Positions 1 through 64,000 of a stretch of 64,000 nucleotides of DNA are shown in pieces; the stretch's first letter is position 1, and each line of letters begins with the position of its first letter. The stretch spans positions 1 to 64,000 of the forward strand of contig NZ_VFSU01000032.1 of NCBI RefSeq assembly GCF_006385875.1, read 5' to 3'. The translations under genes and the position numbers were made by a program. The notes beneath the pieces were generated by a model. That model ran no database searches and was not told where the DNA came from. It saw nothing but the letters and a program-made list of their open reading frames with translations. The DNA comes from Sandaracinobacter neustonicus (GTDB lineage Bacteria > Pseudomonadota > Alphaproteobacteria > Sphingomonadales > Sphingomonadaceae).

Positions 1-27
1 GCCATCACCCCCGATATGGGCGCTTGC

Positions 28-870
28 TCAACCCCGCAACAGGGTGATGCTCATCCGGCGGTTGCGCGGGTCGAACGGATTGTCCGGATTGAACGGCTCG
101 GTGTCGGCCACGCCCTCCAGCCGGGAGAAGCGTTCCTCCGGCACGCCGCTGGCGGCCAGCGCCGCGCGGGTCGCCTCGGCGCGCCCGGCAGAGAGCGTCC
201 AGTTGTTCTCTGCCGCGCCGCGAGTCGCGCCGCTGAAAGGCTGCGCGTCGGTATGGCCGCGAATGGCGATCTTGTTGGGCAGGCCGTCGATGGTTTCCGC
301 CACGGCCGCCAGCAGCCGCCGCGCGCGCGGGTCCATCGCGGTGCCGCCGCTGCCGAACATGGAATAATCCGCCTTGTCCACCAGCTCGATGCGTAAGCCT
401 TCGGGCGTGTGGGAAAAGCGGATCTGCCCCACCAGCGCCTTCAGGCCGGGATCGCGCTCCAGCCGTTTGCGAATCTCGCTCTCCACCTTGCGCAACTGCC
501 CGTCGTCGGAGCGGGCCGGCGCACGCGCGCCGTTGGCCGCCTGATAGGGCGCGACGGGCTGCATCCCCGCGCGGCGCTGATGCGGGGCCACTCCATCCGG
601 ATCTTCCAGCGAACGCCCCTGCATGAAGCCGTTGGAGCCACCGGATTTTTCCGATTCCATCACCGTGGGCGCGAAATAATCGGCGATGCCCTTGCGCTGA
701 TCCTCGTTGGTGGCCCCCAGCAGCCACATCAGCAGGAAAAAGGCCATCATCGCCGTGACGAAATCGGCATAGGCCACCTTCCACGCCCCGCCATGGTGCG
801 TATCATGGCCGCCCACCTTCACCTTTTTGATCAGCACTTCCGGCTCGGGCAGGGGGCCAAGCGCCGTCAT
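28..870 (-). CDS. motB: flagellar motor protein MotB
   Basis: Stator protein that anchors the MotA/MotB channel to peptidoglycan. An N-terminal cytoplasmic stretch leads into one membrane segment (about residues 33-52, YADFVTAMMAFFLLMWLL) that contains the conserved proton-binding Asp, here D36. The C-terminal half (about 150-280) is an OmpA-like peptidoglycan-binding domain with the RGHTDAQPF motif and NRRMSITL near the end. The length of 280 aa is normal. It is the last gene of the leftward flagellar operon and its ATG overlaps the motA stop by 4 bases, suggesting translational coupling. Identification is firm. Confidence 0.95.
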   Translation of the reverse strand: MTALGPLPEPEVLIKKVKVGGHDTHHGGAWKVAYADFVTAMMAFFLLMWLLGATNEDQRKGIADYFAPTVMESEKSGGSNGFMQGRSLEDPDGVAPHQRRAGMQPVAPYQAANGARAPARSDDGQLRKVESEIRKRLERDPGLKALVGQIRFSHTPEGLRIELVDKADYSMFGSGGTAMDPRARRLLAAVAETIDGLPNKIAIRGHTDAQPFSGATRGAAENNWTLSAGRAEATRAALAASGVPEERFSRLEGVADTEPFNPDNPFDPRNRRMSITLLRG

Positions 871-1730
871 TTGCCGCGCACGCCTTCGAACACTTCGGTG
901 AAGCCGGGCTGATTGGCCGGGCGGATCGCGGTGCGCGCCGCCTCCAGCACGATGGGCTGCGGCTGGTTCCGCAGCGAGGCAAGGATCACCCGACGCACCA
1001 CATGGTAGATTTCCGCATCTGCCTCCAAGATGGTTTTCAGCCGCGCCGCCATCGGCCCCACGATCCCATAGGCCAGCAACACGCCCAGAAAGGTGCCCAC
1101 CAGCGCGGAGCCGATCATCCCGCCCAGCACAGCCGGCGGCTGATCGATGGAGCCCATGGTTTTCACCACGCCCAGCACGGCCGCCACGATGCCCAGCGCG
1201 GGCAGCGCGTCCGCCAGCGTCTGCAACTCAGTCGCCGGGCGCATGGCGTCATGGTGGTGGGTTTCGATGGCGGTATCCAGCACATCCTCGATGGCGACCG
1301 AACTCACGGTGCCGGTGGAAACCACCAGCAGCCGCAGCGTATCCGTCACCAGATGCACGAAGAAATGATCGGCCTTCAGGTTCGGATATTCCGCCCACAG
1401 GGAGGAGGATTGCGGGCTTTCCACATGCGGCTCCACCGCGACCGCGCCTTCGGTTTTCAACAGCCGCATCAGCCGCACCGTCAGGAAGATCGCCGCCAGA
1501 TAATCGGCCCGCTTGAAACGCGGCCCTTTCACGATGCGCCCGAACGCGCCGCCCAGTTGCTTCAGGCTGCCCACATCATTGGCGACGATGATCGCGCCCA
1601 CGGCCGCCCCGCCGATGATCAGCATTTCGTGCGGCAGCGCATGGAACACCGGCCCCAGCGAGCCGCCGGTGATCGCGAAGCCGCCGAACACCATCACCAG
1701 AAGCACGACGAGTCCGGCGATGGCCATCAT
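867..1730 (-). CDS. motA: flagellar motor stator protein MotA
   Basis: Membrane partner of MotB in the ion-driven stator. Four hydrophobic segments are visible: two near the N terminus (from MMAIAGLVVLLVMVFGGF) and two between about residues 165 and 230 (LGIVAAVLGVVKTMG and the segment ending in LAYGIVGP). I chose the ATG at 1730, giving 287 aa, which matches the usual MotA length and puts the first membrane helix at the start. A TTG nine codons upstream is the alternative. The gene follows flgL closely and overlaps motB by 4 bases. Confidence 0.93.
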   Translation of the reverse strand: MMAIAGLVVLLVMVFGGFAITGGSLGPVFHALPHEMLIIGGAAVGAIIVANDVGSLKQLGGAFGRIVKGPRFKRADYLAAIFLTVRLMRLLKTEGAVAVEPHVESPQSSSLWAEYPNLKADHFFVHLVTDTLRLLVVSTGTVSSVAIEDVLDTAIETHHHDAMRPATELQTLADALPALGIVAAVLGVVKTMGSIDQPPAVLGGMIGSALVGTFLGVLLAYGIVGPMAARLKTILEADAEIYHVVRRVILASLRNQPQPIVLEAARTAIRPANQPGFTEVFEGVRGK

Positions 1731-1796
1731 GGCGGTGAAAATCCCCTGCTTGGGCAAAAGCGTCCGGGGTTGAAAACGGCCCTCAGCCGTCGGGCT

Positions 1797-2711
1797 TTAG
1801 CCGATCCTGTCGAACAGGGTTCCGTCATAGATGTGCACGAAGCTGGCCTGCGCGGCCTCCAGCGTGGTTTTCAGCGCGTCCAGCCGGGCGATGGCGGCCG
1901 TCATATCCAGCCCCTTCACCGCCTTCATCGTCTCGGCGATCTGCAACCGCGCCTCGGCGATCCGGTCGGTCTCGTCCTCCAGCCGCGCCATGCCCGCACC
2001 GATCCGCGCCTGTCCGTCGATCAGCCGGTTGGTGGCGCTTTCCAGCCCGGTCAGCGTGTCGGCAAAGGCTGCCGCGCGCAAATCAGGGTCCGTTTCTTCC
2101 AGCGCGGCCGCCAGCTTCTCTAGCGCGGCGAAGGCGGACGTCTCGCCCGATCCGAACAGCAACGGCCCGGATGGCGGGGAGGCCCCGTCGATCCCGGCGG
2201 CTTCGGCCCCGGCCGCCCGGTCGAACCCCTGCCACTCCACGCTTCCATCCGGCAATGTCGTATAGGCATCCGTGGCGCTGGCCGAACCGGCGAACAGGGA
2301 TCGCCCGGATTCGTCCTTCGCATTGGCGGAATCGAGCAATTGCTGCCGCAGCACCGCGACTTCGCGCGCGATCACCTGCCGGTCTTCCGCGGTCATGGTG
2401 CCGTTCGCACCCATCAGCGCCAGTTCCTTCGCGCGCAGAAGCGCCGCATTCGCATTGTCCACGGCGGTCTCCGCCAGCGAGAGGCGACTGGAAGCGCGGT
2501 CCAGGCTGCGCTTGTCCGAGGCCAGCCGCGTGTCCAGCCGCGTCAGCTGCGCCGCGCGATTGGCGGCCGCCGGGTCTTCGGATGGCGTGGTAAACCGCTC
2601 CCCCAACGAGATTTGTTTCCCCAGCGTTTCGATCTCCCGGTCCAGCGCGCGCATGCGATCCGCCTGCGCCAGCAGGGGGCTGCGGCTGTTCACGGAAACG
2701 GGCGTGGGCAT
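1797..2711 (-). CDS. flgL: flagellar hook-filament junction protein FlgL (HAP3)
   Basis: Junction protein between the hook (through FlgK) and the flagellin filament. The 304-aa protein has a flagellin-like N-terminal helical domain (about residues 10-140, with heptad-like stretches such as LTRLDTRLASDKRSLDRASS) and a helical C terminus (about 220-300). The middle is a short variable domain. It directly follows flgK, as in most flagellar operons, and precedes motA. The N terminus is less canonical than enteric FlgL, but the position and flagellin-type ends support the assignment. Confidence 0.88.
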   Translation of the reverse strand: MPTPVSVNSRSPLLAQADRMRALDREIETLGKQISLGERFTTPSEDPAAANRAAQLTRLDTRLASDKRSLDRASSRLSLAETAVDNANAALLRAKELALMGANGTMTAEDRQVIAREVAVLRQQLLDSANAKDESGRSLFAGSASATDAYTTLPDGSVEWQGFDRAAGAEAAGIDGASPPSGPLLFGSGETSAFAALEKLAAALEETDPDLRAAAFADTLTGLESATNRLIDGQARIGAGMARLEDETDRIAEARLQIAETMKAVKGLDMTAAIARLDALKTTLEAAQASFVHIYDGTLFDRIG

Positions 2712-2724
2712 TCTCTCAGTCTCC

Positions 2725-4575
2725 TCAGCGGCTGGATTGCAGCAGCGTCTCGAAAATCTCGCGCGCGGCCTGAATGATGCGGGCGTTGGCGTTATACGCC
2801 TGCTGCAAGCGCAGCATGTCGGTCGCCTCGGTGTTCAGATCCACGCCGGATGCCAGCGAAAGCGCCTCTGCGGCCTGATTGCGGTTTTCCCGCGCGATCT
2901 CGAAGCGCTGCTGCCGGGATGCGGCTGCAACCGCCACACGGCTCACCAGTGCATCCGCCTGCGCCCCCGGAGAGGTGCCGGTGCCGCTGCCGTCGCGCAG
3001 CGCCAGCAACGCCAGCGCATTGCCGTTGCCGCCGGAATTCGCCCCGTTGCGCCGGATGGCGAAGCTGTCGCCCTCGCCCACGCTGCCCGTGAGTTGCACT
3101 GCGAAGCCGTCGCCTTCGATCCAGCCCCCCGCCACGCCGCTGCCCAACACCGTGCCAAGGCTGTCAGTCAGCGTCAGTGTGCCGCCGCTGTTCGTCAGCG
3201 TGTAGGGCGGGGAAGAAGGGGGCAGCAGCGCATCGTCCACCCGAAGGCTCAGCCCGGCGCTGCCGCTGTTGGTGGCGTCCGCTTCGGATAGCCAGCGCTG
3301 CGCCGTCGCGATCTGCCCGGCATCCATCGGCCTGAGGCTGATCGCAGCCGCGCCGCTGCTGTCGGCAATGCGGAACAGGTCGCCGTTGCGCGGCGTGCCC
3401 GCGCCTTCGACAGAGAGGCCGTCCAGCGTCAGCGGCAGCGTCCCCGTCACGCTGCCCAGTCCGTCATCGCGCGACAAGGTCCAGTCCGCGCCGTTGAAGA
3501 TCAACGTCATCGGATGCGCCGTTGCGCCTTCCTCCAACGCCAGAGTGACGCGCGCGGAGCCGCCATTCGCTCCGGCAGGCGTGGCGAGCGGCCGCGTCGT
3601 CTGGAACAGGATTCCGCCATCGTCCCCGTTGGAATCGACCCCCTCGGTATGCACCCGGTTGAAATCCGAGGCGACTTGCGTGGCCAGCGTATCCAGCCGC
3701 GTGCGCGCCTCTGTCAGTTGCACCCGCGCATCCGAAAGCCCGGCGATGCTGCCGGACAGCAGCGGCGCAGGCTCGTCCGCGCCGCTCGGCCCCACCCGCA
3801 GTTCAAGCCCGGTGGCAGAGGGCAATACCCGAACAGACTGCGCGTTGCTGCCGGAGACCAGCAGCGGCCCGCCCGCATCGGGTATTCGCACCTCGGCCTG
3901 CCCCAGATGATCCAGCGACACATCCAGCGTGCTGATGGAACCCATCTGCGCCAGCAGCCGGTCCCGCTCGTCTGCCAGCGAAGCCGCCGCCGCGCTGCCC
4001 TCCGCCGTGCGGCGCAAGCGCCCGTTCACGTCGGCCAGCGCCTGGGACAGATCGTTCAGCGTCGTCCCTTCGATGCGGGCTTCGCTCAGCAGGTCGGAAT
4101 CCAGCCGCGTCAGGTCATCAGCGCTGCGGTTGAACTGGTCTGCCAGCGCATCGGCCTTGGCCAGAAACGTCTCGCGCACAGCCAGATCGGTCGGATCATT
4201 GGCGAGGTCCGACAGCGCGCCGAACAGGTCGTTCAGCGGGGTGTCCAGCGCGTTCGGCCCGGTCAGCGCCGCCTCGATAGAGGTCAGCCAGCGGCTGGAG
4301 GCATCCAGCGCCGCCACATCGCCTTCGGTGCGGCGCAGCGTATCCAGTTGCAGCAGGTCCACCGCGCGGTTCACGGCCGTCAGCCGCACGCCGGAGCTGC
4401 CGCCCACATCCAGTTCGGTCACGCCCGATTTGCCGCCATTGCCCGCGGGCGAGAATTGCGCCGTGCGGCGGACATGGCCGGGGGTGGAGGCGTTGGCGAC
4501 ATTGTCCGCCACCAGTTCCATCGCCCGCGTGTAAGCCCGCACGCCGCTCTGGCCGATGAACAGCATGTCGCTCAT
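2725..4575 (-). CDS. flgK: flagellar hook-associated protein FlgK (HAP1)
   Basis: First junction protein, placed on the hook tip before FlgL. The 616 aa start with the rod/hook-type motif (ELVADNVANASTPGHVRR, about residues 20-38, a variant of the usual ANxxTPGY) and end with the paired helical region containing LRLQQAYNANARIIQAAREIFETLL, the C-terminal signature shared by FlgE, FlgG and FlgK. The middle, about 230-520, is a variable beta-rich domain. The start overlaps the stop of the preceding short flgJ gene by 4 bases. Confidence 0.93.
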   Translation of the reverse strand: MSDMLFIGQSGVRAYTRAMELVADNVANASTPGHVRRTAQFSPAGNGGKSGVTELDVGGSSGVRLTAVNRAVDLLQLDTLRRTEGDVAALDASSRWLTSIEAALTGPNALDTPLNDLFGALSDLANDPTDLAVRETFLAKADALADQFNRSADDLTRLDSDLLSEARIEGTTLNDLSQALADVNGRLRRTAEGSAAAASLADERDRLLAQMGSISTLDVSLDHLGQAEVRIPDAGGPLLVSGSNAQSVRVLPSATGLELRVGPSGADEPAPLLSGSIAGLSDARVQLTEARTRLDTLATQVASDFNRVHTEGVDSNGDDGGILFQTTRPLATPAGANGGSARVTLALEEGATAHPMTLIFNGADWTLSRDDGLGSVTGTLPLTLDGLSVEGAGTPRNGDLFRIADSSGAAAISLRPMDAGQIATAQRWLSEADATNSGSAGLSLRVDDALLPPSSPPYTLTNSGGTLTLTDSLGTVLGSGVAGGWIEGDGFAVQLTGSVGEGDSFAIRRNGANSGGNGNALALLALRDGSGTGTSPGAQADALVSRVAVAAASRQQRFEIARENRNQAAEALSLASGVDLNTEATDMLRLQQAYNANARIIQAAREIFETLLQSSR

Positions 4576-4784
4576 TTGCTGTCACCGATCAGCCGGGCGA
4601 AGCCGAAGGGCGCGGTTTCCGCCAATTGCTTCGCCAGCGTATCCAGCGCCAGCGGGGCGGCCCCGTCATTTGGCAGAACCGGCTGCAGCAATTGCCGCAG
4701 CATCATCGCCTCGAACGCCTTTGCGGCCTCTTTCGTCTCGGCAGAAGGTTGCGGGCGCGGGGTCGCGGAAATCGGTTCAATCAT
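4572..4784 (-). CDS. flgJ: rod-binding protein, single-domain FlgJ
   Basis: Small cytoplasmic or periplasmic protein of 70 aa matching only the N-terminal rod-binding domain of FlgJ (KEAAKAFEAMMLRQLLQPV at about residues 18-36). It lacks the muramidase domain of enteric FlgJ, which is common in Alphaproteobacteria; rod assembly then relies on a separate lytic enzyme, not seen in this window. It overlaps flgI and flgK by 4 bases on either side. Its location between flgI and flgK is the canonical flgJ position and is the main evidence besides the motif. Confidence 0.85.
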   Translation of the reverse strand: MIEPISATPRPQPSAETKEAAKAFEAMMLRQLLQPVLPNDGAAPLALDTLAKQLAETAPFGFARLIGDSK

Positions 4785-5905
4785 ATCACCACCAGTTCGG
4801 CGCGCAGCGCGCCCGCTTCCTTCAGGGCTTCAAGGATGGCCACCAGATCGCCCGGCGCGGCCCCCAGCGCGTTCACAGCGTTCACGATGTCAGACAATTT
4901 CGCCCCCGGCGCGAACATCGCCATGCGCGCCTTGGGCTGATCCGCCTGCACATCGGATCGCGGCGTGATCGCCGTATCGCCCCGACGAGCGAAGGGCGCG
5001 GGCTGGGAGACCTGCCAATCCTCGGAAACGGACAGGGTAAGATTGCCGTGCGCCACCGCGGCGGGCCGCACGCGCACGTCGCCGCTGATCACCACGGTGC
5101 CAGTGCGCGCATTCACCACCACCCGCGCGGCGGGCAGGGCGGGGGAGAGCGTGAGCCCCTCGATCCGCGCCGCCAGCGCTACCCGATCCATCGCCGTGCC
5201 CGGCGCGTCGATCTCCACCGAAACCGCGTCCAGCGCCCGTGCGGCGGGGCGGTTCAGTTCCGTATTGATACGATCCGCCATCGCCTGCGCGGTTTCAAAG
5301 CTGGGGCTGACAAGATCCAGCCGCAGCTTGTCGGCGGCGGCAAAGGGGCTGGGCACGGGCCGTTCCACCATGGCCCCGCCCGGAATCCGCCCGGAGGTGG
5401 GGGTGTTCACCACGATCCGCGAGCCGTCCGCGCCATCCGCGCCAAAGCCGCCGACCGTCAGATTGCCCTGCGCCAGCGCATAGGTCTCCCCATCCGCCCC
5501 CTTCAAAGGGGCCAGCAACAAGGTGCCGCCGCGCAGCGATTTCGCCTTGCCCAGCGCGGAAATCGTCACGTCCAGCTTCTGCCCCGGCTTGGCGAAGGGC
5601 GGCAGTTCCGCCGTGATCATCACCGCCGCCGCATTCTTCAGCGCCGGGTTCACGCCGGGCGGCAGCTGCACCCCCAGCGCACTCGCCGCCGAGCGCATGG
5701 ATTGCACCGTGAAGGCCAGATTATCATCCCCGGTGCCGGGCAGGCCCACCACCAGCCCATAGCCAACAAGGCTGTTGCCCCGCACGCCCTGATAGCGCGC
5801 CAGATCCTTGATCCGCTCCGGCGCGCCCTGCGCTTGCGCGGGCTGCATCAGTTGCGGCGCACCGAACCACAGCGCCAGCGCGATCAGGAACCACAATGTG
5901 CGCAT
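4781..5905 (-). CDS. flgI: flagellar P-ring protein FlgI
   Basis: Forms the periplasmic P-ring around the rod. The true start is the ATG at 5905: it overlaps the flgH stop in an ATGA arrangement and begins a clear signal peptide (MRTLWFLIALALWF, cleaved near AQA). The mature protein begins with the family signature ERIKDLARYQGVRGNSLVGYG and GLPGTGDD. Length is 374 aa, typical of FlgI. The reading frame stays open further upstream, but that part is out of character and overlaps flgH. FlgA, encoded nearby in the opposite direction, is its known assembly chaperone. Confidence 0.96.
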   Translation of the reverse strand: MRTLWFLIALALWFGAPQLMQPAQAQGAPERIKDLARYQGVRGNSLVGYGLVVGLPGTGDDNLAFTVQSMRSAASALGVQLPPGVNPALKNAAAVMITAELPPFAKPGQKLDVTISALGKAKSLRGGTLLLAPLKGADGETYALAQGNLTVGGFGADGADGSRIVVNTPTSGRIPGGAMVERPVPSPFAAADKLRLDLVSPSFETAQAMADRINTELNRPAARALDAVSVEIDAPGTAMDRVALAARIEGLTLSPALPAARVVVNARTGTVVISGDVRVRPAAVAHGNLTLSVSEDWQVSQPAPFARRGDTAITPRSDVQADQPKARMAMFAPGAKLSDIVNAVNALGAAPGDLVAILEALKEAGALRAELVVI

Positions 5906-6570
5906 CAGAAGGGCGTCACAGCGTCGAAAAAGCGGCTGAGCCAGCCCTGCCGCGCCTGATTGGCGACTTCGCCGGTGCCAGTGAAGCGCAGCCGCGCATC
6001 GGCGACACGGGTGGAGGGCACGCGATTGTCCGGCCCGATATCCTCCGGCCGCACGATCCCCGTCAGCTGCACCTGCTCCTCGCCGCGCACCAACCGGATG
6101 CGGCGGTCTCCCGCCACCATCAGCGCGCCGTTCGGCAGCACCCGCACCACCGTCACCGTGAACTCGCCGGACAGGCTGTTCGCCTGACTCGCGCCGCCGG
6201 AGCCGGCGAAACTGCTGGAAGTCCCACCGGAAAACAGCCCCTCGTCGATCTTGTTCAGCGGCCATGCGTTCGGCAGGTCCAGTGATCGGTTGCTCGTGCG
6301 GCTGCTATCCTGCTCCACGCTCTTTTCCGCGCGGATGCGCTCCACCAGCCGGATCGTCAGCAGATCGCCCATTCGCCGCGCCCGCCGGTCCTCCGCCAGC
6401 GCCAGCCCCCCGGCAGAGGCCTGCCAGATTCCGCCCGTAGGTGCAGCAGGCGCAGGCGCTTCGGCCAGCGCCACGGGCACCGGCGGCACGGCATCGGACA
6501 GGTGTCGAGCGGCGCTGCATCCGTTCAGAAGAAACAGGAAAGGCAGCAGCTTAGACAGCTTGGTTGACAT
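5905..6570 (-). CDS. flgH: flagellar L-ring lipoprotein FlgH
   Basis: Outer-membrane L-ring subunit. The N terminus is a lipoprotein signal with a lipobox (FLLNGCSA, Cys at about residue 18). The core has the family features RRARRMGDLLTIRLVE, the serine-rich SGGTSSSFAGSG stretch, and the C-terminal VRPEDIGPDNRVPSTRVADAR. At 221 aa it is of normal size. It overlaps the end of flgG by 20 bases upstream and shares ATGA with flgI downstream. Confidence 0.95.
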   Translation of the reverse strand: MSTKLSKLLPFLFLLNGCSAARHLSDAVPPVPVALAEAPAPAAPTGGIWQASAGGLALAEDRRARRMGDLLTIRLVERIRAEKSVEQDSSRTSNRSLDLPNAWPLNKIDEGLFSGGTSSSFAGSGGASQANSLSGEFTVTVVRVLPNGALMVAGDRRIRLVRGEEQVQLTGIVRPEDIGPDNRVPSTRVADARLRFTGTGEVANQARQGWLSRFFDAVTPF

Positions 6571-7336
6571 ATCTCATCATTTCGTCTGCGGCGGAAATCA
6601 CCTTGGAATTGATCTCATAGGCCCGCTGGGTTTCGATCATGTCGACCAGTTCCTGCACGGTGGACACGTTGGAGCCTTCCAATGACCCCTGCCGGATTTT
6701 CCCGAACCCGGCTTCGCCGCCCACGCCCTGCTGTGGCGCGCCTGAAGCCGCCGATTCCAGAAACAGATTCTCCCCCACCGGTTCCAGCCCGGCCGGGTTG
6801 ATGAAGCTGGTCAGCGTAATCTGCCCGATCTCCGTCGGTGCGCTTTCCCCGGCCAGTTGGGCGGAAACCGTCCCGTCCGCGCCGATGGTCACGGCGGTTG
6901 CACCCTGCGGAATCTGGATTCCGGGCGCAACCGGATAGCCCTGCGGCGTCACGATCCGCCCCCCCGCGTCGCTGGTGAACGCCCCGGCGCGGGTATAGGC
7001 CGCCCGCCCGTCCGGCAGCGTCACTTCGAACAGGCCCTGCCCATCGACGGCGAGGTCCAGCGCATTGTCCGTCACGGTGAAATTGCCCTGCGTATGCACC
7101 CGCTCACTGCCTGCCACCCGCACGCCGGAGCCGGTGGAAAGCCCCATGCCAAAGCGCGCATCGGCCCCTTGCGGGGCACCTGCCGGGCGCGTCGTCTGAT
7201 ACATCAGTGTTTCGAACGCGGCGCGGTCTCGCTTGAAACCCACCGTGCCGGAATTGGCCAGATTGTTGGAAATGGTGCGCAACCGGGCGTCCAGCGCCTC
7301 CAGTCCGGACCGTGCGATGGCAAGGGCGCTGGGCAA
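6551..7336 (-). CDS. flgG: flagellar distal rod protein FlgG
   Basis: Distal rod subunit. The N-terminal rod motif (LRTISNNLANSGTVGFKRDRAAFETLMYQ, broken across residues about 20-48), the central GNFTVTDNALDLAVDGQGLF and the C-terminal SNVSTVQELVDMIETQRAYEINSKVI are all canonical. The length of 261 aa matches FlgG. The start is a TTG; a good Shine-Dalgarno (AGGAGAGG) lies a few bases upstream and there is no ATG nearby that keeps the conserved N terminus. The non-ATG start may lower its expression relative to FlgE. Confidence 0.95.
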   Translation of the reverse strand: MPSALAIARSGLEALDARLRTISNNLANSGTVGFKRDRAAFETLMYQTTRPAGAPQGADARFGMGLSTGSGVRVAGSERVHTQGNFTVTDNALDLAVDGQGLFEVTLPDGRAAYTRAGAFTSDAGGRIVTPQGYPVAPGIQIPQGATAVTIGADGTVSAQLAGESAPTEIGQITLTSFINPAGLEPVGENLFLESAASGAPQQGVGGEAGFGKIRQGSLEGSNVSTVQELVDMIETQRAYEINSKVISAADEMMRYVNQAV

Positions 7337-7346
7337 ATCCTCTCTC

Positions 7347-8081
7347 CTACTGCACGCGCATCAGCGACGCGGAGGCTTCGTCCATGTCGCGTGCGGTGGT
7401 GATCAGCTTGGTCTGCAATTCAAAGCGGCGGGATTGCTCCACCAGTTCCACCAGCGCCGCCGCCGTCTCCACATTGGAACGCTCGATGGCCCCCACCGTC
7501 ACGGTCGCGGTCTCGTCCGTCTCCATCGCGGGGGCGCGGAATAGGCCGTCCGCCCCGCGCGCCAGTGTCGCCGGGTCCGGCGTCACCAGCTTCAGCCGCG
7601 CCACTTCCACGAAGGGCGCATCGTCCGAAGCCCGCGTTTCCAGCGCGCCGTCGCGGCCGATCCGCAGCGATTGGAAGCCCGTGGCAATGGCAATCGGCCC
7701 GTCCTCGCCCATCACCGCATGGCCGTCGCCCGTCAGCAGCCGCCCCTCCGGGTCGATCCGCAAATCGCCGCGCCGTGTCAGCGCCTCGCCGCCGCCGCTG
7801 TCCGCGACTGCCAGCCAGGCCCCGCCGTCCATGGCCACGTCCAGCGCATTGCCGGTGCTTTCCACTCGCCCGGGGTTCAGCAGATCGTGCGGGGATTCCC
7901 CGCCCGATTGCGCCCGCGCCGTCAGCGCCGCACCCGAAGGCGTGAGGAATCCGGCCCCCAGCGCCGCCATCTCGCGCCGGAAACCTGGCGTCGCCGCATT
8001 TGCGAGATTGTGCGCGGTAACCGATTGCGATTCCTGCGCCCGCTGCAACCCGGTGAGGGCGGTATAGACAAGCCGGTCCAT
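7347..8081 (-). CDS. flgF: flagellar proximal rod protein FlgF
   Basis: Proximal rod subunit of 244 aa. The chosen ATG shares an ATGA overlap with the flgE stop and gives the expected N terminus MDRLVYTALTGLQRAQ followed by the rod motif TAHNLANAATPGFRRE (about residues 22-37). The C-terminal ERSNVETAAALVELVEQSRRFELQ is the conserved rod/hook helix. The open frame continues upstream into flgE but without family similarity. It lies between flgE and flgG, the standard order. Confidence 0.94.
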   Translation of the reverse strand: MDRLVYTALTGLQRAQESQSVTAHNLANAATPGFRREMAALGAGFLTPSGAALTARAQSGGESPHDLLNPGRVESTGNALDVAMDGGAWLAVADSGGGEALTRRGDLRIDPEGRLLTGDGHAVMGEDGPIAIATGFQSLRIGRDGALETRASDDAPFVEVARLKLVTPDPATLARGADGLFRAPAMETDETATVTVGAIERSNVETAAALVELVEQSRRFELQTKLITTARDMDEASASLMRVQ

Positions 8082-9310
8082 CAGCTCTTCAGCTGGATGA
8101 TGGTCTGCAGCAAGGTGGAGGCGGTGTCGATCGCGCGGGCGTTCGCCTGAAAGTTGCGCTGCGCGGAAATCAGCCCCACCAACTCGTCCGTCAGGTCCAC
8201 GTTGGAGCGTTCGAGGGAGCCGGAGGCGACGCCGCCAAGCCCCTCCATATTCGGCTCGCCCACCGTGAGGTCGCCCGACGTGGCGGAAACCGTCCAGCTG
8301 ACATTGCCGATCTGCCGCAACCCTTGCGGGTTGGTCACATTGCCCAACGCCAGCTTGCCCAGCGCGAAGGTTTCGCCGTTGGAAAAGGTCGCTTGAATCA
8401 GCCCGTCCCGGTCCACCGCCACACTTTCCAGCCTGCCGGGGGAATAGCCGTCCTGCTCGGTGAAACTCACGGAAAAGGGCTGGTTTTCCATCACGCTGTC
8501 GGCATGGTTCAGGGTGAAGCCGCTGCTGAAGGCGGTGGGCGTCGTCGGGTCCGTCAGCACCCCGTCCGGATCGAACGTCAGCACCTGCGGATCGGGCGGC
8601 GTGGTCGGCGTGACTTCGGAATCGCCCTGAAAGGCGCGCACCTCCCACAGCTTGTTCGGCTCCCCGCCTTCGATACGCCGGTAATAGAGCGTCAGCGTGG
8701 AGGCATTGCCGTTCGCATCATAAACCGTTGTGGATGTGGCATTGTTATAGCTCGTCGGATCGTCGCGGTTGAAGGCGGCGGTGGGCGCGGTGGCGGTGGC
8801 GGGCAGGTTGGCGACGAATCGCACCGCCGTCGTCTCCCGCGCCTCGCCAGAGGCCGTGGGCAGCCGCAGCGATTGCAGCGAACTGGCCCCCGTGCCCGTC
8901 ACCGCGCCGTCGGCCGTGGTCGGCAATACCTGCAAGCGCCGCCCCTCATTGTCGACAACCCAGCGGTCCGCATCCACGGAAAAGGCTCCATTGCGGCTCA
9001 GCGCCAGTGTCGCCGATCCGGCTTCGCCATTCTTCACAAGGAAAAATCCCTGCCCCTCGATGGACATGTCCAGCGCGTTGCTACTCGTCTGGTAGCCGCC
9101 CTGTCCGAACTGCTGGCCGACGCCCTTTACGGAAACCCCCGCACCGTTCGCGCCATTGGGGGCCTGCCCGGGGGAGCGGCTGACGATATCGCCGAAGCTG
9201 ACGCGGGATTTCTTGAACCCCGATGTGCCCACATTGGCGATGTTGTTGGACAGAACTGACAATTCCGTCTGCGAGGCGTTGAGGCCGGTGAGCGAGATGA
9301 AGAAGGTCAT
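8081..9310 (-). CDS. flgE: flagellar hook protein FlgE
   Basis: Main hook subunit, 409 aa. The N terminus has TELSVLSNNIANVGTSGFKKSR (split here as residues about 16-37). The central SSNALDMSIEGQGFFLVK follows near residue 80, and the C terminus carries GSLERSNVDLTDELVGLI and AQRNFQANARAIDTASTLLQ. The variable middle contains a FlgE-D2-type beta domain. It lies downstream of flgD, its capping protein, with 15 bases between them. Confidence 0.95.
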   Translation of the reverse strand: MTFFISLTGLNASQTELSVLSNNIANVGTSGFKKSRVSFGDIVSRSPGQAPNGANGAGVSVKGVGQQFGQGGYQTSSNALDMSIEGQGFFLVKNGEAGSATLALSRNGAFSVDADRWVVDNEGRRLQVLPTTADGAVTGTGASSLQSLRLPTASGEARETTAVRFVANLPATATAPTAAFNRDDPTSYNNATSTTVYDANGNASTLTLYYRRIEGGEPNKLWEVRAFQGDSEVTPTTPPDPQVLTFDPDGVLTDPTTPTAFSSGFTLNHADSVMENQPFSVSFTEQDGYSPGRLESVAVDRDGLIQATFSNGETFALGKLALGNVTNPQGLRQIGNVSWTVSATSGDLTVGEPNMEGLGGVASGSLERSNVDLTDELVGLISAQRNFQANARAIDTASTLLQTIIQLKS

Positions 9311-9325
9311 GTGCGGTCAGGCCTT

Positions 9326-9736
9326 TCAGGACATGCGCTTGACGGTGCCGGCCGCGAGCGTCGCGCCGGTGTCGAGGGTGAGAGTGAGGCTGGAATCGTC
9401 GCCGATGCTGACAGAGGCGACCGTGCCGCCGCTGCCGTCTGTGCCTTCGACCGAACGACCGATCCATTGCAGCGCGCCTGTGCGCACGTTGGAGGCCGTC
9501 AGCTGCGCCAGCGAGTCCAGCTTGTCGTTGGTGCTGGTGATTCCGGAGACGGTGGAGAATTGCGCCAGCTGCGCCACGAACGCCTCGTTATCGAGCGGGC
9601 TGAGAGGGTCCTGATTCTTCAGCTGGGTGATCAGCAGCGTCAGGAAATCGCCTTGCGTGAGCGTGTCGCTGGGCGTGTTCACGCTGGTGGATGCGGCGCG
9701 AAGCCCCAGCGCGGCGGGATCGAAAACAGTGCTCAT
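9326..9736 (-). CDS. flgD: flagellar hook capping protein FlgD (short form)
   Basis: Hook cap scaffold needed for FlgE polymerisation. The 136 aa contain the conserved N-terminal region (GDFLTLLITQLKNQDPLSPL, then EAFVAQLAQFSTV, about residues 28-62). Only a short beta-rich tail follows (VSIGDDSSLTLTLDTGATL), so the C-terminal Tudor/Fn3 domains of enteric FlgD (about 230 aa) are largely missing. Short FlgD proteins occur in Alphaproteobacteria, so truncation by mutation is not required. Four-base overlap with flgC. Confidence 0.92.
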   Translation of the reverse strand: MSTVFDPAALGLRAASTSVNTPSDTLTQGDFLTLLITQLKNQDPLSPLDNEAFVAQLAQFSTVSGITSTNDKLDSLAQLTASNVRTGALQWIGRSVEGTDGSGGTVASVSIGDDSSLTLTLDTGATLAAGTVKRMS

Positions 9737-10134
9737 CGGCCCAACCTATATGTTTCAAGTGTCAGGGATTTCGCGGTCTCGAGCACCTCGATCGAGTTGC
9801 GATACTGGCGCGCGGTTTCCACGATCTCGACCAGTTCCGCGTTGGGATCGACGCCGGAGACATGGATATAACCGTCCGCATCGGCGAGCGGATGGCCCGG
9901 TTCATAGCGCTTTTGCGGCGCAGCATCGGCCTGCACCACGCCCAGCACTGACACGGTGGCCCGCCCCGTCGCCCCTTCATATTCGGTGGCGAACACTGGC
10001 TTCAGCGGCCGGTATGCGGTTTCGGCGCTGGCCGAAACGGCCCCGGCATTGGCAAGGTTGGAGGCGCTGCTGTTCAGCCGCACCAGCTGGGCGGACATGG
10101 CCCGCCCCGCGATGTCGAAAATGCCCATCGTCAT
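9733..10134 (-). CDS. flgC: flagellar proximal rod protein FlgC
   Basis: Proximal rod subunit of 133 aa. It has the N-terminal rod pattern (RLNSSASNLANAGAVSA, slightly degenerate since the TPG turn is replaced) and the C-terminal GVDPNAELVEIVETARQYRNSIEVLETAKSL stretch, whose V-N/P-E-E/A-L motif is typical. It is flanked by flgB and flgD with 4-base overlaps, the universal flgBC order. Confidence 0.93.
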   Translation of the reverse strand: MTMGIFDIAGRAMSAQLVRLNSSASNLANAGAVSASAETAYRPLKPVFATEYEGATGRATVSVLGVVQADAAPQKRYEPGHPLADADGYIHVSGVDPNAELVEIVETARQYRNSIEVLETAKSLTLETYRLGR

Positions 10135-10529
10135 GATTGCTCGCCCTTCAGCGCGCTGGTGAGGGACTGGATGCGTCCGTTCAGCATCCCCAGCGTGCCG
10201 CGATAACGCAGCGCGGTTTCCGCGAACTGCACCTGCTCCGTCGCCAGTTCCACGGTGTTGCCGTCCAGCGAAGGCTGCACCGGTTGGCGATAGGCCAGCC
10301 GCGCTTCGCCTTCGGTTTCGCTCGCCTGCAAATGTGCGGAGGATGTCCGCGCCATCGCCAGTTCAGAGCCGCTGCTTGCGAAGGCGGAGGTGAAATCCAG
10401 ATCGCGCGCCTTGTAACCCGGCGTCGCGGCATTGGCGATGTTGGAGGCGATCACACCCATCCGCTCACTGCGCAGGCGCAGTGCCGTGCCATGAACGCCG
10501 AAATATTGATCGAGCCTGTCTGCCATCAT
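10131..10529 (-). CDS. flgB: flagellar proximal rod protein FlgB, first gene of the flg operon
   Basis: Proximal rod subunit, 132 aa from the ATG at 10529. Motif RMGVIASNIANAATPGYKAR lies near residue 25. An open frame continues to 10586, but a sigma-54 promoter sits at 10570-10585 and would start transcription near 10559, so the upstream codons cannot be translated from that message. A ribosome-binding stretch (AGGGTGGAA) precedes the ATG pair. This gene heads an overlapping operon of 13 genes ending at motB, so its promoter sets expression of rod, hook, rings and stator together. Confidence 0.93.
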   Translation of the reverse strand: MMADRLDQYFGVHGTALRLRSERMGVIASNIANAATPGYKARDLDFTSAFASSGSELAMARTSSAHLQASETEGEARLAYRQPVQPSLDGNTVELATEQVQFAETALRYRGTLGMLNGRIQSLTSALKGEQS

Positions 10530-10569
10530 GGTTCCACCCTGTTGCGGGCCTTGTTGCAACAGGGGGAGC

Positions 10570-10585
10570 AGCAAGCGCCGTGCCA
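10570..10585 (-). promoter_or_regulatory. sigma-54 promoter of flgB operon
   Basis: On the minus strand the sequence reads TGGCACG, four bases (GCGC), TTGCT. This is an exact match to the RpoN core consensus TGGCACG-N4-TTGCW with the GG and GC dinucleotides 10 bases apart. It lies about 40 bases upstream of the flgB ATG, leaving a short leader. Sigma-54 control of rod/hook operons is established in several Alphaproteobacteria; its use here is inferred from sequence. Confidence 0.88.
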
Positions 10586-10626
10586 AACCGGCAATTCAGG
10601 GGGCAGGGCGGGGGAAGGGCAGGAAA

Positions 10627-10677
10627 GCGGCACGCCTGTGCCGCTGTGCAGGGCCGCAAGCGGCACAGATGTGCCGC
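10627..10677. promoter_or_regulatory. two identical palindromes, probable enhancer-binding sites
   Basis: Two copies of GCGGCAC-N4-GTGCCGC (18 bp each, at 10627-10644 and 10660-10677) lie 33 bp apart centre to centre, about three helical turns. They sit between the divergent flgB and flgA sigma-54 promoters, where an NtrC-family activator (FlbD/FleQ type) would bind. The architecture matches known bacterial enhancers; the protein that binds is not shown by the sequence. Confidence 0.75.
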
Positions 10678-10707
10678 TGCCGCACCGTATCAGCCACGGT
10701 GCGGGCA

Positions 10708-10723
10708 TGGCATGGGGGTTGCA
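10708..10723 (+). promoter_or_regulatory. sigma-54 promoter of flgA
   Basis: Reads TGGCATG, four G bases, TTGCA: one mismatch to the RpoN core, with GG and GC correctly spaced by 10 bases. It points toward flgA, whose ATG is 50 bases downstream, and mirrors the flgB promoter on the other strand. Confidence 0.8.
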
Positions 10724-10772
10724 CGTTCCGAGATCACGGCATCCGGCCGGATTCATTGAGGGGAACGCGCCC

Positions 10773-11219
10773 ATGCGAAGGAAATTGTTGATCGGGCTGC
10801 TGCTCGCCGCTGCCCCTGCGAAGGCAGAGACACTGCAACAAGCGGCCGAGGCCTTCGCAGGCGCATCGCTCTCCATAGACCCGCGCCTCGCCAGTCGCAG
10901 TTGCCCCGGCGGCCATCGCTTTAACTGGGCCAGCAGCGGCGCAGCGGTGGTCGCCCGCTGCGGCCCCAATAACCCGGCGCTGGTGCTGCCGTTACAAGCG
11001 CAGCGCACCGCCGCCCAGCAACCCACGCTCCGCCGGGGGGACCGCATCTCCGCCGATATCGCGGGGGAGGGCTTCCGCATTCAGCTGGATGCCGTCGCGG
11101 AGCGGGTGGAGCGAGACGGCCGGGTGCTGCTGCGCAACGCGCGGAGCGGCCGCACGATTGCGGCCGTTCTGGATCAGGATGGCCGCCTGCGCCTTGGGGA
11201 CGATCTCAACAACCGCTAA
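10773..11219 (+). CDS. flgA: flagellar P-ring chaperone FlgA
   Basis: Periplasmic chaperone for FlgI assembly. The 148 aa start with a signal peptide (MRRKLLIGLLLAAAPAKA) and have a SAF-type C-terminal part: LRRGDRISADIAGEGFRIQL, then GRVLLRNARSGRTIAAVL (about residues 93-138), matching the FlgA pattern of R-G-D-V, G-F, and N-x-x-S-G-R. A GAGGGG Shine-Dalgarno precedes the ATG. The protein is shorter than enteric FlgA but within the alphaproteobacterial range. It is transcribed divergently from flgB behind its own sigma-54 promoter. Confidence 0.85.
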   Translation: MRRKLLIGLLLAAAPAKAETLQQAAEAFAGASLSIDPRLASRSCPGGHRFNWASSGAAVVARCGPNNPALVLPLQAQRTAAQQPTLRRGDRISADIAGEGFRIQLDAVAERVERDGRVLLRNARSGRTIAAVLDQDGRLRLGDDLNNR

Positions 11220-11309
11220 ACAAGCCTGCAAGGGTGCCGTTACGGGCGATCAGGGCGCTTAAACGCGCTCTGGAACTCTCAGGCGGCAAATTGCAGGCAG
11301 GACTAGGCT

Positions 11310-11609
11310 ATGGTCGATCAGGTTTCAGGTGGCGGCAACATCCCCTCGCGGGCCGCGCTTCAGCTTTCCAGCGGGAAGGCCCGCGTGGATACGGCCTCCA
11401 TCTCCGGCACGGCCCCGCGTGCCGCCGAAAACGCCCCGGCAAAGGCGCAGATTTCCGCCGCCGCGCGGGAGATGTCCGCCAGCCCGCCTGTCGATAGCGC
11501 CAAGGTGCAATCGCTGCGAAGCGCCATCGCCGAAGGCCGCTACCAGATCGACGCAGACAGCATCGCCTCGGCCATGATCCGTTCGGAACTGCCCGGCTCC
11601 ACCGCCTGA
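11310..11609 (+). CDS. flgM: anti-sigma-28 factor FlgM
   Basis: Small protein (99 aa) that holds FliA (sigma-28) inactive until the hook is complete and it is exported. The C-terminal sigma-binding region is recognisable: VDSAKVQSLRSAIAEGRYQI followed by DADSIASAMI (about residues 60-90). The N-terminal half is low-complexity and disordered-looking, as is usual. It lies 90 bp after flgA and may share its transcript. Its presence implies that class-3 genes such as the nearby flagellin are FliA-dependent. Confidence 0.85.
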   Translation: MVDQVSGGGNIPSRAALQLSSGKARVDTASISGTAPRAAENAPAKAQISAAAREMSASPPVDSAKVQSLRSAIAEGRYQIDADSIASAMIRSELPGSTA

Positions 11610-11628
11610 CCGCGCGCCATCCCGCGAC

Positions 11629-12306
11629 CTACCCGAACCCCAGCTGCGTAAAGCGCCGGGGGTTTGGTGCGTGCACTTCGATCCGCTCCCCCGTCTGCGG
11701 CTCGGCAAAAGCGATGGCGCTGGCGTGCAGCATCAGCCCATCATCCCCACCACGCCCATACACCGGGTCTCCGACGATCACCGTCCCCGGCCCCAGCAAG
11801 GTGGCATGCACCCGAATCTGGTGCGTGCGCCCGGTTTTTGGCCGGAACTCCAGCAACGCCAGCCCGCCGAGCCGCGTCAGCACCCGCCAGTCCGTCCGCG
11901 CGCTCTGCCCGGCGGCATCCGCCAGCATCCGCCACCCCGTCTTGCGGTCGCTGTGCTTCAGAAGCGGCTGATCGATCCGCCCCGCATCCCCCGGAACCTC
12001 GCCCTCCACGATTGCCAGATAGGTTTTTTCCACCATCCCGTCCGCAAACGCGCGGGAGAGTGTCCTCAGCGCACTCGCCCGCCGCGCCAGCAGCAGGCAA
12101 CCGGAGGTATCCCGGTCCAGCCGGTGCACCGGTTGCGGCACCACCCCATGCTGCGCAAGGCCGGGCAGCAAATCCTCCAGACTCTCCGGCGTGCGGGGCC
12201 CCGGATGCACGGCCAGCCCGGCGGGCTTGTCGATCACCAGCCAGGTCTTGCCGCTGGCCAGCTGAACCGGAAGAGAATGGGCGGGAAGGGGAGGGGATGT
12301 CGCCAT
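11629..12306 (-). CDS. RluA-family RNA pseudouridine synthase
   Basis: Modifies uridine to pseudouridine in rRNA or tRNA. The 225 aa contain the catalytic HRLDRDTSGCLLLA motif (Asp at about residue 65), the early VIDKPAGLAVHPG, and the later FRPKTGRTHQIRVHATLLG, all diagnostic of RluA/RluC/RluD enzymes. No N-terminal S4 domain is seen, so it resembles the short RluA-type forms. It is unrelated to flagella and separates flgM from the flagellin gene on the opposite strand. The exact target uridine cannot be told from sequence. Confidence 0.88.
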   Translation of the reverse strand: MATSPPLPAHSLPVQLASGKTWLVIDKPAGLAVHPGPRTPESLEDLLPGLAQHGVVPQPVHRLDRDTSGCLLLARRASALRTLSRAFADGMVEKTYLAIVEGEVPGDAGRIDQPLLKHSDRKTGWRMLADAAGQSARTDWRVLTRLGGLALLEFRPKTGRTHQIRVHATLLGPGTVIVGDPVYGRGGDDGLMLHASAIAFAEPQTGERIEVHAPNPRRFTQLGFG

Positions 12307-12318
12307 GGCTGCTGCCGT

Positions 12319-12345
12319 TTAACCCGATCCGCCCGCTGCCGTGAA
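12319..12345 (+). promoter_or_regulatory. possible sigma-28 promoter of flagellin gene
   Basis: TTAACCCG, 11 bases, GCCGTGAA. The downstream half matches the FliA -10 consensus GCCGATAA at 6 of 8 positions with the right spacing, but the -35 half is poor. It lies about 85 bases before the flagellin ATG. No sigma-54 core was found there. Weak candidate. Confidence 0.3.
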
Positions 12346-12429
12346 GGCGGCCTGAGGCTTCGTCGCAGAGGCTTCCCAGCAAAAAGCAGCCGGGGCCTTT
12401 CCCCTGCGCTTGAAAGAGGAACAGGCACG

Positions 12430-14621
12430 ATGACGATCATCAACACCAATCTCGCGGCCCTGAAGGCGCAGAACGGCAACAGGGTGGCGCAAGCCGGCCT
12501 CGATACGGCCATGGAACGGCTGTCGACAGGCCTTCGCATCAACAGCGCGAAAGACGATGCCGCCGGCCTCGCCATTTCGCAACGGATGACGGCAGATGTG
12601 CGCGGCCTCGCCGTCGCCATCCGCAACGCCGGAGACGGCATTTCGCTCGCCCAGACGGCGGAAACCGCGATGGGCGAAGTCACCAACATGCTGCAACGGA
12701 TGCGCGAACTGTCCGTGCAGGCCGCCAACGGCACCATCGCAGACGTGGACCGCGAAGCCCTTCAGGTGGAAGTCACCCAGCTCGTCTCCGAGATCGACAA
12801 TGTCGCCAAGCGCACCAGCTTCAACGGCATCAGTCTGCTGGATGGCTCGTCGAAGAATCTGGCGCTGCAAACCGGCTCCCGCGCGGGCGAAACCGTGACG
12901 ATGTCGATCGGCTCGGCCCGCACCGGCGATCTGGGCACGGGCAGCGTTCCCGGCCTCACCGCCACGGGTGCCTTCGCCACCTCCGCTGCACTGATGGCCT
13001 CGTCTCAGGCGCTGCAAGGCAATGATCTGCGCATCAACGGCGTGGTGATCGGCAGCTCGCGCAGCACCGACGATTCGCTGTCCAGCTCGGCCAAGGAAGC
13101 GAGCGCTATCTCCAAGGCCGCGGCCATCAACCGCGCGACCGCGCAAACCGGCGTCCGCGCCGTGGTGGGCACCACCACGATGACGGGCACCGCGATGACG
13201 GCCGCCGCGCTGACGGGCACCGTCACCATCAACGGCGTCACCACCGGCTCCATCACCACCAGCACCAACGCCGCCGCTTCGCGCACGGCCGTGGTGGACG
13301 CCATCAACCTCATCTCCGGGCAAACGGGCGTCCGCGCCATCGACACCGGCGATTCCAACCTCGGCATCCGGCTGGAAGCAGCAGACGGCCGCAACATTGA
13401 AGTCGCCTTCGATACCCTCACGGCAGCCTCCACCGGCCTGAAGGCGGGCGTGCAATCCGGCACTTACTCGCTGGTGTCCGATCAGGGCGGTCCCATCGTG
13501 ATCGATTCGGTCGGCACTGGCCGCCTCTCCCGCTCGGGCCTCGCGGCGGGCAGCTATGATCGCGGCGTCTCCACCCTCTCCACCGATGCCCGCGCTGTCG
13601 CCACCTCGGCCACCGGGGCAGACGCGCGGGTGCTGAACACTGGCGATCTGGTGCTGAACGGCGTCTCCATCCGCGCCTCCCGCGCGGCGGATGATACCTA
13701 TTCGGATACCACCGCCGGCTCCAGCACCAAGGCCGCAAGCGCTATCGCCATCGCCGCGGCGATCAACGAATCCTCCGCGCAAACCGGGGTTACGGCCAAG
13801 GCCGCCTCGCTCACCCTCGTCGGCTCCACCACAACGGTGATCGGCGCGGATGCAACGGCCACGCTCGTCATCAACGGCGTGTCGATGGATATCGCCCTGT
13901 CCGCCAGCGCAACGGCGCAGGAAACCCGCGAAACCGTCGCCAGCGCCATCAACAACAACAGCGGCACCACCGGCGTGACGGCGGTGGACAACGGCCTTGG
14001 CGGCCTCAGCCTCACCGCAGCAGACGGCCGCAACGTCGCCGTCTGGCTGGACAGCGATGAAGCCACCGCCGCCAATTTCGGCCTTGGCGGCATGACGATC
14101 GCGGGCACCGGCACCAGCTACACGGTAACAGGCGTCACAGATCCCACGGACGTCTCGGCCGCCACGGTGAACACGGCCTATGCTCAGGTGGTTCTGAAAG
14201 CGCCTCCACCATCGATCTGCGCGCAGGCAGCCAGGGCTTCGGCCCGGCCTCCAACTTCTCCGCACTGGGCTTCGAGGAAAACCGCTATGGCGCAGACCTC
14301 GGCGGCCTGAAGATCAAGGACGTGAATATCTCCACGCAGGCGGGCGCAACGGCGGCGCTGAACTCCATCGACGAAGCGCTGAAATCCATCTCCGTGAACC
14401 GCGCGGAACTGGGTGCCGTGCAGAACCGGCTGGAGGCGACGATCAGCAACCTCACCAGCGCCAGCAACAATACGGTCGCCTCGCGCTCGCGCATTCAGGA
14501 TGCGGATTTCGCGGCAGAGACCACTTCGCTGGCGCGCGGCCAGATCCTGACACAGGCCGCACAGGCGATGCTGGCGCAAGCCAACCAGAGCCAGCAGGGC
14601 GTGCTGCAACTGCTGCGGTAA
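12430..14621 (+). pseudogene. fliC: flagellin FliC, large form, interrupted by one-base frameshift
   Basis: Filament subunit of about 730 aa if read through. The N-terminal D0/D1 domain is canonical (MTIINTNLAALKAQN, then STGLRINSAKDDAAGLAIS). The C-terminal D1/D0 is in the next frame from about 14190 (RIQDADFAAETTSLARGQIL, ending QQGVLQLLR). The first frame runs into an unrelated tail and stops at 14310. One missing base near 14188-14192 (GTGGTTCTGAAAGC) explains the shift. The expanded middle domain contains two related modules, each with a flagellin IN-type region (LRINGVVIGSSRS and LVLNGVSIRASRA). A lone flagellin gene in an otherwise intact cluster makes assembly error plausible; a real knockout would mean no filament from this locus. 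Confidence 0.85.
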
Positions 14622-14666
14622 TAACCAAGGGAAGCCAAAAAACTCAGGAAGTCGGTCAGGAAACTT

Positions 14667-14699
14667 GGGCGGAAGGGGTAATCCTTCCGCCCTTATTTT
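14667..14699 (+). terminator. rho-independent terminator after flagellin gene
   Basis: A perfect 10-bp stem (GGGCGGAAGG / CCTTCCGCCC) with a 6-base loop is followed by TTATTTT. It lies about 45 bases after the flagellin stop and could also serve the converging DUF2794 gene. Confidence 0.85.
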
Positions 14700-14707
14700 G
14701 CGCGCGT

Positions 14708-15034
14708 CTAATCCGCGATCTTCAGCAACCGCCGCGCGGCAGGTGCCAGCACGGACCCCAGATCATTTCCGCGCTTCAGCGCCTGCCCGGCTTCCCCGAA
14801 CAGGCAATATTGCCCCTGCTTCAACCGCAGCGAAGGGTCTTTCACCAGCCGGAATTCCGGCCGCTCGCTGGCGCGGCGGAAGGCGGAGAAGGTCGCGGTG
14901 CGGCCGCTGAAATCAATGGCATAGTCGCGCCATTCGCCTGCCGCGACCATCTGCCCATAAAGCTGCATGATGCGGTCGATTTCCGCCCGATCGAAGAGCG
15001 TTTGCCCGCTTGTCGGAAGCGGGATGACGTTCAA
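14708..15034 (-). CDS. DUF2794 family protein
   Basis: Uncharacterised cytoplasmic protein of 108 aa resembling the DUF2794 family of Alphaproteobacteria. Visible features are [28 protein letters not shown] at the N terminus (broken up over residues 14-42), a central aromatic beta stretch ([11 protein letters not shown]), and a basic C terminus. No catalytic motif is seen. Its ATG overlaps the cysE stop by 4 bases, so the two are probably co-translated; the functional link to cysteine synthesis is unknown. Confidence 0.75.
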
Positions 15035-15711
15035 GCCGCCTCGCCGCCTGACTTGCGGGTTTCACGCTCATAGGCATCCAGCCGGGCGCGCAGCGTTTCG
15101 ATCTCGCACTTCAAAATCTCATACTTCTGCGTGACGGGATCAAACTTGTCGGAACAGGGGGTGCCATAGGGCACGAACGCGGGCTCTTCTTTCACCAGCA
15201 TCGGCACGGGCTTGGCCGGGATGCCGATCATCGTCGCGCCGGCCGGGACATCCTTGGTGACGACGGCATTCGCGCCGATCTTCGATCCCTCGCCCACCAT
15301 GATCGGCCCCAGCACGGCAGCGTGCAGGGAAATGATGACATTGTCGCCGATGGTGGGGTGGCGCTTGCCCGCGATTCCGTTGGTGGGGTTGGTGCCGCCC
15401 AGCGTTGCGCCCTGATAGATCGTCACATTGTCGCCGATTTCAGAGGTTTCGCCGATCACCACAAAGCCATGGTCGATAAACAGGTTACGGCCGATCTTCG
15501 CGCCCGGATGAATGTCAATCGCCGTCAGGAAGCGGCTGAAATGATTGACCATCCGTGCCAGCAGAAAGAAATCCGCCCGATACAGCGCATGGGCGATGCG
15601 GTGGAATCCAACGGCCCACACGCCGGGATAGGTCAGGATTTCCCAGCGCGAACGCGGTGCCGGATCGCGGGCACGGATGCTCGACAGGAAGCTGGTGAGG
15701 GTGTCAAACAT
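15031..15711 (-). CDS. cysE: serine O-acetyltransferase CysE/EpsC
   Basis: Transfers acetyl from acetyl-CoA to L-serine, the committed step of cysteine synthesis. The 226 aa have a helical N-terminal part ([20 protein letters not shown]) and a left-handed beta-helix of hexapeptide repeats ([19 protein letters not shown], then [20 protein letters not shown]). The catalytic HPTIGDNV region lies near residue 130. I start at MFDTLTSF; upstream codons are not conserved. The acidic/basic tail ending RKSGGEAA may be coiled. It is followed by the DUF2794 gene. Confidence 0.93.
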
Positions 15712-15867
15712 TCGTGCGCGCCTTGTCTCTATCTCTGCGTGACATAATCCCAAGCGCGGCTCAATTCCAGATGCCTGAAAACAACAGGTTCGGCAAAGCC
15801 CCGGTTCTGCCCGCACCAGCCCATCTATCTTGCCCTATCGGCCCCAGCCTGTCAGTCAGCGCACGCT

Positions 15868-16620
15868 ATGGAATTCGGACCGGACTTTTTCACCTTCATG
15901 GCCGTGGGTTTTCTGGCGCAGCTCGTCGATGGCGCGCTGGGCATGGCCTTCGGCGTGATCTCCACCAGCGCATTGGTGGCCCTTGGCGTGCCCCCGGCTG
16001 CGGCATCTGCCGGTGTGCACACCGTGGAAACGGTGACGACCGCCGTTTCCGGCACCAGCCATGCGATTGCCCGCAATGTGGACTGGAAGCTGTTCGCGCG
16101 CATCGCCGTTCCCGGCGTGGTCGGCGCGGTGGCGGGGGCCTATGTGCTTACCAGTATCCCGGCGGATAAGGCGAAGCCGCTGATTCAGGCCTATCTGGGG
16201 CTGTTGGGGCTGTGGCTGTTCTGGCGGGGTTTCCGCCACATCCATGTGGAGCGCGAACCCAAAGTGGTGGAGCCGCTGGGGCTGGCGGGCGGCTTTCTGG
16301 ATGCGGCAGGCGGCGGCGGCTGGGGGCCGATCGTCACTTCGAACCTGATCGTGCAGGGCAAATCCCCGCGCCACACCATCGGCACCGTGAACGCGGCTGA
16401 ATTCTTCGTGACGACCAGCGCGGCCATCACCTTCATCTACCATCTGGGCTGGGAAGTGGTGACGACGGCGACTCTGGGCATATTGGCGGGCGGCGTGATC
16501 GCGGCCCCGTTCGGCGCGATTCTGGCCAAGAAATTGCGCGCGGACACTCTGATGATCCTGGTGGGCGCGGTATTGATGCTGACGAGCGCCTTCGGAATCT
16601 GGCGCTTCCTTACGGCTTGA
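15868..16620 (+). CDS. TSUP (TauE/SafE) family membrane permease
   Basis: Predicted anion exporter or importer of the sulfite exporter TauE/SafE family, 250 aa with about seven to eight hydrophobic segments. Family features are GFLAQLVDGALGMAFGVIS near the start, the second-half repeat AGGFLDAAGGGGWGPIVTS, and VNAAEFFVTTSAA. It is divergent from cysE, which suggests, but does not prove, transport of a sulfur compound. It converges with a cyclophilin gene, overlapping by 11 bases at the 3' ends. Confidence 0.85.
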   Translation: MEFGPDFFTFMAVGFLAQLVDGALGMAFGVISTSALVALGVPPAAASAGVHTVETVTTAVSGTSHAIARNVDWKLFARIAVPGVVGAVAGAYVLTSIPADKAKPLIQAYLGLLGLWLFWRGFRHIHVEREPKVVEPLGLAGGFLDAAGGGGWGPIVTSNLIVQGKSPRHTIGTVNAAEFFVTTSAAITFIYHLGWEVVTTATLGILAGGVIAAPFGAILAKKLRADTLMILVGAVLMLTSAFGIWRFLTA

Positions 16621-17485
16621 GGCGCACCGGCGGCATCAGATTGCAGATATCCGCGCCGCCTGCGGGGCGGATGAAGAAACTGTCCCGCCGGTTGGCGCGC
16701 GAATCCGCCCATTTCGCAAGGCTGGAGCCGCCAAGCACCTGAAACTGCGGCTGTTCCGCCGATGGCAGATCACTCGCCATCCGCGCCGAGAGCAGCGGCA
16801 CCCGCTCCTCAGGCTTTTCATACATGCCAAGCCCGCCCGTGCCGCGCGGCAGGCTGGAAAGCGCCTCCTGCCCCTGGAGAACCCGGCCGACAGTGGCGAT
16901 GTTGCGATCCAGATGGCGCGGCCCATGGCCGATCACCACATACAGCTCCGCGCCGGTGCCGGTATCCGGCGGCATGTTCCGCCCCACGCCCACCATCGCA
17001 GGGCAATGCGGCAGCCAATGCACCTTGTCGTCCGTCGCCACCGGCCAGCCGCCCGAATAGCCCACGGTTGCGCCATAGGCATCGGCATAGGGCAGGGCGA
17101 TGAACCCCGGCGGCGTTCCGGGGCGTTCATAGCCATCCGCCGGGCGCGCCACGATTCCGGCCGGAAGCCCGGCCTTTTCCGTCGGATCGCCCCATTGCAC
17201 GACATAATTTTCCTGCACCCGCACGATCTGCGCGTTGCGCGGGAACCAGCCGTCCTTCACCAGCGCGCGGATGTTCGCCACATGCGTGGGCGCAAAGGCC
17301 GGGGCGAGCTGGATCGCCACCTTCCGCCCGCCTGCGAACTCCAGCAGCAGCACGTCCGCCGGGGAAATCGCCTGCCAGTCCGCCGCCGGGGCGTCTGCGG
17401 CAATCTCGCCGGGGGAGGGCGGGCTTGCAGGCTGGGCAAGGGCGGACGAGGCGGCCAGCAGGGCGGCGAGTGCGAGGCGTTTCAT
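16610..17485 (-). CDS. exported cyclophilin-type peptidyl-prolyl isomerase
   Basis: Periplasmic prolyl isomerase, 291 aa from the ATG at 17485, which begins a signal peptide (MKRLALAALLAASSALAQ). The cyclophilin fold shows in VAIQLAPAFAPTHVANIRAL, ENYVVQWGDP, GTGAELYVVIGHGPRHLDRN and IATVGRVLQG. The central region (about 120-190) contains an insertion compared with small bacterial cyclophilins, a form common in sphingomonads. The upstream open frame to 17563 is not needed. Probably acts in folding of exported proteins. Confidence 0.83.
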   Translation of the reverse strand: MKRLALAALLAASSALAQPASPPSPGEIAADAPAADWQAISPADVLLLEFAGGRKVAIQLAPAFAPTHVANIRALVKDGWFPRNAQIVRVQENYVVQWGDPTEKAGLPAGIVARPADGYERPGTPPGFIALPYADAYGATVGYSGGWPVATDDKVHWLPHCPAMVGVGRNMPPDTGTGAELYVVIGHGPRHLDRNIATVGRVLQGQEALSSLPRGTGGLGMYEKPEERVPLLSARMASDLPSAEQPQFQVLGGSSLAKWADSRANRRDSFFIRPAGGADICNLMPPVRLKP

Positions 17486-17589
17486 GCCCGCAACCTGCCA
17501 TCGCCAGAGCCGTTCCGCCAGCGCCCGGTGATCGAAACACTTTGTCGCAGGCGTTGAATTCATCGAATGGGCAACTTAATCATGTGGGC

Positions 17590-18492
17590 ATGATCTACCT
17601 GCCCACCATCAAGCAGCTGCAATATCTGGTCGCGCTGCACCGCACCCGCCATTTCGGCAAGGCGGCGGAGGATTGCTACGTCACCCAATCCACCCTCTCG
17701 GCAGGCCTGCGCGAACTGGAAACGCTGCTGGGCGTCACGCTGGTGGAGCGCAACCGCCGCGTGGTGCGCTTCACCCCGCTGGGCGAGGCCGTGGTGCAGC
17801 GCGCATGGCGCTTGCTGGCCGAAGCCGATTCCATCGCCGAACTCGCCCGCGCCGCCGGGCAGCCGCTGGCCAGCGAGCTGCGCCTCGGCGTCATCCCCAC
17901 CATCGCGCCCTTCCTGCTGCCCGCGCTGCTGCCGGGCTTACGCGCGCAATGGCCCGAACTGAAGCTCTACCTGCGCGAAGAGCAATCCGGCCCCGCCTGC
18001 GAGGCGCTGGGGCGCGGCCAGCTGGATTGCCTGTTGCTGGCGCTGCCCTACAGCTGCGGCGAGATCGAATATGAACCGCTGTTCGACGATCCCATCCGCT
18101 TCGCCTTCCACCCCGACGACCTGCCCGACCCGCCCGCCAGCATCGCGCCGGACGGCATCGACGAAGCCCGCCTGCTGCTGCTGGAAGACGGCCACTGCCT
18201 GAAAGACCATGCCCTCGCCGCCTGCAGCCGCGCCACCTTCCGCCCGGACCAGTCCGTGCTGGGCACCTCGCTGCACACGCTGGTGCAAATGGTGGAAAAC
18301 CGCATCGGCATGACCCTGCTGCCGCAAATGGCCATCGACGCCGGAATCCTCAGCAACACCGCCATCCAAACCCGCCCACTGGCCAGCCCGGACGCCAAAC
18401 GCACCATCGCACTGGCATGGCGGCCCTCCAGCCCGCGCGCGGAGGAGTATCGGTTGTTCGCGCAGGCGCTGAAGGAGGCGCGGGTGGGGTAG
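17590..18492 (+). CDS. oxyR: LysR-family regulator, OxyR type
   Basis: Peroxide-sensing transcription factor, 300 aa. The N-terminal winged helix (LPTIKQLQYLVALHRTRHFG, then QSTLSAGLRELETLLGVTLVER, residues 3-60) is LysR-type. The redox pair of OxyR is present: LLLEDGHCLKDHALAAC, with the two cysteines 9 residues apart as in the E. coli protein (Cys199/Cys208). No catalase or peroxiredoxin gene is adjacent in the window, so its targets lie elsewhere. Start chosen at the ATG giving MIYLPTIKQ, the usual OxyR N terminus. Confidence 0.88.
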   Translation: MIYLPTIKQLQYLVALHRTRHFGKAAEDCYVTQSTLSAGLRELETLLGVTLVERNRRVVRFTPLGEAVVQRAWRLLAEADSIAELARAAGQPLASELRLGVIPTIAPFLLPALLPGLRAQWPELKLYLREEQSGPACEALGRGQLDCLLLALPYSCGEIEYEPLFDDPIRFAFHPDDLPDPPASIAPDGIDEARLLLLEDGHCLKDHALAACSRATFRPDQSVLGTSLHTLVQMVENRIGMTLLPQMAIDAGILSNTAIQTRPLASPDAKRTIALAWRPSSPRAEEYRLFAQALKEARVG

Positions 18493-18505
18493 CGCGTTAC
18501 GGCTT

Positions 18506-18700
18506 TTATGCCTCCGGCGGCCAAGGGCTTCGCCCTTGGAACCCAGCAGGGAAATGATTTCCCTGCACCCTCGATATTTGTGTCGCGCCGAAACCCCAAC
18601 GATGTGCGTGTGATCAACTTTGATTGCCTGCGGCGCACCGCAGCCCTCTCCCCCTGCAAGGGGGAGAGTTGGAGAGGGGGTGTCACCGCCGGGTGTGATC
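18506..18700 (+). repeat. interspersed composite repeat, copy A
   Basis: Between oxyR and a PanE-like gene lies a mosaic of palindromic modules: CCTCCGGCGG, CAAGGGCTTCGCCCTTG, GCAGGGAAATGATTTCCCTGC split across its hairpin, a spacer with TTGATTGCCTGCGGCGC, and CTCTCCCCCTGCAAGGGGGAGAG followed by GGAGAGGGGGTGTCACCGCCGG. The same modules recur in the same order at 53.7 kb and inverted at 57.4 kb. No coding potential seen. It may act as a transcriptional end signal for the convergent genes. Confidence 0.8.
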
Positions 18701-18721
18701 CACAACATCCCCAGCCCGACT

Positions 18722-19744
18722 TCAACCCCGCTTCGCCGCCTTCAGCTCCGCATACAGCGCCTTCGCCGGGATCGGCGGCGCGCCCTGCTCGGCGGCCTTC
18801 ACCAGTTGCACCATCCGCGCGCTCACCGGCGCTTTCCGGCCCAGCCGCTGCGCCAGCCGCACCACTTCGCCTTGCAGATAATCCACTTCCGTCGGGCGGC
18901 CGCGTGCCAGATCATCCGCCATGGAGGAACGGGCGTGCGGATCGACCCGCACCTTGCCGCCCCCGGCTGCCGCCATCACATAGCCATAGAGCGCGTCCGG
19001 CAGGCTCATGATTTGTGGCATCAGCTTCAGCGGCATGGCGATGGCATCCACCGGGGTGATTCCGGCGGCCTCCACCAGCTTCAGCCCTTCGGCCACGGAA
19101 AGCGCCCATGAGCGGCGATAATCCCGCTGCCGCAATTGCTCGGCAAGGCTGACGCCGGAGAGCGCGTTCACCGCATTGTTCAGGTTCACCAGCAGCTTGC
19201 CCCACTGCACGCCGACGATGTTGGAGCTTTTCGTCAGCGGGAACGAACGGCCGATCAGCGGCTCGAACGGGGCCAGCGCCGGGCTGTCCTCCACCACCAG
19301 CCCACCGCCGGTGCCGCGGTGGAAATGCGCCGGGCCGCGCTGCGCCACGTTGAAGGGCACCATCCCGGCCAGCACTGTGCGGCCGGGTAGGGCGGCGCGC
19401 AGCACGTCCGGGTTGGAAACGCCGTTTTGCAGGCTGATGATCAGCGCGCCCGGCGGCGCATGCGCTGCGATTGCGGCAGCGGCGTCTGCCGTCTGCATGC
19501 TTTTCACCGTGACGAGTACCAGATCGGCCCCGGCCAGCGCGGCCGGATCGGCGGTGCGGGTGAAGCCGCTGATCGTTTCGTCCAGCCCGTCCACGTCCGT
19601 CAGCCGCACGCCATCGGCCAGCGCATCCAGCATCGAAGGCCGCCCGATCAGCGCGACATCCGCATCGCGCGCCAGCAGGCCGCCGACATAGATGCCGATC
19701 ATCCCCGCCCCGAAAACTGCGACTTTTGCCTGCTCGCTCACCAT
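18722..19744 (-). CDS. 2-dehydropantoate 2-reductase family protein (PanE/ApbA)
   Basis: NADPH-dependent ketopantoate reductase-like enzyme, 340 aa. The N-terminal Rossmann motif VAVFGAGMIGIYVGGLLA (residues about 8-25), LVTVKSMQTADAA and SLQNGVSN (about 105) are typical, as is the C-terminal helical domain with GKLLVNLNNAVNALSG (Lys and Asn of the active site). The usual role is ketopantoate to pantoate in pantothenate/CoA synthesis, but PanE paralogues with other substrates are common, so I leave the symbol open. Confidence 0.82.
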   Translation of the reverse strand: MVSEQAKVAVFGAGMIGIYVGGLLARDADVALIGRPSMLDALADGVRLTDVDGLDETISGFTRTADPAALAGADLVLVTVKSMQTADAAAAIAAHAPPGALIISLQNGVSNPDVLRAALPGRTVLAGMVPFNVAQRGPAHFHRGTGGGLVVEDSPALAPFEPLIGRSFPLTKSSNIVGVQWGKLLVNLNNAVNALSGVSLAEQLRQRDYRRSWALSVAEGLKLVEAAGITPVDAIAMPLKLMPQIMSLPDALYGYVMAAAGGGKVRVDPHARSSMADDLARGRPTEVDYLQGEVVRLAQRLGRKAPVSARMVQLVKAAEQGAPPIPAKALYAELKAAKRG

Positions 19745-19800
19745 TGCCTCTCCCGCATTGCCATGCCTATTTGCCCGGCATTGACGCGAGGGAGAAGCTG

Positions 19801-20775
<975 letters not shown>

Positions 20776-20782
20776 TCGAGGA

Positions 20783-20803
20783 TCGATGAGGAAGACTCAT
20801 CGA
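20783..20803. terminator. hairpin between convergent genes
   Basis: TCGATGAG-GAAGA-CTCATCGA forms an 8-bp perfect stem 8 bases after the quinone reductase stop, ahead of the converging moaE. No U-run follows, so termination is plausible but unproven. Confidence 0.4.
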
Positions 20804-20859
20804 GTTCGGCTTCTCGGCCGGCGTGCAGTCGCGCTTGCGGCGTACCGTCGGAAATGGCC

Positions 20860-21285
20860 TCAATCCCAGCGCGCGGCGGCCTGTTCGTCGCTGTCGCGCG
20901 CGTCCACCCAGCCGAGCGCGTCTTTCTTCCAGAAGGGCGCGCGGGTTTTCAGCCAGTCCATCAGAAACTCGCACGCCTCGAACGCTGCGCGGCGGTGGCT
21001 GCTGGCGGTGAGGACGAGCACGATCGGCTCCCCCACGGCCAGCGGCCCATGGCGGTGGACGATGATCGCGCCGATCAGCGGCCAACGGGCGCGGGCATCC
21101 GCCAGCAGCGCCTCCATCTCCCGCTCGGCCATGCCGGGATAATGTTCCAGCAGCAGTGGCGCATCGCGCACCTGCCCGGTGAAACTGACGACCGCGCCGA
21201 CTTCCGGGGTGAGAGCCGACAGCCGCGCCTGCTCCGCGCCGATCTCGAACGGCCCGGCCTGCACCCGAACCTCGAACAGGCTCAT
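20860..21285 (-). CDS. moaE: molybdopterin synthase catalytic subunit MoaE
   Basis: Large subunit of molybdopterin synthase, which with MoaD thiocarboxylate adds sulfur to cPMP. The 141 aa show GAVVSFTGQVRD (about 33-44), LEHYPGMAEREM, IIVHRHGPLAVGEPIVLV and the catalytic AFEACEFLMDWLKTRAPFWKKD with its essential lysines. The start overlaps the moaD stop by 4 bases, ensuring paired synthesis of the two subunits. The upstream frame extension to 21345 is inside moaD and is rejected. Confidence 0.95.
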   Translation of the reverse strand: MSLFEVRVQAGPFEIGAEQARLSALTPEVGAVVSFTGQVRDAPLLLEHYPGMAEREMEALLADARARWPLIGAIIVHRHGPLAVGEPIVLVLTASSHRRAAFEACEFLMDWLKTRAPFWKKDALGWVDARDSDEQAAARWD

Positions 21286-21536
21286 CCGCCCGTCACCGGC
21301 GGGAACAGCGCCAGTTCGTCGCCCGGCGACACCAGCGCGTCCCAACCGACTTGCTGCTGGTTCAGCGCCAGCCGCAGCCGCGACAGGTCGGTCAGCGCCT
21401 CGGCATGGCCTGCGGACAGGGCGCGTAACTTCGCCGCCAACTCCCCGGCGGGCAGCGACTGTGTCAGCGGATACTCTTCCCCGGAAAGCCCGATCCGTTC
21501 ACGGACCCAGGCGAAATAGACCAGCCTCACGCTCAC
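21282..21536 (-). CDS. moaD: molybdopterin synthase sulfur carrier subunit MoaD
   Basis: Ubiquitin-like sulfur carrier of 84 aa that ends in the required Gly-Gly (LFPPVTGG), which is thiocarboxylated and inserted into MoaE. N-terminal beta strand VRLVYFAWVRERIG is typical. It sits between pgsA and moaE with 4-base overlaps on both sides, so pgsA, moaD and moaE are translated as a unit, an arrangement often seen in Alphaproteobacteria. Confidence 0.93.
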   Translation of the reverse strand: MSVRLVYFAWVRERIGLSGEEYPLTQSLPAGELAAKLRALSAGHAEALTDLSRLRLALNQQQVGWDALVSPGDELALFPPVTGG

Positions 21537-22117
21537 CCGGAGGTGCCCGGAACCTCAGACGTCATATGCTTCAGGCCGATGCGCAGATAATCCCAGCCCG
21601 TCACCAGCGTCAGAACGCCCGCCAGCCACAGGGTGACGATGCCCACGGGCTGGGCGGGCAGGGCAGGCCACCAGTGCGCACTGGCGGGTGCAAGGATCAA
21701 CGCGCCCAGCGACACCATCTGGAAGGTGGTTTTCCACTTGGCCAGCTGGCTGACAGGCAGGCTGACACGCGCCGTCGCCAGAAATTCGCGCAGGCCCGAA
21801 ACCGTGATCTCGCGCAGGATGATCACCAGCGCCGGAATCACATGCCAGCCAACGATATTGTCATTGTGGATCAGCATCACGATCACGGCGGCGACCATGA
21901 TTTTGTCTGCCACCGGGTCCAGAAACACGCCCAATTTGGAAACCGTGCCTTGCGCGCGGGCCAGATAGCCGTCGATGTAATCGGTGATGCCCGCCAGACA
22001 GTAGAGCAGAAAGGCCGCCGTATAGCCCACCCAGCTGGCGTTCCACATCAGGATCACGAACAGCGGAACCGCGAAGATTCGGCTGAGGGTCAGCAGATTG
22101 GGGAGGCTGGACAGCAT
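21533..22117 (-). CDS. pgsA: CDP-diacylglycerol-glycerol-3-phosphate 3-phosphatidyltransferase
   Basis: Integral membrane enzyme making phosphatidylglycerol phosphate from CDP-diacylglycerol. The 194 aa have about five membrane helices and the CDP-alcohol phosphotransferase motif D-G-x2-A-R-x8-G-x3-D-x3-D: DYIDGYLARAQGTVSK followed by LGVFLDPVADKI (residues about 47-73). First gene of the pgsA-moaD-moaE unit and divergent from the nitroreductase gene. Confidence 0.93.
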   Translation of the reverse strand: MLSSLPNLLTLSRIFAVPLFVILMWNASWVGYTAAFLLYCLAGITDYIDGYLARAQGTVSKLGVFLDPVADKIMVAAVIVMLIHNDNIVGWHVIPALVIILREITVSGLREFLATARVSLPVSQLAKWKTTFQMVSLGALILAPASAHWWPALPAQPVGIVTLWLAGVLTLVTGWDYLRIGLKHMTSEVPGTSG

Positions 22118-22168
22118 GGCCCACCCTTAGGCAATCCAGAGCGAGCAAACAACCATGGGGATGCCGAG

Positions 22169-22852
22169 ATGACAGCTGCAACAAGCGTATCCGAAGCCGT
22201 GGCCAGCCGCCGCTCTGTGCGTGGCTTCCTGTCCACGCCTGTGGAGGCTGATGCGATCCGCCGCGTGGTGGAAAAAGCGGCGCGCGCGCCGTCGGGCGGC
22301 AATGTGCAGCCATGGCATATCGATGTGGTAGCCGGGCCGAAGCTGGACGAGCTGAAGACCATCATGGCCGCGCGGGTGGCGGAAGCGCCCAAGGGCGAGC
22401 CGACGGATTATGATATCTACCCCAAGGAGTTGCCTGCGCCCTATCGCGATTACCGCTTTGAATTGGGCGAGGATATGTATGCCAGCCTCGGTATCCCGCG
22501 CGAAGACAAGCTGGCGCGGCTGATGTGGTTCGCCCGCAACTACCAGTTCTTCGGCGCGCCGCTGGCGCTGTTCTGCTCGGTTCAGCGCACCATGGGGCCG
22601 CCGCAATGGTCTGACCTTGGCATGTATCTGCAAACGCTGATGCTGCTGCTGCGCGAAGAGGGGCTGGATAGCTGCGCGCAGGAATGCTGGGCGATCTACC
22701 CGGAAACGATCAGCCAGTTCCTGAACCTGCCGGACGGGCGGATGCTGTTCTGCGGCATGTCCATCGGCTATGCGGACGAGGCGGACCCGGCCAACAAGTT
22801 CAAGGCAAAGCGCGCCCCGCTGGACGCGTTCGCGACCTTCCACGGCATTTAG
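22169..22852 (+). CDS. nitroreductase family oxidoreductase
   Basis: Probable FMN-dependent NAD(P)H oxidoreductase of 227 aa. N-terminal SRRSVRGFLSTPVEADAIRRVV and APSGGNVQPWHIDVV (about 12-53) bind FMN phosphate, and SCAQECWAIYPETI plus the final MSIGYADEADPANKFKAKR are characteristic. The substrate (nitroaromatic, quinone or other) is unknown. I start at ATG 22169; in-frame sequence upstream overlaps pgsA on the other strand and is not conserved. Confidence 0.86.
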   Translation: MTAATSVSEAVASRRSVRGFLSTPVEADAIRRVVEKAARAPSGGNVQPWHIDVVAGPKLDELKTIMAARVAEAPKGEPTDYDIYPKELPAPYRDYRFELGEDMYASLGIPREDKLARLMWFARNYQFFGAPLALFCSVQRTMGPPQWSDLGMYLQTLMLLLREEGLDSCAQECWAIYPETISQFLNLPDGRMLFCGMSIGYADEADPANKFKAKRAPLDAFATFHGI

Positions 22853-22906
22853 GACAATCCGGCGCAATTGCCGGGGGTTGAAGCAGGGCCTATCTCTGCT
22901 TCAGCC

Positions 22907-25237
22907 ATGACGCACGCGCAGCATCACCACCCCGACCCGGACGCCGACGCGACCGTGAAAGACCCTGTCTGCGGCATGACCGTGGACCCGGCTAAAACGC
23001 CGCACCATGCTCGGTATGAGGGGCAGGATTATCATTTTTGCGGAGCGGGTTGCCGAACAAAGTTCATTGCCGATCCGAGCAAGTATCTGGCGAGGACGCC
23101 GCTGGCGCAGGATGCGCCCCCAGGTGCCATCTGGACCTGCCCGATGCACCCGGAAATCCGGCAGGATCATGCCGGAAGCTGCCCCATCTGCGGCATGGCG
23201 CTGGAACCATTGCTGATCTCGGCCGACAGCGGTCCGAACCCCGAACTGGCGGACATGACGCGCCGCTTCCGCATCGCACTGGCGCTGGCGTTGCCGGTTT
23301 TCCTGCTGGAAATGGGCGGGCATCTGATTCCGGCGCTGCACCATCTGCTGCCGCCGCGCATCTCTGGCTGGGTGCAGTTCCTGCTGGCGACTCCGGTGGT
23401 TCTGTGGGCGGGCTGGCCCTTCTTCCAGCGCGGCTGGCAATCGGTGAAAACGCGCAATCTCAACATGTTCACGCTGATCGCCATGGGCACCGGCGTGGCA
23501 TGGAGCTACAGCGTGGTCGCGCTGTTCCTGCCCGGCCTTTTCCCGGAGACATTCCGGGCAGCGGATGGCAGCGTCGCCGTCTATTTCGAAGCGGCGGCGG
23601 TGATCACCGTTCTGGTGCTGCTGGGGCAGGTGCTGGAGTTGCGCGCGCGGGACCAGACCAGCGGCGCGATCCGGGCGCTGCTGGATCTCGCGCCGAAAAC
23701 CGCGCGCCGCATCGCAGCTGACGGCAGCGAAGCCGACGTGCCGCTGGGCGAGTTGCTCGCAGGTGACAGGCTGAGGGTGCGGCCGGGAGAGAAGGTGCCG
23801 GTGGACGGCGTGGTGGAGGAAGGCCGCTCCACGCTGGACGAATCGCTGATCACGGGCGAATCCATGCCGGTCAGCCGCGCCGTCGGCGAAAAAGTGATTG
23901 CGGGCACGCTGAACCAGACGGGCGCGCTGCTGATCCGCGCGGAGGGCGTGGGGGCGGACACCATGCTCTCGCGCATCGTGCAGATGGTGGCGGACGCGCA
24001 GCGATCGCGCGCGCCGATTCAGCGGCTGGCGGACCAAGTGGCGGGTTGGTTCGTGCCGCTGGTGATCCTGATCGCGCTGCTGGCGTTCGCGGCATGGGGA
24101 ATCTGGGGGCCGGAACCGCGCTTTGCCCATGGGCTGGTGGCGGCGGTGGCGGTCCTGATCATCGCCTGCCCCTGTGCGCTGGGTCTGGCCACTCCGATGT
24201 CGATCATGGTCGGCGTGGGGCGCGGGGCGCAGCTGGGCGTGCTGGTGCGCAACGCTGAAGCGCTGGAACGGATGGAGAAGGTGGATACGCTGGTCGTCGA
24301 CAAGACCGGCACGCTGACGGAAGGCCGCCCGGCGCTGGTGGCGCTGAGGCCCGCGCCCGGTTTCGACGAAGCGGAGCTGCTGCGCCTTGCCGCCGCGGTG
24401 GAGGCCGCCTCTGAACACCCGCTTGCGCTGGCGATTGTGCAGACCGCGAACGCGCGCGGACTGGCGCTGCCGACTGTCAGCGATTTCGATTCGCCCATCG
24501 GGCGGGGCGTGACGGGCACGGTGGAGGGCCATGTAATCCGGCTGGGCAATGCGTCGTTTCTGGCAGGGGAGGGCATCGACACCTCCGCGCTGGCCGAGGC
24601 GGCGGAGGCGCTGCGCAAGGATGGCGCGACGGCGATCTATATGGCCGTCGACGGCAAGGCTGCCGCTGTGTTCGCCATCGCCGATCCGGTGAAGGCCAGC
24701 ACGCCCGAAGCGCTGAAGGCGCTGCGTGCAGAGGGCGTACGCATCGTCATGCTGACGGGCGACAACCGCACCACAGCGCAGGCCGTCGCGGCGAAGCTGG
24801 GCATTGACGAGGTGGAGGCCGAAGTGCTGCCGGACGGCAAAAGCGCCGTGATCGCCCGGTTGAAGGCGCAAGGCCGGGTGGTGGCGATGGCCGGAGACGG
24901 GGTGAACGACGCCCCGGCGCTGGCGGCGGCCGATGTCGGCATCGCCATGGGCACCGGCACTGATGTCGCCATCGAAAGCGCCGGGATCACGCTGTTGAAG
25001 GGTGATCTGACGGGGATCGTCCGGGCGCGGCGGCTGTCGCGCGCCACCATGTCCAACATCCGGCAGAATCTGCTGTTCGCCTTCCTGTATAACGCGGCGG
25101 GCGTGCCGATTGCCGCGGGGCTGCTCTATCCGCAGTTCGGCATCCTGCTGTCGCCGGTGGCGGCGGCAGCCGCTATGGCGCTGTCCTCTGTCAGCGTAGT
25201 GGGCAATGCGCTGCGCCTGCGCAAAACGCCGCTTTAG
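22907..25237 (+). CDS. copA: copper-translocating P-type ATPase with YHS and metal-binding N-terminal domains
   Basis: Exports Cu(I) (or Ag(I)) across the inner membrane. The 776 aa begin with a His-rich stretch and a YHS domain ([10 protein letters not shown] to [11 protein letters not shown], about 18-55). A heavy-metal-binding domain follows (WTCPMHPEI and [10 protein letters not shown]). After these come eight membrane helices, TGES, the CPC ion site ([11 protein letters not shown], about 418), DKTGTLTEG with the phosphorylated Asp (about 464), and GDGVNDAPA (about 662). It has no classical ferredoxin-like HMA domain, placing it with the SilP/CopA-like YHS subgroup. No copper chaperone or CueR-type regulator is adjacent. 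Confidence 0.9.
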
Positions 25238-25282
25238 GCAGCCATGCACGGGCACGCGTTGCCGCACGGCGCGTGACAGCCT

Positions 25283-26230
25283 ATGTGCGATGACATGAGC
25301 GAACAGCCCGCAGCAACGCCCCGCGTGCGCAAGCCGGATTGGCTGCGCGTGCGCGCGCCCACCTCCGCCGCCATTGCCGAAACGCGGCAGCTGATGCGCC
25401 GGCTGAAGCTGAACACCGTGTGCGAGGAAGCCGCCTGCCCCAATCTGGGCGAATGCTGGCAGCAGAAGCATGCGACAGTGATGATTCTGGGCGATACCTG
25501 CACGCGTGCCTGCGCTTTCTGCAACGTGAAAACGGGGATGCCCAACAAGGTGGACCCGCTGGAGCCGGTGCATGTGGCGGAAGCCGCAGGCGAAATGGGC
25601 CTGTCGCACATCGTCATCACCTCGGTGGACCGGGACGATCTGGCGGACGGCGGCGCAACGCAATTCGTGCGGGTGATCACAGAGCTGCGCAAGCGCGCGC
25701 CGAACACCACGATCGAGATCCTGACCCCGGATTTCCGCAACAAGGCGAACGAGGCGGTGGCCCGCATCGTCGATGCCCGGCCGGATGTGTACAACCATAA
25801 TCTGGAAACGGTTCCAAGGCTTTACCCCACGATCCGCCCCGGCGCGCGTTACTATCACTCGCTGCGACTGCTGGAGCAGGTAAAGCGGCTGGACCCGACG
25901 ATCTTCACCAAGTCCGGCCTGATGGTTGGGCTGGGCGAGGAACGCATGGAACTGCATCAGGTGATGGACGACATGCGCACCGCCGACATCGATTTCCTGA
26001 CCATCGGCCAATATCTGCAACCCACCCCGCGCCACGCGAAGGTGGTGGAGTTCGTGGAGCCGAAGGCCTTCGCCAGCTATGCCGCGATTGGCCGCGCCAA
26101 GGGCTTCCTGCTGGTCGCCTCCAGCCCGCTCACGCGTTCCAGCTATCATGCAGGTGACGATTTCGCGAAACTGCAGGCCGCGCGGCGCGCCAAGCATGCG
26201 CCGAAGGAAGGCGCGCTTGCCACGGCATAG
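25283..26230 (+). CDS. lipA: lipoyl synthase LipA
   Basis: Radical SAM enzyme inserting two sulfur atoms into octanoyl-protein. The 315 aa show the N-terminal auxiliary cluster cysteines ([12 protein letters not shown], about 52-63), the radical SAM CxxxCxxC ([15 protein letters not shown], about 78) and the C-terminal [18 protein letters not shown] with the RSSYHA cluster-binding motif. A second ATG four codons in (25295) is an alternative start. It is followed with overlap by a RatA-like gene, a common alphaproteobacterial pair. Confidence 0.96.
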
Positions 26231-26684
26231 CGAAACGAGGCTGCTGCCATGGTCGCCTGAGCAGATGTTCGAGCTGGTGGCGGATGTGCAGCGCTACCCC
26301 GAATTCCTGCCATGGGTGGCGGCCGTGCGGCCGCGCCAGAAGGCGGACGAATTGACGGTGTGGGACATGTCCGTCGGCTTCAAGAGTCTCAGGGAAACCT
26401 TCACCAGCCGGGTGAAGCTGAACCGCGGGCAGCCGGGGCATATCGATGTGGATTATGTCTCAGGCCCGCTAAAGCATCTGCACAATGACTGGTTTTTTCA
26501 TCCCGCGCCCGATGGCGCGACGCGGCTGGAATTCAGCGTCGATTTCGAATTCAAATCGAAGATATTCGAAAAACTTGCAGGCGCTTTCTTCCACGAAGCC
26601 TTCAAACATATGGTGAGCAGCTTCGAAGCGCGGGCGGCCAAGCTCTACGGCAGCAGCAGCCTCAGCGCCACCAGCGCCGCCTGA
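26217..26684 (+). CDS. RatA/COQ10-like START-domain protein
   Basis: Member of the polyketide cyclase/START superfamily related to coenzyme Q-binding COQ10 and RatA, 155 aa. Family features are [20 protein letters not shown], then [12 protein letters not shown] near residue 28, and [20 protein letters not shown] near the end. I prefer a TTG start at 26217: it gives the standard PRHSE N terminus and has a strong Shine-Dalgarno (AAGGAAGG) five bases before it, inside the end of lipA. An ATG at 26196 adds seven basic residues. Probably helps ubiquinone function in respiration; the toxin name in some annotations is not supported here. Confidence 0.8.
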
Positions 26685-27139
26685 CGGCGGATCTCCGTCC
26701 GCCCCAGATCGCCGAAATGATGCGTGTCGGCCACCACCGGCCCCGCCTTCTGATCCTTGATGGCGCGGGCGAACACGACCGTGCCGACCGGCTTCTTCTC
26801 GGTGCCGCCGCCCGGCCCGGCGATACCGGAAATGGCGACCGCGACATCGGCATGGCTTTTCGCCAGCGCGCCCTGCGCCATCGCCCATGCCGTCGCCTCT
26901 GAAACCGCGCCCAGAGTGGTCAGGATGTCGTCGGAAACGCCCAGCATCTCCGTCTTGGCCTCGTTGGAATAGGTGACATAGGCGCGGTCCACCACGTCCG
27001 ACGCGCCCGGAATCTCTGTCAGCGCGGCGGCCACCAGCCCGCCCGTGCAGCTTTCGGCGGTTGCGACGCGGCGGCCTGCTGCGCGGTTTTCCTCCACAAC
27101 TTTCTGTGCAAGGGCAACCAGTTCGGGGTCGATACTCAT
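26645..27139 (-). CDS. CinA C-terminal domain protein (nicotinamide-nucleotide amidase type)
   Basis: Stand-alone CinA domain of 164 aa. It likely hydrolyses nicotinamide mononucleotide to nicotinate mononucleotide in pyridine salvage (PncC activity). Key motifs: [21 protein letters not shown] with the catalytic Ser (about residue 29), [14 protein letters not shown], and [23 protein letters not shown]. The start overlaps the ispDF stop in ATGA fashion. It converges with the RatA-like gene and overlaps it by 40 bases at the 3' ends. Confidence 0.87.
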
Positions 27140-28302
27140 ATTTTGCTCCAGCCGGGCAGTCGGATCGTCGCCATTGCCTGCGCCGCCAGCCCCTCGCGCC
27201 GTCCGGTGAAGCCCAGCCCCTCGGTGGTGGTGGCCTTTACGCTGAGGCGCGGGGCGTGATCGTGCAGGATGTCCGCCAGCCGCGCCAGCATGGCGGGCCG
27301 GTGCGGCCCCACTTTGGGCGCTTCGCAGATCAGCGTCACATCCACATGCAGGATGCGGCCGCCTGCCGCCGCCACAAGGCTGGCGGCATGGGCCAGAAAG
27401 CGGTCGGAACTCGCGCCCTTCCACTGCGGGTCGGACGGCGGGAAATGCGTGCCGATATCGCCGTCGCCCAGCGCCCCCAAAACAGCGTCCGTCAGCGCGT
27501 GCAGCCCCACATCGGCATCGCTATGGCCGATCAGCCCGTGCGAATGCGGCACCGGCACGCCGCACAGCCACACATGGTCTCCGGGGCCGAATTTGTGCAC
27601 GTCATAGCCGGAGCCGCTCAGCGTCACCCAGTCCAGCAGCCGCTCGGCCGTTTCGAAATCCTGTGGCAAGGTCACCTTCATCGCTTTCTCGTCGCCGGGC
27701 ACCAGCCGAACCTGATGGCCCGCCGCGCGCAGCACCTCGGCATCGTCTGTGGCCCCTTCCGCCGCCGACGCATGCGCGGCGCGGATCAGCAGGAAATCAA
27801 AGCCTTGCGGGGTCTGCACCCGCCACAGCCCCTCGCGCGGGACTTCGCCTTCGATGCTGTCGCCGCCGCGCCGCAGGCTGTCCACCACGGGCAGAGCAGG
27901 GCAGCTTCCCGGCGCTTCGTTGAGACCGCCCAGCACACGGTCGATCAGGTCGGCCGCCAGCATCGGCCGAGCGGCATCATGGATCAGCACCCGCGCCGGG
28001 TTGCTCGCCGCCAACTGCTCCAGCCCCAGCCGCACGGACTGCTGCCGGGTCGCACCGCCGCGCCCCACCGTCACAGGAAGGCCCGCCAGCAGCGCTTCGG
28101 CGCGCGCTTCCTCGCCCTCGGCCACCACCACATGGATCGGGCCGATGGCGGCATGGCGCGCGAAGGCTTCGGCAGACCAGCGCAGGATGGGCTTGCCGCC
28201 CAGCGTGCGATATTGTTTCGGCACATCGCCGCCGGCGCGCTGGCTGCGCCCGGCCGCCACGATCAGGGCAGCGGCGGCACCGGGTGAGGCATTCGAACTC
28301 AT
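27136..28302 (-). CDS. ispDF: bifunctional IspD/IspF isoprenoid synthesis enzyme
   Basis: Fusion catalysing two steps of the methylerythritol phosphate pathway: CDP-methylerythritol synthesis (IspD, residues about 1-225; [20 protein letters not shown] and [10 protein letters not shown]) and formation of the cyclic diphosphate (IspF, about 230-388; [19 protein letters not shown] with Asp/His zinc ligands, and [19 protein letters not shown]). At 388 aa it fits known fusions of Alphaproteobacteria. Divergent from dusB. Confidence 0.96.
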
Positions 28303-28379
28303 CGCGCCGCCATAGGCGCTCCCGCTCTTGCCGAAAAGGGGTGGTTCGCCTATGTGCGTGCCTCATTTTTAGGCAGACC

Positions 28380-29396
28380 ATGACGAAGCTCGCCCCTCTC
28401 CAGATCGGCCCCGTGCGGATCGACAGCCCGGTTGTCCTCGCGCCCATGACGGGCGTGACCGATCGGCCGTTCCGCACGCTCGTGAAGCGCTATGGCGCGG
28501 GGCTGACGGTGACGGAGATGATCGCCTCTGAAGCGATGGTGCGGGAAACCCGCCAATCCTTGCAGAAAGCGGCATGGGACCCCAGCGAAGAGCCGGTTTC
28601 CATGCAGTTGGCCGGGTGCGAACCGCGCGTGATGGCCGAAGCCGCCAAGCTGAACGAGCAGCGCGGGGCGGCCATCATCGACATCAATATGGGCTGCCCG
28701 GTGAAGAAGATCGTGAACGGCCATGCCGGTTCTCACTTGATGCGCGATCTTCCCTTGGCCGCGCAATTGATTGAATCTACGGTGAAAGCGGTTTCCGTCC
28801 CCGTCACGCTGAAAATGCGGATGGGTTGGTGCCACGAAAGCCTGAACGCGCCGGAACTGGCCCGCATCGCCGAAGATCTGGGCGTGAAGCTGATCACCGT
28901 GCACGGCCGCACGCGTAACCAGCTTTATTCCGGAACGGCGGACTGGGCCTTTGTGGCGAAGGTGAAGCAGGCGGTTTCGCTGCCGGTGATCGTGAACGGC
29001 GATATCAACTCGCCGGAGGACGCGCTGGAGGCGCTGCGCCAATCCGGGGCGGACGGGGTGATGGTGGGGCGCGGGGCCTATGGCAAGCCGTGGCTGCTGG
29101 CGCAGGTGATGGCGGCGCTGGATGGCGAAGCCGTGCCGGACGCGCCCACGCTGTCTGAACAGCGCGATCTGGTGCTGGGCCATTATGAGGCGATGCTGGA
29201 GCTATATGGCCGTGAGCATGGCGTGGGCATCGCCCGCAAGCATCTGGGCTGGTACACCAAGGGTCTGCCATCCTCGGCCGAATTCCGCAACAAGGTCAAT
29301 ATGATCGCGGATGCGGATCAGGTGCTTCCGATGCTGCGCGATTTCTACGCGGCGCAGTTGGATCGCGCCGGGCAGCCGCTCGGTCTCGCTGCGTGA
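28380..29396 (+). CDS. dusB: tRNA-dihydrouridine synthase DusB
   Basis: FMN enzyme reducing uridine to dihydrouridine in tRNA, 338 aa. Motifs: VVLAPMTGVTDRPFRTLVKR near the start, the catalytic Cys in INMGCPVKKIVNG (about 103), MRMGW, VHGRTRNQLYSG, and GADGVMVGRGAYGKPWL. Placed immediately before ntrBC, as in many Alphaproteobacteria where it is called nifR3; its stop overlaps the GTG start of ntrB, so it is probably the first gene of the ntr operon. Confidence 0.95.
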   Translation: MTKLAPLQIGPVRIDSPVVLAPMTGVTDRPFRTLVKRYGAGLTVTEMIASEAMVRETRQSLQKAAWDPSEEPVSMQLAGCEPRVMAEAAKLNEQRGAAIIDINMGCPVKKIVNGHAGSHLMRDLPLAAQLIESTVKAVSVPVTLKMRMGWCHESLNAPELARIAEDLGVKLITVHGRTRNQLYSGTADWAFVAKVKQAVSLPVIVNGDINSPEDALEALRQSGADGVMVGRGAYGKPWLLAQVMAALDGEAVPDAPTLSEQRDLVLGHYEAMLELYGREHGVGIARKHLGWYTKGLPSSAEFRNKVNMIADADQVLPMLRDFYAAQLDRAGQPLGLAA

Positions 29397-30502
29397 AAAA
29401 GGCGTCCGCGGCGGCTGTGCGGCCGCGCGCCGCGCTGTTGCCGCATCCCACCGATATCTGGAACGCGCTGCCCGCGCCGATCCTGCTGCTGGGGCCGGAT
29501 GATGGTGTAGCGATCGCCAATTCGGCGGCGGAAACTTTCTTCAACGTCTCTCAGGCGCAGCTGATCGGCAAAGGCTGGGCACATCTGTTCCCGGACGACA
29601 GCCCCGTTCGAGCACTTGTAGCCGAAGCGCGGGAGATCAGCACCGATATCGCCGCTTATGATTTGTCCATAGAATTCATCGGCGGCCGCCGGGTGCGGGC
29701 GGATGTGCTGGTGGGCCGTCTGCCGGATCGCGATGGCTGGCTGGCGCTCAGCTTTCAGCCGCGCGCGGTGACGTCTCTGGTGGATCGGCAAAAGGGCCAG
29801 CAGGGGGCGGCGCGCTCGGCCACGGGTGTGGCGGCGATGCTGGCGCATGAAATCAAAAATCCGCTCTCCGGCATTCGCGGCGCGGCGCAACTGCTGGGCG
29901 AATCGCTGGATCAGGACGGGCAGGAACTGACAGGCCTGATCATTTCCGAGGTGGACCGGGTGCGCGCCCTGATCGACCGGATGGAGGGCTTCACCGATAC
30001 CCGCCCGCCCGCGCTGGCGGAGGAGAATATCCACGCCGTGCTGGGGCATGTGCGGATGCTCGCCGAAGCCGGGTTCGGGCACCATGTGCAGTTCCGCGAG
30101 CGCTATGACCCATCCCTGCCGCCGGTGTTGGGGAACCGCGATGCGCTGGTGCAGGCCTTCCTCAATCTGGTGAAGAACGCGGTGGAGGCGTCTGCGCCGG
30201 GCGGCACCGTCACCCTCACCACCGCCTTTCGGCAGGGCTTTCGTGTGCGGGCGCATGGCACCGGCGCGCGCATTTCCCTGCCGCTGGAGGTGTGCGTGAT
30301 CGACGAAGGGGAGGGTGCGCCGCCCCATATCGCGGACCATCTGTTCGAGCCGTTCGTCAGCGAAAAGCGCGGCGGCACCGGCCTTGGGCTGGCGCTGGTC
30401 GCCAAGGTGGTGGGCGATCATGGTGGCATCGTCGAATATGATCGGCGGGAGGGCCGTACCGTGTTCCGGGTACTGCTGCCGCTGGCGCCGGAGGATAAAT
30501 GA
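29393..30502 (+). CDS. ntrB: nitrogen regulation sensor kinase NtrB
   Basis: Cytoplasmic sensor kinase/phosphatase for NtrC, 369 aa. A PAS domain (about 20-135; PAPILLLGPDDGVAIANSAA) precedes the dimerisation/phosphoacceptor segment AMLAHEIKNPLSGIRGAAQLL (His at about 150). The ATPase domain has LVKNAVEASAPGG (N box), IDEGEGAPPHI and GGTGLGLALVAKVV. The GTG start overlaps the dusB stop; its own stop overlaps ntrC by 4 bases. No transmembrane segment, as expected for NtrB. Confidence 0.94.
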   Translation: MKKASAAAVRPRAALLPHPTDIWNALPAPILLLGPDDGVAIANSAAETFFNVSQAQLIGKGWAHLFPDDSPVRALVAEAREISTDIAAYDLSIEFIGGRRVRADVLVGRLPDRDGWLALSFQPRAVTSLVDRQKGQQGAARSATGVAAMLAHEIKNPLSGIRGAAQLLGESLDQDGQELTGLIISEVDRVRALIDRMEGFTDTRPPALAEENIHAVLGHVRMLAEAGFGHHVQFRERYDPSLPPVLGNRDALVQAFLNLVKNAVEASAPGGTVTLTTAFRQGFRVRAHGTGARISLPLEVCVIDEGEGAPPHIADHLFEPFVSEKRGGTGLGLALVAKVVGDHGGIVEYDRREGRTVFRVLLPLAPEDK

Positions 30503-31989
30503 GCACGCCCGCCACCATCATCGTCGTCGATGACGACGCCGGAATTCGCACCGTGGTGCGGCAGGCACTGCAACGCGCGGGGCATCTGGTGCGCACCACC
30601 GACAATGCGACCGGCATGTGGAAGCTGATCGAGGAGGGCGTGGGCGACGTTCTCGTCACCGATGTGCTGCTGCCGGATGCCAATGGGCTGGACATGATCC
30701 CGCTGGTGACGGCGCGGCGGCCCGATCTGCCGGTGATCGTGATGAGCGCGCAGAACACCCTTTCCACTGCCGTGCGGGCGACGGAGCAGGGGGCGTTTGA
30801 CTATCTGCCAAAACCGTTCGATCTCAATGAACTGACACGGACAGTTCAGAGTGCTTTCGAAAGCAAGGGTGCCAGCAATCGCTCGCAGAGCCACGCAGAT
30901 GATGGCGAAGCGTTGCCGATGATCGGCCGCTCGGCGGCGATGCAGGAGGTGTATCGCACGCTCGCCCGTGTGATCCCGACAGACCTGACGGTGATGGTGC
31001 TGGGCGAAAGCGGCACCGGCAAGGAACTGGTGGCGCGCGCGCTGCACGATCTGGGGCCGCGCCGCACGGGGCCGTTCGTGGCCATCAACATGGCGGCGAT
31101 CCCGCGCGAGCTGATCGAAACCGAGCTGTTCGGGCATGAGCGCGGGGCCTTCACCGGGGCGGCGGCGCGTTCCACCGGCCGCTTTGAGCAGGCGCAGGGG
31201 GGGACTTTGTTCCTCGATGAGATCGGGGACATGCCGATGGACGCGCAGACGCGGCTGCTGCGCGTGCTGCAATCCGGCGAGTTCATGACGGTGGGCGGCG
31301 CGCGGGCGCTGAAAGCCGATGTGCGGATCGTTGCGGCCACCCACAAGGATCTGCGACGGCTGATCGACGCGGGCATGTTCCGTGAGGATCTCTATTACCG
31401 GCTGAACGTGGTGCCGATCCGCCTGCCGCCTCTGCGTGGCCGCCGCGAGGATATTCCCGAACTGGCCCGGCATTTTCTGGATCGAGCGACCGCCGAAGGG
31501 CTTCCGCGCAAGACATTGGATGCCTCTGCCGTCGCCTGGCTGATGGAGCAAAGCTGGCCGGGCAATGTGCGGGAACTGGAAAACGCCATGCGCAGGCTGG
31601 CAGCGCTCGCGCGGGACGAACAGATCAGCGCCGCCGTCGCCGAACTGTGGATCGCGCGCGCGGATTTGCCCGCCGAGCGTGCGCCCGCGCCGGATCAGGC
31701 GGTGGCGGCAGGCGGATCGCTGGAAGCGCTGGTGGCGCAATGGCTTCAGCGCAACGTGGCGGATGGCGCGCGCCCGCCGGAGGACGGGCTGTATGATCGA
31801 CTGCTGGCCGAATTCGAGCGCCCGCTGCTGGAAACCGCGCTGCTGCTGACCCGCGGCAACCAGTTGAAGGCCGCCAAACTGCTGGGCGTGAACCGCAACA
31901 CCCTGCGCAAGATGCTGACGGATCGCGGCGTGGAACCGCAGACGGGCCGCGGCGTGGAGCCGCATACTGGTCGAGGCCGCAACGGCTGA
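30499..31989 (+). CDS. ntrC: nitrogen regulation response regulator NtrC
   Basis: Sigma-54 activator of nitrogen genes, 496 aa. Receiver domain with D55 as phosphoacceptor (VLVTDVLLPDANG) and K near 105 (YLPKPFD). AAA+ domain about 145-375 with Walker A GESGTGKELVARAL, the sigma-54-contacting GAFTGA loop (ELFGHERGAFTGAAARS) and Walker B GGTLFLDEIGDM. Fis-type helix-turn-helix near 455-480 (NQLKAAKLLGVNRNTLRKML). The last 20 residues contain an imperfect duplication (GVEPQTGR, GVEPHTGR). It can in principle activate the sigma-54 promoters seen elsewhere in the window. Confidence 0.95.
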   Translation: MSTPATIIVVDDDAGIRTVVRQALQRAGHLVRTTDNATGMWKLIEEGVGDVLVTDVLLPDANGLDMIPLVTARRPDLPVIVMSAQNTLSTAVRATEQGAFDYLPKPFDLNELTRTVQSAFESKGASNRSQSHADDGEALPMIGRSAAMQEVYRTLARVIPTDLTVMVLGESGTGKELVARALHDLGPRRTGPFVAINMAAIPRELIETELFGHERGAFTGAAARSTGRFEQAQGGTLFLDEIGDMPMDAQTRLLRVLQSGEFMTVGGARALKADVRIVAATHKDLRRLIDAGMFREDLYYRLNVVPIRLPPLRGRREDIPELARHFLDRATAEGLPRKTLDASAVAWLMEQSWPGNVRELENAMRRLAALARDEQISAAVAELWIARADLPAERAPAPDQAVAAGGSLEALVAQWLQRNVADGARPPEDGLYDRLLAEFERPLLETALLLTRGNQLKAAKLLGVNRNTLRKMLTDRGVEPQTGRGVEPHTGRGRNG

Positions 31990-32081
31990 CCCTGCGTTTG
32001 CGACGGATAGAGTCGCCCATTCGTCGCACTGTGGCGAAAAACTGTGTTCCTTGCGCCACGATGCTCTGCTAACAGCCACAA

Positions 32082-34373
32082 ATGGCTTCAGCCGGCGGAT
32101 CCCTCAGCCAGCGTGCCGCAGTGCGGTTCCGTCTCGCACGTCGGCGGTTTGGGCGCTGGGCTGCCAATCCTGATCAGTTTCCCGTTCTGGAAATCGTCTT
32201 CGCTGCCGTGGCGGTGGTGCTGGGGCTGGCCTCCTATGCCTTCTTGACGGGGCAGCGTGCGCCTGCGGAGGGCTTTTCCCCGCAGCTCGTCACCTTGTTG
32301 TTGCTGGCCAACCTTCTGCCATTGCTGGCACTTTTGCTGCTGATCGGGCGGCGTGTGGCCATCCTGATCGCCAATCGCCGCGCCGGGCGTGCCGGCGCGC
32401 AACTGCATGTGCGGCTGGTGGCGCTGTTCGCGGCGCTGGCGGCGGCACCCACGATCCTTGTGGTGGTGTTCGCGTCGCTGCTGTTCCAGTTCGGGGTGCA
32501 ATTCTGGTTCTCGGATCGCGCCAAGACCGTGCTCGACAACGCCGATCGCGTCGCGCAAGCCTATGTGGAGGAGAATAAGAGCCGGATTCTCGCCGATATC
32601 GTGGCGATGGGCGGCGATCTTTCCAACTACACGGTCGATTTCGGCATCGGCACGCAGGCTTTCCGTGAGGGGTTGGCCTTTCAGGTCGCGGCACGGGGCC
32701 TGTCCGAAGCGGCGGTGTTCCGGCCGGGCGCGTCTGGCCCGCAGATCGTGGCCTCTGAAAGTCTTGATTCGCCGCCACTTTCTGTTCGCACGGCGGCGAT
32801 CAACCTGGATGCGATCCGCCCGGGGGACGCACTCGTCGTGGCCTCCGCGCGGGACAGGGTGGAGGCCATCGTTCGCCTCAACACGCCGCAACCACTGTTC
32901 GTTTACACCAGCCGCAAGGTGGAGCCGCGTGTGCTGGAGCAGGTGGCGCGCACCCAGACGGCGCTGACGGATTACAAGGCGCTGACGGATCGCTCGCGCG
33001 CGCTGCAATGGCGGTTTAACCTGATCCTGCTGGTGGTGTCTTTGCTGGTGGTGGCGGCGGCGGTGTGGTTCGCCATCCTGCTTGCGCAGCGCATCGTCGC
33101 CCCCATCGGCGAACTGGCCGAAGCCGCCGAGCGGGTGGGGGAGGGTGATCTGGACGCGCGAGTGAACCCGCAGGGCACCGGCGACGAGATCGGAGAATTA
33201 GCTCGCAGTTTCAACCGGATGACGGCGCAACTGAAAGCGCAGCAGCAGGCGCTGATCAGCGCCAACAGCCAGTCCGAACAGCGGCGGCGGTTTATGGAGG
33301 CGGTGCTGTCGGGCGTGTCGGCGGGGATTCTCTCCATCGATTCCCTGGGCGTGATCCGGCTTGCCAATGCGCGGGCGGAATCGCTGCTGGATTGCGGGCC
33401 GCAGGGTCTGGCGGGGCGGCCGCTGGCCGATGCCGTGCCGGAATTCGCCGAATTGCTGGATACCGCGCGGGCCGAGGGGATCGCCTCTGCCGAAATCAGC
33501 CGCCAGCGCCCGCATGGCCGGTCAGCTGCGGAAACGCAGACGCTGGCGGTGAGGCTGACGGCGGATGCCGGGCAGGGGCGCAGCAACTATATCCTGACCT
33601 TCGACGATATCTCCCAGCAAGTCGCCGATCAGCGGCGTGCGGCATGGTCAGACGTGGCGCGCCGGATCGCGCACGAGATCAAGAACCCGTTGACACCGAT
33701 CATCCTCTCGGCCGAACGGCTGAAGCGGCGCTTCGGGCCGAATGTGGGCGATGGCCGCGACACCTTCGACGAACTGACCGACACCATTATCCGGCAGGTG
33801 GGCGACCTGAGGCGGATGGTGGACGAGTTTTCTGCCTTCGCGCGCATGCCCTCGCCGACGTTCCGGCCGGAGAATCTGGCGGAAATCGCCCGCCAGTCCA
33901 TGTTCCTGGCCGAGGTGGCAACCCCGCATGTGCGCTTCAGTTTCCATGCGGACCCGGATCTGCCGCTGTTCGTGTGCGACCGGCGGCAGTTGGGGCAGGC
34001 CTTTACCAATCTAATCAAAAATGCTGCAGAAGCGATTGCTTCCAAAGGTGAAAGCGAAAACGGATCGATTGCCATCACGCTCACGCGCCGGGGCGATATG
34101 CTGACCGTGGACGTGGCCGACGATGGCTGCGGCGTGCCGCCGGAACTGCGCTCCCGCCTGTTCGAGCCTTATGTGACGACGCGACCGCGCGGCACGGGCC
34201 TCGGCCTCGCCATCGTGAAGCGCATCATCGAGGATCATCATGGTCGGCTCGACCTTTCCAACCGGCCCGAAGGCGGCGCGCTGGCCCGCATGGAATTCGA
34301 TCTTTCGACCAATCACGCCCTTACCCCGACCCCAGATTCTTCAACCCCAGACCCGGAACAGGTGACAAGCTAG
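32082..34373 (+). CDS. ntrY: membrane sensor kinase NtrY
   Basis: Sensor kinase paired with NtrX, 763 aa. About three N-terminal membrane segments (VLEIVFAAVAVVLGLASYAFL; LLLLANLLPLLALLLLIG; LVALFAALAAAPTILVVVF), a periplasmic part, another membrane segment (FNLILLVVSLLVVAAAVWFAILL, about 308-330), HAMP (APIGELAEAAERVGEGDLDAR), PAS (about 395-510), the H box RRIAHEIKNPLTPIILSAERL and ATPase motifs NLIKNAAEAIA, DDGCGVPPEL and RGTGLGLAIVK. Signals sensed may include nitrogen and redox state. Its stop directly abuts the ntrX ATG. Confidence 0.94.
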   Translation: MASAGGSLSQRAAVRFRLARRRFGRWAANPDQFPVLEIVFAAVAVVLGLASYAFLTGQRAPAEGFSPQLVTLLLLANLLPLLALLLLIGRRVAILIANRRAGRAGAQLHVRLVALFAALAAAPTILVVVFASLLFQFGVQFWFSDRAKTVLDNADRVAQAYVEENKSRILADIVAMGGDLSNYTVDFGIGTQAFREGLAFQVAARGLSEAAVFRPGASGPQIVASESLDSPPLSVRTAAINLDAIRPGDALVVASARDRVEAIVRLNTPQPLFVYTSRKVEPRVLEQVARTQTALTDYKALTDRSRALQWRFNLILLVVSLLVVAAAVWFAILLAQRIVAPIGELAEAAERVGEGDLDARVNPQGTGDEIGELARSFNRMTAQLKAQQQALISANSQSEQRRRFMEAVLSGVSAGILSIDSLGVIRLANARAESLLDCGPQGLAGRPLADAVPEFAELLDTARAEGIASAEISRQRPHGRSAAETQTLAVRLTADAGQGRSNYILTFDDISQQVADQRRAAWSDVARRIAHEIKNPLTPIILSAERLKRRFGPNVGDGRDTFDELTDTIIRQVGDLRRMVDEFSAFARMPSPTFRPENLAEIARQSMFLAEVATPHVRFSFHADPDLPLFVCDRRQLGQAFTNLIKNAAEAIASKGESENGSIAITLTRRGDMLTVDVADDGCGVPPELRSRLFEPYVTTRPRGTGLGLAIVKRIIEDHHGRLDLSNRPEGGALARMEFDLSTNHALTPTPDSSTPDPEQVTS

Positions 34374-35768
34374 ATGCCGCTCGACATTCTCGTCGTCGAC
34401 GACGAAGCCGATATCCGCAGCCTGATCGCAGGCGTGCTCGAAGATGAGGGCTACCGCCCCCGCACCGCCGCGGACAGTGATGCGACGCTGGCTGCGCTGG
34501 CGGAACGCCGCCCGGCGCTGCTGATTCTGGACATCTGGCTGCAAGGCTCCCGCATGGACGGGCTGGAACTGCTGGATGCGGTGAAAGCCAAGGATCCGGG
34601 CCTGCCGGTGCTGATTATATCGGGCCACGGCAATCTTGATACGGCAGTCGCAGCGATCAAGCGCGGAGCGTGGGATTTCATTGAAAAACCCTTTCAGGCG
34701 GACCAGTTGCTTCTCTCTGTTGCGCGCGCGACTGAAACGGAACGACTTCGGCGAGAAGTGGATGAACTGCGCAGCCTCGCGGGCCTCGAAAATGAACTGA
34801 CCGGCTCCAGCCAGCATATCAACGCGGTGCGGGCCACCATCAAGCGCGTCGGTGCAACCGGCAGCCGGGTGCTGATTCAGGGGCCGGCGGGATCGGGCAA
34901 GGAAGTCGCGGCGCGGCTGCTGCACCGCTGGTCCAACCGGGCGGATCGCCCCTTCGTGGTGGTCGCGGCAGCCCGGATGGAGCCGGACCGGGTTGAGGAG
35001 GAGCTGTTCGGCGAGGAGCATGGCGGCGAACTGCTGCGCCCGGGGCTGCTGGAAGTGGCCGATGGCGGCACCTTGTTCATCGACGAAGTCTCTGACATGC
35101 CATTGACGACACAGGCAAAAATCCTGCGTGTTCTGACGGATCAGAGCTTTCAGCGGGTGGGTGGAACTCGGGCGGTCAAGGTGGATGTGCGGGTGGTGTC
35201 CGCCACCGCGCGGGATTTGTCCGCCGAAATCACCGCCGGGCGGTTCCGCGAGGATCTCTATTATCGGCTGAACGTGGTGCCCGTCCGGTTACCCGCCTTG
35301 TCTGAACGGCGGGAAGATATTCCCTTGCTGGCGGAATATTTCCTCGCGCGGCTCGCGGCGGAGCGGCGGGTGAAGACGCCCAGCTTCACCGCCGATGCGC
35401 TGGCGGCGTTGCAGGCCTTCGGCTGGCCGGGGAATGTGCGCCAGCTTCGCAACATCGTGGAGCGGACGTTGATTCTGGCCCCCGCAAACAGCACGGAAGA
35501 TATTGATCTTGAACATCTTCCGCCGGAGCTAACGGCCGAGCCCGCAAGGCTGCTGCCGGATCAGGCAGCGCGATCCATCATGGGCACACCATTGCGTGAG
35601 GCCCGCGAGGCGTTCGAGCGCGAGTATCTGAAGGTGCAAATTCGGCGTTTTTCCGGCAATATCAGTCGCACTGCTGCCTTCATTGGCATGGAACGTTCGG
35701 CCTTGCACCGCAAGCTGAAGGCGCTGGGTATCGCGGAAACGGACAGGGAGGAACCGGAAGGCAGCTAA
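34374..35768 (+). CDS. ntrX: response regulator NtrX, AAA+ domain lacking GAFTGA
   Basis: Partner of NtrY, 464 aa. Receiver (DILVVDDEADIRSLIAGVLE; phosphoacceptor in LLILDIWLQGSRMDG, about D53), AAA+ domain (IQGPAGSGKEVAARLLHRW; GGTLFIDEVSDM; FREDLYYRLNVVP), and a Fis-type helix-turn-helix near the end (GNISRTAAFIGMERSALHRKL). The loop that in NtrC reads ERGAFTGA is here EEHGGELLRPG, so the sigma-54 contact motif is gone. It therefore probably does not open sigma-54 promoters itself and may act with another sigma factor, as reported for some alphaproteobacterial NtrX proteins. Confidence 0.93.
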   Translation: MPLDILVVDDEADIRSLIAGVLEDEGYRPRTAADSDATLAALAERRPALLILDIWLQGSRMDGLELLDAVKAKDPGLPVLIISGHGNLDTAVAAIKRGAWDFIEKPFQADQLLLSVARATETERLRREVDELRSLAGLENELTGSSQHINAVRATIKRVGATGSRVLIQGPAGSGKEVAARLLHRWSNRADRPFVVVAAARMEPDRVEEELFGEEHGGELLRPGLLEVADGGTLFIDEVSDMPLTTQAKILRVLTDQSFQRVGGTRAVKVDVRVVSATARDLSAEITAGRFREDLYYRLNVVPVRLPALSERREDIPLLAEYFLARLAAERRVKTPSFTADALAALQAFGWPGNVRQLRNIVERTLILAPANSTEDIDLEHLPPELTAEPARLLPDQAARSIMGTPLREAREAFEREYLKVQIRRFSGNISRTAAFIGMERSALHRKLKALGIAETDREEPEGS

Positions 35769-35781
35769 GCAGCGGCGAACC

Positions 35782-35797
35782 CGGCACATTCTTTGCA
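35782..35797 (+). promoter_or_regulatory. sigma-54-like promoter upstream of hfq
   Basis: CGGCAC, five bases, TTGCA: GG and GC are 10 bases apart and only the first T of TGGCAC is missing. It lies 14 bases after the ntrX stop and about 145 bases before hfq. An inverted repeat AACCCGGC-N26-GCCGGGTT (35778-35819) overlaps it and may be an ntrX terminator or a regulatory site. Confidence 0.6.
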
Positions 35798-35941
35798 AGT
35801 TTCACTGAAGCGCCGGGTTGTGCGGCGCGGCAAGGCGGCATACATAACCCGCAGGCGTGCTGACGCGCGCCGGCCGACCCCGGGCAACGGAGCGGGTGCG
35901 GGTGCCACTGCCCGCCAAGACTGCAAGAAGGCAAAACAGCG

Positions 35942-36208
35942 ATGGCCGAGAAGGCGAAGGCGAACGACAAGGCGAACAACCTGCAGGATGTGTTCCTGAA
36001 CGCGGTTCGCAAGCAGAAGATCCCGGTGACCATGTTCCTTGTGAACGGCGTGAAGCTGCAGGGGGTCATTACCTGGTTCGACAACTTCTCGGTCCTGCTT
36101 CGGCGCGACGGGCATTCGCAACTTGTGTACAAGCATGCGATTTCCACCGTGATGCCGGCCGCTCCGGTGCAGTTGTTTGAAGCCGAAAAGGCGGACGACG
36201 AGGATTGA
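35942..36208 (+). CDS. hfq: RNA chaperone Hfq
   Basis: Hexameric Sm-like protein pairing small RNAs with mRNAs, 88 aa. Sm1 and Sm2 motifs are clear: [40 protein letters not shown], and [14 protein letters not shown] (Y-K-H of the proximal RNA site). A short acidic tail ends KADDED. It follows ntrX, the usual alphaproteobacterial position, and overlaps hflX (TGATG). Confidence 0.97.
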
Positions 36209-37551
36209 TGGAAACGACCGGCGCGCCGGAGATCGACCGGCGCGGCTTTGATCAGGCGCTGGGGACCAGTTTCGGGGCCCCGGCGATCGTGGTGCATCCG
36301 GTGCTGCCCGGACGGCCATCGGCGGAAAGCCGATCCCCGGAAGCCAAGCTGGACGAAATCGAAGGGCTTGCAGCCGCCATCCGTCTGGATGTTCGCGGCC
36401 GCGAGCTGGTGCGCCTGCGCACGATGTCCCCGGCGACGCTGCTGGGGAAGGGCCAGCTGGAGCGCGTCGCCGCCGATGTGCAGGCGCATGACGCCGAAGT
36501 GGTGATCATGGATGCCGCGATCACGCCGATCCAGCAGAAGAATCTGGAAACCGCGCTGAAGGCGAAAGTGATCGACCGCACGGGCCTGATTCTGGAGATT
36601 TTCGGCGAACGCGCTGCCACCGCCGAAGGGCGGTTGCAGGTGGAACTGGCGCATCTGGAGTATCAGGCCGGGCGGCTCGTGCGCAGCTGGACCCACCTTG
36701 AACGGCAGCGCGGTGGCTTCGGATTCCTGGGCGGCCCCGGCGAAACCCAGATCGAAACCGACAGGCGGCTGCTGCGGGACAGGATCGCCCGGCTGAAGAA
36801 GGAACTGGAATCGGTTCGCCGCACGCGCACGCTGCACCGCTCCCGCAGGCAGCGCGCGCCCAACCCGGTGATCGCGCTGGTGGGCTATACGAACGCGGGG
36901 AAATCCACGCTTTTCAATCGATTGACGGGCGCGGACGTGATGGCGGAGAATCTGCTGTTCGCCACGCTGGACCCGACGATGCGCGCCATTCACCTGCCCG
37001 GTGCGGGGCCGCAGGGCACCAAGGTGATCCTGTCCGACACCGTCGGTTTTATCTCCGACCTGCCGACCGAACTGGTCGCGGCCTTCCGCGCGACGCTGGA
37101 GGAAGTGATCGAAGCGGACCTGCTGGTGCATGTGCGTGACCTGTCGCACCCCGATACGGAGGCGCAGGCGGCCGATGTGAAGGCGATCCTCGGCTCTTTG
37201 GGCGTGCTGGAGGGTGCCGGACGGGTGCCGATGATCGAGGCGCTGAACAAGGCCGACAAGCTGGACGCCGACACCCATGAGGCCGCGATTGAGCGCACCT
37301 CCCGCGACCCGGACGTGATTCTCGTCTCCGCGCTGACAGGGGAGGGGATCGAGGAGCTGAAAGCCCTGCTGGCGGAACGGCTGCAATCGCCGGGCGAGAT
37401 TCACGAGATTCGCCTGCACCCGTCAGACGGCAAGCGGCTCGCCTGGCTGCACGCCAATGGCGAAGTGATCAGCCAGCGCGACGATGGCGGGGCCATCCAT
37501 CTTCAGGTGCGGCTGGATGCCGAGAAAGAGCGCCGGTTCCGGGCACTGTAA
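36208..37551 (+). CDS. hflX: ribosome-associated GTPase HflX
   Basis: GTPase that splits or rescues ribosomes under stress, 447 aa. N-terminal HflX domain with PATLLGKGQLERVAADVQ and the linker QIETDRRLLRDRIARLKKEL. G domain with ALVGYTNAGKSTLFNRL (G1, about 228), ATLDPTMR (G2), SDTVGFISDLP (G3) and ALNKADKLD (G4). Overlaps the hfq stop by one base, so the two are co-expressed. Typical length for the family. Confidence 0.96.
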   Translation: METTGAPEIDRRGFDQALGTSFGAPAIVVHPVLPGRPSAESRSPEAKLDEIEGLAAAIRLDVRGRELVRLRTMSPATLLGKGQLERVAADVQAHDAEVVIMDAAITPIQQKNLETALKAKVIDRTGLILEIFGERAATAEGRLQVELAHLEYQAGRLVRSWTHLERQRGGFGFLGGPGETQIETDRRLLRDRIARLKKELESVRRTRTLHRSRRQRAPNPVIALVGYTNAGKSTLFNRLTGADVMAENLLFATLDPTMRAIHLPGAGPQGTKVILSDTVGFISDLPTELVAAFRATLEEVIEADLLVHVRDLSHPDTEAQAADVKAILGSLGVLEGAGRVPMIEALNKADKLDADTHEAAIERTSRDPDVILVSALTGEGIEELKALLAERLQSPGEIHEIRLHPSDGKRLAWLHANGEVISQRDDGGAIHLQVRLDAEKERRFRAL

Positions 37552-37555
37552 GCGA

Positions 37556-38359
37556 TCAGGGAAGGCGCTTGGCGGATTGCCAGAGATGCTCCTGCTGATC
37601 GAGTGACATATCTTCAAAACCAGACACTTTTTCGATTTTCCTGAAACGCTGTTCGAACTTATCGTTCGCCCCGCGAAGCGCCTGCTCCGGGTCCACGCCC
37701 AGCTTGCGGGCATAGTTGGCTGTGGCGAACAACAGATCTCCGGCTTCCTCCGTCCGCTCGGCGTCGGTCGTGGCGGCGGCCACTTCCGCCAGCTCCTCGT
37801 GGATTTTTGCGAGCGGGCCTGAGGCGTCCGGCCAGTCGAACCCCTTGCGCGCCGCGCGGTTGGCCAGCTTTTCCGCGCGCGTGAGGGCAGGGAGGGCCAG
37901 CGCCACCCCGTCGAGCACGGAGTCGCGGGGCTTTTCCGCGGCCTTGATATCCTCCCATGTGGCCCGCACCTCGTCGGCGCTGGCCGGCCCGGCGTCTGCG
38001 CCGAAAATATGCGGGTGCCGCCGTTCCATCTTGGCGCAGATCGCATTGGCTACGTCCGTCAGCGTGAAATGCCCGGCCTCGGCGGCCATGCGGGCGTGGA
38101 ACACCACTTGCAGCAGCAGATCGCCCAGTTCCTCGCACAGGTCCGGCATGTCGTTTCGGGCGATTGCGTCGGACACTTCATACGCTTCTTCAAGGGTATA
38201 GGGCGCAATCGTCGCGAAGGTCTGGGCGCGATCCCATTCGCAACCGCCGGGATCGCGCAGCCTGTCCATGATGTCGGCCAGTCGGCCGATGGCTGCAAGC
38301 GCCTGTTCCTTGTCGTTCACGGTTGTGGCATCCTGCTGCAACGGGGGAGGCGCAGTCAT
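37556..38359 (-). CDS. mazG: nucleoside triphosphate pyrophosphohydrolase MazG
   Basis: House-cleaning all-alpha NTP pyrophosphatase of 267 aa with two tandem MazG domains. The first (about 30-110) has the metal-binding EEAYEVSDAI and EELGDLLLQVVFHARM. The second (about 180-250) has IHEELAEVAAA and EEAGDLLFATANYARKLG. It converges with hflX with only 4 bases between stops, and its start codon overlaps that of the divergent DUF1801 gene. Confidence 0.93.
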   Translation of the reverse strand: MTAPPPLQQDATTVNDKEQALAAIGRLADIMDRLRDPGGCEWDRAQTFATIAPYTLEEAYEVSDAIARNDMPDLCEELGDLLLQVVFHARMAAEAGHFTLTDVANAICAKMERRHPHIFGADAGPASADEVRATWEDIKAAEKPRDSVLDGVALALPALTRAEKLANRAARKGFDWPDASGPLAKIHEELAEVAAATTDAERTEEAGDLLFATANYARKLGVDPEQALRGANDKFEQRFRKIEKVSGFEDMSLDQQEHLWQSAKRLP

Positions 38360-38786
38360 GCCAGAAGCGAAGACGAAGCCAACGGAAATTTCCGTCGAAA
38401 CCTATCTGGATTCGGTCGCGCCGCCGGAACGGCGCGCGGAGGGGAGGGCACTGGATGCGCTGTTCCGGCGCGTGACGGGCTGGACGCCGCGAATGTGGGG
38501 GCCTTCGATCATCGGCTATGGCCGTTACAGCTACCGCTATGACAGCGGGCATTCCGGGGTGACCTGCGCAACCGGATTCTCACCGCGAAAGGCAGAGCTG
38601 GTGCTGTATGTCCTGCCACAGGATGAGGATTTGACAGAGGCGCTGGCCCGGCTGGGCAAGCACAAGGTCGGGAAATCCTGCTTGTATCTGAAGCGTTTGT
38701 CAGATGCAGACGAGGAGGTTCTCGGCGAAATTATCACGGCCGGGCTGGGCGCGCTGGCCCGGCGCTGGCCGGTGGAGGCGAGTTAG
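38358..38786 (+). CDS. DUF1801 (YdhG-like) domain protein
   Basis: Small cytoplasmic protein of 142 aa. It shows the DUF1801 pattern: RRAEGRALDALFRRVTGWTP, the GPSIIGYGRYSYRY strand, and GFSPRKAELVLYVL. Function unknown for the family. The ATG (with GGGGGAGG upstream) overlaps the mazG start codon on the other strand by two bases (CATG), so the promoters of each must lie inside the opposite gene. The 3' end overlaps the converging NTF2-like gene by 4 bases. Confidence 0.82.
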   Translation: MPEAKTKPTEISVETYLDSVAPPERRAEGRALDALFRRVTGWTPRMWGPSIIGYGRYSYRYDSGHSGVTCATGFSPRKAELVLYVLPQDEDLTEALARLGKHKVGKSCLYLKRLSDADEEVLGEIITAGLGALARRWPVEAS

Positions 38787-39205
38787 CCTGCCTTTGCCGA
38801 CATCATCGCTTCCAGCTGGGCCTTCATCAGCTGATGCACATGGTTAACAGCCTTCAAGGGGCGAACCATCACCTTGAAATTGATAATTTTTCCGTCATCG
38901 TCGAAGCGGATCATGTCCACGCCGTTCACCTCGATGCCGTCCAGCGTGTTGGTGAATTCCAGGATTGCACCATCCGCGCTCAGCCATTCGCCGAGGTAGC
39001 GAAAGCCTTCGCCGCCGAGCACCTTGTCGGCACTGGCGAGATATTTGAAGGTGATGTCCCGCCCACGCTGGGGCGTGTGCACCACCGGGCTTTCGAACAC
39101 CACATCGGGGTGGAGCATGTCCCACAGCATCTGCTTGTCGTGGGACTTCAGAATATAGTCGTGCCAGCGATCGAGCGCGGCGCGGGTCTTGGATGTGTCT
39201 GCCAT
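38783..39205 (-). CDS. NTF2-like (SnoaL family) protein
   Basis: Predicted alpha+beta barrel protein of 140 aa. It has the pattern of nuclear-transport-factor-2-like small-molecule enzymes or binding proteins: HDYILKSHDKQMLWDMLHPD at the N terminus, VVFESPVVHTPQRGRDITF, and FTNTLDGIEVNGVDMIRFDDDGKI split at about 85-108. A frame extension to 39247 is unlikely. Its promoter region ends at the left attachment site of the integrated element 70 bases upstream. Specific function cannot be told. Confidence 0.75.
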   Translation of the reverse strand: MADTSKTRAALDRWHDYILKSHDKQMLWDMLHPDVVFESPVVHTPQRGRDITFKYLASADKVLGGEGFRYLGEWLSADGAILEFTNTLDGIEVNGVDMIRFDDDGKIINFKVMVRPLKAVNHVHQLMKAQLEAMMSAKAG

Positions 39206-39274
39206 GCGGCGACGATAAACGATCCCGAGCGCGCAGGGGACTGGCAAAGAGGAGGGTCAGTCAGCTTCTGCTGA

Positions 39275-39302
39275 GAATCCGATAATCTATACTCCTGCAA
39301 GA
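39275..39302 (+). other. left attachment site (attL) of dif-integrated element
   Basis: XerC-type arm GAATCCGATAA and centre TCTATA, followed by CTCCTGCAAGA, which does not resemble a XerD arm. The 14 bases TCCGATAATCTATA are identical to those in the dif-like site at 42212-42225. Confidence 0.7.
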
Positions 39303-39314
39303 GGGTGGTGCCTC

Positions 39315-39351
39315 ATGTGCATCATGCCGCCGCAGGCGTCCTGATGCACAT
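39315..39351. repeat. inverted repeat near left end of element
   Basis: ATGTGCATCA and TGATGCACAT are perfect 10-bp arms separated by 17 bases. On single-stranded DNA this would be a stable hairpin. It may be a protein-binding site or a single-strand replication signal. Confidence 0.75.
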
Positions 39352-39387
39352 ATTAAACAGGCTGTAGTTGTGCTTCCGCCTTAGGAC

Positions 39388-39464
39388 TTATCCACAACTT
39401 TCGTAATTACTTCGAAAGGTCAGGGACTTAGCCTGTGGATAACCTGTGCATATCCTGTGGATAT
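39388..39464. other. DnaA-box cluster, putative replication origin of element
   Basis: TTATCCACA at 39388-39396, TGTGGATAA at 39434-39442 (both exact DnaA boxes in opposite orientation) and TGTGGATAT at 39456-39464 (one mismatch). A 6-bp hairpin (CTTTCG...CGAAAG, 39398-39418) with an AT-rich loop lies between them. This is the most AT-rich part of the element, as expected of a plasmid origin. Confidence 0.6.
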
Positions 39465-39537
39465 GTTGGGGAGAAGCTGGGGATATTGGCCCCTCCTCCC
39501 GTCGGGTCGAAAAAGCGAGGGGAGGGGCCTTGGTGGG

Positions 39538-39553
39538 TGGCACGATCTTTGCA
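39538..39553 (+). promoter_or_regulatory. sigma-54 promoter inside the element
   Basis: TGGCACG, ATCT, TTGCA: all 12 core positions of the RpoN consensus match, with GG and GC 10 bases apart. It points right, into the hairpin-rich GC region and antisense to the rep operon, not toward an obvious gene. Transcription would start near 39564, within the adjoining 7-bp repeats. Confidence 0.65.
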
Positions 39554-39580
39554 TAGGCACCTGCCTATTGTCGATAGGCA
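39553..39580. repeat. three alternating 7-bp half-sites
   Basis: ATAGGCA (39553-39559), TGCCTAT (39562-39568) and ATAGGCA (39574-39580) form two overlapping inverted repeats with 2-base and 5-base gaps. They cover the expected start site of the sigma-54 promoter, so they look like an operator or iteron-type binding site. Confidence 0.6.
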
Positions 39581-39699
39581 ACGGTCGTGGTAGCCGACTC
39601 GCAGCGCTGCTGTTTCGTGACAGGACCGCTGCGTCAGGCCCGCCGCATGTGCCGATGGTTGGGGTGCCCCAAGCGCCTCTATGCCAGCCTGTAAGCCGG

Positions 39700-40699
39700 T
39701 GGTCCTTTTCCCCTTTCAGTTGATGTGGTGCGGCCTGCGGCCGCGCGCTGTCTCAAGAGCGCCGCAGCCCTTCGGTCTGCGTCGAACGGCCCGCGCCCTT
39801 CGGTCGACGGGCCGGGGGCGGGGCGCGCTTCGCTGCGCCCCGGCGTTCGCGCCCTTCGGTCGCTCCGCTGGCGGGATGGCCTCGGGGTCTTTCCCCCCTC
39901 TCTCCGGCCACCACGGCTGCGCTTCGCTTGCCTCAAGCGTGCGTCCGGCTGTGCCCCCCTCTCGCGCCGTCTGGTGTGGTGCTGGCCCCGGACCTGCCCC
40001 GCCCGAGGCGCGCAGCGCAACCGCCGCGCCAACCCCCCGCCGCCATGCCCCGTCGCCTTCGGCTGGGGCGGCGGGGGGTTGTCACGGCGCTTGCTGGCCC
40101 GGCGTGGGAGCGCGCGTCTGGCCCCCCGGCCGTCCCGGCCGGTGGCGGCTGCCGCCGCCGTTCTGCTGCGCTGTCTGCGGTCGGCACCCCGTCACGCCCC
40201 TTGCAGCCGCCCCGCACCCGCCGCGCCAGCCGCCCCCTGTTCGCTGCGCTCCAGGGCGGCTGGCACGGCGGCTGCACGGCTGCAAGGGTCGCGCCGGGCT
40301 ACCGGCTGTCTTTTGCCGCCCGTGGCGGCGGGCTGACGCCCGCCCGGCGCGCACCGCTCCGCTTCGCTCCGCTGCGCCGGGCCCCCGGGGCCGCTCCGGG
40401 GGGCGCGCCCGGTCGCCCCCCGTGTTCGCTTCGCTCCCGGGGCCGCCCGGCCCCCCTGCGCGTCTCTCCGGGGGCCGCCACCCCCGGCACCCCACCGCGC
40501 CGCGCTGCGCGCGCGCCGCTGGGCCTTCGGCCTCCGGGCGGCTGCCGCCGCCGCCCGGGCGCGGCTCGCGCTCGCGCCACCCGTGTTCGGCGCGGCGGGG
40601 TGCGCGTGGCCCCGTCGCGCGCCCCCCGCACGCCGCGCGCGTGGCCCCGTCGAGCCCCCCCGAGGCTTCGCGGGGGTGGGGCTTCGCCCCCCCTCTCCG
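39700..40699. other. GC-extreme, hairpin-dense region without a convincing gene
   Basis: About 1 kb with very few A/T bases (for example only 8 of the 60 bases at 40381-40440). It is built from short inverted repeats, many closing on CTTCGG or GCTTCGC, such as GGGGCGC-N8-GCGCCCC near 39820 and CGGCCCG-N15-CGGGCCG just before it. Frames are open on both strands but their translations are Ala/Arg/Pro/Gly runs with no domain, and they contradict each other. It could be a structured RNA, a conjugation or packaging signal, or decaying sequence. Confidence 0.55.
40031..40080. repeat. long perfect GC hairpin
   Basis: AACCCCCCGCCGCC and GGCGGCGGGGGGTT are perfect 14-bp arms around a 22-base loop that itself contains GCCTTCGGC. 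This is the strongest single hairpin in the region. It may end transcription from either direction. Confidence 0.7.
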
Positions 40700-41227
40700 C
40701 TACGCTGTGGCCCCCTCTATCGTGGTGGGCGCGGGGAAGAGGGTGGGCGCGGCGGCCTCGTGCTGCTCGGTTCCCTCGGCGGTCTCACCACGCTCATCGC
40801 CATTGCGCTCTCCCTCACCCTTTGGTGCGCGGCCGCGCCGCCCCTGCTTGCCATGCGGCCGGGGTCCGCCTTTCGCAGGGTTCGCCCCCGGCTCGGCCGC
40901 GTCAAGCCCGCCTTCGGCCCCCTTCGGGGCTTCGGGGCTTGACACGGCCGCCCCGGCGGCTGGCGCGGAGGGCAGGGGAGGCGCGTTCGCACGCCGCGCC
41001 CTCCTCGCCTCGCTGCGCTGCCACTCGGCCATGATCAGGTGGTGAGCCGCCATGGTGGCCGCCTGATACTCGGCCGTGGCCTGCTGCACCGCCTCCTCCC
41101 GCTGCAACACTTCCAGCAGGTGGGAGAAGCCGGTGGGGCAGGGCAGCGCCCTCGCCTTGCGCAGCGCCGCCGTGGCCCGGTGCTCGCGCTGAAGCGCCCG
41201 GCGAAGCCTCATGCGCCGCTTTCTCAC
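40700..41227 (-). CDS. hypothetical element protein, basic N terminus and low-complexity tail
   Basis: Third gene of the leftward element operon, 175 aa. I use the GTG at 41227, which overlaps the stop of the preceding gene as GTGA; a TTG at 41239 and ATG at 41212 are alternatives. Residues about 1-80 are helical and strongly basic (KRRMRLRRALQREHRAT, LLEVLQREEAVQQATAEYQ), consistent with nucleic-acid binding or coiled coil. The second half is Ala/Gly/Glu-rich and disordered-looking, and its DNA carries nested TTCG hairpins (40904-40943). I recognise no family. Confidence 0.5.
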   Translation of the reverse strand: MRKRRMRLRRALQREHRATAALRKARALPCPTGFSHLLEVLQREEAVQQATAEYQAATMAAHHLIMAEWQRSEARRARRANAPPLPSAPAAGAAVSSPEAPKGAEGGLDAAEPGANPAKGGPRPHGKQGRRGRAPKGEGERNGDERGETAEGTEQHEAAAPTLFPAPTTIEGATA

Positions 41228-41610
41228 GGCTGCCACCAACGCGCGCGCTTCGCGCTGGGGGTCGCGCGCGCATTATGCACGCGCACACGCGTGCGAGGCT
41301 CCAGCCGGTCCAGCCGCTTGCACTCCTGTTCCCATGAGCGCGCCAAAGCGCGCCATGCGTTGCGCGATCTCTCCAGTTTCCGATACGCATCGGCCGCAAT
41401 TTGCAGTTCTGCGCGCAGAGTGGCCGCCTCGTCGGCGCAGTCCTGATACCCGGCCGCCCACTCTGCGGCGGCCTGTTCGGCCAAATCGCAGTGGTCGCAG
41501 CGCCCGTCAGGGGCAGGGGAGGGGGGAAGCGGCAGTGGTGCTGACCTATCGTTGGTCCACCCCTGAAACGGCCTGATCCACCGCGCGAAAGCATCTGTGG
41601 TTCTGCTCAT
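41224..41610 (-). CDS. hypothetical element protein with CxxC motif and coiled coil
   Basis: Second gene of the element operon, 128 aa. The ATG shares an ATGA overlap with the RepL-like gene. A Pro-rich segment precedes a CDHCDLAEQ motif (about residues 38-46). A long helical stretch (about 55-105, AATLRAELQIAADAYRKLER) with heptad character follows, ending in a basic tail. One CxxC pair plus a later Cys could bind metal. Not recognised; probably helps replication or maintenance, judged by coupling alone. Confidence 0.55.
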   Translation of the reverse strand: MSRTTDAFARWIRPFQGWTNDRSAPLPLPPSPAPDGRCDHCDLAEQAAAEWAAGYQDCADEAATLRAELQIAADAYRKLERSRNAWRALARSWEQECKRLDRLEPRTRVRVHNARATPSAKRARWWQP

Positions 41611-42170
41611 TTTGCCCCCCAATGCCAAGGCTTAAGCACGTCAGTTGACACGCCATCGCGGCGGTTCGCCGCGTGCCAGTCGGCCGCTTTGGCGATCTCC
41701 GGCCCGCGCAACTTGCGCTCGTCCCGATACGCGCGCGCTGTGCCGCGCCAACAAAGCCAGATGCTCAACCGCGCTTCGCGCGCGTTGCGCTGGATGATGC
41801 CCCGGCGCTCCAGTTCGACAAGCGCCCGGCTGATCGCCGTGCGGTCGATCTCAAGCAACTCGCCCACGGCCTGCGCGCTAACGAACCGATACTGCCGCGC
41901 GTCCAAGTGGCCGATGGCCCATTGCAGCACGCGAGCGGTCGGGGCCGACATGCGGCAGCGGGAAACCGCCTCGGCCGCGTCGTCGAACACGATCAGCCAT
42001 GTTCGGCCGTAGTGCTGGCTCGCGCGCCGCAGGTGGTTGATGCGCCACACGTCGCGCCGCTCGCCATCCTGCAAGGTGATTGTCCGCTGATCCATGGCAA
42101 CCCGCAGGCTGCGTGCCTCTGGTTCGGAAAGGCCCTCGGGGGTGAGGGCGGTTTTCGGTCGTCTAGCCAC
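41607..42170 (-). CDS. RepL-like winged-helix replication protein
   Basis: First gene of the element operon, 187 aa. The central region has an R-T-W-L-I-V-F-D-D strand and a winged helix: VSAQAVGELLEIDRTAISRA followed by LVELERRGII, then SIWLCWRGTARAYRDE, matching the layout of RepL-type plasmid initiators (helix-turn-helix, wing, then aromatic-Arg-Gly). I start at GTG 42170, preceded by AAAGGAG six bases away; an ATG at 42209 would begin in the attachment site. It could instead be a GntR/MarR-like regulator, but DnaA boxes in the same element favour a replication role. Confidence 0.6.
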   Translation of the reverse strand: MARRPKTALTPEGLSEPEARSLRVAMDQRTITLQDGERRDVWRINHLRRASQHYGRTWLIVFDDAAEAVSRCRMSAPTARVLQWAIGHLDARQYRFVSAQAVGELLEIDRTAISRALVELERRGIIQRNAREARLSIWLCWRGTARAYRDERKLRGPEIAKAADWHAANRRDGVSTDVLKPWHWGAK

Positions 42171-42208
42171 TGTGCGCTCCTTTCGCTGTTTCGTGACAAG
42201 GGCGCACA

Positions 42209-42236
42209 TAGTCCGATAATCTATATTATGTTAATT
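42209..42236 (+). other. dif-like XerC/XerD site (attR), probable chromosomal dif
   Basis: XerC arm TAGTCCGATAA, centre TCTATA, XerD arm TTATGTTAATT. The XerD arm matches E. coli dif (TTATGTTAAAT) at 10 of 11 bases and the centre at 5 of 6. Joining the left-flank XerC arm to this XerD arm would restore one uninterrupted 28-bp site. If it is the chromosomal dif, the window crosses the replication terminus. Confidence 0.65.
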
Positions 42237-42678
42237 CATTATTGGACTTTCGCCGCTCCGACCGCGCTCGCTTCGGTCGAAACTTGCCGAATCAACGAAT
42301 CTCCCGCTCGCTTTGGTGCTCCTGACGAGCATCTCGCGCATTGCCGCTCTGCAGGTCTGTGAAAATTGTGCGGCGCAACATGTTGATTCCTTAACGACTC
42401 TGTCATTTTTCCCGCGCTGCGCCAGTTGTGCCCTGTCGCCTTATGCGGCGATTTTCCATGCGGGATAACGCCGCATTCGCCGGAAAACCGGGCAAGTTCG
42501 CTGATAAATATTCTCCAAATTTCCAAAATTGGACGAAATATTCTGACATTGGCGCAAACTTTCGAAACAATCCCGCCCCATTCCAAGTCTAGACTGAAGC
42601 GTCCGCAGAAACCGCGTCGGATGCAGGGAAAAAAAGAACATCCTGCCGAACTCAACGAAAGGGTCAGGAGAATCTACG
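42237..42678 (+). other. intergenic region upstream of the TonB receptor
   Basis: No gene seen. It contains an inverted repeat ATGCGGCG-N18-CGCCGCAT (42443-42476). Two direct copies of AAATATTCT (42506-42514 and 42536-42544) lie 30 bp apart, a spacing of about three helical turns, in an AT-rich stretch that could be the promoter/operator. A GGAGAA ribosome-binding site precedes the receptor ATG. A small GACCG...CGGTC hairpin with a TTCG core near 42260 resembles those inside the element. Confidence 0.5.
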
Positions 42679-44990
42679 ATGCAAAGGGGGTTTCAACGTA
42701 ATCTGTGCCGGGTCCGCAGCCTTGCGCTGCTTGGTGGCACGGCGCTGATCTCAACTATCGCCTCCCCTGCCGCCTTGGCGCAGGTGGGCACGGCGGCTGC
42801 GCTGCCAGAGGATGAAATCATCGTGACGGCTCTGCGTCGCGACACCAACCTGCAAGACACGCCGATCGCGATCTCCGTGTCGACCGGTGCCGTGCTGGAA
42901 CGCAGCGGTTCCACCAGCTTCACCGATCTCACGCGCACCGCGCCTTCGCTGCGGATCGTCGATTCCGGCCCCGGCCAGCGCCGCGTGCTGATCCGGGGCA
43001 TCCAGTCGTCTGGCGAGCCCACGGTGGGCGTCTATTATGATGAAGTGCCGGTCTCCGGTTCGGTCTCGACTTCGTCTGATGCCGCCGGCACCACGCCCGA
43101 TTTCCGCCTGTTCGACGTGGAGCGCGCCGAAGTGCTGCGCGGCCCGCAAGGCACGCTGTTCGGCTCAGGCTCAATGGGCGGCACGCTGCGCATCATCTTC
43201 AAGAAGCCGGATTCCACCCAGTTCGCCGCGCAGGTGTCCAGCACCATGTCCAGTGTGAAGGGCGGCAATGTCGGCATGTCCATCGATTCGATGGTGAACG
43301 TGCCGATCGTGAGCGACAAGCTCGCCGTGCGCGTTGTCGGCAGCTTCAACCAGTTCGCCGCTATGTGGACAATAACCATTATGGCTATCGCAACATCAAC
43401 GACGGCCACAGCTATGGCGGCCGCGCGATGGTGCGCTGGACCCCGGTTGAGGATCTGACGATCGACCTCGCCGCCTTCTATGAAAAGGTGGAGACGGACA
43501 GCGCGCGCTGGATTCAGGAAGTCGGCATTCCCTATGTGACGAACGGCCGCTCGGAATCCGGCAACTATGACGAGAACAAGGTCTATTCCGGCACGCTGAA
43601 ATATGATTTCGGCCCCGTCGCAATGACGGCGATGACCGCCTGGTTTGATCGGAAGCGCACCGCCGTGTCGGACGTGTCCGACACCTTCAACGGCCGCGAC
43701 ACGGCTGCCGGTTGCCAGCGCTATCTTCTGGCCAACGCCCGCGCCTGCACGCCCACAGAATTGTCGGGTTATCTGACGTCGACGCGTGAAATCCTGACAT
43801 CCAGCCTGTGGCAGCCGCAGACGGTGAAGAACTGGGTTTCGGAACTGCGCTTCAACTCCACGAACGACAGCCCGTTCCAGTGGACGGTCGGCGCGTTCCA
43901 CGAAAAGCGCGACACGGTGGTGCGCTCTACCCTGCTGCTGGCCGATCCGAACACCGGCTGGCTGCTCAGCCCGGACGATCCCTACAACATCCGTTATGAC
44001 CGGACGATCAACGATTACCTTCGGCAGACGGCTGTGTTCGCGGAACTCAGCTATGAGCTGTTCGATCAGCTGACGCTGACGGCTGGCACGCGTTACTACA
44101 ACTTCAAGAAGACGGTGGGCGGCCGCATCGACGTGGGGCAGATCCACTACAGCTCGCGGCCAACCGCCTACACCGAAGCGACGAGCAAGGAAAACGGCTT
44201 CATCTATAAGTTCAATGCATCGTGGAAAGCGACTGACGGGCTGATGCTTTATGCTCAGGCCGCGCAGGGCTTCCGCCCCGGCGGCGTGAACCAGGTGATC
44301 GGCCTTCCGGCCGCTCTGGCCGGATACAGCTCGGACAGCCTGTGGAACTATGAACTCGGCGCCAAGACGACTCTGGCCCCCGGCGTTTACCTGAACCTCG
44401 CCGGTTACCGGATCGACTGGACGGACATGCAGGTCTCTGCCCGCACCTCCGGCACCGGTTCGGTGTTCGGGCTGATCTCCAACGTCGGTTCCGCGCGCAT
44501 CTATGGGGCAGAAGCCGAGCTTTCCGTGCGGATCACGCCGGAACTCAGCTTCAACGGCAATCTGGGCTTCACCGACGCCAAGCTGGCGGAAGATCAGGTC
44601 AGCGAGATCGTCGTCGCTTCGGGCCGCAAGGGCGACAGGCTTGTCGCAGTGCCGCGTTGGACCGCCGGTGCGTCGCTGGAATATATCAAGCCGGTCGGCG
44701 ACACGATGGACTTCCTGGGCCGGGTCGATTTTGCCCATGTGGGCAACAGCTACTCGACCCTGTCTGCGACCGACACCTATCGCCGGGAAAACCCTCCCTA
44801 CCAGATGGTGAACGGCCGCATCGGCCTGCAAGGGCAGGACAATGCGTGGTCCGCAGCCCTGTTCGTGAACAATGTGTTCGACGTGGTGGCGATCAACAGC
44901 ATCGGCTCCAGCTCCAACACGGGCGGCCTCACCACGGTGCAAAGCCTTTCGCCGCGCACCATCGGCCTGACGCTGGGCAAGCGCTTCTAG
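42679..44990 (+). pseudogene. TonB-dependent receptor, interrupted by one-base frameshift
   Basis: Outer-membrane receptor of about 770 aa if read through. A signal peptide (ALLGGTALISTIASPAALA) is followed by the plug domain (EIIVTALRRDTNLQDTPIAI; LIRGIQSSGEPTVGVYYDEV; VERAEVLRGPQGTLFGSGSM). The barrel continues in another frame from about 43360 (YVDNNHYGYRNIND) to the C-terminal RTIGLTLGKRF with a terminal Phe. One base appears lost near 43354-43362 (CAGTTCGCCGCTATGTG). The plug frame ends at 43458. The substrate is unknown; the adjacent amidohydrolases suggest a peptide-like compound. Confidence 0.85.
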
Positions 44991-45057
44991 CGCTTGCCCC
45001 CCTGCCCTCATTCCAGCTGACTTTTGTTGGCCAGAGGACTTTCATTGGGAGGTGAAG

Positions 45058-46752
45058 ATGATGCGTGTAACGAAACTTCTATGTGCCGCGTCAGTGTTGG
45101 CGTCTGTTGTGGTGGCCCCCGTTCTGGCGGCCACCAACGTCCCTGCCCCGCCGCGTCAGGCTGGTGAGGGCGCGGGGCCTTTCAACCGCATGGTGATCCG
45201 CGGGGCCATCCTGATCGACGGATCGGGCGCCCCGCCGCGCGGGCCGGTGGATATCGTTGTCGAGCGCAACAAGATCGTGGAAATCAAGCAGGCTGGCACC
45301 CCCGGCCTGCCGCTGAAGCCGGATCGCGAGCCGCGCAACTTCGATTATGAACTGGATGCGACCGGCATGTATGTGATGCCGGGCTTCATCGACATGCACG
45401 TCCATGCCTCGGGCGACGATAAAGCCCCCAACATGGGCTATGCCTATAAACTGTGGCTGGCCCATGGCGTGACGACGGTTCGCGGCGTCGGCTTGGCGCC
45501 GATGGACATCTCGCTGTCGGAACAGCGCCGTTCGGCCGCCAACGAGATCGTCGCGCCGCGCATCTTTACCTGCGCACGCCCCGGCGAAGGTGCGGGCTGG
45601 GGCAAGAAGCCGACCGACACGCCGGAAGCGATGCGCGCATGGGTGCGGTTCGGGGCGAAGGCCGGGATGGATTGCATCAAGTTCGGCATCGGCGTGGATC
45701 AGGGGCCGGAAGCCTATAAGGCCGCGCTCGATGAAGCGAAAAAGCTGGGCATCGGCACGGTGACGCACCACAGCCAGATCGGGGTGCCGCGCATGAACGC
45801 CCGGCAATCCGGCGAGGCGGGGCTTGGCACTGTCACCCACTATTACGGGCATTTTGAATCGCTGCTGAAGAATTACAAGATTCAGCCCGTCAGCCCGACT
45901 TACAACTTCAACGACGAGCAGTATCGCTTTGGTGAAGTCGCGGATATCTGGAACGAGATTTACGAGCCGGGTTCGACCGAATGGCTGGATTATCTGAAGT
46001 TCCAGAAGGAACATAATGTCACCTTCGATCCCACAATGACCATCTATCTGGCCAGCCGGGATCTGATGCGCGCCCGCAACGCGGATTGGCACGATACCTA
46101 TACGATGCCGCAGCTGTGGGAATTCTTCCAGTCCAGCCGGGTGAACCACGGCAGCTATTTCTTTGACTGGACGACGCGCACCGAAGTTCAATGGCGCAAT
46201 TTCTACCAGAAATTCTTCCGCCTGATCAACGATTACAAAAATATGGGCGGCCGGGTGACGGTTGGCACCGACAGCGGCTTCATCTTCAAAACCTATGGCT
46301 TCGGCTATCCCGAGGAACTGGAACTGCTGCAGGAAGCCGGGTTCAATCCGCACGAAGTCATTCAGGCGGCGACGCTGAACGGGGCGCTGACCCTTTATGA
46401 AACCAAGGGCATGGCTGATCCGCCGATCGGTCAGGTCCGGGTTGGTAAGCTCGCCGATCTGGTGATCGTAAAGGAAAACCCGCTGCAGAACTTCAAGACG
46501 CTCTATGGCACGGGCACGCTGCGCCTGAACGAGCAGACGCAGAAGCTGGAACGTGTGGGCGGGGTTTCCTACACCGTGAAGGACGGCATCGTTTACGACG
46601 CCAAGAAACTGCTGGCGGACGTGGCCGAACAGGTGAAAGCTAAAAGCGCAAGCGAGGCTGGCCTGAACAGGGCGTGCCGCGCGACTGAACAACCGCCGGC
46701 GCAGGCCGGCCGCCTGTTGGGTCGCTGCCGGCCATGCGCCGGTACCATGTGA
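45058..46752 (+). CDS. exported amidohydrolase family protein (copy 1)
   Basis: Metal-dependent hydrolase with signal peptide (about residues 1-25, VVVAPVLAA), 564 aa. TIM-barrel amidohydrolase features: PGFIDMHVHASGD (HxH metal pair), MDCIKFGIG (probable carboxylated Lys), VTHHSQIGVPR and VTHYYGHFES (His ligands) and VTVGTDSGFIFKTYG (Asp). ATG 45058 follows GGGAGG at 6-base spacing. The last 35 residues (after VKAKSASEAG) do not match copy 2 and run through a GC-rich hairpin region. It closely resembles copy 2 downstream, indicating tandem duplication. Probable role is cleavage of dipeptides or cyclic amides in the periplasm, inferred from context. Confidence 0.83.
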   Translation: MMRVTKLLCAASVLASVVVAPVLAATNVPAPPRQAGEGAGPFNRMVIRGAILIDGSGAPPRGPVDIVVERNKIVEIKQAGTPGLPLKPDREPRNFDYELDATGMYVMPGFIDMHVHASGDDKAPNMGYAYKLWLAHGVTTVRGVGLAPMDISLSEQRRSAANEIVAPRIFTCARPGEGAGWGKKPTDTPEAMRAWVRFGAKAGMDCIKFGIGVDQGPEAYKAALDEAKKLGIGTVTHHSQIGVPRMNARQSGEAGLGTVTHYYGHFESLLKNYKIQPVSPTYNFNDEQYRFGEVADIWNEIYEPGSTEWLDYLKFQKEHNVTFDPTMTIYLASRDLMRARNADWHDTYTMPQLWEFFQSSRVNHGSYFFDWTTRTEVQWRNFYQKFFRLINDYKNMGGRVTVGTDSGFIFKTYGFGYPEELELLQEAGFNPHEVIQAATLNGALTLYETKGMADPPIGQVRVGKLADLVIVKENPLQNFKTLYGTGTLRLNEQTQKLERVGGVSYTVKDGIVYDAKKLLADVAEQVKAKSASEAGLNRACRATEQPPAQAGRLLGRCRPCAGTM

Positions 46753-46800
46753 GGGCGGCCGGCCTGCTGCACCGGTGAACGATATAATGAAGGGGATCAT

Positions 46801-48444
46801 ATGCGGATGACGAAGTGGCGGCGTGGAGCCTTGCTGGCCGGTGCGCTGGTGGCGATGCAGATGGCAAATGGACCTGCCGCTGCGCAGATGTTCCCGAAAC
46901 TGCAGGGGGCACCGGCACGTACCTCCGAGGAAAGCGCCGGGCCTTACCGCAAGCTCGTCATCCGCAACGTGACCCTGATCGACGGCACCGGCGCGCCGCC
47001 GCGCAGCCGCTTCGACATCGTGATCGAGGGCAACCGCATCACCTCGGTGAAGCAATCGGGATGGCCCGGCCTGCCCTCCAAACCCAACCGCGAGCCGGGC
47101 GACGCTGAACGCGAGATCGACGGCACCGGCATGTTCGTGATGCCCGGCTTCACCGACATGCACGTCCACCTGCCCGGGCCGGACAAGGCCCCCGATGCTT
47201 CCTATGCCTATAAGCTGTGGCTGGCGCATGGCGTGACGACCGTGCGCGGCGTGCCGCTGGCCGCGAACGCAGACGCCGTTTCGGAAAAGGCCCGCTCGGC
47301 CCGCAACGAGATCGCCGCGCCCCGCATCTTCAACTACCAGACTCCCGGTTCGGGCTGGTCCGGCGGCACGGTGGACACGCCGGAAAAGGCGCGCGCCTGG
47401 GTGCAATGGGCCGCGAAGAACGGTGTGGATGGCATCAAATTCTTCAACGCCCCGAATGAAACGCCCGAGGTGTTCAAGGCACTGATCGATGAAGCGCACA
47501 AGAACGGCATGGGTACCACCGCCCACCTGTCGCAGATGGGGGTCGCCAACTTCAACGCGCGGCAAGCCGCCGCCGCCGGGCTGGACACCATCACCCACTT
47601 CTATGGGCATATGGAATCGCTGCTGAAGGATCGCACGATCCAGTCATTCCCGCCGAACTATGATTACAACAATGAACAGCATCGCTTCGGTGAGGTTGCT
47701 GAGATCTGGAATCAGGTTTACGAACCCGGCACGCCCGAGTGGAAGGATTATCTGGAAGCCCAGAAGGCAACCGGCGTGGTGTTCGACCCGACGTTCAACA
47801 TCTACGCCGCCTCCCGCGACCTGATGCGGGCGCGCACGGCGGAATGGCACAGCACCTATACCACCCCGCAGATGTGGAACTACTTCCAGTCCTCGCGGGA
47901 CAATCACGGCAGCTATTTCTTCGACTGGTCGACGGAAAATGAGTTCGCATGGAAGCGCTTCTATGGCCGCTTCTTCCAGGTCGTGAATGATTACAAGAAC
48001 ATCGGCGGCCATGTGACGGTGGGCACCGACAGCGGCTTCATCTTCAAAACCTACGGTTTCGCCTATGTGGAAGAACTGGAACTGCTGCGCGAAGCCGGGT
48101 TCTCGCCGTTGGAAATCATCCGCTCGGCTACGATGTGGGGCGCGGACAATCTCTACAAGCATCGGGGTGGCAATGCGCCGATGGGCGTGGTGCGGCCGGG
48201 GATGCTGGCGGATCTGGTGATCACCACGGAAAACCCGCTGCAGAATCTGAAGACGCTCTATGGCACCAAGGCGCTCCGCCTCGACGACAAGACGGGCAAG
48301 CTGGAGCGTGTGGGCGGCGTTCGCTACACCATCAAGGATGGCATCATCTATGATGCGCCGATCCTGCTGAAGCAGGTGGAAGCCATGGTGAAGGCGGAGC
48401 GGGCCCGGCTCGGCGCGCCCATTCCGAACGCACCGCAGCCCTGA
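46801..48444 (+). CDS. exported amidohydrolase family protein (copy 2)
   Basis: Paralogue of the preceding gene, 547 aa, with signal peptide ending near AAAQ. The same metal-site pattern is present: TDMHVHLPGPD, DGIKFFNAP, TTAHLSQMGVANFNARQ, DTITHFYGHMES and VTVGTDSGFIFKTYG. Long shared blocks such as YAYKLWLAHGVTTVRGV and LMRAR(N/T)A(D/E)WH show clear common descent. A sequence difference at the second His motif (THHSQ versus AHLSQ) might alter metal binding or specificity. It is probably in one operon with copy 1 and the TonB receptor. Confidence 0.83.
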   Translation: MRMTKWRRGALLAGALVAMQMANGPAAAQMFPKLQGAPARTSEESAGPYRKLVIRNVTLIDGTGAPPRSRFDIVIEGNRITSVKQSGWPGLPSKPNREPGDAEREIDGTGMFVMPGFTDMHVHLPGPDKAPDASYAYKLWLAHGVTTVRGVPLAANADAVSEKARSARNEIAAPRIFNYQTPGSGWSGGTVDTPEKARAWVQWAAKNGVDGIKFFNAPNETPEVFKALIDEAHKNGMGTTAHLSQMGVANFNARQAAAAGLDTITHFYGHMESLLKDRTIQSFPPNYDYNNEQHRFGEVAEIWNQVYEPGTPEWKDYLEAQKATGVVFDPTFNIYAASRDLMRARTAEWHSTYTTPQMWNYFQSSRDNHGSYFFDWSTENEFAWKRFYGRFFQVVNDYKNIGGHVTVGTDSGFIFKTYGFAYVEELELLREAGFSPLEIIRSATMWGADNLYKHRGGNAPMGVVRPGMLADLVITTENPLQNLKTLYGTKALRLDDKTGKLERVGGVRYTIKDGIIYDAPILLKQVEAMVKAERARLGAPIPNAPQP

Positions 48445-48462
48445 TGCCGATGCGGGGGATGC

Positions 48463-48489
48463 GATCTGGCCGGAAGCCCCGGCCAGATC
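48463..48489. terminator. bidirectional hairpin between amidohydrolase 2 and Lrp gene
   Basis: GATCTGGCCGG-AAGCC-CCGGCCAGATC: perfect 11-bp stem, 5-base loop, in the 53-bp gap between converging genes. No T-run, but stability and position suit a terminator for both. Confidence 0.6.
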
Positions 48490-48497
48490 GGGCTGGC

Positions 48498-48953
48498 TCA
48501 GATCGGGATGGCCGTGCTGGCCTTCACTTCCTCCAGCACCGCATAGGTGCGGGTTTCACGCACGCCCGGCATGGTGGTGAGCGAATCCCCGAGGAAGCGG
48601 CGATAGGCGGCCATGTCGGCCACCCGCACCTTCAGCAGATAGTCGAACCCGCCGGCCACCATATGGCATTCGATGATCTCGGGCATGCCCTTCATGGCGT
48701 CAGCGAACTGCTCGAACACATTGTTGGTGGTGCGATCCAGATGCACTTCGATGAATACCAGCAGCGCGCGGTTCAGGAGCGTCGGGTCCAGCAGGGCGAC
48801 GATTCCCTTCACATAGCCCTGCTCTCTCAGCTTGCGCAGCCGATCGAAGCAGGCGGAAGGGGAAATGCCGGAATTGGCGGCCAGTTCCTGATAAGTGATG
48901 CGCCCGTCTGCTTGCAGCGTGCGAAGAATATTCCGGTCAATCGTATCAAGCAT
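48498..48953 (-). CDS. Lrp/AsnC family regulator, probable PutR
   Basis: Leucine-responsive-type regulator of 151 aa. N-terminal helix-turn-helix (LDTIDRNILRTLQADGRITY, ELAANSGISPSACFDRLRKL, residues 2-45) and C-terminal RAM domain (about 65-145, MPEIIECHMVAGGFDYLLKV, VRETRTYAVLEEVK). It is divergent from an amino-acid permease followed by putA. In several Alphaproteobacteria an Lrp-type PutR in this arrangement activates putA in response to proline; the same role is inferred here. Confidence 0.85.
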   Translation of the reverse strand: MLDTIDRNILRTLQADGRITYQELAANSGISPSACFDRLRKLREQGYVKGIVALLDPTLLNRALLVFIEVHLDRTTNNVFEQFADAMKGMPEIIECHMVAGGFDYLLKVRVADMAAYRRFLGDSLTTMPGVRETRTYAVLEEVKASTAIPI

Positions 48954-49030
48954 CGAAGATCCTCCGGGTCAGGACTGTATAGGCGGACGGATATCGGGGG
49001 AAGCCCTATTGTGACGAAGGGGAGAGCGGA

Positions 49031-50428
49031 ATGAGCTGGAACAGCCGGAAAAGCATCGGCTCGGTCGATGATCTGCACGAACATCATCGCCTGACACCCA
49101 CACTCAGCTGGCCGCATCTCGTCGGTCTGGGCGTTGGGGCCATCGTCGGCACCGGCATCCTCACGCTGATCGGCGTGGGGGCAGACAAGGCCGGTCCGTC
49201 CGTCATCCTTTCCTTCGTGATCGCCGGGCTGATCTGCGCCTGCGCCGCGCTCTGCTACGCCGAAATGGCGGTGATGATCCCGGCCTCGGGCAGTGCCTAT
49301 ACCTACAGCTATGTGGTGATCGGCGAGCTGTTCGCATGGATCATCGGCTGGAGCCTGATCCTGGAATACAGTCTTGTCGTCAGCGCCGTGGCGGTCGGCT
49401 GGTCCGGCTATGCCGCGCCCTTGCTGGAAGCGACATTCGGCATCCCGATGTCGCTGATGCAGGCCCCGGAACTGGGCGGAATCGTCAACCTGCCCGCTAT
49501 TTTCATCATTGCCGTGGTTGCCGGGCTGCTGATGGTGGGCACCAGGGAAAGCGCCAATCTGAACGCCATCCTCGTGGTGGTGAAGATCGTGGCGCTGATC
49601 GTGTTCGTCGCAGTCGCCCTGCCCGCTTTCAACGGCCAGAATCTCCACCCCTTCATGCCCTTCGGCTTCGGTAAGACCATGGGCGCAGACGGTGTGGAAC
49701 GCGGCGTGATGGCGGCCGCGGCCATCATCTTCTTCGCCTTTTACGGCTTTGATGCGATCGCCACCGCCGCCGAGGAAACCAAGGATCCCGGCCGCAACCT
49801 GCCGCGCGGCATCGTCGGCTCCATGGTCGCCTGCATCCTGATCTACATGGCGGTGGCCGCAGTCGCCGTGGGCGCCCTGCCCTTCACGACATTCGCCAAC
49901 AGCCCGGAACCGCTCGCGCTCATCCTGCGCGAACTGCAAAAGCCATGGGCTGCCACCTATCTCGCCGGCTCGGCGGTGATCGCGCTCCCCACCGTGATCC
50001 TCGCCTTTTTTTATGGTCAAAGCCGCATCTTCTTCGTCATGGCGCGCGACGGCTTGCTGCCGCGCGGCATGGCGAAGGTGTCGAAGCGCGGCACGCCTGT
50101 GCGCATCACCCTGTTCACTGCGGTGATCGTGGCGGTGATCGCGGGCGCCTTCCCGCTCGCGGAAATCGCGGCTCTGGCCAATGCCGGCACATTGGCCGCC
50201 TTCGTGGCTGTCGCCATCTGCATGCTGATCATGCGCCGCCGCGCGCCGGATGCGCACCGGCTGTTCCGCACCCCGGCCGCGCCGCTGGTGGGCGGGATCG
50301 CCATTCTGGGCTGCATCTATCTTTTCATCAGCTTGCCGGGCACAACCCAGCTTTACTTCCTGATGTGGAATCTGATCGGCTTGGGCATTTACCTGCTGTT
50401 CGGCCATCGCCGGACAGTCGCAAAATAG
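49031..50428 (+). CDS. APC-family amino-acid permease
   Basis: Inner-membrane amino-acid transporter of 465 aa with about 12 hydrophobic helices. APC motifs: HLVGLGVGAIVGTGILTLIG in helix 1, AALCYAEMAVMIPASGSAYTY in helix 3 and FFAFYGFDAIATAAEETKDPG (about 235-256). It resembles the YfnA/cationic amino-acid transporter subgroup rather than the sodium/proline symporter PutP. Its position between an Lrp regulator and putA suggests uptake of proline or of an amino acid from the peptides cut by the amidohydrolases. Confidence 0.87.
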   Translation: MSWNSRKSIGSVDDLHEHHRLTPTLSWPHLVGLGVGAIVGTGILTLIGVGADKAGPSVILSFVIAGLICACAALCYAEMAVMIPASGSAYTYSYVVIGELFAWIIGWSLILEYSLVVSAVAVGWSGYAAPLLEATFGIPMSLMQAPELGGIVNLPAIFIIAVVAGLLMVGTRESANLNAILVVVKIVALIVFVAVALPAFNGQNLHPFMPFGFGKTMGADGVERGVMAAAAIIFFAFYGFDAIATAAEETKDPGRNLPRGIVGSMVACILIYMAVAAVAVGALPFTTFANSPEPLALILRELQKPWAATYLAGSAVIALPTVILAFFYGQSRIFFVMARDGLLPRGMAKVSKRGTPVRITLFTAVIVAVIAGAFPLAEIAALANAGTLAAFVAVAICMLIMRRRAPDAHRLFRTPAAPLVGGIAILGCIYLFISLPGTTQLYFLMWNLIGLGIYLLFGHRRTVAK

Positions 50429-50462
50429 AGGAATTTTTCGGCTCTAGCCAAAATATCCGAAT

Positions 50463-50476
50463 AGAATTCGAATTCT
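50463..50476. promoter_or_regulatory. perfect palindrome upstream of putA, candidate operator
   Basis: AGAATTCGAATTCT is a 14-bp perfect palindrome in an AT-rich 118-bp gap before putA, about 70 bases ahead of the ATG. Lrp-family regulators bind AT-rich palindromes of about 15 bp, so this is a plausible site for the neighbouring regulator. Confidence 0.45.
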
Positions 50477-50546
50477 GAAAAAATATGCGCAAAGACATTC
50501 GGTTTACTGCGCATTATATGCAGGATGTTCTGTGCCGGAGATTCTG

Positions 50547-53500
50547 ATGCCTGCTTCCCCTGTTCCAACTCCCCTGAATTGGGATCTGCTCGATGACGGC
50601 AAATATGCCGACGAGCAGCGCGTCGTCCGCGATCTGCTGGCCTCCAGCCCCTTGTCCCCCCGGGAGCGGCGGGAGATCGTCGCGCGGGCCACGGAAATGG
50701 TCGAGGAAGCGCGCAAGTCCAACAAGAAGCAGGGCGTTGTCGAAAGCTTCCTGCAGCAATTCTCGCTGGGCACGCAGGAAGGGCTGGCGCTGATGTGCCT
50801 CGCCGAAGCGCTGTTGCGCATTCCGGATGCGGAAACACAGAGCCTGCTGATTTCCGAGAAGATTTCGGCCGGAGACTGGGAGGCGCACCTCGGCCAGTCC
50901 GAAAGCCTGTTCGTCAACGCCTCCACCTGGGGGCTGATGCTGACGCAGCGCTTCGTCGATGTGGATCCGGAAGGCAAGAAAGACCCCGTCGGCTGGATGC
51001 GCCGCATCACCGGCGAACTGGGCCAGCCCGTGGTCCGCAAGGCCGTCGGCACGGCGGTTCGCATCATGGGCGAGCAGTTCGTGATGGGCCGCACCATCGA
51101 GGATGCGCTGAAGCGCGCCGAGAAGGAAAAGACGCTCTGCTCGTTCGACATGCTGGGCGAAGGCGCCCGCACAGAGGCCGATGCCGAACGCTACGAACGC
51201 ATCTATGCCGACGCCATCGTCGCGGTGGGCAAGGCGCGCGGGCGCGACCTTTCGCCGGAAGACGGCCATGGCGTCTCGGTGAAACTCTCCGCGCTCTGCC
51301 CCCGCTATCAGGCGGTGCAGGAGGATCGCGTCTGGGAAACCCTCTATCCGCGCATGCTGCGGCTCGCCCGGCTGGGGGCCGAACATAATCTGAACCTCGC
51401 CATCGATGCCGAGGAGGCGGACCGCCTCGTCCTTTCCATGAAACTGATCGAGCGGCTGGCGCGCGATCCCTCGCTGGGTGCGTGGACCGGCCTTGGTGTG
51501 GTGGTGCAGGCCTATCAGAAGCGGGCCGTCGATGTGATCGCGGCGCTGAAGGCACTCTCTGTTTCCAGCGGCCGTCGCCTGATGGTGCGGCTGGTGAAGG
51601 GGGCCTATTGGGATACCGAGATCAAGCTGGCGCAGATGAACGGGCGGCCGGATTATCCGCTGTTCACCACCAAGCCCGCGACCGATCTCAACTATCTGGT
51701 GGCAGCCGAAGCGCTGATCGCGGCCGCGCCCAACCTCTATCCACAGTTCGCCACGCACAACGCCCACACGCTGGTCGCCGTGCGGCATATGGCCGAGCGG
51801 CGGGAGGTGCGCATAGAGCACCAACGTCTGCACGGCATGGGTGAAGCCCTGTATGAAGCGGGCGGCCTTGCCCGCAAGGTGCGCGCCTATGCCCCCGTCG
51901 GCAGCCATGAGGAACTGCTGCCCTATCTGGTGCGGCGGCTGCTGGAAAATGGCGCGAACTCCAGCTTCGTGCACGCGCTGCTGGATGAACGCGTGCCCGC
52001 GGGCATGGTCGTGGCGGACCCGATCACGGCCGTGGAAGCCGCGCCCGATCGCCACCCGAAGATCCCCGCGCCTCGAGACCTTTACGGCCCGCACCGGCTG
52101 AATCCGCTGGGCCGCGATTACAGCATCAAGTCCGCGCGGGAGCAGGCCGACAAGGCGCTGACCGCGCTGAACCCGGTGGTCTCCGGGCCGATCATCGGTG
52201 GCAAGCTTGTCACCAGCGCGCCTTCCACGCCGGTCGCCAGCCCCACAGACAGCAGCGTCCTCGCCGGGCTGGTGCACAACGCTAGCCACGCCGACATCGA
52301 TCGCGCCGCCGAACTCGCGAAACAGGCCTTCCCCGCGTGGGACGAAGCCGGTGGCCCGGCCCGCGCCGAAATCCTGCGCCGCACCGCCGATCTGCTGGAA
52401 GCCGACATGGATCGGCTTGTTGCCCTACTCTCCCGCGAAGGCGGCAAAACGCTGACGGATGGCGTCGCCGAAGTGCGCGAGGCGGCCGATTTCTGCCGCT
52501 ATTACGCCCGCCTCGCCGAGCGGCAGTTCGGCGACGCCAAGCCCCTGCCCGGCCCCGTGGGCGAAACCAATTCGCTGGCACTCGCCGGGCGCGGCACTTT
52601 CGCCTGTATTTCACCATGGAACTTCCCGCTGGCCATCTTCACCGGGCAAGTCGCGGCCGCGCTGGCCGCCGGAAACGCCGTGCTGGCCAAGCCCGCCGAA
52701 CAGACGCCGCTGGTCGCAGCCGAAGCCGTGCGCGCCTTCCACAAGGCAGGCCTCGATCCGCGCCTGCTGGCGCTGCTGCCCGGAGACGGCGCGACCGTGG
52801 GCGCAGCGCTCGTCTCTCACCCGCTGATCGATGGCGTCGCATTCACCGGCGGCACCGAAACGGCGTGGGCGATCAACCGTTCCATCGCCGCCCGGCCGGG
52901 GCCAATCCTGCCCTTCATCGCCGAAACCGGCGGGCTGAACGCCATGTTCGTCGACACCTCCGCCCTGAAAGAGCAGGTGGTGGACGATGTCCTCCTCTCC
53001 GCCTTCGGCTCGGCGGGGCAGCGCTGCTCGGCGCTGCGGCTGCTCTACCTGCCCGAAGAGTCGGCCGACATGCTGATCGAAACCCTGCTGGGCGCGATGG
53101 ACGAGCTGGTGCTGGGCGATCCGGCGGACGCCCGCACCGATGTCGGCCCGGTGATCGACGCCGAAGCCCGCGCCGCGTTGGACAGTCACTTTAAACGTCT
53201 TGCCAAAGACGCGACCATCCTCGGCCGCCTCGATCCCGGGGCATTGGCCGCCCAAGGCAGCTTCTTCGGCCCCGTCATCGCCGAAGTCCCCACCGCCGAC
53301 TACCTCGAACGCGAAGTGTTCGGCCCGATCCTGCACATCTACCGCTACAAGGCGGGCGAGCTGGACGAAATCGGCAAGCGCCTCGCCGCGCGCGGCTATG
53401 GCCTCACGCTCGGCATCCACAGCCGCACAGACCGCTTCGTGGAACGCGTGCGCGCGCTCGTCCCGGCAGGCAATTGCTACGTCAACCGCTCCATGACGGG

Positions 53501-53657
53501 TGCCGTCGTCGGCGTGCAACCTTTCGGCGGCGAAGGCCTCTCCGGCACCGGCCCCAAGGCAGGCGGCCCACAAGCCCTGATCCGCTACGCCGTGGAGCGC
53601 ACACTGACCGTGAACATCGCAGCGACGGGGGGCGATCCTTCGATCTTCAACATGTGA
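50547..53657 (+). CDS. putA: bifunctional proline dehydrogenase / P5C dehydrogenase PutA
   Basis: Oxidises proline to glutamate in two steps, 1036 aa. Proline dehydrogenase barrel about 85-480 (GVSVKLSALCPRYQ; LAIDAEEADRLVLSMKLIE; RLVKGAYWDTEIKLAQ; the FAD-site YPQFATHNAHT). P5C dehydrogenase about 500-1030 with EGGKTLTDGVAEVREAADFC, ISPWNFPLAIFTGQVAAALAAGN and the catalytic Cys in GSAGQRCSALRLLYLPEE. The N-terminal ribbon-helix-helix repressor domain of enteric PutA is absent, consistent with control by a separate Lrp protein. ATG 50547 has CCGGAG six bases upstream; a GTG at 50532 is less likely. Confidence 0.95.
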   Translation: MPASPVPTPLNWDLLDDGKYADEQRVVRDLLASSPLSPRERREIVARATEMVEEARKSNKKQGVVESFLQQFSLGTQEGLALMCLAEALLRIPDAETQSLLISEKISAGDWEAHLGQSESLFVNASTWGLMLTQRFVDVDPEGKKDPVGWMRRITGELGQPVVRKAVGTAVRIMGEQFVMGRTIEDALKRAEKEKTLCSFDMLGEGARTEADAERYERIYADAIVAVGKARGRDLSPEDGHGVSVKLSALCPRYQAVQEDRVWETLYPRMLRLARLGAEHNLNLAIDAEEADRLVLSMKLIERLARDPSLGAWTGLGVVVQAYQKRAVDVIAALKALSVSSGRRLMVRLVKGAYWDTEIKLAQMNGRPDYPLFTTKPATDLNYLVAAEALIAAAPNLYPQFATHNAHTLVAVRHMAERREVRIEHQRLHGMGEALYEAGGLARKVRAYAPVGSHEELLPYLVRRLLENGANSSFVHALLDERVPAGMVVADPITAVEAAPDRHPKIPAPRDLYGPHRLNPLGRDYSIKSAREQADKALTALNPVVSGPIIGGKLVTSAPSTPVASPTDSSVLAGLVHNASHADIDRAAELAKQAFPAWDEAGGPARAEILRRTADLLEADMDRLVALLSREGGKTLTDGVAEVREAADFCRYYARLAERQFGDAKPLPGPVGETNSLALAGRGTFACISPWNFPLAIFTGQVAAALAAGNAVLAKPAEQTPLVAAEAVRAFHKAGLDPRLLALLPGDGATVGAALVSHPLIDGVAFTGGTETAWAINRSIAARPGPILPFIAETGGLNAMFVDTSALKEQVVDDVLLSAFGSAGQRCSALRLLYLPEESADMLIETLLGAMDELVLGDPADARTDVGPVIDAEARAALDSHFKRLAKDATILGRLDPGALAAQGSFFGPVIAEVPTADYLEREVFGPILHIYRYKAGELDEIGKRLAARGYGLTLGIHSRTDRFVERVRALVPAGNCYVNRSMTGAVVGVQPFGGEGLSGTGPKAGGPQALIRYAVERTLTVNIAATGGDPSIFNM

Positions 53658-53675
53658 GATGGGCCTCATGTAAGG

Positions 53676-54125
53676 GGGCCTCCGGCGGCCAAGGGCTCTG
53701 CCCTTGGAACCCGGCAGGGAAATGATTTCCCTGCACCCTCAAACTTTGCGTTTTGCCCGAACCTCCAGCGCCGTGGATGTGATCAGATTCGATTGCCTGC
53801 GGTGCCACGAGGCTCTCTCCCCCTGCAAGGGGGAGAGATGGAGAGGGGGTGTCACCGCCGGGCCAGATCCACCAACAGCCCCCTAACCACAATCGTCACC
53901 CCGGACTTGATCCGGGGTCCAGCTTTTCTGCTCCAACGTTGTCGAAGAACAACCAGACCCCGGATCAAGTCCGGGGTGACGTTGGGAGAGGTCGGTGGAA
54001 CACACCCCAAAAGCGCCGCAGGCAAAAATCCCCACCTCAACCCAACCTCACCGACAAGCCTGCAAATGCGGGTGCAGGGAGCACAACTCTCTGCCGGGGT
54101 GAAGGGGCAGAGCCCCTTCCGTTCT
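53676..54125 (+). repeat. composite interspersed repeat, copy B
   Basis: The 470 bp after putA hold no gene. First comes the same module series as copy A (53676-53878). Next is an inverted repeat with two perfect 26-bp arms around CCCCGGACTTGATCCGGGG (53894-53919 and 53956-53981). Last is a third block (about 53985-54125) with GCGCCGCAGGCAA and GGTGCAGGGAGCACA. The whole series recurs in reverse orientation at 57.1-57.55 kb. Confidence 0.85.
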
Positions 54126-54129
54126 CATC

Positions 54130-54294
54130 TCAATACCCAAACAGCCGAACCAGCAAAAACACCCCGCCGATAATCGCCGTCCAGATCGCCAGCCATTGCG
54201 TCACTTTCGCGGCCCCAAGTGCGTTCAACCGCTGCCAGTTCAGCGCCAGAATCAGGGCAAGAGTGGCGATCAGGCTGACGATGGCGAAGGTCAT
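54130..54294 (-). CDS. small membrane protein, 54 aa
   Basis: A short gene directly downstream of the metallo-hydrolase, overlapping its stop as ATGA. The protein has two hydrophobic helices (MTFAIVSLIATLALILALNW and WLAIWTAIIGGVFLLVRLFG) joined by a short polar loop (QRLNALGAAKVTQ) with inner positive charge. Coupled start, clear membrane topology and codon use like its neighbours support a real gene. Function unknown. Confidence 0.65.
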   Translation of the reverse strand: MTFAIVSLIATLALILALNWQRLNALGAAKVTQWLAIWTAIIGGVFLLVRLFGY

Positions 54295-55061
54295 GGCTGG
54301 CTCTCCCAGATGCGTCCGTCCCAGCCGGGGCTGACACCCGGCGGCAGTTCAGCGGACAGGTCCGCATGGTCCATGCTCTGGTCCATATGAGTCAACCACG
54401 CCTCGCGCGGGTGGGCTTCAGCGATCCAGCCCAACGTCTGCTCCAGATGGCTGTGCGTGGGGTGCGGCGCGCGCCGCAGGGCATCCACCACCCACAGGTC
54501 GAGGCCCTCCAGCAACGGCCAGCTTTCCGCCGGAATGGCGCTGACATCGGTGGAGTAGGCCACCGAAACGCCATCCGCTTCAAAGCGATAGCCGATGGAG
54601 TGGATCGGCCCATGCTGCTGCCGGAACGGGCGCACGATGATCGGCCCGAACTGCATCTCGTCGCGGATCAGATGCGCCTTCGCGGTGGCGGCATAGCCTT
54701 CGCGCCCGGCGAACACATATTGAAAGCGTGTGCGAAGCCCGGCCCGCGTCGGCTCGTCCATGTAACAGTCGATCTCCGTGCCGGAGGCATGGAACAGCGC
54801 CCGCAGATCGTCGATTCCATGGCAATGATCGGCATGGTCGTGGGTGTAGAGAACGGCCGTCAGCCAGCTGACATCGGCGTCCAGCAACTGCTCGCGCAAG
54901 TCGGGCCCGGTATCAACCAGCAGCCGCGCAGGGCCGGATTCCACCAGGATGGACACCCGCCGCCTCCGGTTCTTCGGATTGGCCGGATCGCAACGCCCCC
55001 AGTCATTGCCAATGCGCGGCACACCCGACGAGGTGCCGGAACCGAGCATGGTGAGTTTCAT
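54291..55061 (-). CDS. MBL-fold metallo-hydrolase (PhnP/RNase Z-like)
   Basis: Metallo-beta-lactamase-fold phosphodiesterase-like protein of 256 aa. N-terminal MKLTMLGSGTSSGVPRIG, the metal motif YTHDHADHCHGIDDLRALF (about residues 75-93), YSTDVSAIP and LTHMDQSMDH near the end. PhnP-type proteins hydrolyse cyclic phosphate esters; the substrate here is unknown. ATG 55061 overlaps the tatD stop, and tatD plus this gene form a conserved pair in Alphaproteobacteria, usually downstream of metG and holB, which here lie 2.5 kb away with nhaA and a repeat in between. Confidence 0.85.
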   Translation of the reverse strand: MKLTMLGSGTSSGVPRIGNDWGRCDPANPKNRRRRVSILVESGPARLLVDTGPDLREQLLDADVSWLTAVLYTHDHADHCHGIDDLRALFHASGTEIDCYMDEPTRAGLRTRFQYVFAGREGYAATAKAHLIRDEMQFGPIIVRPFRQQHGPIHSIGYRFEADGVSVAYSTDVSAIPAESWPLLEGLDLWVVDALRRAPHPTHSHLEQTLGWIAEAHPREAWLTHMDQSMDHADLSAELPPGVSPGWDGRIWESQP

Positions 55062-55837
55062 CACCCATCCATCTTGGTAAACAGGTTCAATGTATTGCGG
55101 CGCGTTGTTTCCATCAAATCTTCAACAGATTCCCCACGCAGATCGGCCAGGAATTTCGCCGTGTGCGCCACATAGGCTGGCTCGCAGACCTTCCCGCGCA
55201 TCGGCACGGGCGCAAGGAAGGGCGAATCCGTCTCGATCAGCAGCCGATCGGCCGGGATCGTCTTTGCCGTTTCCTGCAGCGCCTTCGCGTTCTTGAACGT
55301 CACGATTCCAGACAGCGAGATATAGGCCCCCAGCTCAAGGCAGGCTTCGGCCAGTCGCTGTGATCCGGTGAAGCAGTGGATCACCATCGGAAACGCCCCG
55401 GCCGCGGTTTCCCGTGCCAGCATCCCGATCGTGTCATCCTCGGCATCGCGCGTGTGCACCACCATCGGCAACTGCGTCTGCCGCGAAGCCATGATGTGCG
55501 ACAGGAACGACCGCCGCTGCCGCTCCCGGTCAGACTTGTCATAGAAATAATCGAGGCCGGTTTCCCCGATCCCCACCACCTTCGGATGCGCTGTCGCCGC
55601 GACCAGCCGGGCGGTGTCGATGTCCGGGTGCTGATCCGCCTCGTGCGGGTGGATGCCTACGGTCGCGAACACGCCTTCGTTGCGCTCCGCCCCGGCGATC
55701 ACGTCCGCCCATTCCTCCTCCCGCGTGGAGATGGAGATCATCGCCGACAACCCGGCTTCGCGCGCACGGGCGATAACGCCCGCCTCATCCTCGACAAGGC
55801 CGGGGTAATTCAGATGACAATGGGAATCGATCAGCAT
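55061..55837 (-). CDS. tatD: TatD family hydrolase
   Basis: Metal-dependent DNase-like hydrolase, 258 aa. LIDSHCHLNYPGL (HxH metal site), VGIHPHEADQHPD, VVGIGETGLDYFYDKSDRERQ, VVHTRDAEDD and LIETDSPFLAPVPMRGK are all family hallmarks. The start at 55837 gives the standard N terminus; an ATG three codons upstream (55846) is possible. Probably nucleic-acid repair or quality control. Divergent from nhaA. Confidence 0.92.
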   Translation of the reverse strand: MLIDSHCHLNYPGLVEDEAGVIARAREAGLSAMISISTREEEWADVIAGAERNEGVFATVGIHPHEADQHPDIDTARLVAATAHPKVVGIGETGLDYFYDKSDRERQRRSFLSHIMASRQTQLPMVVHTRDAEDDTIGMLARETAAGAFPMVIHCFTGSQRLAEACLELGAYISLSGIVTFKNAKALQETAKTIPADRLLIETDSPFLAPVPMRGKVCEPAYVAHTAKFLADLRGESVEDLMETTRRNTLNLFTKMDG

Positions 55838-55899
55838 GTGCCCCATTTGGCGCGTGCTGCATCTGCTTTCAATCCGGCCACAGCAGGTTAGAAAGGCGC

Positions 55900-57096
55900 A
55901 TGTTCCGCAAAATCCCCACCGAAGCCTGGCCCGGCATCGTCCTGCTCCTGTCTGCGGTGGTGGCGATGGTCCTCGCGAACTCTGTCTGGGCACCGCTGCA
56001 ATCCGATTTCCTGCAAAGCGTCGGCACAGTCAGCTTCCGCAGCCTCATCATCTCCATGACGCTGGCGGAATGGGTGAAGAACCTGCTGATGGCCGTGTTT
56101 TTCTTCTATGTCGGGCTGGAACTGAAACGCGAACTGATGGAAGGCGCGCTGTCCAGCGTCTCAACTGCGATGCTGCCGCTGATCGCCGCGCTGGGCGGGG
56201 TGATCTGCCCTGCCCTCATCTATCTGGCACTCAACCATAGCAACGGCTTCCAGCATGGCTGGGCCATCCCCACTGCAACCGACATCGCCTTCGCGCTGGG
56301 CGTGGTGGCGCTGCTGGGCAGCCGGGTGCCGCCTGCCATGAAGATTTTCCTGCTGGCGATCGCCGTGGTGGACGATCTGATCGCCATATTGGTGATCGCC
56401 TTCTTCTACACCGATACGCTGCACCCTGGCTGGCTGGCGGGCGTCGCCGTCTTTTATGTGCCGATGCTGATCCTTGGACGATACCGCCGCAACTGGCACG
56501 GCCTATACATGCTGCTGGCGATGCCGATGTGGGTGTGCATGCAGATGTCGGGCGTGAACCCCACCATCGCGGGCGTGCTGGCGGCGCTCGCCATTCCCAT
56601 GCGCAACGCCGAAGGCCGTTCCCTGCTGATCGATCTGGAACACAGCATGCGCCCCTATGTGCATTATGGCGTGATGCCCGCCTTCGCCCTCGCCAGCGCC
56701 GGGGCAGCAGTGGGAACCGGCTTCGCCGCCGCAGTTACCCACCCCGTCAGCATCGGGATCGGGCTGGGGCTGCTGCTGGGGAAGCCCATCGGCATTACGC
56801 TGGGCACGCTGCTGGGCAGCCTGCTGCTGAAGGCGAAGCGGCCGGGCAGCCTGCCCTCCATCATCGGCATGGGCTTTGTGGCCGGGATCGGCTTCACTAT
56901 GAGCCTGTTTATCGGCAAGCTCGCTTTCCACGGAGGGGGCGTGGAACTGGCCGTGAAAATGGGCGTTTACGGCGGTTCGCTGCTATCAGCCCTGATCGGG
57001 CTGGGCATTCTGGCCTTCGTCCACCGAGAGCCGGTGCGAGATGCCGACGAGGCCGATATCTTTACCGGCGGCGGGGATTCTTCGCACTTCCGTTGA
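55900..57096 (+). CDS. nhaA: Na+/H+ antiporter NhaA
   Basis: Sodium/proton antiporter for salt and alkali tolerance, 398 aa with about 12 helices. Motifs: MTLAEWVKNLLMAVFFFYVGLEL, WAIPTATDIAFALGVVALLGSRV (the Thr-Asp-containing region) and FLLAIAVVDDLIAILVIA with the paired Asp residues that bind sodium (about 158-159). It sits between two inverted copies of the composite repeat together with tatD and the MBL gene on the other strand. Confidence 0.94.
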   Translation: MFRKIPTEAWPGIVLLLSAVVAMVLANSVWAPLQSDFLQSVGTVSFRSLIISMTLAEWVKNLLMAVFFFYVGLELKRELMEGALSSVSTAMLPLIAALGGVICPALIYLALNHSNGFQHGWAIPTATDIAFALGVVALLGSRVPPAMKIFLLAIAVVDDLIAILVIAFFYTDTLHPGWLAGVAVFYVPMLILGRYRRNWHGLYMLLAMPMWVCMQMSGVNPTIAGVLAALAIPMRNAEGRSLLIDLEHSMRPYVHYGVMPAFALASAGAAVGTGFAAAVTHPVSIGIGLGLLLGKPIGITLGTLLGSLLLKAKRPGSLPSIIGMGFVAGIGFTMSLFIGKLAFHGGGVELAVKMGVYGGSLLSALIGLGILAFVHREPVRDADEADIFTGGGDSSHFR

Positions 57097-57556
57097 GGCC
57101 TCCGGCGGCCCGGGCTCTGTGCCCGGGGCCCGGCAGGGAGCTGTGCTCCCTGCACCCACATTTGTAGGCTCATCGGGTAGGTTGGGTTGGGGGTTGGTTT
57201 GATTGCCTGCGGCGCTTTGGGGGCGTGTCTCGCCCACTTCTCCACACGTCGCCCCGGACTTGATCCGGGGCCCCGCCTTCTGCTCCAGCGTTGGTAAAGA
57301 ATAGCTGGACCCCGGATCAAGTCCGGGGTGACGGTTGTGGTTGTAGCGAGGTTGTGGATCAGGGCCGGCGGTGACACCCCCTCTCCATCTCTCCCCCTTG
57401 AAGGGGGAGAGGGCTTCGTAGCGCCGCAGGCAATCGAATCTGATCACTCGCACGGCATTGGAACGGGGCCAGAACGCAAATATTGAGGGTGCAGGGAAAT
57501 CATTTCCCTGCCGGGTGCAGGGCAGAGCCCTGCCCGCCGGAGGCAAAAAAACCTTC
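57097..57556 (-). repeat. composite interspersed repeat, copy C (inverted relative to copy B)
   Basis: The gap between nhaA and metG has no gene. Read on the minus strand it repeats copy B in order: the CCTCCGGCGG, GCAGGGAAATGATTTCCCTGC and CTCTCCCCCTTGAAGGGGGAGAG series (57556-57360), the CCCCGGACTTGATCCGGGG inverted repeat (57333-57247), then the third block (57240-57097). Mutations differ between copies, so it is an old duplication. It may also end nhaA and metG transcripts. Confidence 0.85.
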
Positions 57557-57561
57557 ACGGC

Positions 57562-59091
57562 TCACTCAACCTCAGGTTCAACCCAGCGCGGAAACACCCC
57601 TTGCGGCGCGGGCAGCGGCGTGCCCGGCATCAGCTTTGCATCAAAGCTGGCGAAGCTGCGCGCGTCTGCCGCGATTGCCAACTGGTCCAGCAGCTTTGCG
57701 GCGCTTTCCGGCATCGCGGGCTGCACCAGCAGGGCGATGCGGCGGATGGCTTCGGCGGCATGGTAGAGCACGATGTCGGCCCGCGCCGGGTCTGTCTTGC
57801 GCAGGGTCCAGGGCACCATTTCGTTGAGGTAGAGGTTCACCGCGCTCACGCGCGCCCAGATGGCGTCCAGCGCGAGATCGGGGCGCACCTGTTCGTGCGC
57901 GGCGCGGGCATCCGCCAGCATGGTGGAGACTTCGGCGAGCAGCGTGGTGTCGGCCTCGGTCGCGGGGCCGTCCGGCGGGACGGCGTTGTCGCAGTTCTTG
58001 GCGATCATGCTCAGCGTGCGCTGGGCCAGATTGCCCAGATCATTGGCCAGATCGGCGTTGATGCGCCGGCCGATGGCTTCATGGCTCCATTCGCCATCCT
58101 GCCCGAACTGGATCGCGCGCAGCAGATAATAGCGCAGCGGATCCACCCCGAAAGTGTCGGCGAGGCTCATCGGCTCGACAATATTGCCCAGCGATTTGGA
58201 CATTTTCGCGCCCCGGTTCAGCACGAAGCCATGGCCGAAGATCTTGCGCGGCAGCGGCAGGTCGGCCGACATCAGGAAGGCCGGCCAATAGATCGCGTGG
58301 AAGCGCACCACATCCTTGCCGATCACATGCAGGTCGGCTGGCCAGCGGGCTTCCCACCCGGCGGCGGGCCAGCCCGACGGCGTCAGGTAATTGGTCAGCG
58401 CGTCCAGCCACACATACATCACATGGCCCGGAGACTCCGGCACCGGTACGCCCCAGTCGAAACTGGTGCGGCTGATAGAGAGGTCTTTCAATCCCCTCTC
58501 AACAAACGCCTTCATCTCATTCAGACGATTGGTGGGCTGCACGAAATTCGGCTGCTCCGCATACAGCTTCAGCAGCGGCTCCTGAAAGCGGGAGAGGCGG
58601 AAGAACCAGCTTTCCTCCACCGTCCACGCCACTTCCGTGCCAGTGGGCGCCAGCTTCGTGCCGTCGTCTGAGGTGGAAAGCTCGTCCTCGTCATAATAGG
58701 CTTCGTCGCGGACGGAATACCAACCCTCATAGCGGTCGAGATAGATGTCTCCGGCTTCCACCAGCTTCGTCCACAGCGCCTGCACCACGGCCTTGTGATC
58801 CGGGTCCGTCGTGCGGATGAAGCGGTCGCGGCTGATGTTCAGCCGGTCGCACATGGCGACGAAATGCTGCACCATGCCGTCCACGAACGCCTGCGGCTCC
58901 ACGCCTTCCTCGCGGGCGGCTTGCGCGATTTTCAGCCCATGCTCGTCTGTACCGGTCATGAAATAGGTGTCGCGGCCGTCCAGACGGGCGAAACGGGCCA
59001 GCCAGTCGGTCGCGATCACTTCATAGGCGTGGCCGATGTGCGGCCGCCCGTTCGGATAGGAAATGGCAGTGGTGACGAAGTAGCGGCTCAT
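57562..59091 (-). CDS. metG: methionyl-tRNA synthetase
   Basis: Charges initiator and elongator tRNA with methionine. The 509 aa show the class I signatures GRPHIGHAYEVIATDWLARF (HIGH, about residue 18) and RGAKMSKSLGN (KMSKS, about 300). Length and absence of a C-terminal EMAP-like domain place it in the short MetG group without the zinc-knuckle insert. It overlaps holB by 4 bases and is followed by the composite repeat. Confidence 0.96.
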   Translation of the reverse strand: MSRYFVTTAISYPNGRPHIGHAYEVIATDWLARFARLDGRDTYFMTGTDEHGLKIAQAAREEGVEPQAFVDGMVQHFVAMCDRLNISRDRFIRTTDPDHKAVVQALWTKLVEAGDIYLDRYEGWYSVRDEAYYDEDELSTSDDGTKLAPTGTEVAWTVEESWFFRLSRFQEPLLKLYAEQPNFVQPTNRLNEMKAFVERGLKDLSISRTSFDWGVPVPESPGHVMYVWLDALTNYLTPSGWPAAGWEARWPADLHVIGKDVVRFHAIYWPAFLMSADLPLPRKIFGHGFVLNRGAKMSKSLGNIVEPMSLADTFGVDPLRYYLLRAIQFGQDGEWSHEAIGRRINADLANDLGNLAQRTLSMIAKNCDNAVPPDGPATEADTTLLAEVSTMLADARAAHEQVRPDLALDAIWARVSAVNLYLNEMVPWTLRKTDPARADIVLYHAAEAIRRIALLVQPAMPESAAKLLDQLAIAADARSFASFDAKLMPGTPLPAPQGVFPRWVEPEVE

Positions 59092-60020
59092 CTCTTGTCC
59101 TGAATGCGCCCGGCCCGGGCGGTGATATCGGCGAGCGCCATTGCCACCTGTGCCCGGTCATAGGCAAGGCGCACGGCGTCTTTGGCGAGGCCCTCTGCCT
59201 CTGAATACAGGTCCAGCAGGCGCGGATCGGGGTTGCTGCGCGCCGCTGCCGCCAGCCGCTGCGGCACCAGCGCCAGCAGCGCCTGCAGTTTGGGCGCTGC
59301 GGCCTGCGGGGCCACGCTGCGCGCCAGAGAGGCCGCGTCTCCGCCCGCCGCGATCCTGTCCAGCGTGCGGCCCAGCCCGGCCACATCGGCCCCGGCCAGC
59401 GCCGCGACCGCCCCCGGCGCGCCGCGCGCCAGCGTCACCATGGAGTCGATCTCCGCGGCGCTGATGCCCGTCTCGCCCTCTTCCAGCACCCGGCGCACCT
59501 CGGCATCGCTCAGCGGAAACAGCCGCAGCATGCGGCAGCGCGAGCGGATGGTGGGCAGCAGTCGCGCAGGCGCATGGCTGACGAGCAGATAGACGGTTTT
59601 CTGCCGTGGCTCCTCAAGTTCCTTCAGGAAGGCATTGGCGGTGTTGGGATTCATGTCGTCGATGGAATCGACGATCAACGTCCGCCATCCCGCGATTGCG
59701 GGGTAGCTGTGCAGGAAATCCGCCATCTCCCGCACCTGATCCACCACGATGGATTCGGTGGCGCTGCCCTTGCCTTCGGTGGGCGGGGCCAGCACGCGAT
59801 GATCCGGGTGAGATCCGGCCGCGACCAGTTGCGCTGCCGGATCGTCCGCAGGCGTGTCGCCCGGCCCGCTGCCGCCGCTCAGCAGTTTCAGCGCCGCCCA
59901 ATCGGCAAAGGCGCGCTTGCCGATCCCGCGCGGCCCCGCGAGCAGCCAGGCATGGTGCAGCCGCCCGGCCGCCAGCGCGTCCAGAAACATCTCTCGTGCG
60001 GGAAGGTGGCCGATCAGCAT
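59088..60020 (-). CDS. holB: DNA polymerase III subunit delta prime
   Basis: Clamp-loader subunit, 310 aa. It has the AAA+ fold with Walker-type LLAGPRGIGKRAFADWAALK, the arginine-rich LLPTIRSRCRMLRLFPLS sensor region (SRC motif, about 150-167) and DDMNPNTANAFLKELEEP. The start at 60020 gives MLIGHLPAREMFLDAL; upstream codons are not conserved. Often next to tmk in Alphaproteobacteria, but here its upstream neighbour is the divergent thiC. Confidence 0.9.
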   Translation of the reverse strand: MLIGHLPAREMFLDALAAGRLHHAWLLAGPRGIGKRAFADWAALKLLSGGSGPGDTPADDPAAQLVAAGSHPDHRVLAPPTEGKGSATESIVVDQVREMADFLHSYPAIAGWRTLIVDSIDDMNPNTANAFLKELEEPRQKTVYLLVSHAPARLLPTIRSRCRMLRLFPLSDAEVRRVLEEGETGISAAEIDSMVTLARGAPGAVAALAGADVAGLGRTLDRIAAGGDAASLARSVAPQAAAPKLQALLALVPQRLAAAARSNPDPRLLDLYSEAEGLAKDAVRLAYDRAQVAMALADITARAGRIQDKR

Positions 60021-60085
60021 CGCCCCTGCCGTCGCATCCCGCCGCGCGTTTGCCAAGCCGCCCAATGCAGTTTACATCGGCGACA

Positions 60086-62090
<2,005 letters not shown>

Positions 62091-62096
62091 CGCGCA

Positions 62097-62119
62097 CCCG
62101 CCGGGTTCATCCCGGCGGG
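62097..62119. terminator. hairpin after thiC
   Basis: CCCGCCGGG-TTCAT-CCCGGCGGG, perfect 9-bp stem 6 bases after the thiC stop and overlapping the end of the converging cupin gene. No T-run. Confidence 0.5.
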
Positions 62120-62526
62120 GTCCATCCCGCAGGGGCCAGTTCGAACCCTTCGAACCGGAAGCCGGGCGCGACGACGCAGGTCATCAGCGCCCAGCCCTCG
62201 TCTGCCTCGGCCGCCTGCCAGCGCCCTGCGGGCACGATCAGCTGCGGTTGCTCGCCTGCCGCCACATCTGGCCCCAGCCGGTGCGTTTGAACGCCCGCCT
62301 CGCCCTCAATTCGCAGCGTCAGCGGCGCGCCGGAATGCCAGCACCAGATTTCGTCGGCATCTACCCGGTGCCAGTGCGACCGCTCTCCGGATTGCAGCAG
62401 GAAGTGGATCGCGGTGCAGGCCGCGCGTTCGCCATCCGCCGCCGGGCTGCGCCATGTCTCGCGGAACCAGCCGCCTTCCGGGTGCGGCTGAAGTCCCAGT
62501 TGTTCGATCAACACCCCGCCCGTCAT
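62107..62526 (-). CDS. cupin superfamily protein (DUF985)
   Basis: Small beta-barrel protein of 139 aa. Motifs: LGLQPHPEGGWFRETWRS, TAIHFLLQSGERSHWHRVDA (possible metal-binding His pair), EIWCWHSGAPLTLRI, LIVPAGRWQAAE and VVAPGFRFEGFELAP, the DUF985/cupin_5 pattern. Some family members are sugar epimerase-like, but function is unknown. It converges with thiC. Confidence 0.85.
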   Translation of the reverse strand: MTGGVLIEQLGLQPHPEGGWFRETWRSPAADGERAACTAIHFLLQSGERSHWHRVDADEIWCWHSGAPLTLRIEGEAGVQTHRLGPDVAAGEQPQLIVPAGRWQAAEADEGWALMTCVVAPGFRFEGFELAPAGWTPPG

Positions 62527-62594
62527 GCTGGCTTGCTCCTCTGTCGCGCTGGCCTTATTCTTTGCGGGCTTGGGGGTGGAAGGGGCAAGTCATT

Positions 62595-63887
62595 ATGAAG
62601 TGGCAGATATTGGGATGTTGCGGCCTTGCAGCCGTGCTGACAACCTCGACGACGGCGCAGCAGGCGCAGAAGGTCATCCCGCCAAAGACGGTTTACTGGA
62701 TGTCCGCCGCGACCCAGTCCGGCTTCGGATTGGGCAGCGCGCCTTCCGCATCAGACATGATGCGCATGGCGATGGGCGGGGGCAGCAGCGGCCCCGTTCG
62801 GCAACTGGCGCTCGATCTCGGGTCGAAACTGCCGCCCTCCCCCGCGCCGGCCACGGCTGAACATGGCATCCCGCCAACGATGAACATGGGCACCAGCCTG
62901 CCGCTACGCGCGCCGAAGAAAGGGACGCCCGGCCCGCCAGCCGATGAGTTTGAGCGGCCCAAGGGCAAGCTGTTGCTGTTCTGGGGTTGCGGCGAAAATG
63001 CGCGGCCCGGCCAGCCCATCGTCATTGATTTCGCCAAGGTCGCGGCGGGGGAAATTCCGGCCAATCTGTTCGGCGGCGAACGGGTGCGCGTTGCGCGACC
63101 ACCCAGCGCCTCCACATGGCCCACCTATGTCTATTGGCCCAATGCCGATCGGCAGGGTGGCAGCAAGCCGGTGCCGTCCAACGCATCGCTGCTGGGCGAG
63201 CACAAGGTGGCGGGGAACTTCGCCCCTGACATGCAGTTCACGCTTCAGCAAGACTGGCTGCCCGGCATCTCTACCAAGCAGCAGAAGCTGCCGTCCGGCG
63301 CGGTGACGCTGCAATGGAATGTGGTGCCCGGGGCCACCGGCCACTTCGCCCAGATGGTGAGCGCGAAGGAGGAAGGCGGCGCGCCCACCATCGTCTTCTG
63401 GGCCTCCAGCGAGGTGCAGACCTTCTATTCGGGCATGTCCGATTTCGTCTCGCCGTCTGAGGCGCAGCGACTGGTGGGGCGCAAGATGCTGATGCCGCCT
63501 TCCCAGAGCAGTTGCACTATTCCAAAGGAAGCCGTGAAGGTCGCGGAATCGGGGATATTCATGCTCGTCTCGCATGGGCCGGAACAGAACATCATCTATC
63601 CGCCGCGCCCCAAGGATCCGAAGGTGGATTGGGTGCAGGAATGGGCGGTGAAAGCCCGCTTCGTGTCCCGCTCTGGCGGCATATTGGGCATGGAGGATAT
63701 GGCCGCAGCCGGTGGTGCCACAACGGCCAGTGGCAAGCCGAAATGCAAGCCCGATGCCGCCACGGAAGCGGGCAAAGCGGCCGGCGGTGGCGTGGGCGGC
63801 AGCATTGGTCGCGCCATGGGCGGCGCAATCGGCGGCCTGATGGGCGGCAAGAAGAAAAAGGGCGAAGATCAGGCGTGCGAGCCCTGA
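62595..63887 (+). CDS. hypothetical exported protein with C-terminal glycine zipper
   Basis: 430 aa with a signal peptide (LGCCGLAAVLTTSTTAQQ). The mature part has a conserved-looking KLLLFWGCGENARPGQP (about 117-133), a repeat-like VRVARPPSASTWPTYVYWPN, and LQWNVVPGATGHFAQMV, suggesting a beta-rich periplasmic or surface domain. The end (about 395-420) is GGGVGGSIGRAMGGAIGGLM, a glycine zipper typical of membrane-associating segments, then a Lys-rich tail. Similar proteins are known to me only as hypothetical. It starts 68 bases after the divergent cupin gene start. Confidence 0.75.
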   Translation: MKWQILGCCGLAAVLTTSTTAQQAQKVIPPKTVYWMSAATQSGFGLGSAPSASDMMRMAMGGGSSGPVRQLALDLGSKLPPSPAPATAEHGIPPTMNMGTSLPLRAPKKGTPGPPADEFERPKGKLLLFWGCGENARPGQPIVIDFAKVAAGEIPANLFGGERVRVARPPSASTWPTYVYWPNADRQGGSKPVPSNASLLGEHKVAGNFAPDMQFTLQQDWLPGISTKQQKLPSGAVTLQWNVVPGATGHFAQMVSAKEEGGAPTIVFWASSEVQTFYSGMSDFVSPSEAQRLVGRKMLMPPSQSSCTIPKEAVKVAESGIFMLVSHGPEQNIIYPPRPKDPKVDWVQEWAVKARFVSRSGGILGMEDMAAAGGATTASGKPKCKPDAATEAGKAAGGGVGGSIGRAMGGAIGGLMGGKKKKGEDQACEP

Positions 63888-64000
63888 AGCCGGGCGACTG
63901 AGTCCGGACGGGGGCTGCTCTCGGCCCATCGCGCCCGGTGCGGCGCAGCGGTTCCGGTCTGCGCGAGGGCATGCTAGTCCGCCTTGCCATGGCCGACGCT

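Follow-up and report, generated by a model that had tools for sequence, protein, structure and literature searches.

A putative shared control region with twin palindromes between the divergent sigma-54 promoters of flgB and flgA in Sandaracinobacter neustonicus and other Sphingomonadaceae

When two flagellar operons are read away from each other out of one short gap, can a single array of activator sites serve both? The question is posed by the 243 bp between the start codons of flgB and flgA in the window analysed here, by which we mean the whole stretch of 64,000 nucleotides from Sandaracinobacter neustonicus, at the start of its contig C32. On the minus strand, flgB (10134..10529; NCBIfam TIGR01396 FlgB, 104.1 bits against a cut-off of 59.05) heads an operon that continues downstream to about position 28 with flgC, D, E, F, G, H, I, J, K and L, motA and motB. 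On the plus strand the opposite side is headed by a gene for the P-ring chaperone FlgA (10773..11219), followed by flgM, the gene for an anti-sigma-28 factor (11310..11609, plus strand; PF04316, 49 bits against a cut-off of 25), with which it is probably co-transcribed. The ChapFlgA match in the window remains under its threshold (16.1 bits, cut-off 23.8), but all four tested homologues at the same position exceed the Pfam cut-off, and this supports the assignment of the divergent gene as flgA. Gene names other than flgB, flgA and flgM are our reading of the translations.

Palindromes and promoter cores in the flgB/flgA gap

The elements of the gap are arranged in the order flgB sigma-54 core, palindrome 1, palindrome 2, flgA core. 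The predicted sigma-54 (RpoN) core for flgB, TGGCACGGCGCTTGCT (10585-10570, minus strand), matches the consensus without a mismatch, as a sequence-only reading of this DNA had stated, and its count of one mismatch for the flgA core, TGGCATGGGGGTTGCA (10708-10723, plus strand), is likewise correct. It had further pointed to two GCGGCAC-N4-GTGCCGC palindromes 33 bp apart between the cores, and these are indeed present: palindrome 1 is GCGGCAC-GCCT-GTGCCGC (10627-10644) and palindrome 2 is GCGGCAC-AGAT-GTGCCGC (10660-10677), with 33 bp from start to start. Both are putative FlbD-type activator sites. Their arms are identical and can be extended to 8 bp (AGCGGCAC/GTGCCGCT), whereas the spacers differ (GCCT against AGAT). 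Palindrome 1 lies 41-42 bp from the flgB core and palindrome 2 about 31 bp from the flgA core. The description of the two promoters as "face-to-face" was mistaken, as they diverge back-to-back. The stretch from palindrome 2 to the flgA core also contains a third inverted repeat (10680-10704), with 9-bp arms and a 7-base loop (CCGCACCGT/ACGGTGCGG).

In the whole genome of 3,650,352 bases, palindromes 1 and 2 are the only perfect matches to GCGGCAC-N4-GTGCCGC, and the more relaxed CGGCAM-N4-KTGCCG has 16 matches, two of which fall in the flgB/flgA gap. The cores are weak evidence by themselves because a search of the window with up to two mismatches allowed returned 21 sites against 15.2 expected; the strength of the candidate flgB and flgA cores comes from their conservation in relatives. 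Elsewhere in the window, a GC-rich, gene-poor and repetitive stretch (39230-41300) contains several sigma-54-like matches, of which one, at 39538, is exact. The cluster of core-like matches at 39.5-40.3 kb, which is GC-rich and without flagellar genes, was set aside as probably due to chance, with the possible exception of the exact match.

Candidate activators at two tiers

The genome encodes six strong matches to sigma-54 activators. One of these, bEBP1 (331 aa; C28:115428-116420), combines an AAA+ sigma-54 domain, in which the GAFTGA loop is present, with an HTH_8 domain, and Pfam found no Response_reg domain across its 331 aa. Its closest solved relative is FlrC (4qhs, E=1.2e-69), and it scores 273.2 bits with the NCBIfam FlbD equivalog NF050807, short of the cut-off of 750. 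A fliE-like ORF directly follows the bEBP1 gene and is succeeded by genes read as fliF to flhB. The fleR and flrC genes also precede fliE.

The distribution of site types upstream of flgB points to bEBP1 as the protein that would use the twin palindromes. A FlgB match was obtained for 130 of 199 genomes of the family, in some cases a weak one, and the upstream region was examined in a non-random choice of 95 of these 130. Of the 80 rows that were scored as bEBP1-bearing, 68 have a perfect GGCAM-N4-KTGCC site, and none of the 15 bEBP1-less genomes has one, whereas a perfect site of the FleQ type, GTCRR-N4-YYGAC, shows the reverse pattern (0 of 80 bEBP1-bearing rows, and 10 of 15 bEBP1-less genomes, or 14 of 15 with one mismatch allowed; 0.2-0.7% in shuffles). 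A second, FleQ-like activator of this genome, bEBP2, has a match in all 15, the weakest of which (G161, 1.3e-71) is close to the range of NtrC paralogues. A second set of named genomes, whose species overlap in part with the first, gave a comparable picture: a perfect GGCA-N6-TGCC is present in 69 of 79, and seven of the ten that lack it have a perfect GTCRR site. On a weak tree of the FlgB N-terminal region bEBP1 changes six times, and both contrasts on supported branches pair it with the GGCA site; two contrasts are too few for significance (sign test p=0.5), and the phylogenetic independence of the link is weak. The GCGGCA-N6-TGCCGC of the window also fits CCCGGCA-N-TGCCGGG, given as the FlbD motif in excerpts of PMC3333781. 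On these grounds bEBP1 appears the likeliest binder of the twin palindromes. A point against it is that the flgB/flgA gap is the only obvious target region for it in the genome.

The product of the bEBP2 gene (355 aa; C24:192178-193242) has a FleQ-like AAA+ domain and HTH. Its nearest solved structure is FleQ (8p53, E=1.2e-72 over residues 14-350), and the motif RTTLVEK is common to both HTHs. A Pfam scan of bEBP2 detected no N-terminal FleQ regulatory domain, the AAA+ domain beginning at residue 22. Upstream of bEBP1 we found an exact sigma-54 core together with the palindromes CGTCAATTTTTTGACG and CGTCAACCATCTGACG, 32 bp apart; this twin has the form CGTCA-N6-TGACG and belongs to the FleQ/FlrA type. 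The expectation that the flgB/flgA palindrome would recur at other sigma-54 flagellar promoters of this genome thus failed: the fliE-operon promoter has a different palindrome, and no exact copy was seen at any of the other flagellar promoters. This difference is compatible with a tiered cascade and does not refute a shared enhancer. Exact CGTCAR-N4-YTGACG occurs four times in the genome, twice at the fliE-operon promoter; the other two sites (C32:78581 and C24:111008), one beside a MerR-like gene and one inside a predicted gene, have no sigma-54 core nearby and were discarded.

Of 50 bEBP1 loci, 13, that of this genome included, combine an exact core with one or more FleQ-type sites (up to one mismatch); 12 of the 13 have two or more, and the site nearest to the core lies 40-43, 52-53, 73 or 99 bp from it. 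A clear bEBP2 is encoded in 12 of these 13 genomes and was not seen in the remaining one (G159), which is 84% complete. Conversely, G129, G053 and G186 have bEBP2-like genes but lack a clear twin at bEBP1. Within 2 kb upstream of flhA and the sigma-28-like gene following it, no plus-strand core with up to two mismatches was found. Overall, the sequences suggest that the FleQ-like bEBP2 probably stands above bEBP1 in a two-tier cascade. The regulator had been anticipated as "FlbD/FleQ-type"; the site is indeed of the FlbD type, but the likely binder would be a receiver-less protein resembling FlrC, FleR and FlbD, with the FleQ-like protein probably one tier up.

It is possible, though we think it unlikely, that the palindromes are instead bound by bEBP2, or by a hetero-oligomer of bEBP1 and bEBP2 comparable to FleQ/FleT of R. 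sphaeroides. Both proteins are encoded in this genome, and excerpts of PMC7277832 describe a joint action of FleQ and FleT on class III genes and a fleT gene that heads the fliEFGHIJ operon, as bEBP1 does here. However, the GGCA site type occurs in genomes in which bEBP2 was not found at threshold (e.g. G081 and G149), and genomes with bEBP2 but no bEBP1 do not have it. Further, bEBP1 possesses an HTH of its own, while that of bEBP2 resembles the HTH of FleQ, whose class uses GTCA-N6-TGAC according to excerpts of PMC4641369.

Conservation and spacing of sites and cores

Most of the 95 flgB upstream regions contain one or two CGGCA-N6-TGCCG palindromes. Their inner bases are most commonly A...T; in the genus of the window and in Thermaurantiacus (g31) they are mostly C...G, giving CAC...GTG. 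A change in the HTH was considered as the source of this half-site variant, as three bEBP1 proteins from the genus of the window have ISERA and the other 47 of 50 have ISERT, but it does not explain the variant because in Thermaurantiacus the variant site is accompanied by ISERT. A pair of sites (up to two mismatches each, within 10-45 bp) is present in 74 of the 80 rows scored as bEBP1-bearing, with a spacing of 20-22 bp in 60 of the 74, of 31-33 bp in six and of 24-30 bp in none. The order core, site, site, core is retained in Sandaracinobacteroides hominis and S. sayramensis, both assigned to the genus of the window, in the two metagenome-assembled genomes L239 and L240, and in G173, in all of which the sites are 32-33 bp apart; those of S. 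sayramensis, L240 and G173 have one or two mismatches. In the first two of these genomes, which belong to the nearest named species, two mismatches are found in the counterpart of the flgA core. A different arrangement was seen upstream of flgB at one locus (L141, in G004), where three exact sigma-54 cores stand in tandem, 21 bp apart.

The distance between sites and cores was examined in 79 genomes that have a flgB-side core (up to one mismatch) and a nearby site. The gap from the flgB core to the nearest palindrome falls into the classes 32-33, 42-45, 52-56, 63-64, 74-76 and 88-90 bp, with outliers at 12, 57, 61, 67, 97, 111, 163 and 195 bp, and on both sides the gaps change in steps of about 10.7 bp. 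Tested for a period of 10.5 bp, the 63 genus-gap pairs on the flgB side give R=0.73 (with a peak of 0.75 at 10.8), a value matched by 0 of 20,000 uniform draws, although this significance is optimistic because the null is a uniform spacing and relatedness is handled only by merging equal gaps within a genus. The clustering is plain from the raw counts. A core facing in the opposite direction is present in 18 of the 79 genomes, against a shuffle background of 0.4%, and its 15 genus-gap values (R=0.83) fall in the same classes except for one at 20 bp. With the cores and sites on one face of the helix, one bound assembly could serve both directions.

The strongest hint of such a two-way use of one cluster comes from the bEBP1-less genomes. 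In seven of these 15 (G042, G122, G050, G090, G127, G185 and G118) the two cores flank one perfect palindrome, with up to two mismatches allowed in the opposite core; the gaps are 41-74 and 30-43 bp, and one of these genomes has 41 bp on either side. The same arrangement was seen at five named loci, G042 among them. Of the 15, G161 has no such site, and the sites of G181 and G012 lie outside the two cores. As the gaps in bEBP1-less genomes agree within about 2 bp with the classes of the GGCA sites, the type of site seems to have been exchanged with the phase kept. The earlier proposal that one activator array could drive both directions thereby gains from comparison with relatives (twin sites between the cores, quantised gaps on both sides and relatives with a single palindrome), and we regard it as well supported by these sequences. 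We are evenly divided over the wider proposal that the flgB/flgA region of Sphingomonadaceae is a phase-locked two-way switch, in which one activator array would have to share a helical face with each of two opposite promoters, spacing would change only by whole turns and a FleQ-type or FlbD-type activator would be exchanged together with its site while the phase is kept.

These data also bear on the suggestion that the palindromes act on flgB only, the flgA-side core being a chance match and flgA being read from another promoter. The mismatches of the flgA core, one here and two in the nearest named species, and the discrepancy between 79 genomes with a flgB side and only 18 with an opposite core would be in keeping with it. 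Against it stand the low background for opposite cores, the recurrence of the same helical classes in their gaps, bar the one at 20 bp, and the palindromes between two phased cores in the seven bEBP1-less relatives. We therefore consider a restriction to flgB improbable.

Proposed mechanism, its state in this strain and known systems

Considered as a whole, shared control of flgB and flgA by bEBP1 from the twin palindromes, with bEBP2 one tier above, seems to us quite probable. In this model flgB...motAB and flgA-flgM would be class III flagellar operons that share the gap for their control, and sigma-54 polymerase would transcribe each of them from its own divergent promoter. Each palindrome would bind a dimer of bEBP1, the receiver-less FlrC/FleR/FlbD-type AAA+ activator. 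With their sites separated by three helical turns, the dimers would nucleate a single AAA+ ring able to reach the polymerase at either core over about 31-42 bp of DNA. In turn bEBP1 would be produced from the fliE operon, where the sigma-54 promoter and its twin CGTCA-N6-TGACG sites would respond to bEBP2. Observed here are the sequences and how far they are conserved, the classes of spacing, and the link of site type to bEBP1. From these we infer that the proteins bind, that both cores are transcribed, that a ring forms, and how the regulation is directed and the cascade ordered.

The state of two genes complicates the picture for this strain. A full copy of rpoN on contig C16 (locus L322) has a frame change near the C-terminal RpoN box (C16:94335-94815), as does a partial copy at the start of contig C6 (C6:2-389), and in both rpoN stretches of the assembly the sigma-54 DNA-binding domain is split over two frames. 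This domain is unbroken in all five relatives compared, namely S. hominis, S. sayramensis and three Thermaurantiacus genomes. The flagellin gene (window 12431-14621) is interrupted too, with a frame shift near 14200 that leaves the N-terminal part and Flagellin_C (14322-14621) in different frames. The flagellin break reflects either a sequencing error or a broken gene, and the rpoN breaks reflect an assembly error, a duplicated contig or real decay. Together they imply either indel errors in the assembly or a decaying sigma-54 flagellar system, in which the gap would possibly be inert in this strain. That the region is such a relic, kept in relatives and out of use here, would be in keeping with both sets of breaks, but the control region itself, with its palindromes, their phase and the flgB core, is intact in this assembly. 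Moreover, indel errors in a draft of 34 contigs are an equally simple reading, and the second rpoN stretch, being at a contig edge, may be an assembly duplicate. We accordingly think it rather unlikely that the region is a relic.

A role of the twin also, or mainly, as a repressor site, by which the two promoters could be driven oppositely, has still less in its favor. FlbD of Caulobacter both activates and represses at ftr sites, as excerpts of PMC3930126 report, and the extra inverted repeat adjoins the flgA core. However, in the window and in close relatives the palindromes are upstream of both cores and overlap neither, and inspection by eye did not reveal the extra repeat in the gap of two sister species, so that we deem such a role very unlikely. 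Finally, although GC-rich palindromes arise more easily in GC-rich DNA, chance or a structural repeat unconnected with activation (a terminator or REP) can practically be dismissed, as two 7-bp-arm N4 palindromes of any sequence appeared in only 14 of 20,000 first-order Markov shuffles of the 243-bp gap, and position, spacing and phase are conserved over dozens of genera.

The proposed control by bEBP1 and bEBP2 resembles several known systems in its parts. The FlbD/ftr system of Caulobacter crescentus, with ftr2 and ftr3 at the divergent flaN/flbG units (Mullin and Newton 1993), shares with it sigma-54 flagellar promoters, a GGCA/TGCC palindrome and a divergent pair with common sites. It differs in that the pair is flaN/flbG and not flgB/flgA, in that ftr2 and ftr3 are termed downstream elements there, and in that FlbD has a receiver domain and a FliX partner (excerpts of PMC3096577 and PMC3930126), while bEBP1 lacks a receiver. 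In the FlrA-FlrBC cascade of Vibrio and the FleQ-FleSR cascade of Pseudomonas, a master regulator acts on a bEBP of the FlrC/FleR type, which in turn acts on the flgB rod and hook genes with sigma-54 (excerpts of PMC7064773). The best solved matches here, FleQ for bEBP2 and FlrC for bEBP1, correspond to these tiers; FlrC and FleR, however, are response regulators with kinases, unlike bEBP1 without its receiver and bEBP2 without an N-terminal domain. In the Fla1 system of R. sphaeroides, FleQ drives an operon comprising a second sigma-54 activator and fliEFGHIJ, and both proteins then drive class III genes including flgM (excerpts of PMC7277832). FleQ and FleT form a hetero-complex there, whereas here each tier seems to own a palindrome type.

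The same pair of motifs is known from Desulfovibrio vulgaris, with GGCA-N-TGCC for the FlbD-like DVU1063 and yGTCA-N6-TGACr for the FleQ/FlrA-like DVU2894. Excerpts of PMC3333781 give GGCAxxxxTGCC for the FlbD homologue and CCCGGCAxxxxxTGCCGGG for FlbD, and those of PMC4641369 give the second motif as well as divergent sigma-54 operons with a common activator. Like bEBP2, DVU2894 lacks an N-terminal domain according to excerpts of both sources. In D. vulgaris no conserved sigma-54 promoter was found near DVU2894, whereas here bEBP2-type sites precede the bEBP1 operon, and DVU1063 is a response regulator, unlike bEBP1.

What is already known, then, comprises the parts by kind, common sites in divergent sigma-54 flagellar units and the order from FleQ/FlrA through FleR/FlrC to flgB; the phase-locked spacing and the swap of sites seem new. 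The open-licence literature gave us no account of the sites from Sphingomonadales, of two tiers that both use receiver-less proteins, or of site-to-core distances that step by the helical turn, which is weak evidence of novelty. In the usual picture of sigma-54 promoters, enhancers act by looping and need no precise position. The dozens of genera compared here offer a natural record of a site-to-promoter distance that changes turn by turn on both sides of one shared cluster of sites. If the proposed mechanism is true, the gap would allow a direct test of how one AAA+ assembly serves two promoters, and of how a regulator can be swapped together with its site without loss of geometry. The flagella of Sphingomonadaceae would also take a place in the FleQ-to-FlrC/FlbD scheme, there with proteins that lack a receiver; how the state of assembly is sensed without a phosphorelay then becomes a question.

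Apart from the flagellar genes, an Rfam search of the window gave a TPP riboswitch (RF00059, 60.7 bits) at 60081-60190 as its sole match. The riboswitch precedes a large ORF (60141-62090), possibly thiC, or overlaps its start as called.

Follow-up and report, generated by a model that had tools for sequence, protein, structure and literature searches.

A 2.93-kb interval at the dif site of Sandaracinobacter neustonicus as a probable plasmid-type IMEX with an attachment site of the TLC-phage and GGI type

Filamentous phages, satellites of such phages, and large islands make up most of the described integrative mobile elements exploiting Xer (IMEX), which insert at dif, the site at which the two copies of the host chromosome are separated. 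The attP of the TLC phage, a filamentous-phage satellite, combines a good XerC arm and centre with a degenerate XerD side and depends on the host Xer recombinases (PMC4246890). The attP of the gonococcal genomic island (GGI), which is 57 kb long and has a type IV secretion system, has the same layout and likewise depends on the host enzymes, and FtsK is reported to strip XerCD off its degenerate site, which blocks excision (PMC5357621). IMEX of the RS1/CTX type are small, reside at dif, and lack an integrase; in the CTX type, two inverted sites on a single strand fold to form attP. EludIMEX-1 of Enterobacter ludwigii spans 29 kb and carries a carbapenemase gene. The Legionella element LME-1 integrates by means of a 22-bp partial dif mimic, and one altered flank limits its excision (PMC9765430).

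The window analyzed here is a 64-kb stretch of S. neustonicus (contig NZ_VFSU01000032.1, positions 1 to 64,000). Within it lies an interval with a GC content of 71.5% and a single occurrence in the genome (Table 1), which is probably a plasmid-type IMEX that combines an att site of the TLC-phage and GGI type with a plasmid-type replication module. The interval has the features of an IMEX: integration at dif, a partly duplicated dif, an intact dif at one end, an empty site in relatives, and no integrase. The attP predicted for its circular form would share with those of the TLC phage and the GGI the layout of XerC arm, centre, and degenerate XerD side. In contrast to the TLC phage, the element contains DnaA boxes and a winged-helix protein and no phage genes, and it is far smaller than the GGI. 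It resembles the RS1/CTX-type IMEX in its small size, its position at dif, and its lack of an integrase but has one dif-like site rather than two inverted ones and no rolling-circle replication gene; unlike EludIMEX-1, it carries no recognized cargo genes. With LME-1 it shares the use of a partial dif mimic for integration, whereas LME-1 has a much longer match to dif and belongs to the single-recombinase XerL system. RepL-like mini-plasmids of 1.5 to 4 kb (Col(MG828) type, pDESACI.02, and Bartonella pKM19s) encode a winged-helix protein that resembles the product of gene 1 over ~100 residues at ~20% identity; these are plasmid records, mostly with mobilization genes, while the present element is integrated. 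The open-licence literature yielded no description of an element of this kind in Sphingomonadaceae.

Table 1. Coordinates of features at the dif locus, as positions in the 64-kb window
Feature	Coordinates	Strand	Details
attL	39275..39291	+	Host-type XerC arm 39275-39285, centre TCTATA 39286-39291, no XerD arm
Integrated element	39292..42225		2,934 bp; absent at the dif of relatives G001 and G002
Inverted repeat adjoining attL	39315..39351		Outer 10-bp arms perfect; possible accessory binding site
DnaA box TTATCCACA	39388..39396	+	Exact
DnaA box TTATCCACA	39434..39442	-	Exact
DnaA box ATATCCACA	39456..39464	-	One mismatch
Five KOPS GGGNAGGG	39519..41523	+	At 39519, 40970, 41136, 41511, and 41516 (last two overlap)
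13-bp direct repeat TGTCACGAAACAG, copy 1	39610..39622	-	Origin side
GC-rich stretch	39724..40699		Many inverted repeats, no convincing gene; 81% GC at 40-41 kb
Gene 3, orphan	40700..41227	-	GTG start overlaps gene 2 stop (GTGA); helical N terminus, low-complexity tail
Gene 2, orphan	41224..41610	-	ATG start overlaps gene 1 stop (ATGA)
Gene 1 (P0001)	41607..42170	-	Winged-helix protein, probable replication initiator; likeliest start GTG 42170 behind AAAGGAG, longer ORF begins at 42209
13-bp direct repeat TGTCACGAAACAG, copy 2	42186..42198	-	Gene 1 leader
attR (intact dif, 28 bp)	42209..42236	+	Element-type XerC arm 42209-42219, centre 42220-42225, host XerD arm 42226-42236

The preliminary description of this DNA had pointed to an exact 14-bp direct repeat followed by a XerD arm at its right copy and not at its left, and had read this asymmetry as the mark of XerCD-mediated insertion. 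Both copies of the repeat, TCCGATAATCTATA, are indeed exact (39278-39291 and 42212-42225); elsewhere in the window, the sequence has one further match at up to 3 mismatches, with 3 mismatches. Given the base composition, chance would yield ~3e-6 exact copies per 10 kb, and 300 simulated sequences of 10 kb contained none. The right copy belongs to a full dif, TAGTCCGATAA-TCTATA-TTATGTTAATT, and the left site reads GAATCCGATAA-TCTATA followed by CTCCTGCAAGA, which shares 3 of 11 positions with a XerD arm, a score that many random stretches reach equally well. The predicted circle junction reads TAGTCCGATAATCTATACTCCTGCAAGAGG, and the site of the predicted circle, TAGTCCGATAA-TCTATA-CTCCTGCAAGA (XerD side again 3/11), is an attP of the TLC type, its XerC arm and centre matching dif and its XerD side divergent. 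The third base of the XerC arm is A in attL, as in the dif sites of relatives G001 to G004, and G in attR; this polarity of host-type and element-type arms is the one predicted for the insertion of a circle that carries a XerC arm and centre.

Of 60 relatives, 33 had a match to the dif pattern, in most cases a single one per genome, and in G001 to G005 a single dif lies beside the left-flank genes, so that a dif is present at this locus in related genomes. G001 and G002, which belong to the same genus, each have one intact dif (the sequence of that in G001 is further diverged), with neither the element nor a duplicated half-site; their gene order of SnoaL-like gene, single dif, and permease joins the same flanking genes directly. 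In G002, homology to the left flank runs exactly as far as the final base of the centre (39291) and resumes at the permease, at 49030. A duplicated XerC half-site was found in none of 24 other dif neighbourhoods. The empty dif in these two relatives, the homology stop, and the base polarity of the XerC arms bear out the proposed insertion signature, and integration of the element at dif is well supported, with XerCD as its presumed catalysts. The genome encodes two Xer-like recombinase ORFs of 296 and 323 amino acids, which are its top-scoring matches to the XerD model, both below the curated cut-off of that model.

To the right of dif, G001 and G002 also lack the ~6.8-kb segment (42237-48970) that lies ahead of the permease. 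It encodes a TonB-dependent receptor, two amidohydrolases, and an apparent Lrp-type regulator; the receptor (42679-44990) is split between the ORFs 42679-43458 and 43365-44990, which overlap and differ in frame, and is therefore frameshifted or misassembled there. A second Xer insert was considered for this segment and rejected, as inspection by eye found no dif half-site at its far end; lying beyond the XerD arm, the segment falls outside the Xer insertion model. Separately, in the genome of relative G032, a second dif-like site was found at ~98.1 kb of the 131-kb contig C3 (L049:9990-10017), a different contig from that of L048 in this genome, which may be a secondary replicon that has a dif of its own.

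The element carries three minus-strand genes in succession, and the coupling noted in the preliminary description is seen as 4-bp overlaps, ATGA between genes 1 and 2 and GTGA between genes 2 and 3. Gene 1, which had been described as RepL-like, gave weak matches to winged-helix families in Pfam, PHROGs, and NCBIfam. A profile of RepL-type proteins from plasmids of 1.5 to 4 kb aligns to it over 101 columns with a probability of 95%, and a relaxed plasmid search retrieved the RepL of a 3.9-kb plasmid (E, 4e-3) where an earlier search at a 0.01 cut-off had been empty. However, Pfam RepL (PF05732) was not listed at E values up to 1, in a search whose HMMER filters may drop weak matches, and the same RepL-type profile scores the winged helices of CodY structures in the PDB at 28.9 bits and gene 1 at 25.4 bits; because CodY, an unrelated winged-helix family, scores as high, the RepL assignment is weakened. 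Gene 1 likely acts as a replication initiator and may be distantly related to plasmid initiators of the RepL type. Structure prediction without an alignment gave a pLDDT of 37. No close homologue of gene 1 was found in 299 genomes of the family, 385 of the class, and 398 of the order, or in GTDB contigs, IMG/VR, plasmids, and phages; the weak matches inspected were rejected as generic winged helices, such as a MarR-GNAT fusion (L031) and a Crp-like regulator (L115). Gene 2 had no credible family match in Pfam, PHROGs, or NCBIfam, gene 3 had none in Pfam, PHROGs, or PADLOC, and collections of plasmids, phages, viruses, and genomes held no convincing homologue of either, so that the search of plasmid and phage databases returned no close homologue of any of the three proteins. 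Scans of the three proteins detected no integrase (Pfam, PHROGs, and NCBIfam) and no rolling-circle Rep, coat, or morphogenesis gene (Pfam and PHROGs), in agreement with the earlier remark that a phage coat gene is missing. A scan for hydrophobic segments found a single one, in a plus-strand frame within the GC-rich stretch, and an Rfam search gave no credible match.

The DnaA boxes reported earlier are confirmed as two exact boxes and one with a single mismatch inside 77 bp, where 0.04 are expected; none of 2,000 simulations produced such a cluster. Even with up to 2 mismatches allowed, the window contains just two copies of the 13-bp repeat TGTCACGAAACAG, and these flank the predicted circle junction, with the DnaA boxes across the junction from gene 1. 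In the predicted circle, the gene 1 start, the att site, the DnaA boxes, and both repeats would fall within ~390 bp, as would be the case if the unit had been opened within the region that controls it. A single pair is fewer repeats than in typical iteron origins. A copy of the host oriC was rejected as the source of the DnaA array, since the hemE-side region of the same genome is without such an array, and among four genomes of the genus an exact match to the 15-bp core of the array is confined to the element. The hemE-adjacent region of another family member (L111:1400-1690) is rich in DnaA boxes and is probably an oriC. The array is 89% identical over 45 bp to this region; it is thus oriC-like and might conceivably descend from an oriC.

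These observations suggest the following course of events. A circle carrying an attP of XerC arm, TCTATA, and degenerate XerD side would be recombined with the chromosomal dif by host XerC and XerD. The left end would retain the host XerC arm and centre, and the right end would gain an intact hybrid dif, which would keep chromosome dimer resolution possible. The element seems to borrow the host recombinases and to have no recombination enzyme of its own. In the circle, attP would sit between the gene 1 leader and the DnaA-box cluster, and integration would therefore split, and excision rejoin, a single regulatory or origin region. The winged-helix protein of gene 1 probably starts the putative autonomous replication together with host DnaA, and genes 2 and 3 may be translationally coupled helpers. 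Alternatively, the interval could be a filamentous-phage satellite of the RS1 or TLC kind, in which gene 1 encodes a repressor and a helper phage replicates and packages the DNA. Small elements described at dif are mostly filamentous phages or their satellites (PMC4246890), the attP is of the TLC type, and the generic winged helix of gene 1 could be that of a repressor. We nevertheless consider a satellite unlikely: a rolling-circle replication gene and any phage family match of note are missing, no match was found in 50,697 phage records or IMG/VR, and the DnaA-box cluster points to DnaA-assisted double-strand replication.

The surrounding chromosome has the polarity of a replication terminus. 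KOPS (GGGNAGGG), the motifs that orient FtsK, occur at a plus:minus ratio of 19:2 to the left of this dif and 0:10 to its right, the strand switch at dif is also present in five same-genus relatives, and cumulative GC skew peaks locally at 39 to 40 kb; the KOPS switch and the skew maximum together indicate a working dif region. The element itself has 5 plus-strand and 0 minus-strand KOPS versus 0.24 and 0.95 expected from simulated sequences, all directed at the rebuilt dif in the same direction as the host KOPS. This alignment would let FtsK travel from the left through attL and the element and halt at dif, and it may also help to keep the element integrated; by analogy, the blocking of excision by FtsK described for the GGI could apply to the 2.93-kb element too. 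The agreement of its KOPS with the chromosome would equally suit a fixed, immobile remnant of a Xer insertion, decayed or domesticated and kept passively or for its KOPS. Such a remnant would also account for a 1-kb gene-free stretch and for an element that has no relatives found, occurs once, in the chromosome, and is represented by neither a free circle nor a second copy in the assembly; with no further natural copy found, the case for mobility depends on a single insertion. A remnant is less probable still than a phage satellite, however, given three open genes with intact 4-bp overlaps, an intact repeat pair and DnaA boxes, and two 14-bp copies that are still identical. An origin outside Xer recombination, with the half-site arising by chance or duplication within an ordinary difference in gene content at a terminus that is variable here (the adjacent 6.8 kb differs between relatives too), is very improbable and largely refuted by the chance expectation for the 14-mer, the G002 homology that stops exactly where the centre ends, and the arm polarity.

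The interpretation as a plasmid-type IMEX can be extended, more tentatively, to a dif-specialized lineage of mini-plasmids of the theta type, with no relation to filamentous phages, whose att site lies inside the origin or promoter region and whose host-direction KOPS provide compatibility with FtsK; we regard this as possible but somewhat doubtful. If the element is indeed a plasmid-type unit of 2.9 kb, dif capture would need little beyond a 17-bp site on a replicon. It would then offer a very small natural model of an integrated state maintained by FtsK traffic and a degenerate XerD side. The KOPS pattern suggests that dif-resident elements adapt to the terminus, and the jump in KOPS polarity at dif makes the motif usable for locating the terminus in this family.

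Follow-up and report, generated by a model that had tools for sequence, protein, structure and literature searches.

Does an exact sigma-54 promoter core that lies inside a mobile element, and fires into DNA with no recognisable gene, control transcription in its present host? We addressed this question for one such site in a 64-kb window, i.e., the whole stretch of 64,000 nucleotides analysed here. Our favored answer, given with moderate confidence, is that the plasmid-like element of 2,934 bp carrying this exact sigma-54 site reached the chromosome through Xer-type recombination at dif, and that the site probably does not form an RpoN-controlled promoter in this strain.

A sigma-54 consensus sequence in the window

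The motif is as follows.

39538 to 39553, forward strand: sigma-54 -24/-12 consensus TGGCACGATCTTTGCA (TGGCACG-N4-TTGCA), exact at 12 of 12 specified positions

The sequence is genuine, with the -24 GG and -12 GC core correctly spaced, and the perfect 12-position core claimed in an earlier note on this DNA is borne out. From the usual -12 spacing we assume a transcription start at about 39564, which is the position that the note had given as the end of its feature. The window has a single exact copy. None of 100 dinucleotide shuffles of the window contained one, and with only the element shuffled a copy was present in 1 of 5,000. These figures overstate the surprise, as many other motifs could have been noticed in the free search that turned this one up. 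Comparison with control patterns gave 149 occurrences in 118 relatives versus 30 control matches, the latter corresponding to roughly 0.3 chance copies per genome of this size. In the six genomes of the genus the motif occurred 21 times and the reversed-pattern control not at all, and the genome under study accounts for three copies versus none for that control.

An insertion at dif and its contents

The motif lies in an insertion bounded by attachment-like sites.

39278 to 42211: mobile element of 2,934 bp inserted in the chromosomal dif, delimited by a 14-bp direct repeat and by alignment to a sister species
39275 to 39302, forward strand: attL, a hybrid in which the XerC arm and central hexamer of the host are joined to a divergent XerD arm
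42209 to 42236, forward strand: attR, a complete dif, TAGTCCGATAA-TCTATA-TTATGTTAATT, identified by the dif-like site in genus genomes

PMC4246890 gives an 11+6+11 layout for dif. The direct repeat TCCGATAATCTATA occupies 39278-39291 and 42212-42225 and is found nowhere else in the genome. Alignment to the sister species pairs 38808-39291 with 8212-8691 of its sequence and resumes at 42209-42235 with 8675-8701; the two blocks overlap in the common repeat, and an intact dif lies at the equivalent place in the sister species. As the alignment is continuous apart from the element and breaks at 39291/42209 only, an insertion of 2,934 bp lies in the window precisely at dif. The earlier note had placed the motif in a mobile element without giving its ends; the placement holds, and the ends are now set at 39278 and 42211. 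To the right of dif, a TonB-dependent receptor gene (42679-43458 and 43365-44990, forward strand) is apparently split by a one-base frameshift.

We searched 40 relatives with the pattern CCGATAA-N6-TTATGTTAA, allowing one mismatch. A dif-like site was present in 14 of them, and the control pattern matched in one genome. All six same-genus genomes had one site each, except for two in G001, and the reversed control gave none there. The first set of loci inspected (n=15) included a control stretch of the contig under study (L035); the dif-like site adjoins hfq-hflX-mazG in 11 of the 14 others, and none of these three genes was seen at L030, L039, L040 and L041. A wider set comprised 74 loci, of which 68 were kept, L030, L031, L036, L037, L038 and L041 being dropped with dif outside a stricter pattern. 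mazG lies within 1.6 kb of dif in 52 of the kept loci and elsewhere in the stretch in three; the other 13 showed no mazG, and some of these may be plasmids. No second copy of the XerC arm was found in any of these 68 other loci. Several loci with a longer mazG-dif distance were considered as possible sister elements and rejected: the nine examined lack a XerC-arm repeat, with 5 to 10 mismatches over 18 positions in their best XerC-arm copies, and by eye their ORFs read as host genes.

The Xer system probably carried out the integration. Recombination of this type at dif would bring the element into the chromosome and leave a complete dif reconstituted at its right end. The contents of the element suggest a small replicon.

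39315 to 39351: 17-nt inverted repeat, which would lie directly upstream of rep in the excised circle
39388 to 39472: putative origin with DnaA-box-like TTATCCACA (39388-39396) and TGTGGATAA (39434-39442), and repeats spaced by 11 bp
39488 to 39529: GC-rich hairpin directly upstream of the motif
40700 to 41239, reverse strand: rep-operon ORF3, without a Pfam match
41224 to 41628, reverse strand: rep-operon ORF2, without a Pfam match
41607 to 42170, reverse strand: Rep-like winged-helix protein, with a GTG start after AAAGGAG and a frame open to 42209

The first product of the operon matches MarR_2 below the Pfam cut-off (E 2.2e-5), has weak PHROGs matches to replication initiators, and weakly matches RepL of a 3.9-kb Desulfosporosinus plasmid (E 4e-3, 21% identity). 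A single-sequence AlphaFold2 model of it had a mean pLDDT of 37 and was set aside. We call TTATCCACA and TGTGGATAA DnaA-box-like from the DnaA box consensus. In other genomes, the putative origin matched similar arrays over short lengths; against its own genome the self match alone was significant. We infer that the winged-helix protein is a replication initiator and the DnaA-box-like array its origin. The 17-nt inverted repeat could act as the operator of rep in the excised circle only. Integration would part this repeat from rep and leave chromosomal DNA upstream of the gene instead. No recombinase domain was detected by Pfam in the three ORFs of the element.

Searches for relatives returned little. 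No credible relative of Rep was found in 40 relatives, viral contigs (IMG/VR), GTDB contigs or phages, nor among plasmids at E thresholds of 1e-3 or 10. In 397 genomes of the family, 23 gave a Rep match at E <= 0.01, including the genome under study, and the best of the others (E 3e-4) contains internal stops. A DNA search with the whole element against plasmids and phages and a search with ORF2 against plasmids gave none. When the DNA from 39300 to 39720 was compared with the 397 genomes, 16 matched at E <= 0.01, again including the source genome; the others were all short pieces, and those inspected proved to be DnaA-box-like arrays or coding-looking DNA. One match to 39533-39563, in two genomes (G167 and G322), was first taken as a common promoter and then discarded, as it lies inside a coding frame (VGGTIIAKG). 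We take that frame to encode a flagellar switch-like protein. The orphan replicon integrated at dif is a more solid finding than any regulatory reading of the motif that it carries, and even without a working promoter it represents an Xer-integrated replicon of very small size, found in a sphingomonad and lacking recognisable relatives.

Downstream DNA, activator sites and rpoN

The motif points into the following sequences.

39541 to 39590, forward strand: predicted hairpin whose outer stem includes the CACG of the motif and which holds ATAGGCA/TGCCTAT/ATAGGCA
39600 to 40699: non-coding, GC-rich, hairpin-rich stretch

Long ORFs between 39600 and 40700 have flat GC by codon position, in contrast to rep, and the four that were tested had no Pfam match. 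The same region contains 23 short perfect hairpins, versus 13.2 +/- 3.9 in 200 shuffles (maximum 24). The rightward orientation described earlier, first into apparently non-coding, hairpin-dense DNA and beyond it towards the opposing rep operon, is supported.

This layout invites the reading that the site is a working sigma-54 promoter: an active bacterial enhancer-binding protein (bEBP) would drive transcription from near 39564, yielding either a non-coding, structured RNA or a long rep-antisense transcript that lowers rep expression or affects the adjacent origin. We regard this as possible but unlikely. It gains from the exact match and the specificity of the motif in the genus, from the non-coding hairpin-rich DNA and antisense strand of rep that lie ahead, and from genes in the window that we take to be those of NtrC and NtrX. 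The list of ORFs for 39564-40100 contains no Shine-Dalgarno-preceded ORF of at least 20 aa, which fits a non-coding transcript. Against it, the rep operon is about 1.1 kb away, and folding of the predicted RNAs from the start region is not significantly more favorable than that of shuffles (z of -1.79 and -1.46). An Rfam search found no family at gathering score, its one chance-level match being on the other strand and elsewhere. The structured RNA suggested in the earlier note thus receives no backing from folding or Rfam.

The hairpin at 39541-39590 points to a different explanation, in which the likeness to a sigma-54 site is incidental and the bases are part of an inverted-repeat structure in the replication region, serving Rep binding, single-strand initiation or termination. 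The CACG of the motif does fall in the outer stem, whose arms CACGATC-TTTGC and GCAAC-GGTCGTG surround ATAGGCA/TGCCTAT/ATAGGCA, and the motif has the GC-rich hairpin at a distance of 8 bp and the DnaA-box-like array at about 65 bp. However, the fold reaches a z of only -1.79, 12 of 200 shuffles being equally stable, the outer arms are imperfect, and a structural need leaves the exact TGG and TTGCA unexplained. We consider this explanation improbable.

The other exact sites in the genus were compared with that of the element. Most precede genes, e.g., glnB and genes for PEP-CTERM-like secreted proteins: at 16 of the 20 sites a coding-like ORF starts within 63 nt, and at one more it starts at 139 nt. 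The remaining three have no downstream ORF by the filter used, like the site in the element, which has none within 350 nt, and two of these three carry the enhancer described next. Judged by this sequence context, the exact copies in the genus are probably mostly promoters. By dyad counting, we found the enhancer CTGTAAAN5CCGACA upstream of 13 of the 20 sites. A matrix scored above 17 at 15 of the 20 (null maximum 8.6, n=400), although 13 of the sites that it scores served to build it, leaving only L290 and L306 as independent high scorers. Across loci L290 to L306, this sequence is found upstream of most exact sigma-54 sites, which precede secreted PEP-CTERM-like proteins, and it fits a two-part signal described for PEP-CTERM genes in PMC1569441.

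Within the genome under study, one exact copy lies on contig C10, 59 nt upstream of the P-II gene glnB (Pfam P-II, E 7.3e-33), and the third precedes an ORF with a C terminus that by eye resembles a sorting signal and no Pfam match. The glnB sites of this genome and of the sister species have in common an upstream sequence, TGCCGCCAAAWTGGGCA, located 60 nt upstream, which is a candidate NtrC site and differs from the CTGTAAAN5CCGACA enhancer. In the window, near-matches at 10570-10585 (reverse strand) and 10708-10723 (forward strand) lie 42 and 51 nt from divergent ORFs, and the gene downstream of the former encodes a rod protein (Pfam Flg_bb_rod). We assume that this gene is flgB and that its divergent partner, which has no Pfam match, is a flgA-like ORF.

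None of these upstream signals accompanies the motif of the element. In the 250-300 bp upstream of it, the PrsR-like enhancer is absent (score 5.1, null 95% point 5.4), as is the glnB-type sequence, and no IHF-like site was found in 39350-39540. Control by nitrogen or flagellar activators, as envisaged in the earlier note, is therefore not borne out in the DNA upstream of the motif.

The state of rpoN in the assembly also weighs against a working promoter. The gene lies at the end of contig C16 (94335-94815) and the start of contig C6 (2-389), recorded as loci L001-L004, and the two ends overlap by 514 bases with one difference. Both assembled copies have one extra base right before the RpoN box, which puts the box, ARRTVTKYRE, out of frame. 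rpoN is in frame in the four other members of the genus that have it, and a search of G005 (81% complete) gave no match. The frameshift may be real or an assembly error, as the copies sit at two contig ends. As assembled, rpoN does not support the proposed tie of the element to host RpoN.

Collectively, the motif is probably inactive: no gene follows it, no recognisable activator site precedes it, and rpoN is broken as assembled. It would stay idle in this strain, as a chance match or a relict. With roughly 0.3 chance copies per genome, and real sites nearly always accompanied by a gene or an enhancer, rough weighing tips the balance against an active promoter at 39538. Several observations nevertheless speak against an idle motif. 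Its high specificity in the genus (21 versus 0) makes a real sigma-54 site likely by sequence alone, and the plausible sites before glnB, flgB and the flgA-like ORF in the same genome imply use of sigma-54 by the host lineage. Misassembly may explain the rpoN frameshift, given its position at contig ends and the frameshift in the neighbouring TonB receptor gene; enhancers can be remote or of another type; and the element may come from a host with an intact rpoN. A regulatory role is possible, although its support does not extend beyond the motif itself. In its fullest form, a mini-replicon integrated at dif would have its own sigma-54 promoter by the origin, and nitrogen or motility signals of the host would govern replication or excision of the replicon through an enhancer-dependent transcript, either non-coding or antisense; we consider this quite unlikely. 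If the promoter does work, a mobile replicon would be tied to an enhancer-dependent sigma factor, a situation not described among the matches listed for literature on sigma-54 and plasmid replication. In this genus, an exact TGGCACG-N4-TTGCA is usually accompanied by both an enhancer and the start of a gene, and caution is therefore due where only the exact core is present.

Comparison with known systems

The -24/-12 core of the element is identical to that of the sigma-54 promoters of PEP-CTERM genes with a PrsR-type enhancer, as described in PMC1569441, but unlike them the site has neither an upstream enhancer nor a downstream gene. With the small plasmid replicons of the RepL type, the element shares a winged-helix replication-like protein and a weak RepL match, whereas no RepL Pfam domain was listed for this protein at E up to 1.

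For the mode of integration, an attP of the VGJphi class was considered and dropped, since, according to PMC4246890 and PMC5357621, an identical centre combined with divergence in the XerD arm is characteristic of the class of TLCphi and the gonococcal genomic island (GGI). Unlike the members of that class, the element is only 2.9 kb long, with three genes and a non-coding stretch and no recognised phage or secretion genes; its rep family has no close relatives, and its host is a sphingomonad. A literature search for plasmids integrated by dif/Xer in Sphingomonas found none. Two papers on a microvirus, one of which names an alphaproteobacterial host, contain the phrase "elements exploiting Xer", and elements of this kind may already be known in Alphaproteobacteria. 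Like TLCphi and the GGI, the element lies at dif with no integrase gene recognised; its XerC arm and central hexamer match dif, its XerD arm has diverged, and one of its ends is a complete dif. In its sequence it thus resembles an integrative mobile element exploiting Xer (IMEX) of the TLCphi/GGI class, for which a role of the host XerC and XerD recombinases is predicted.
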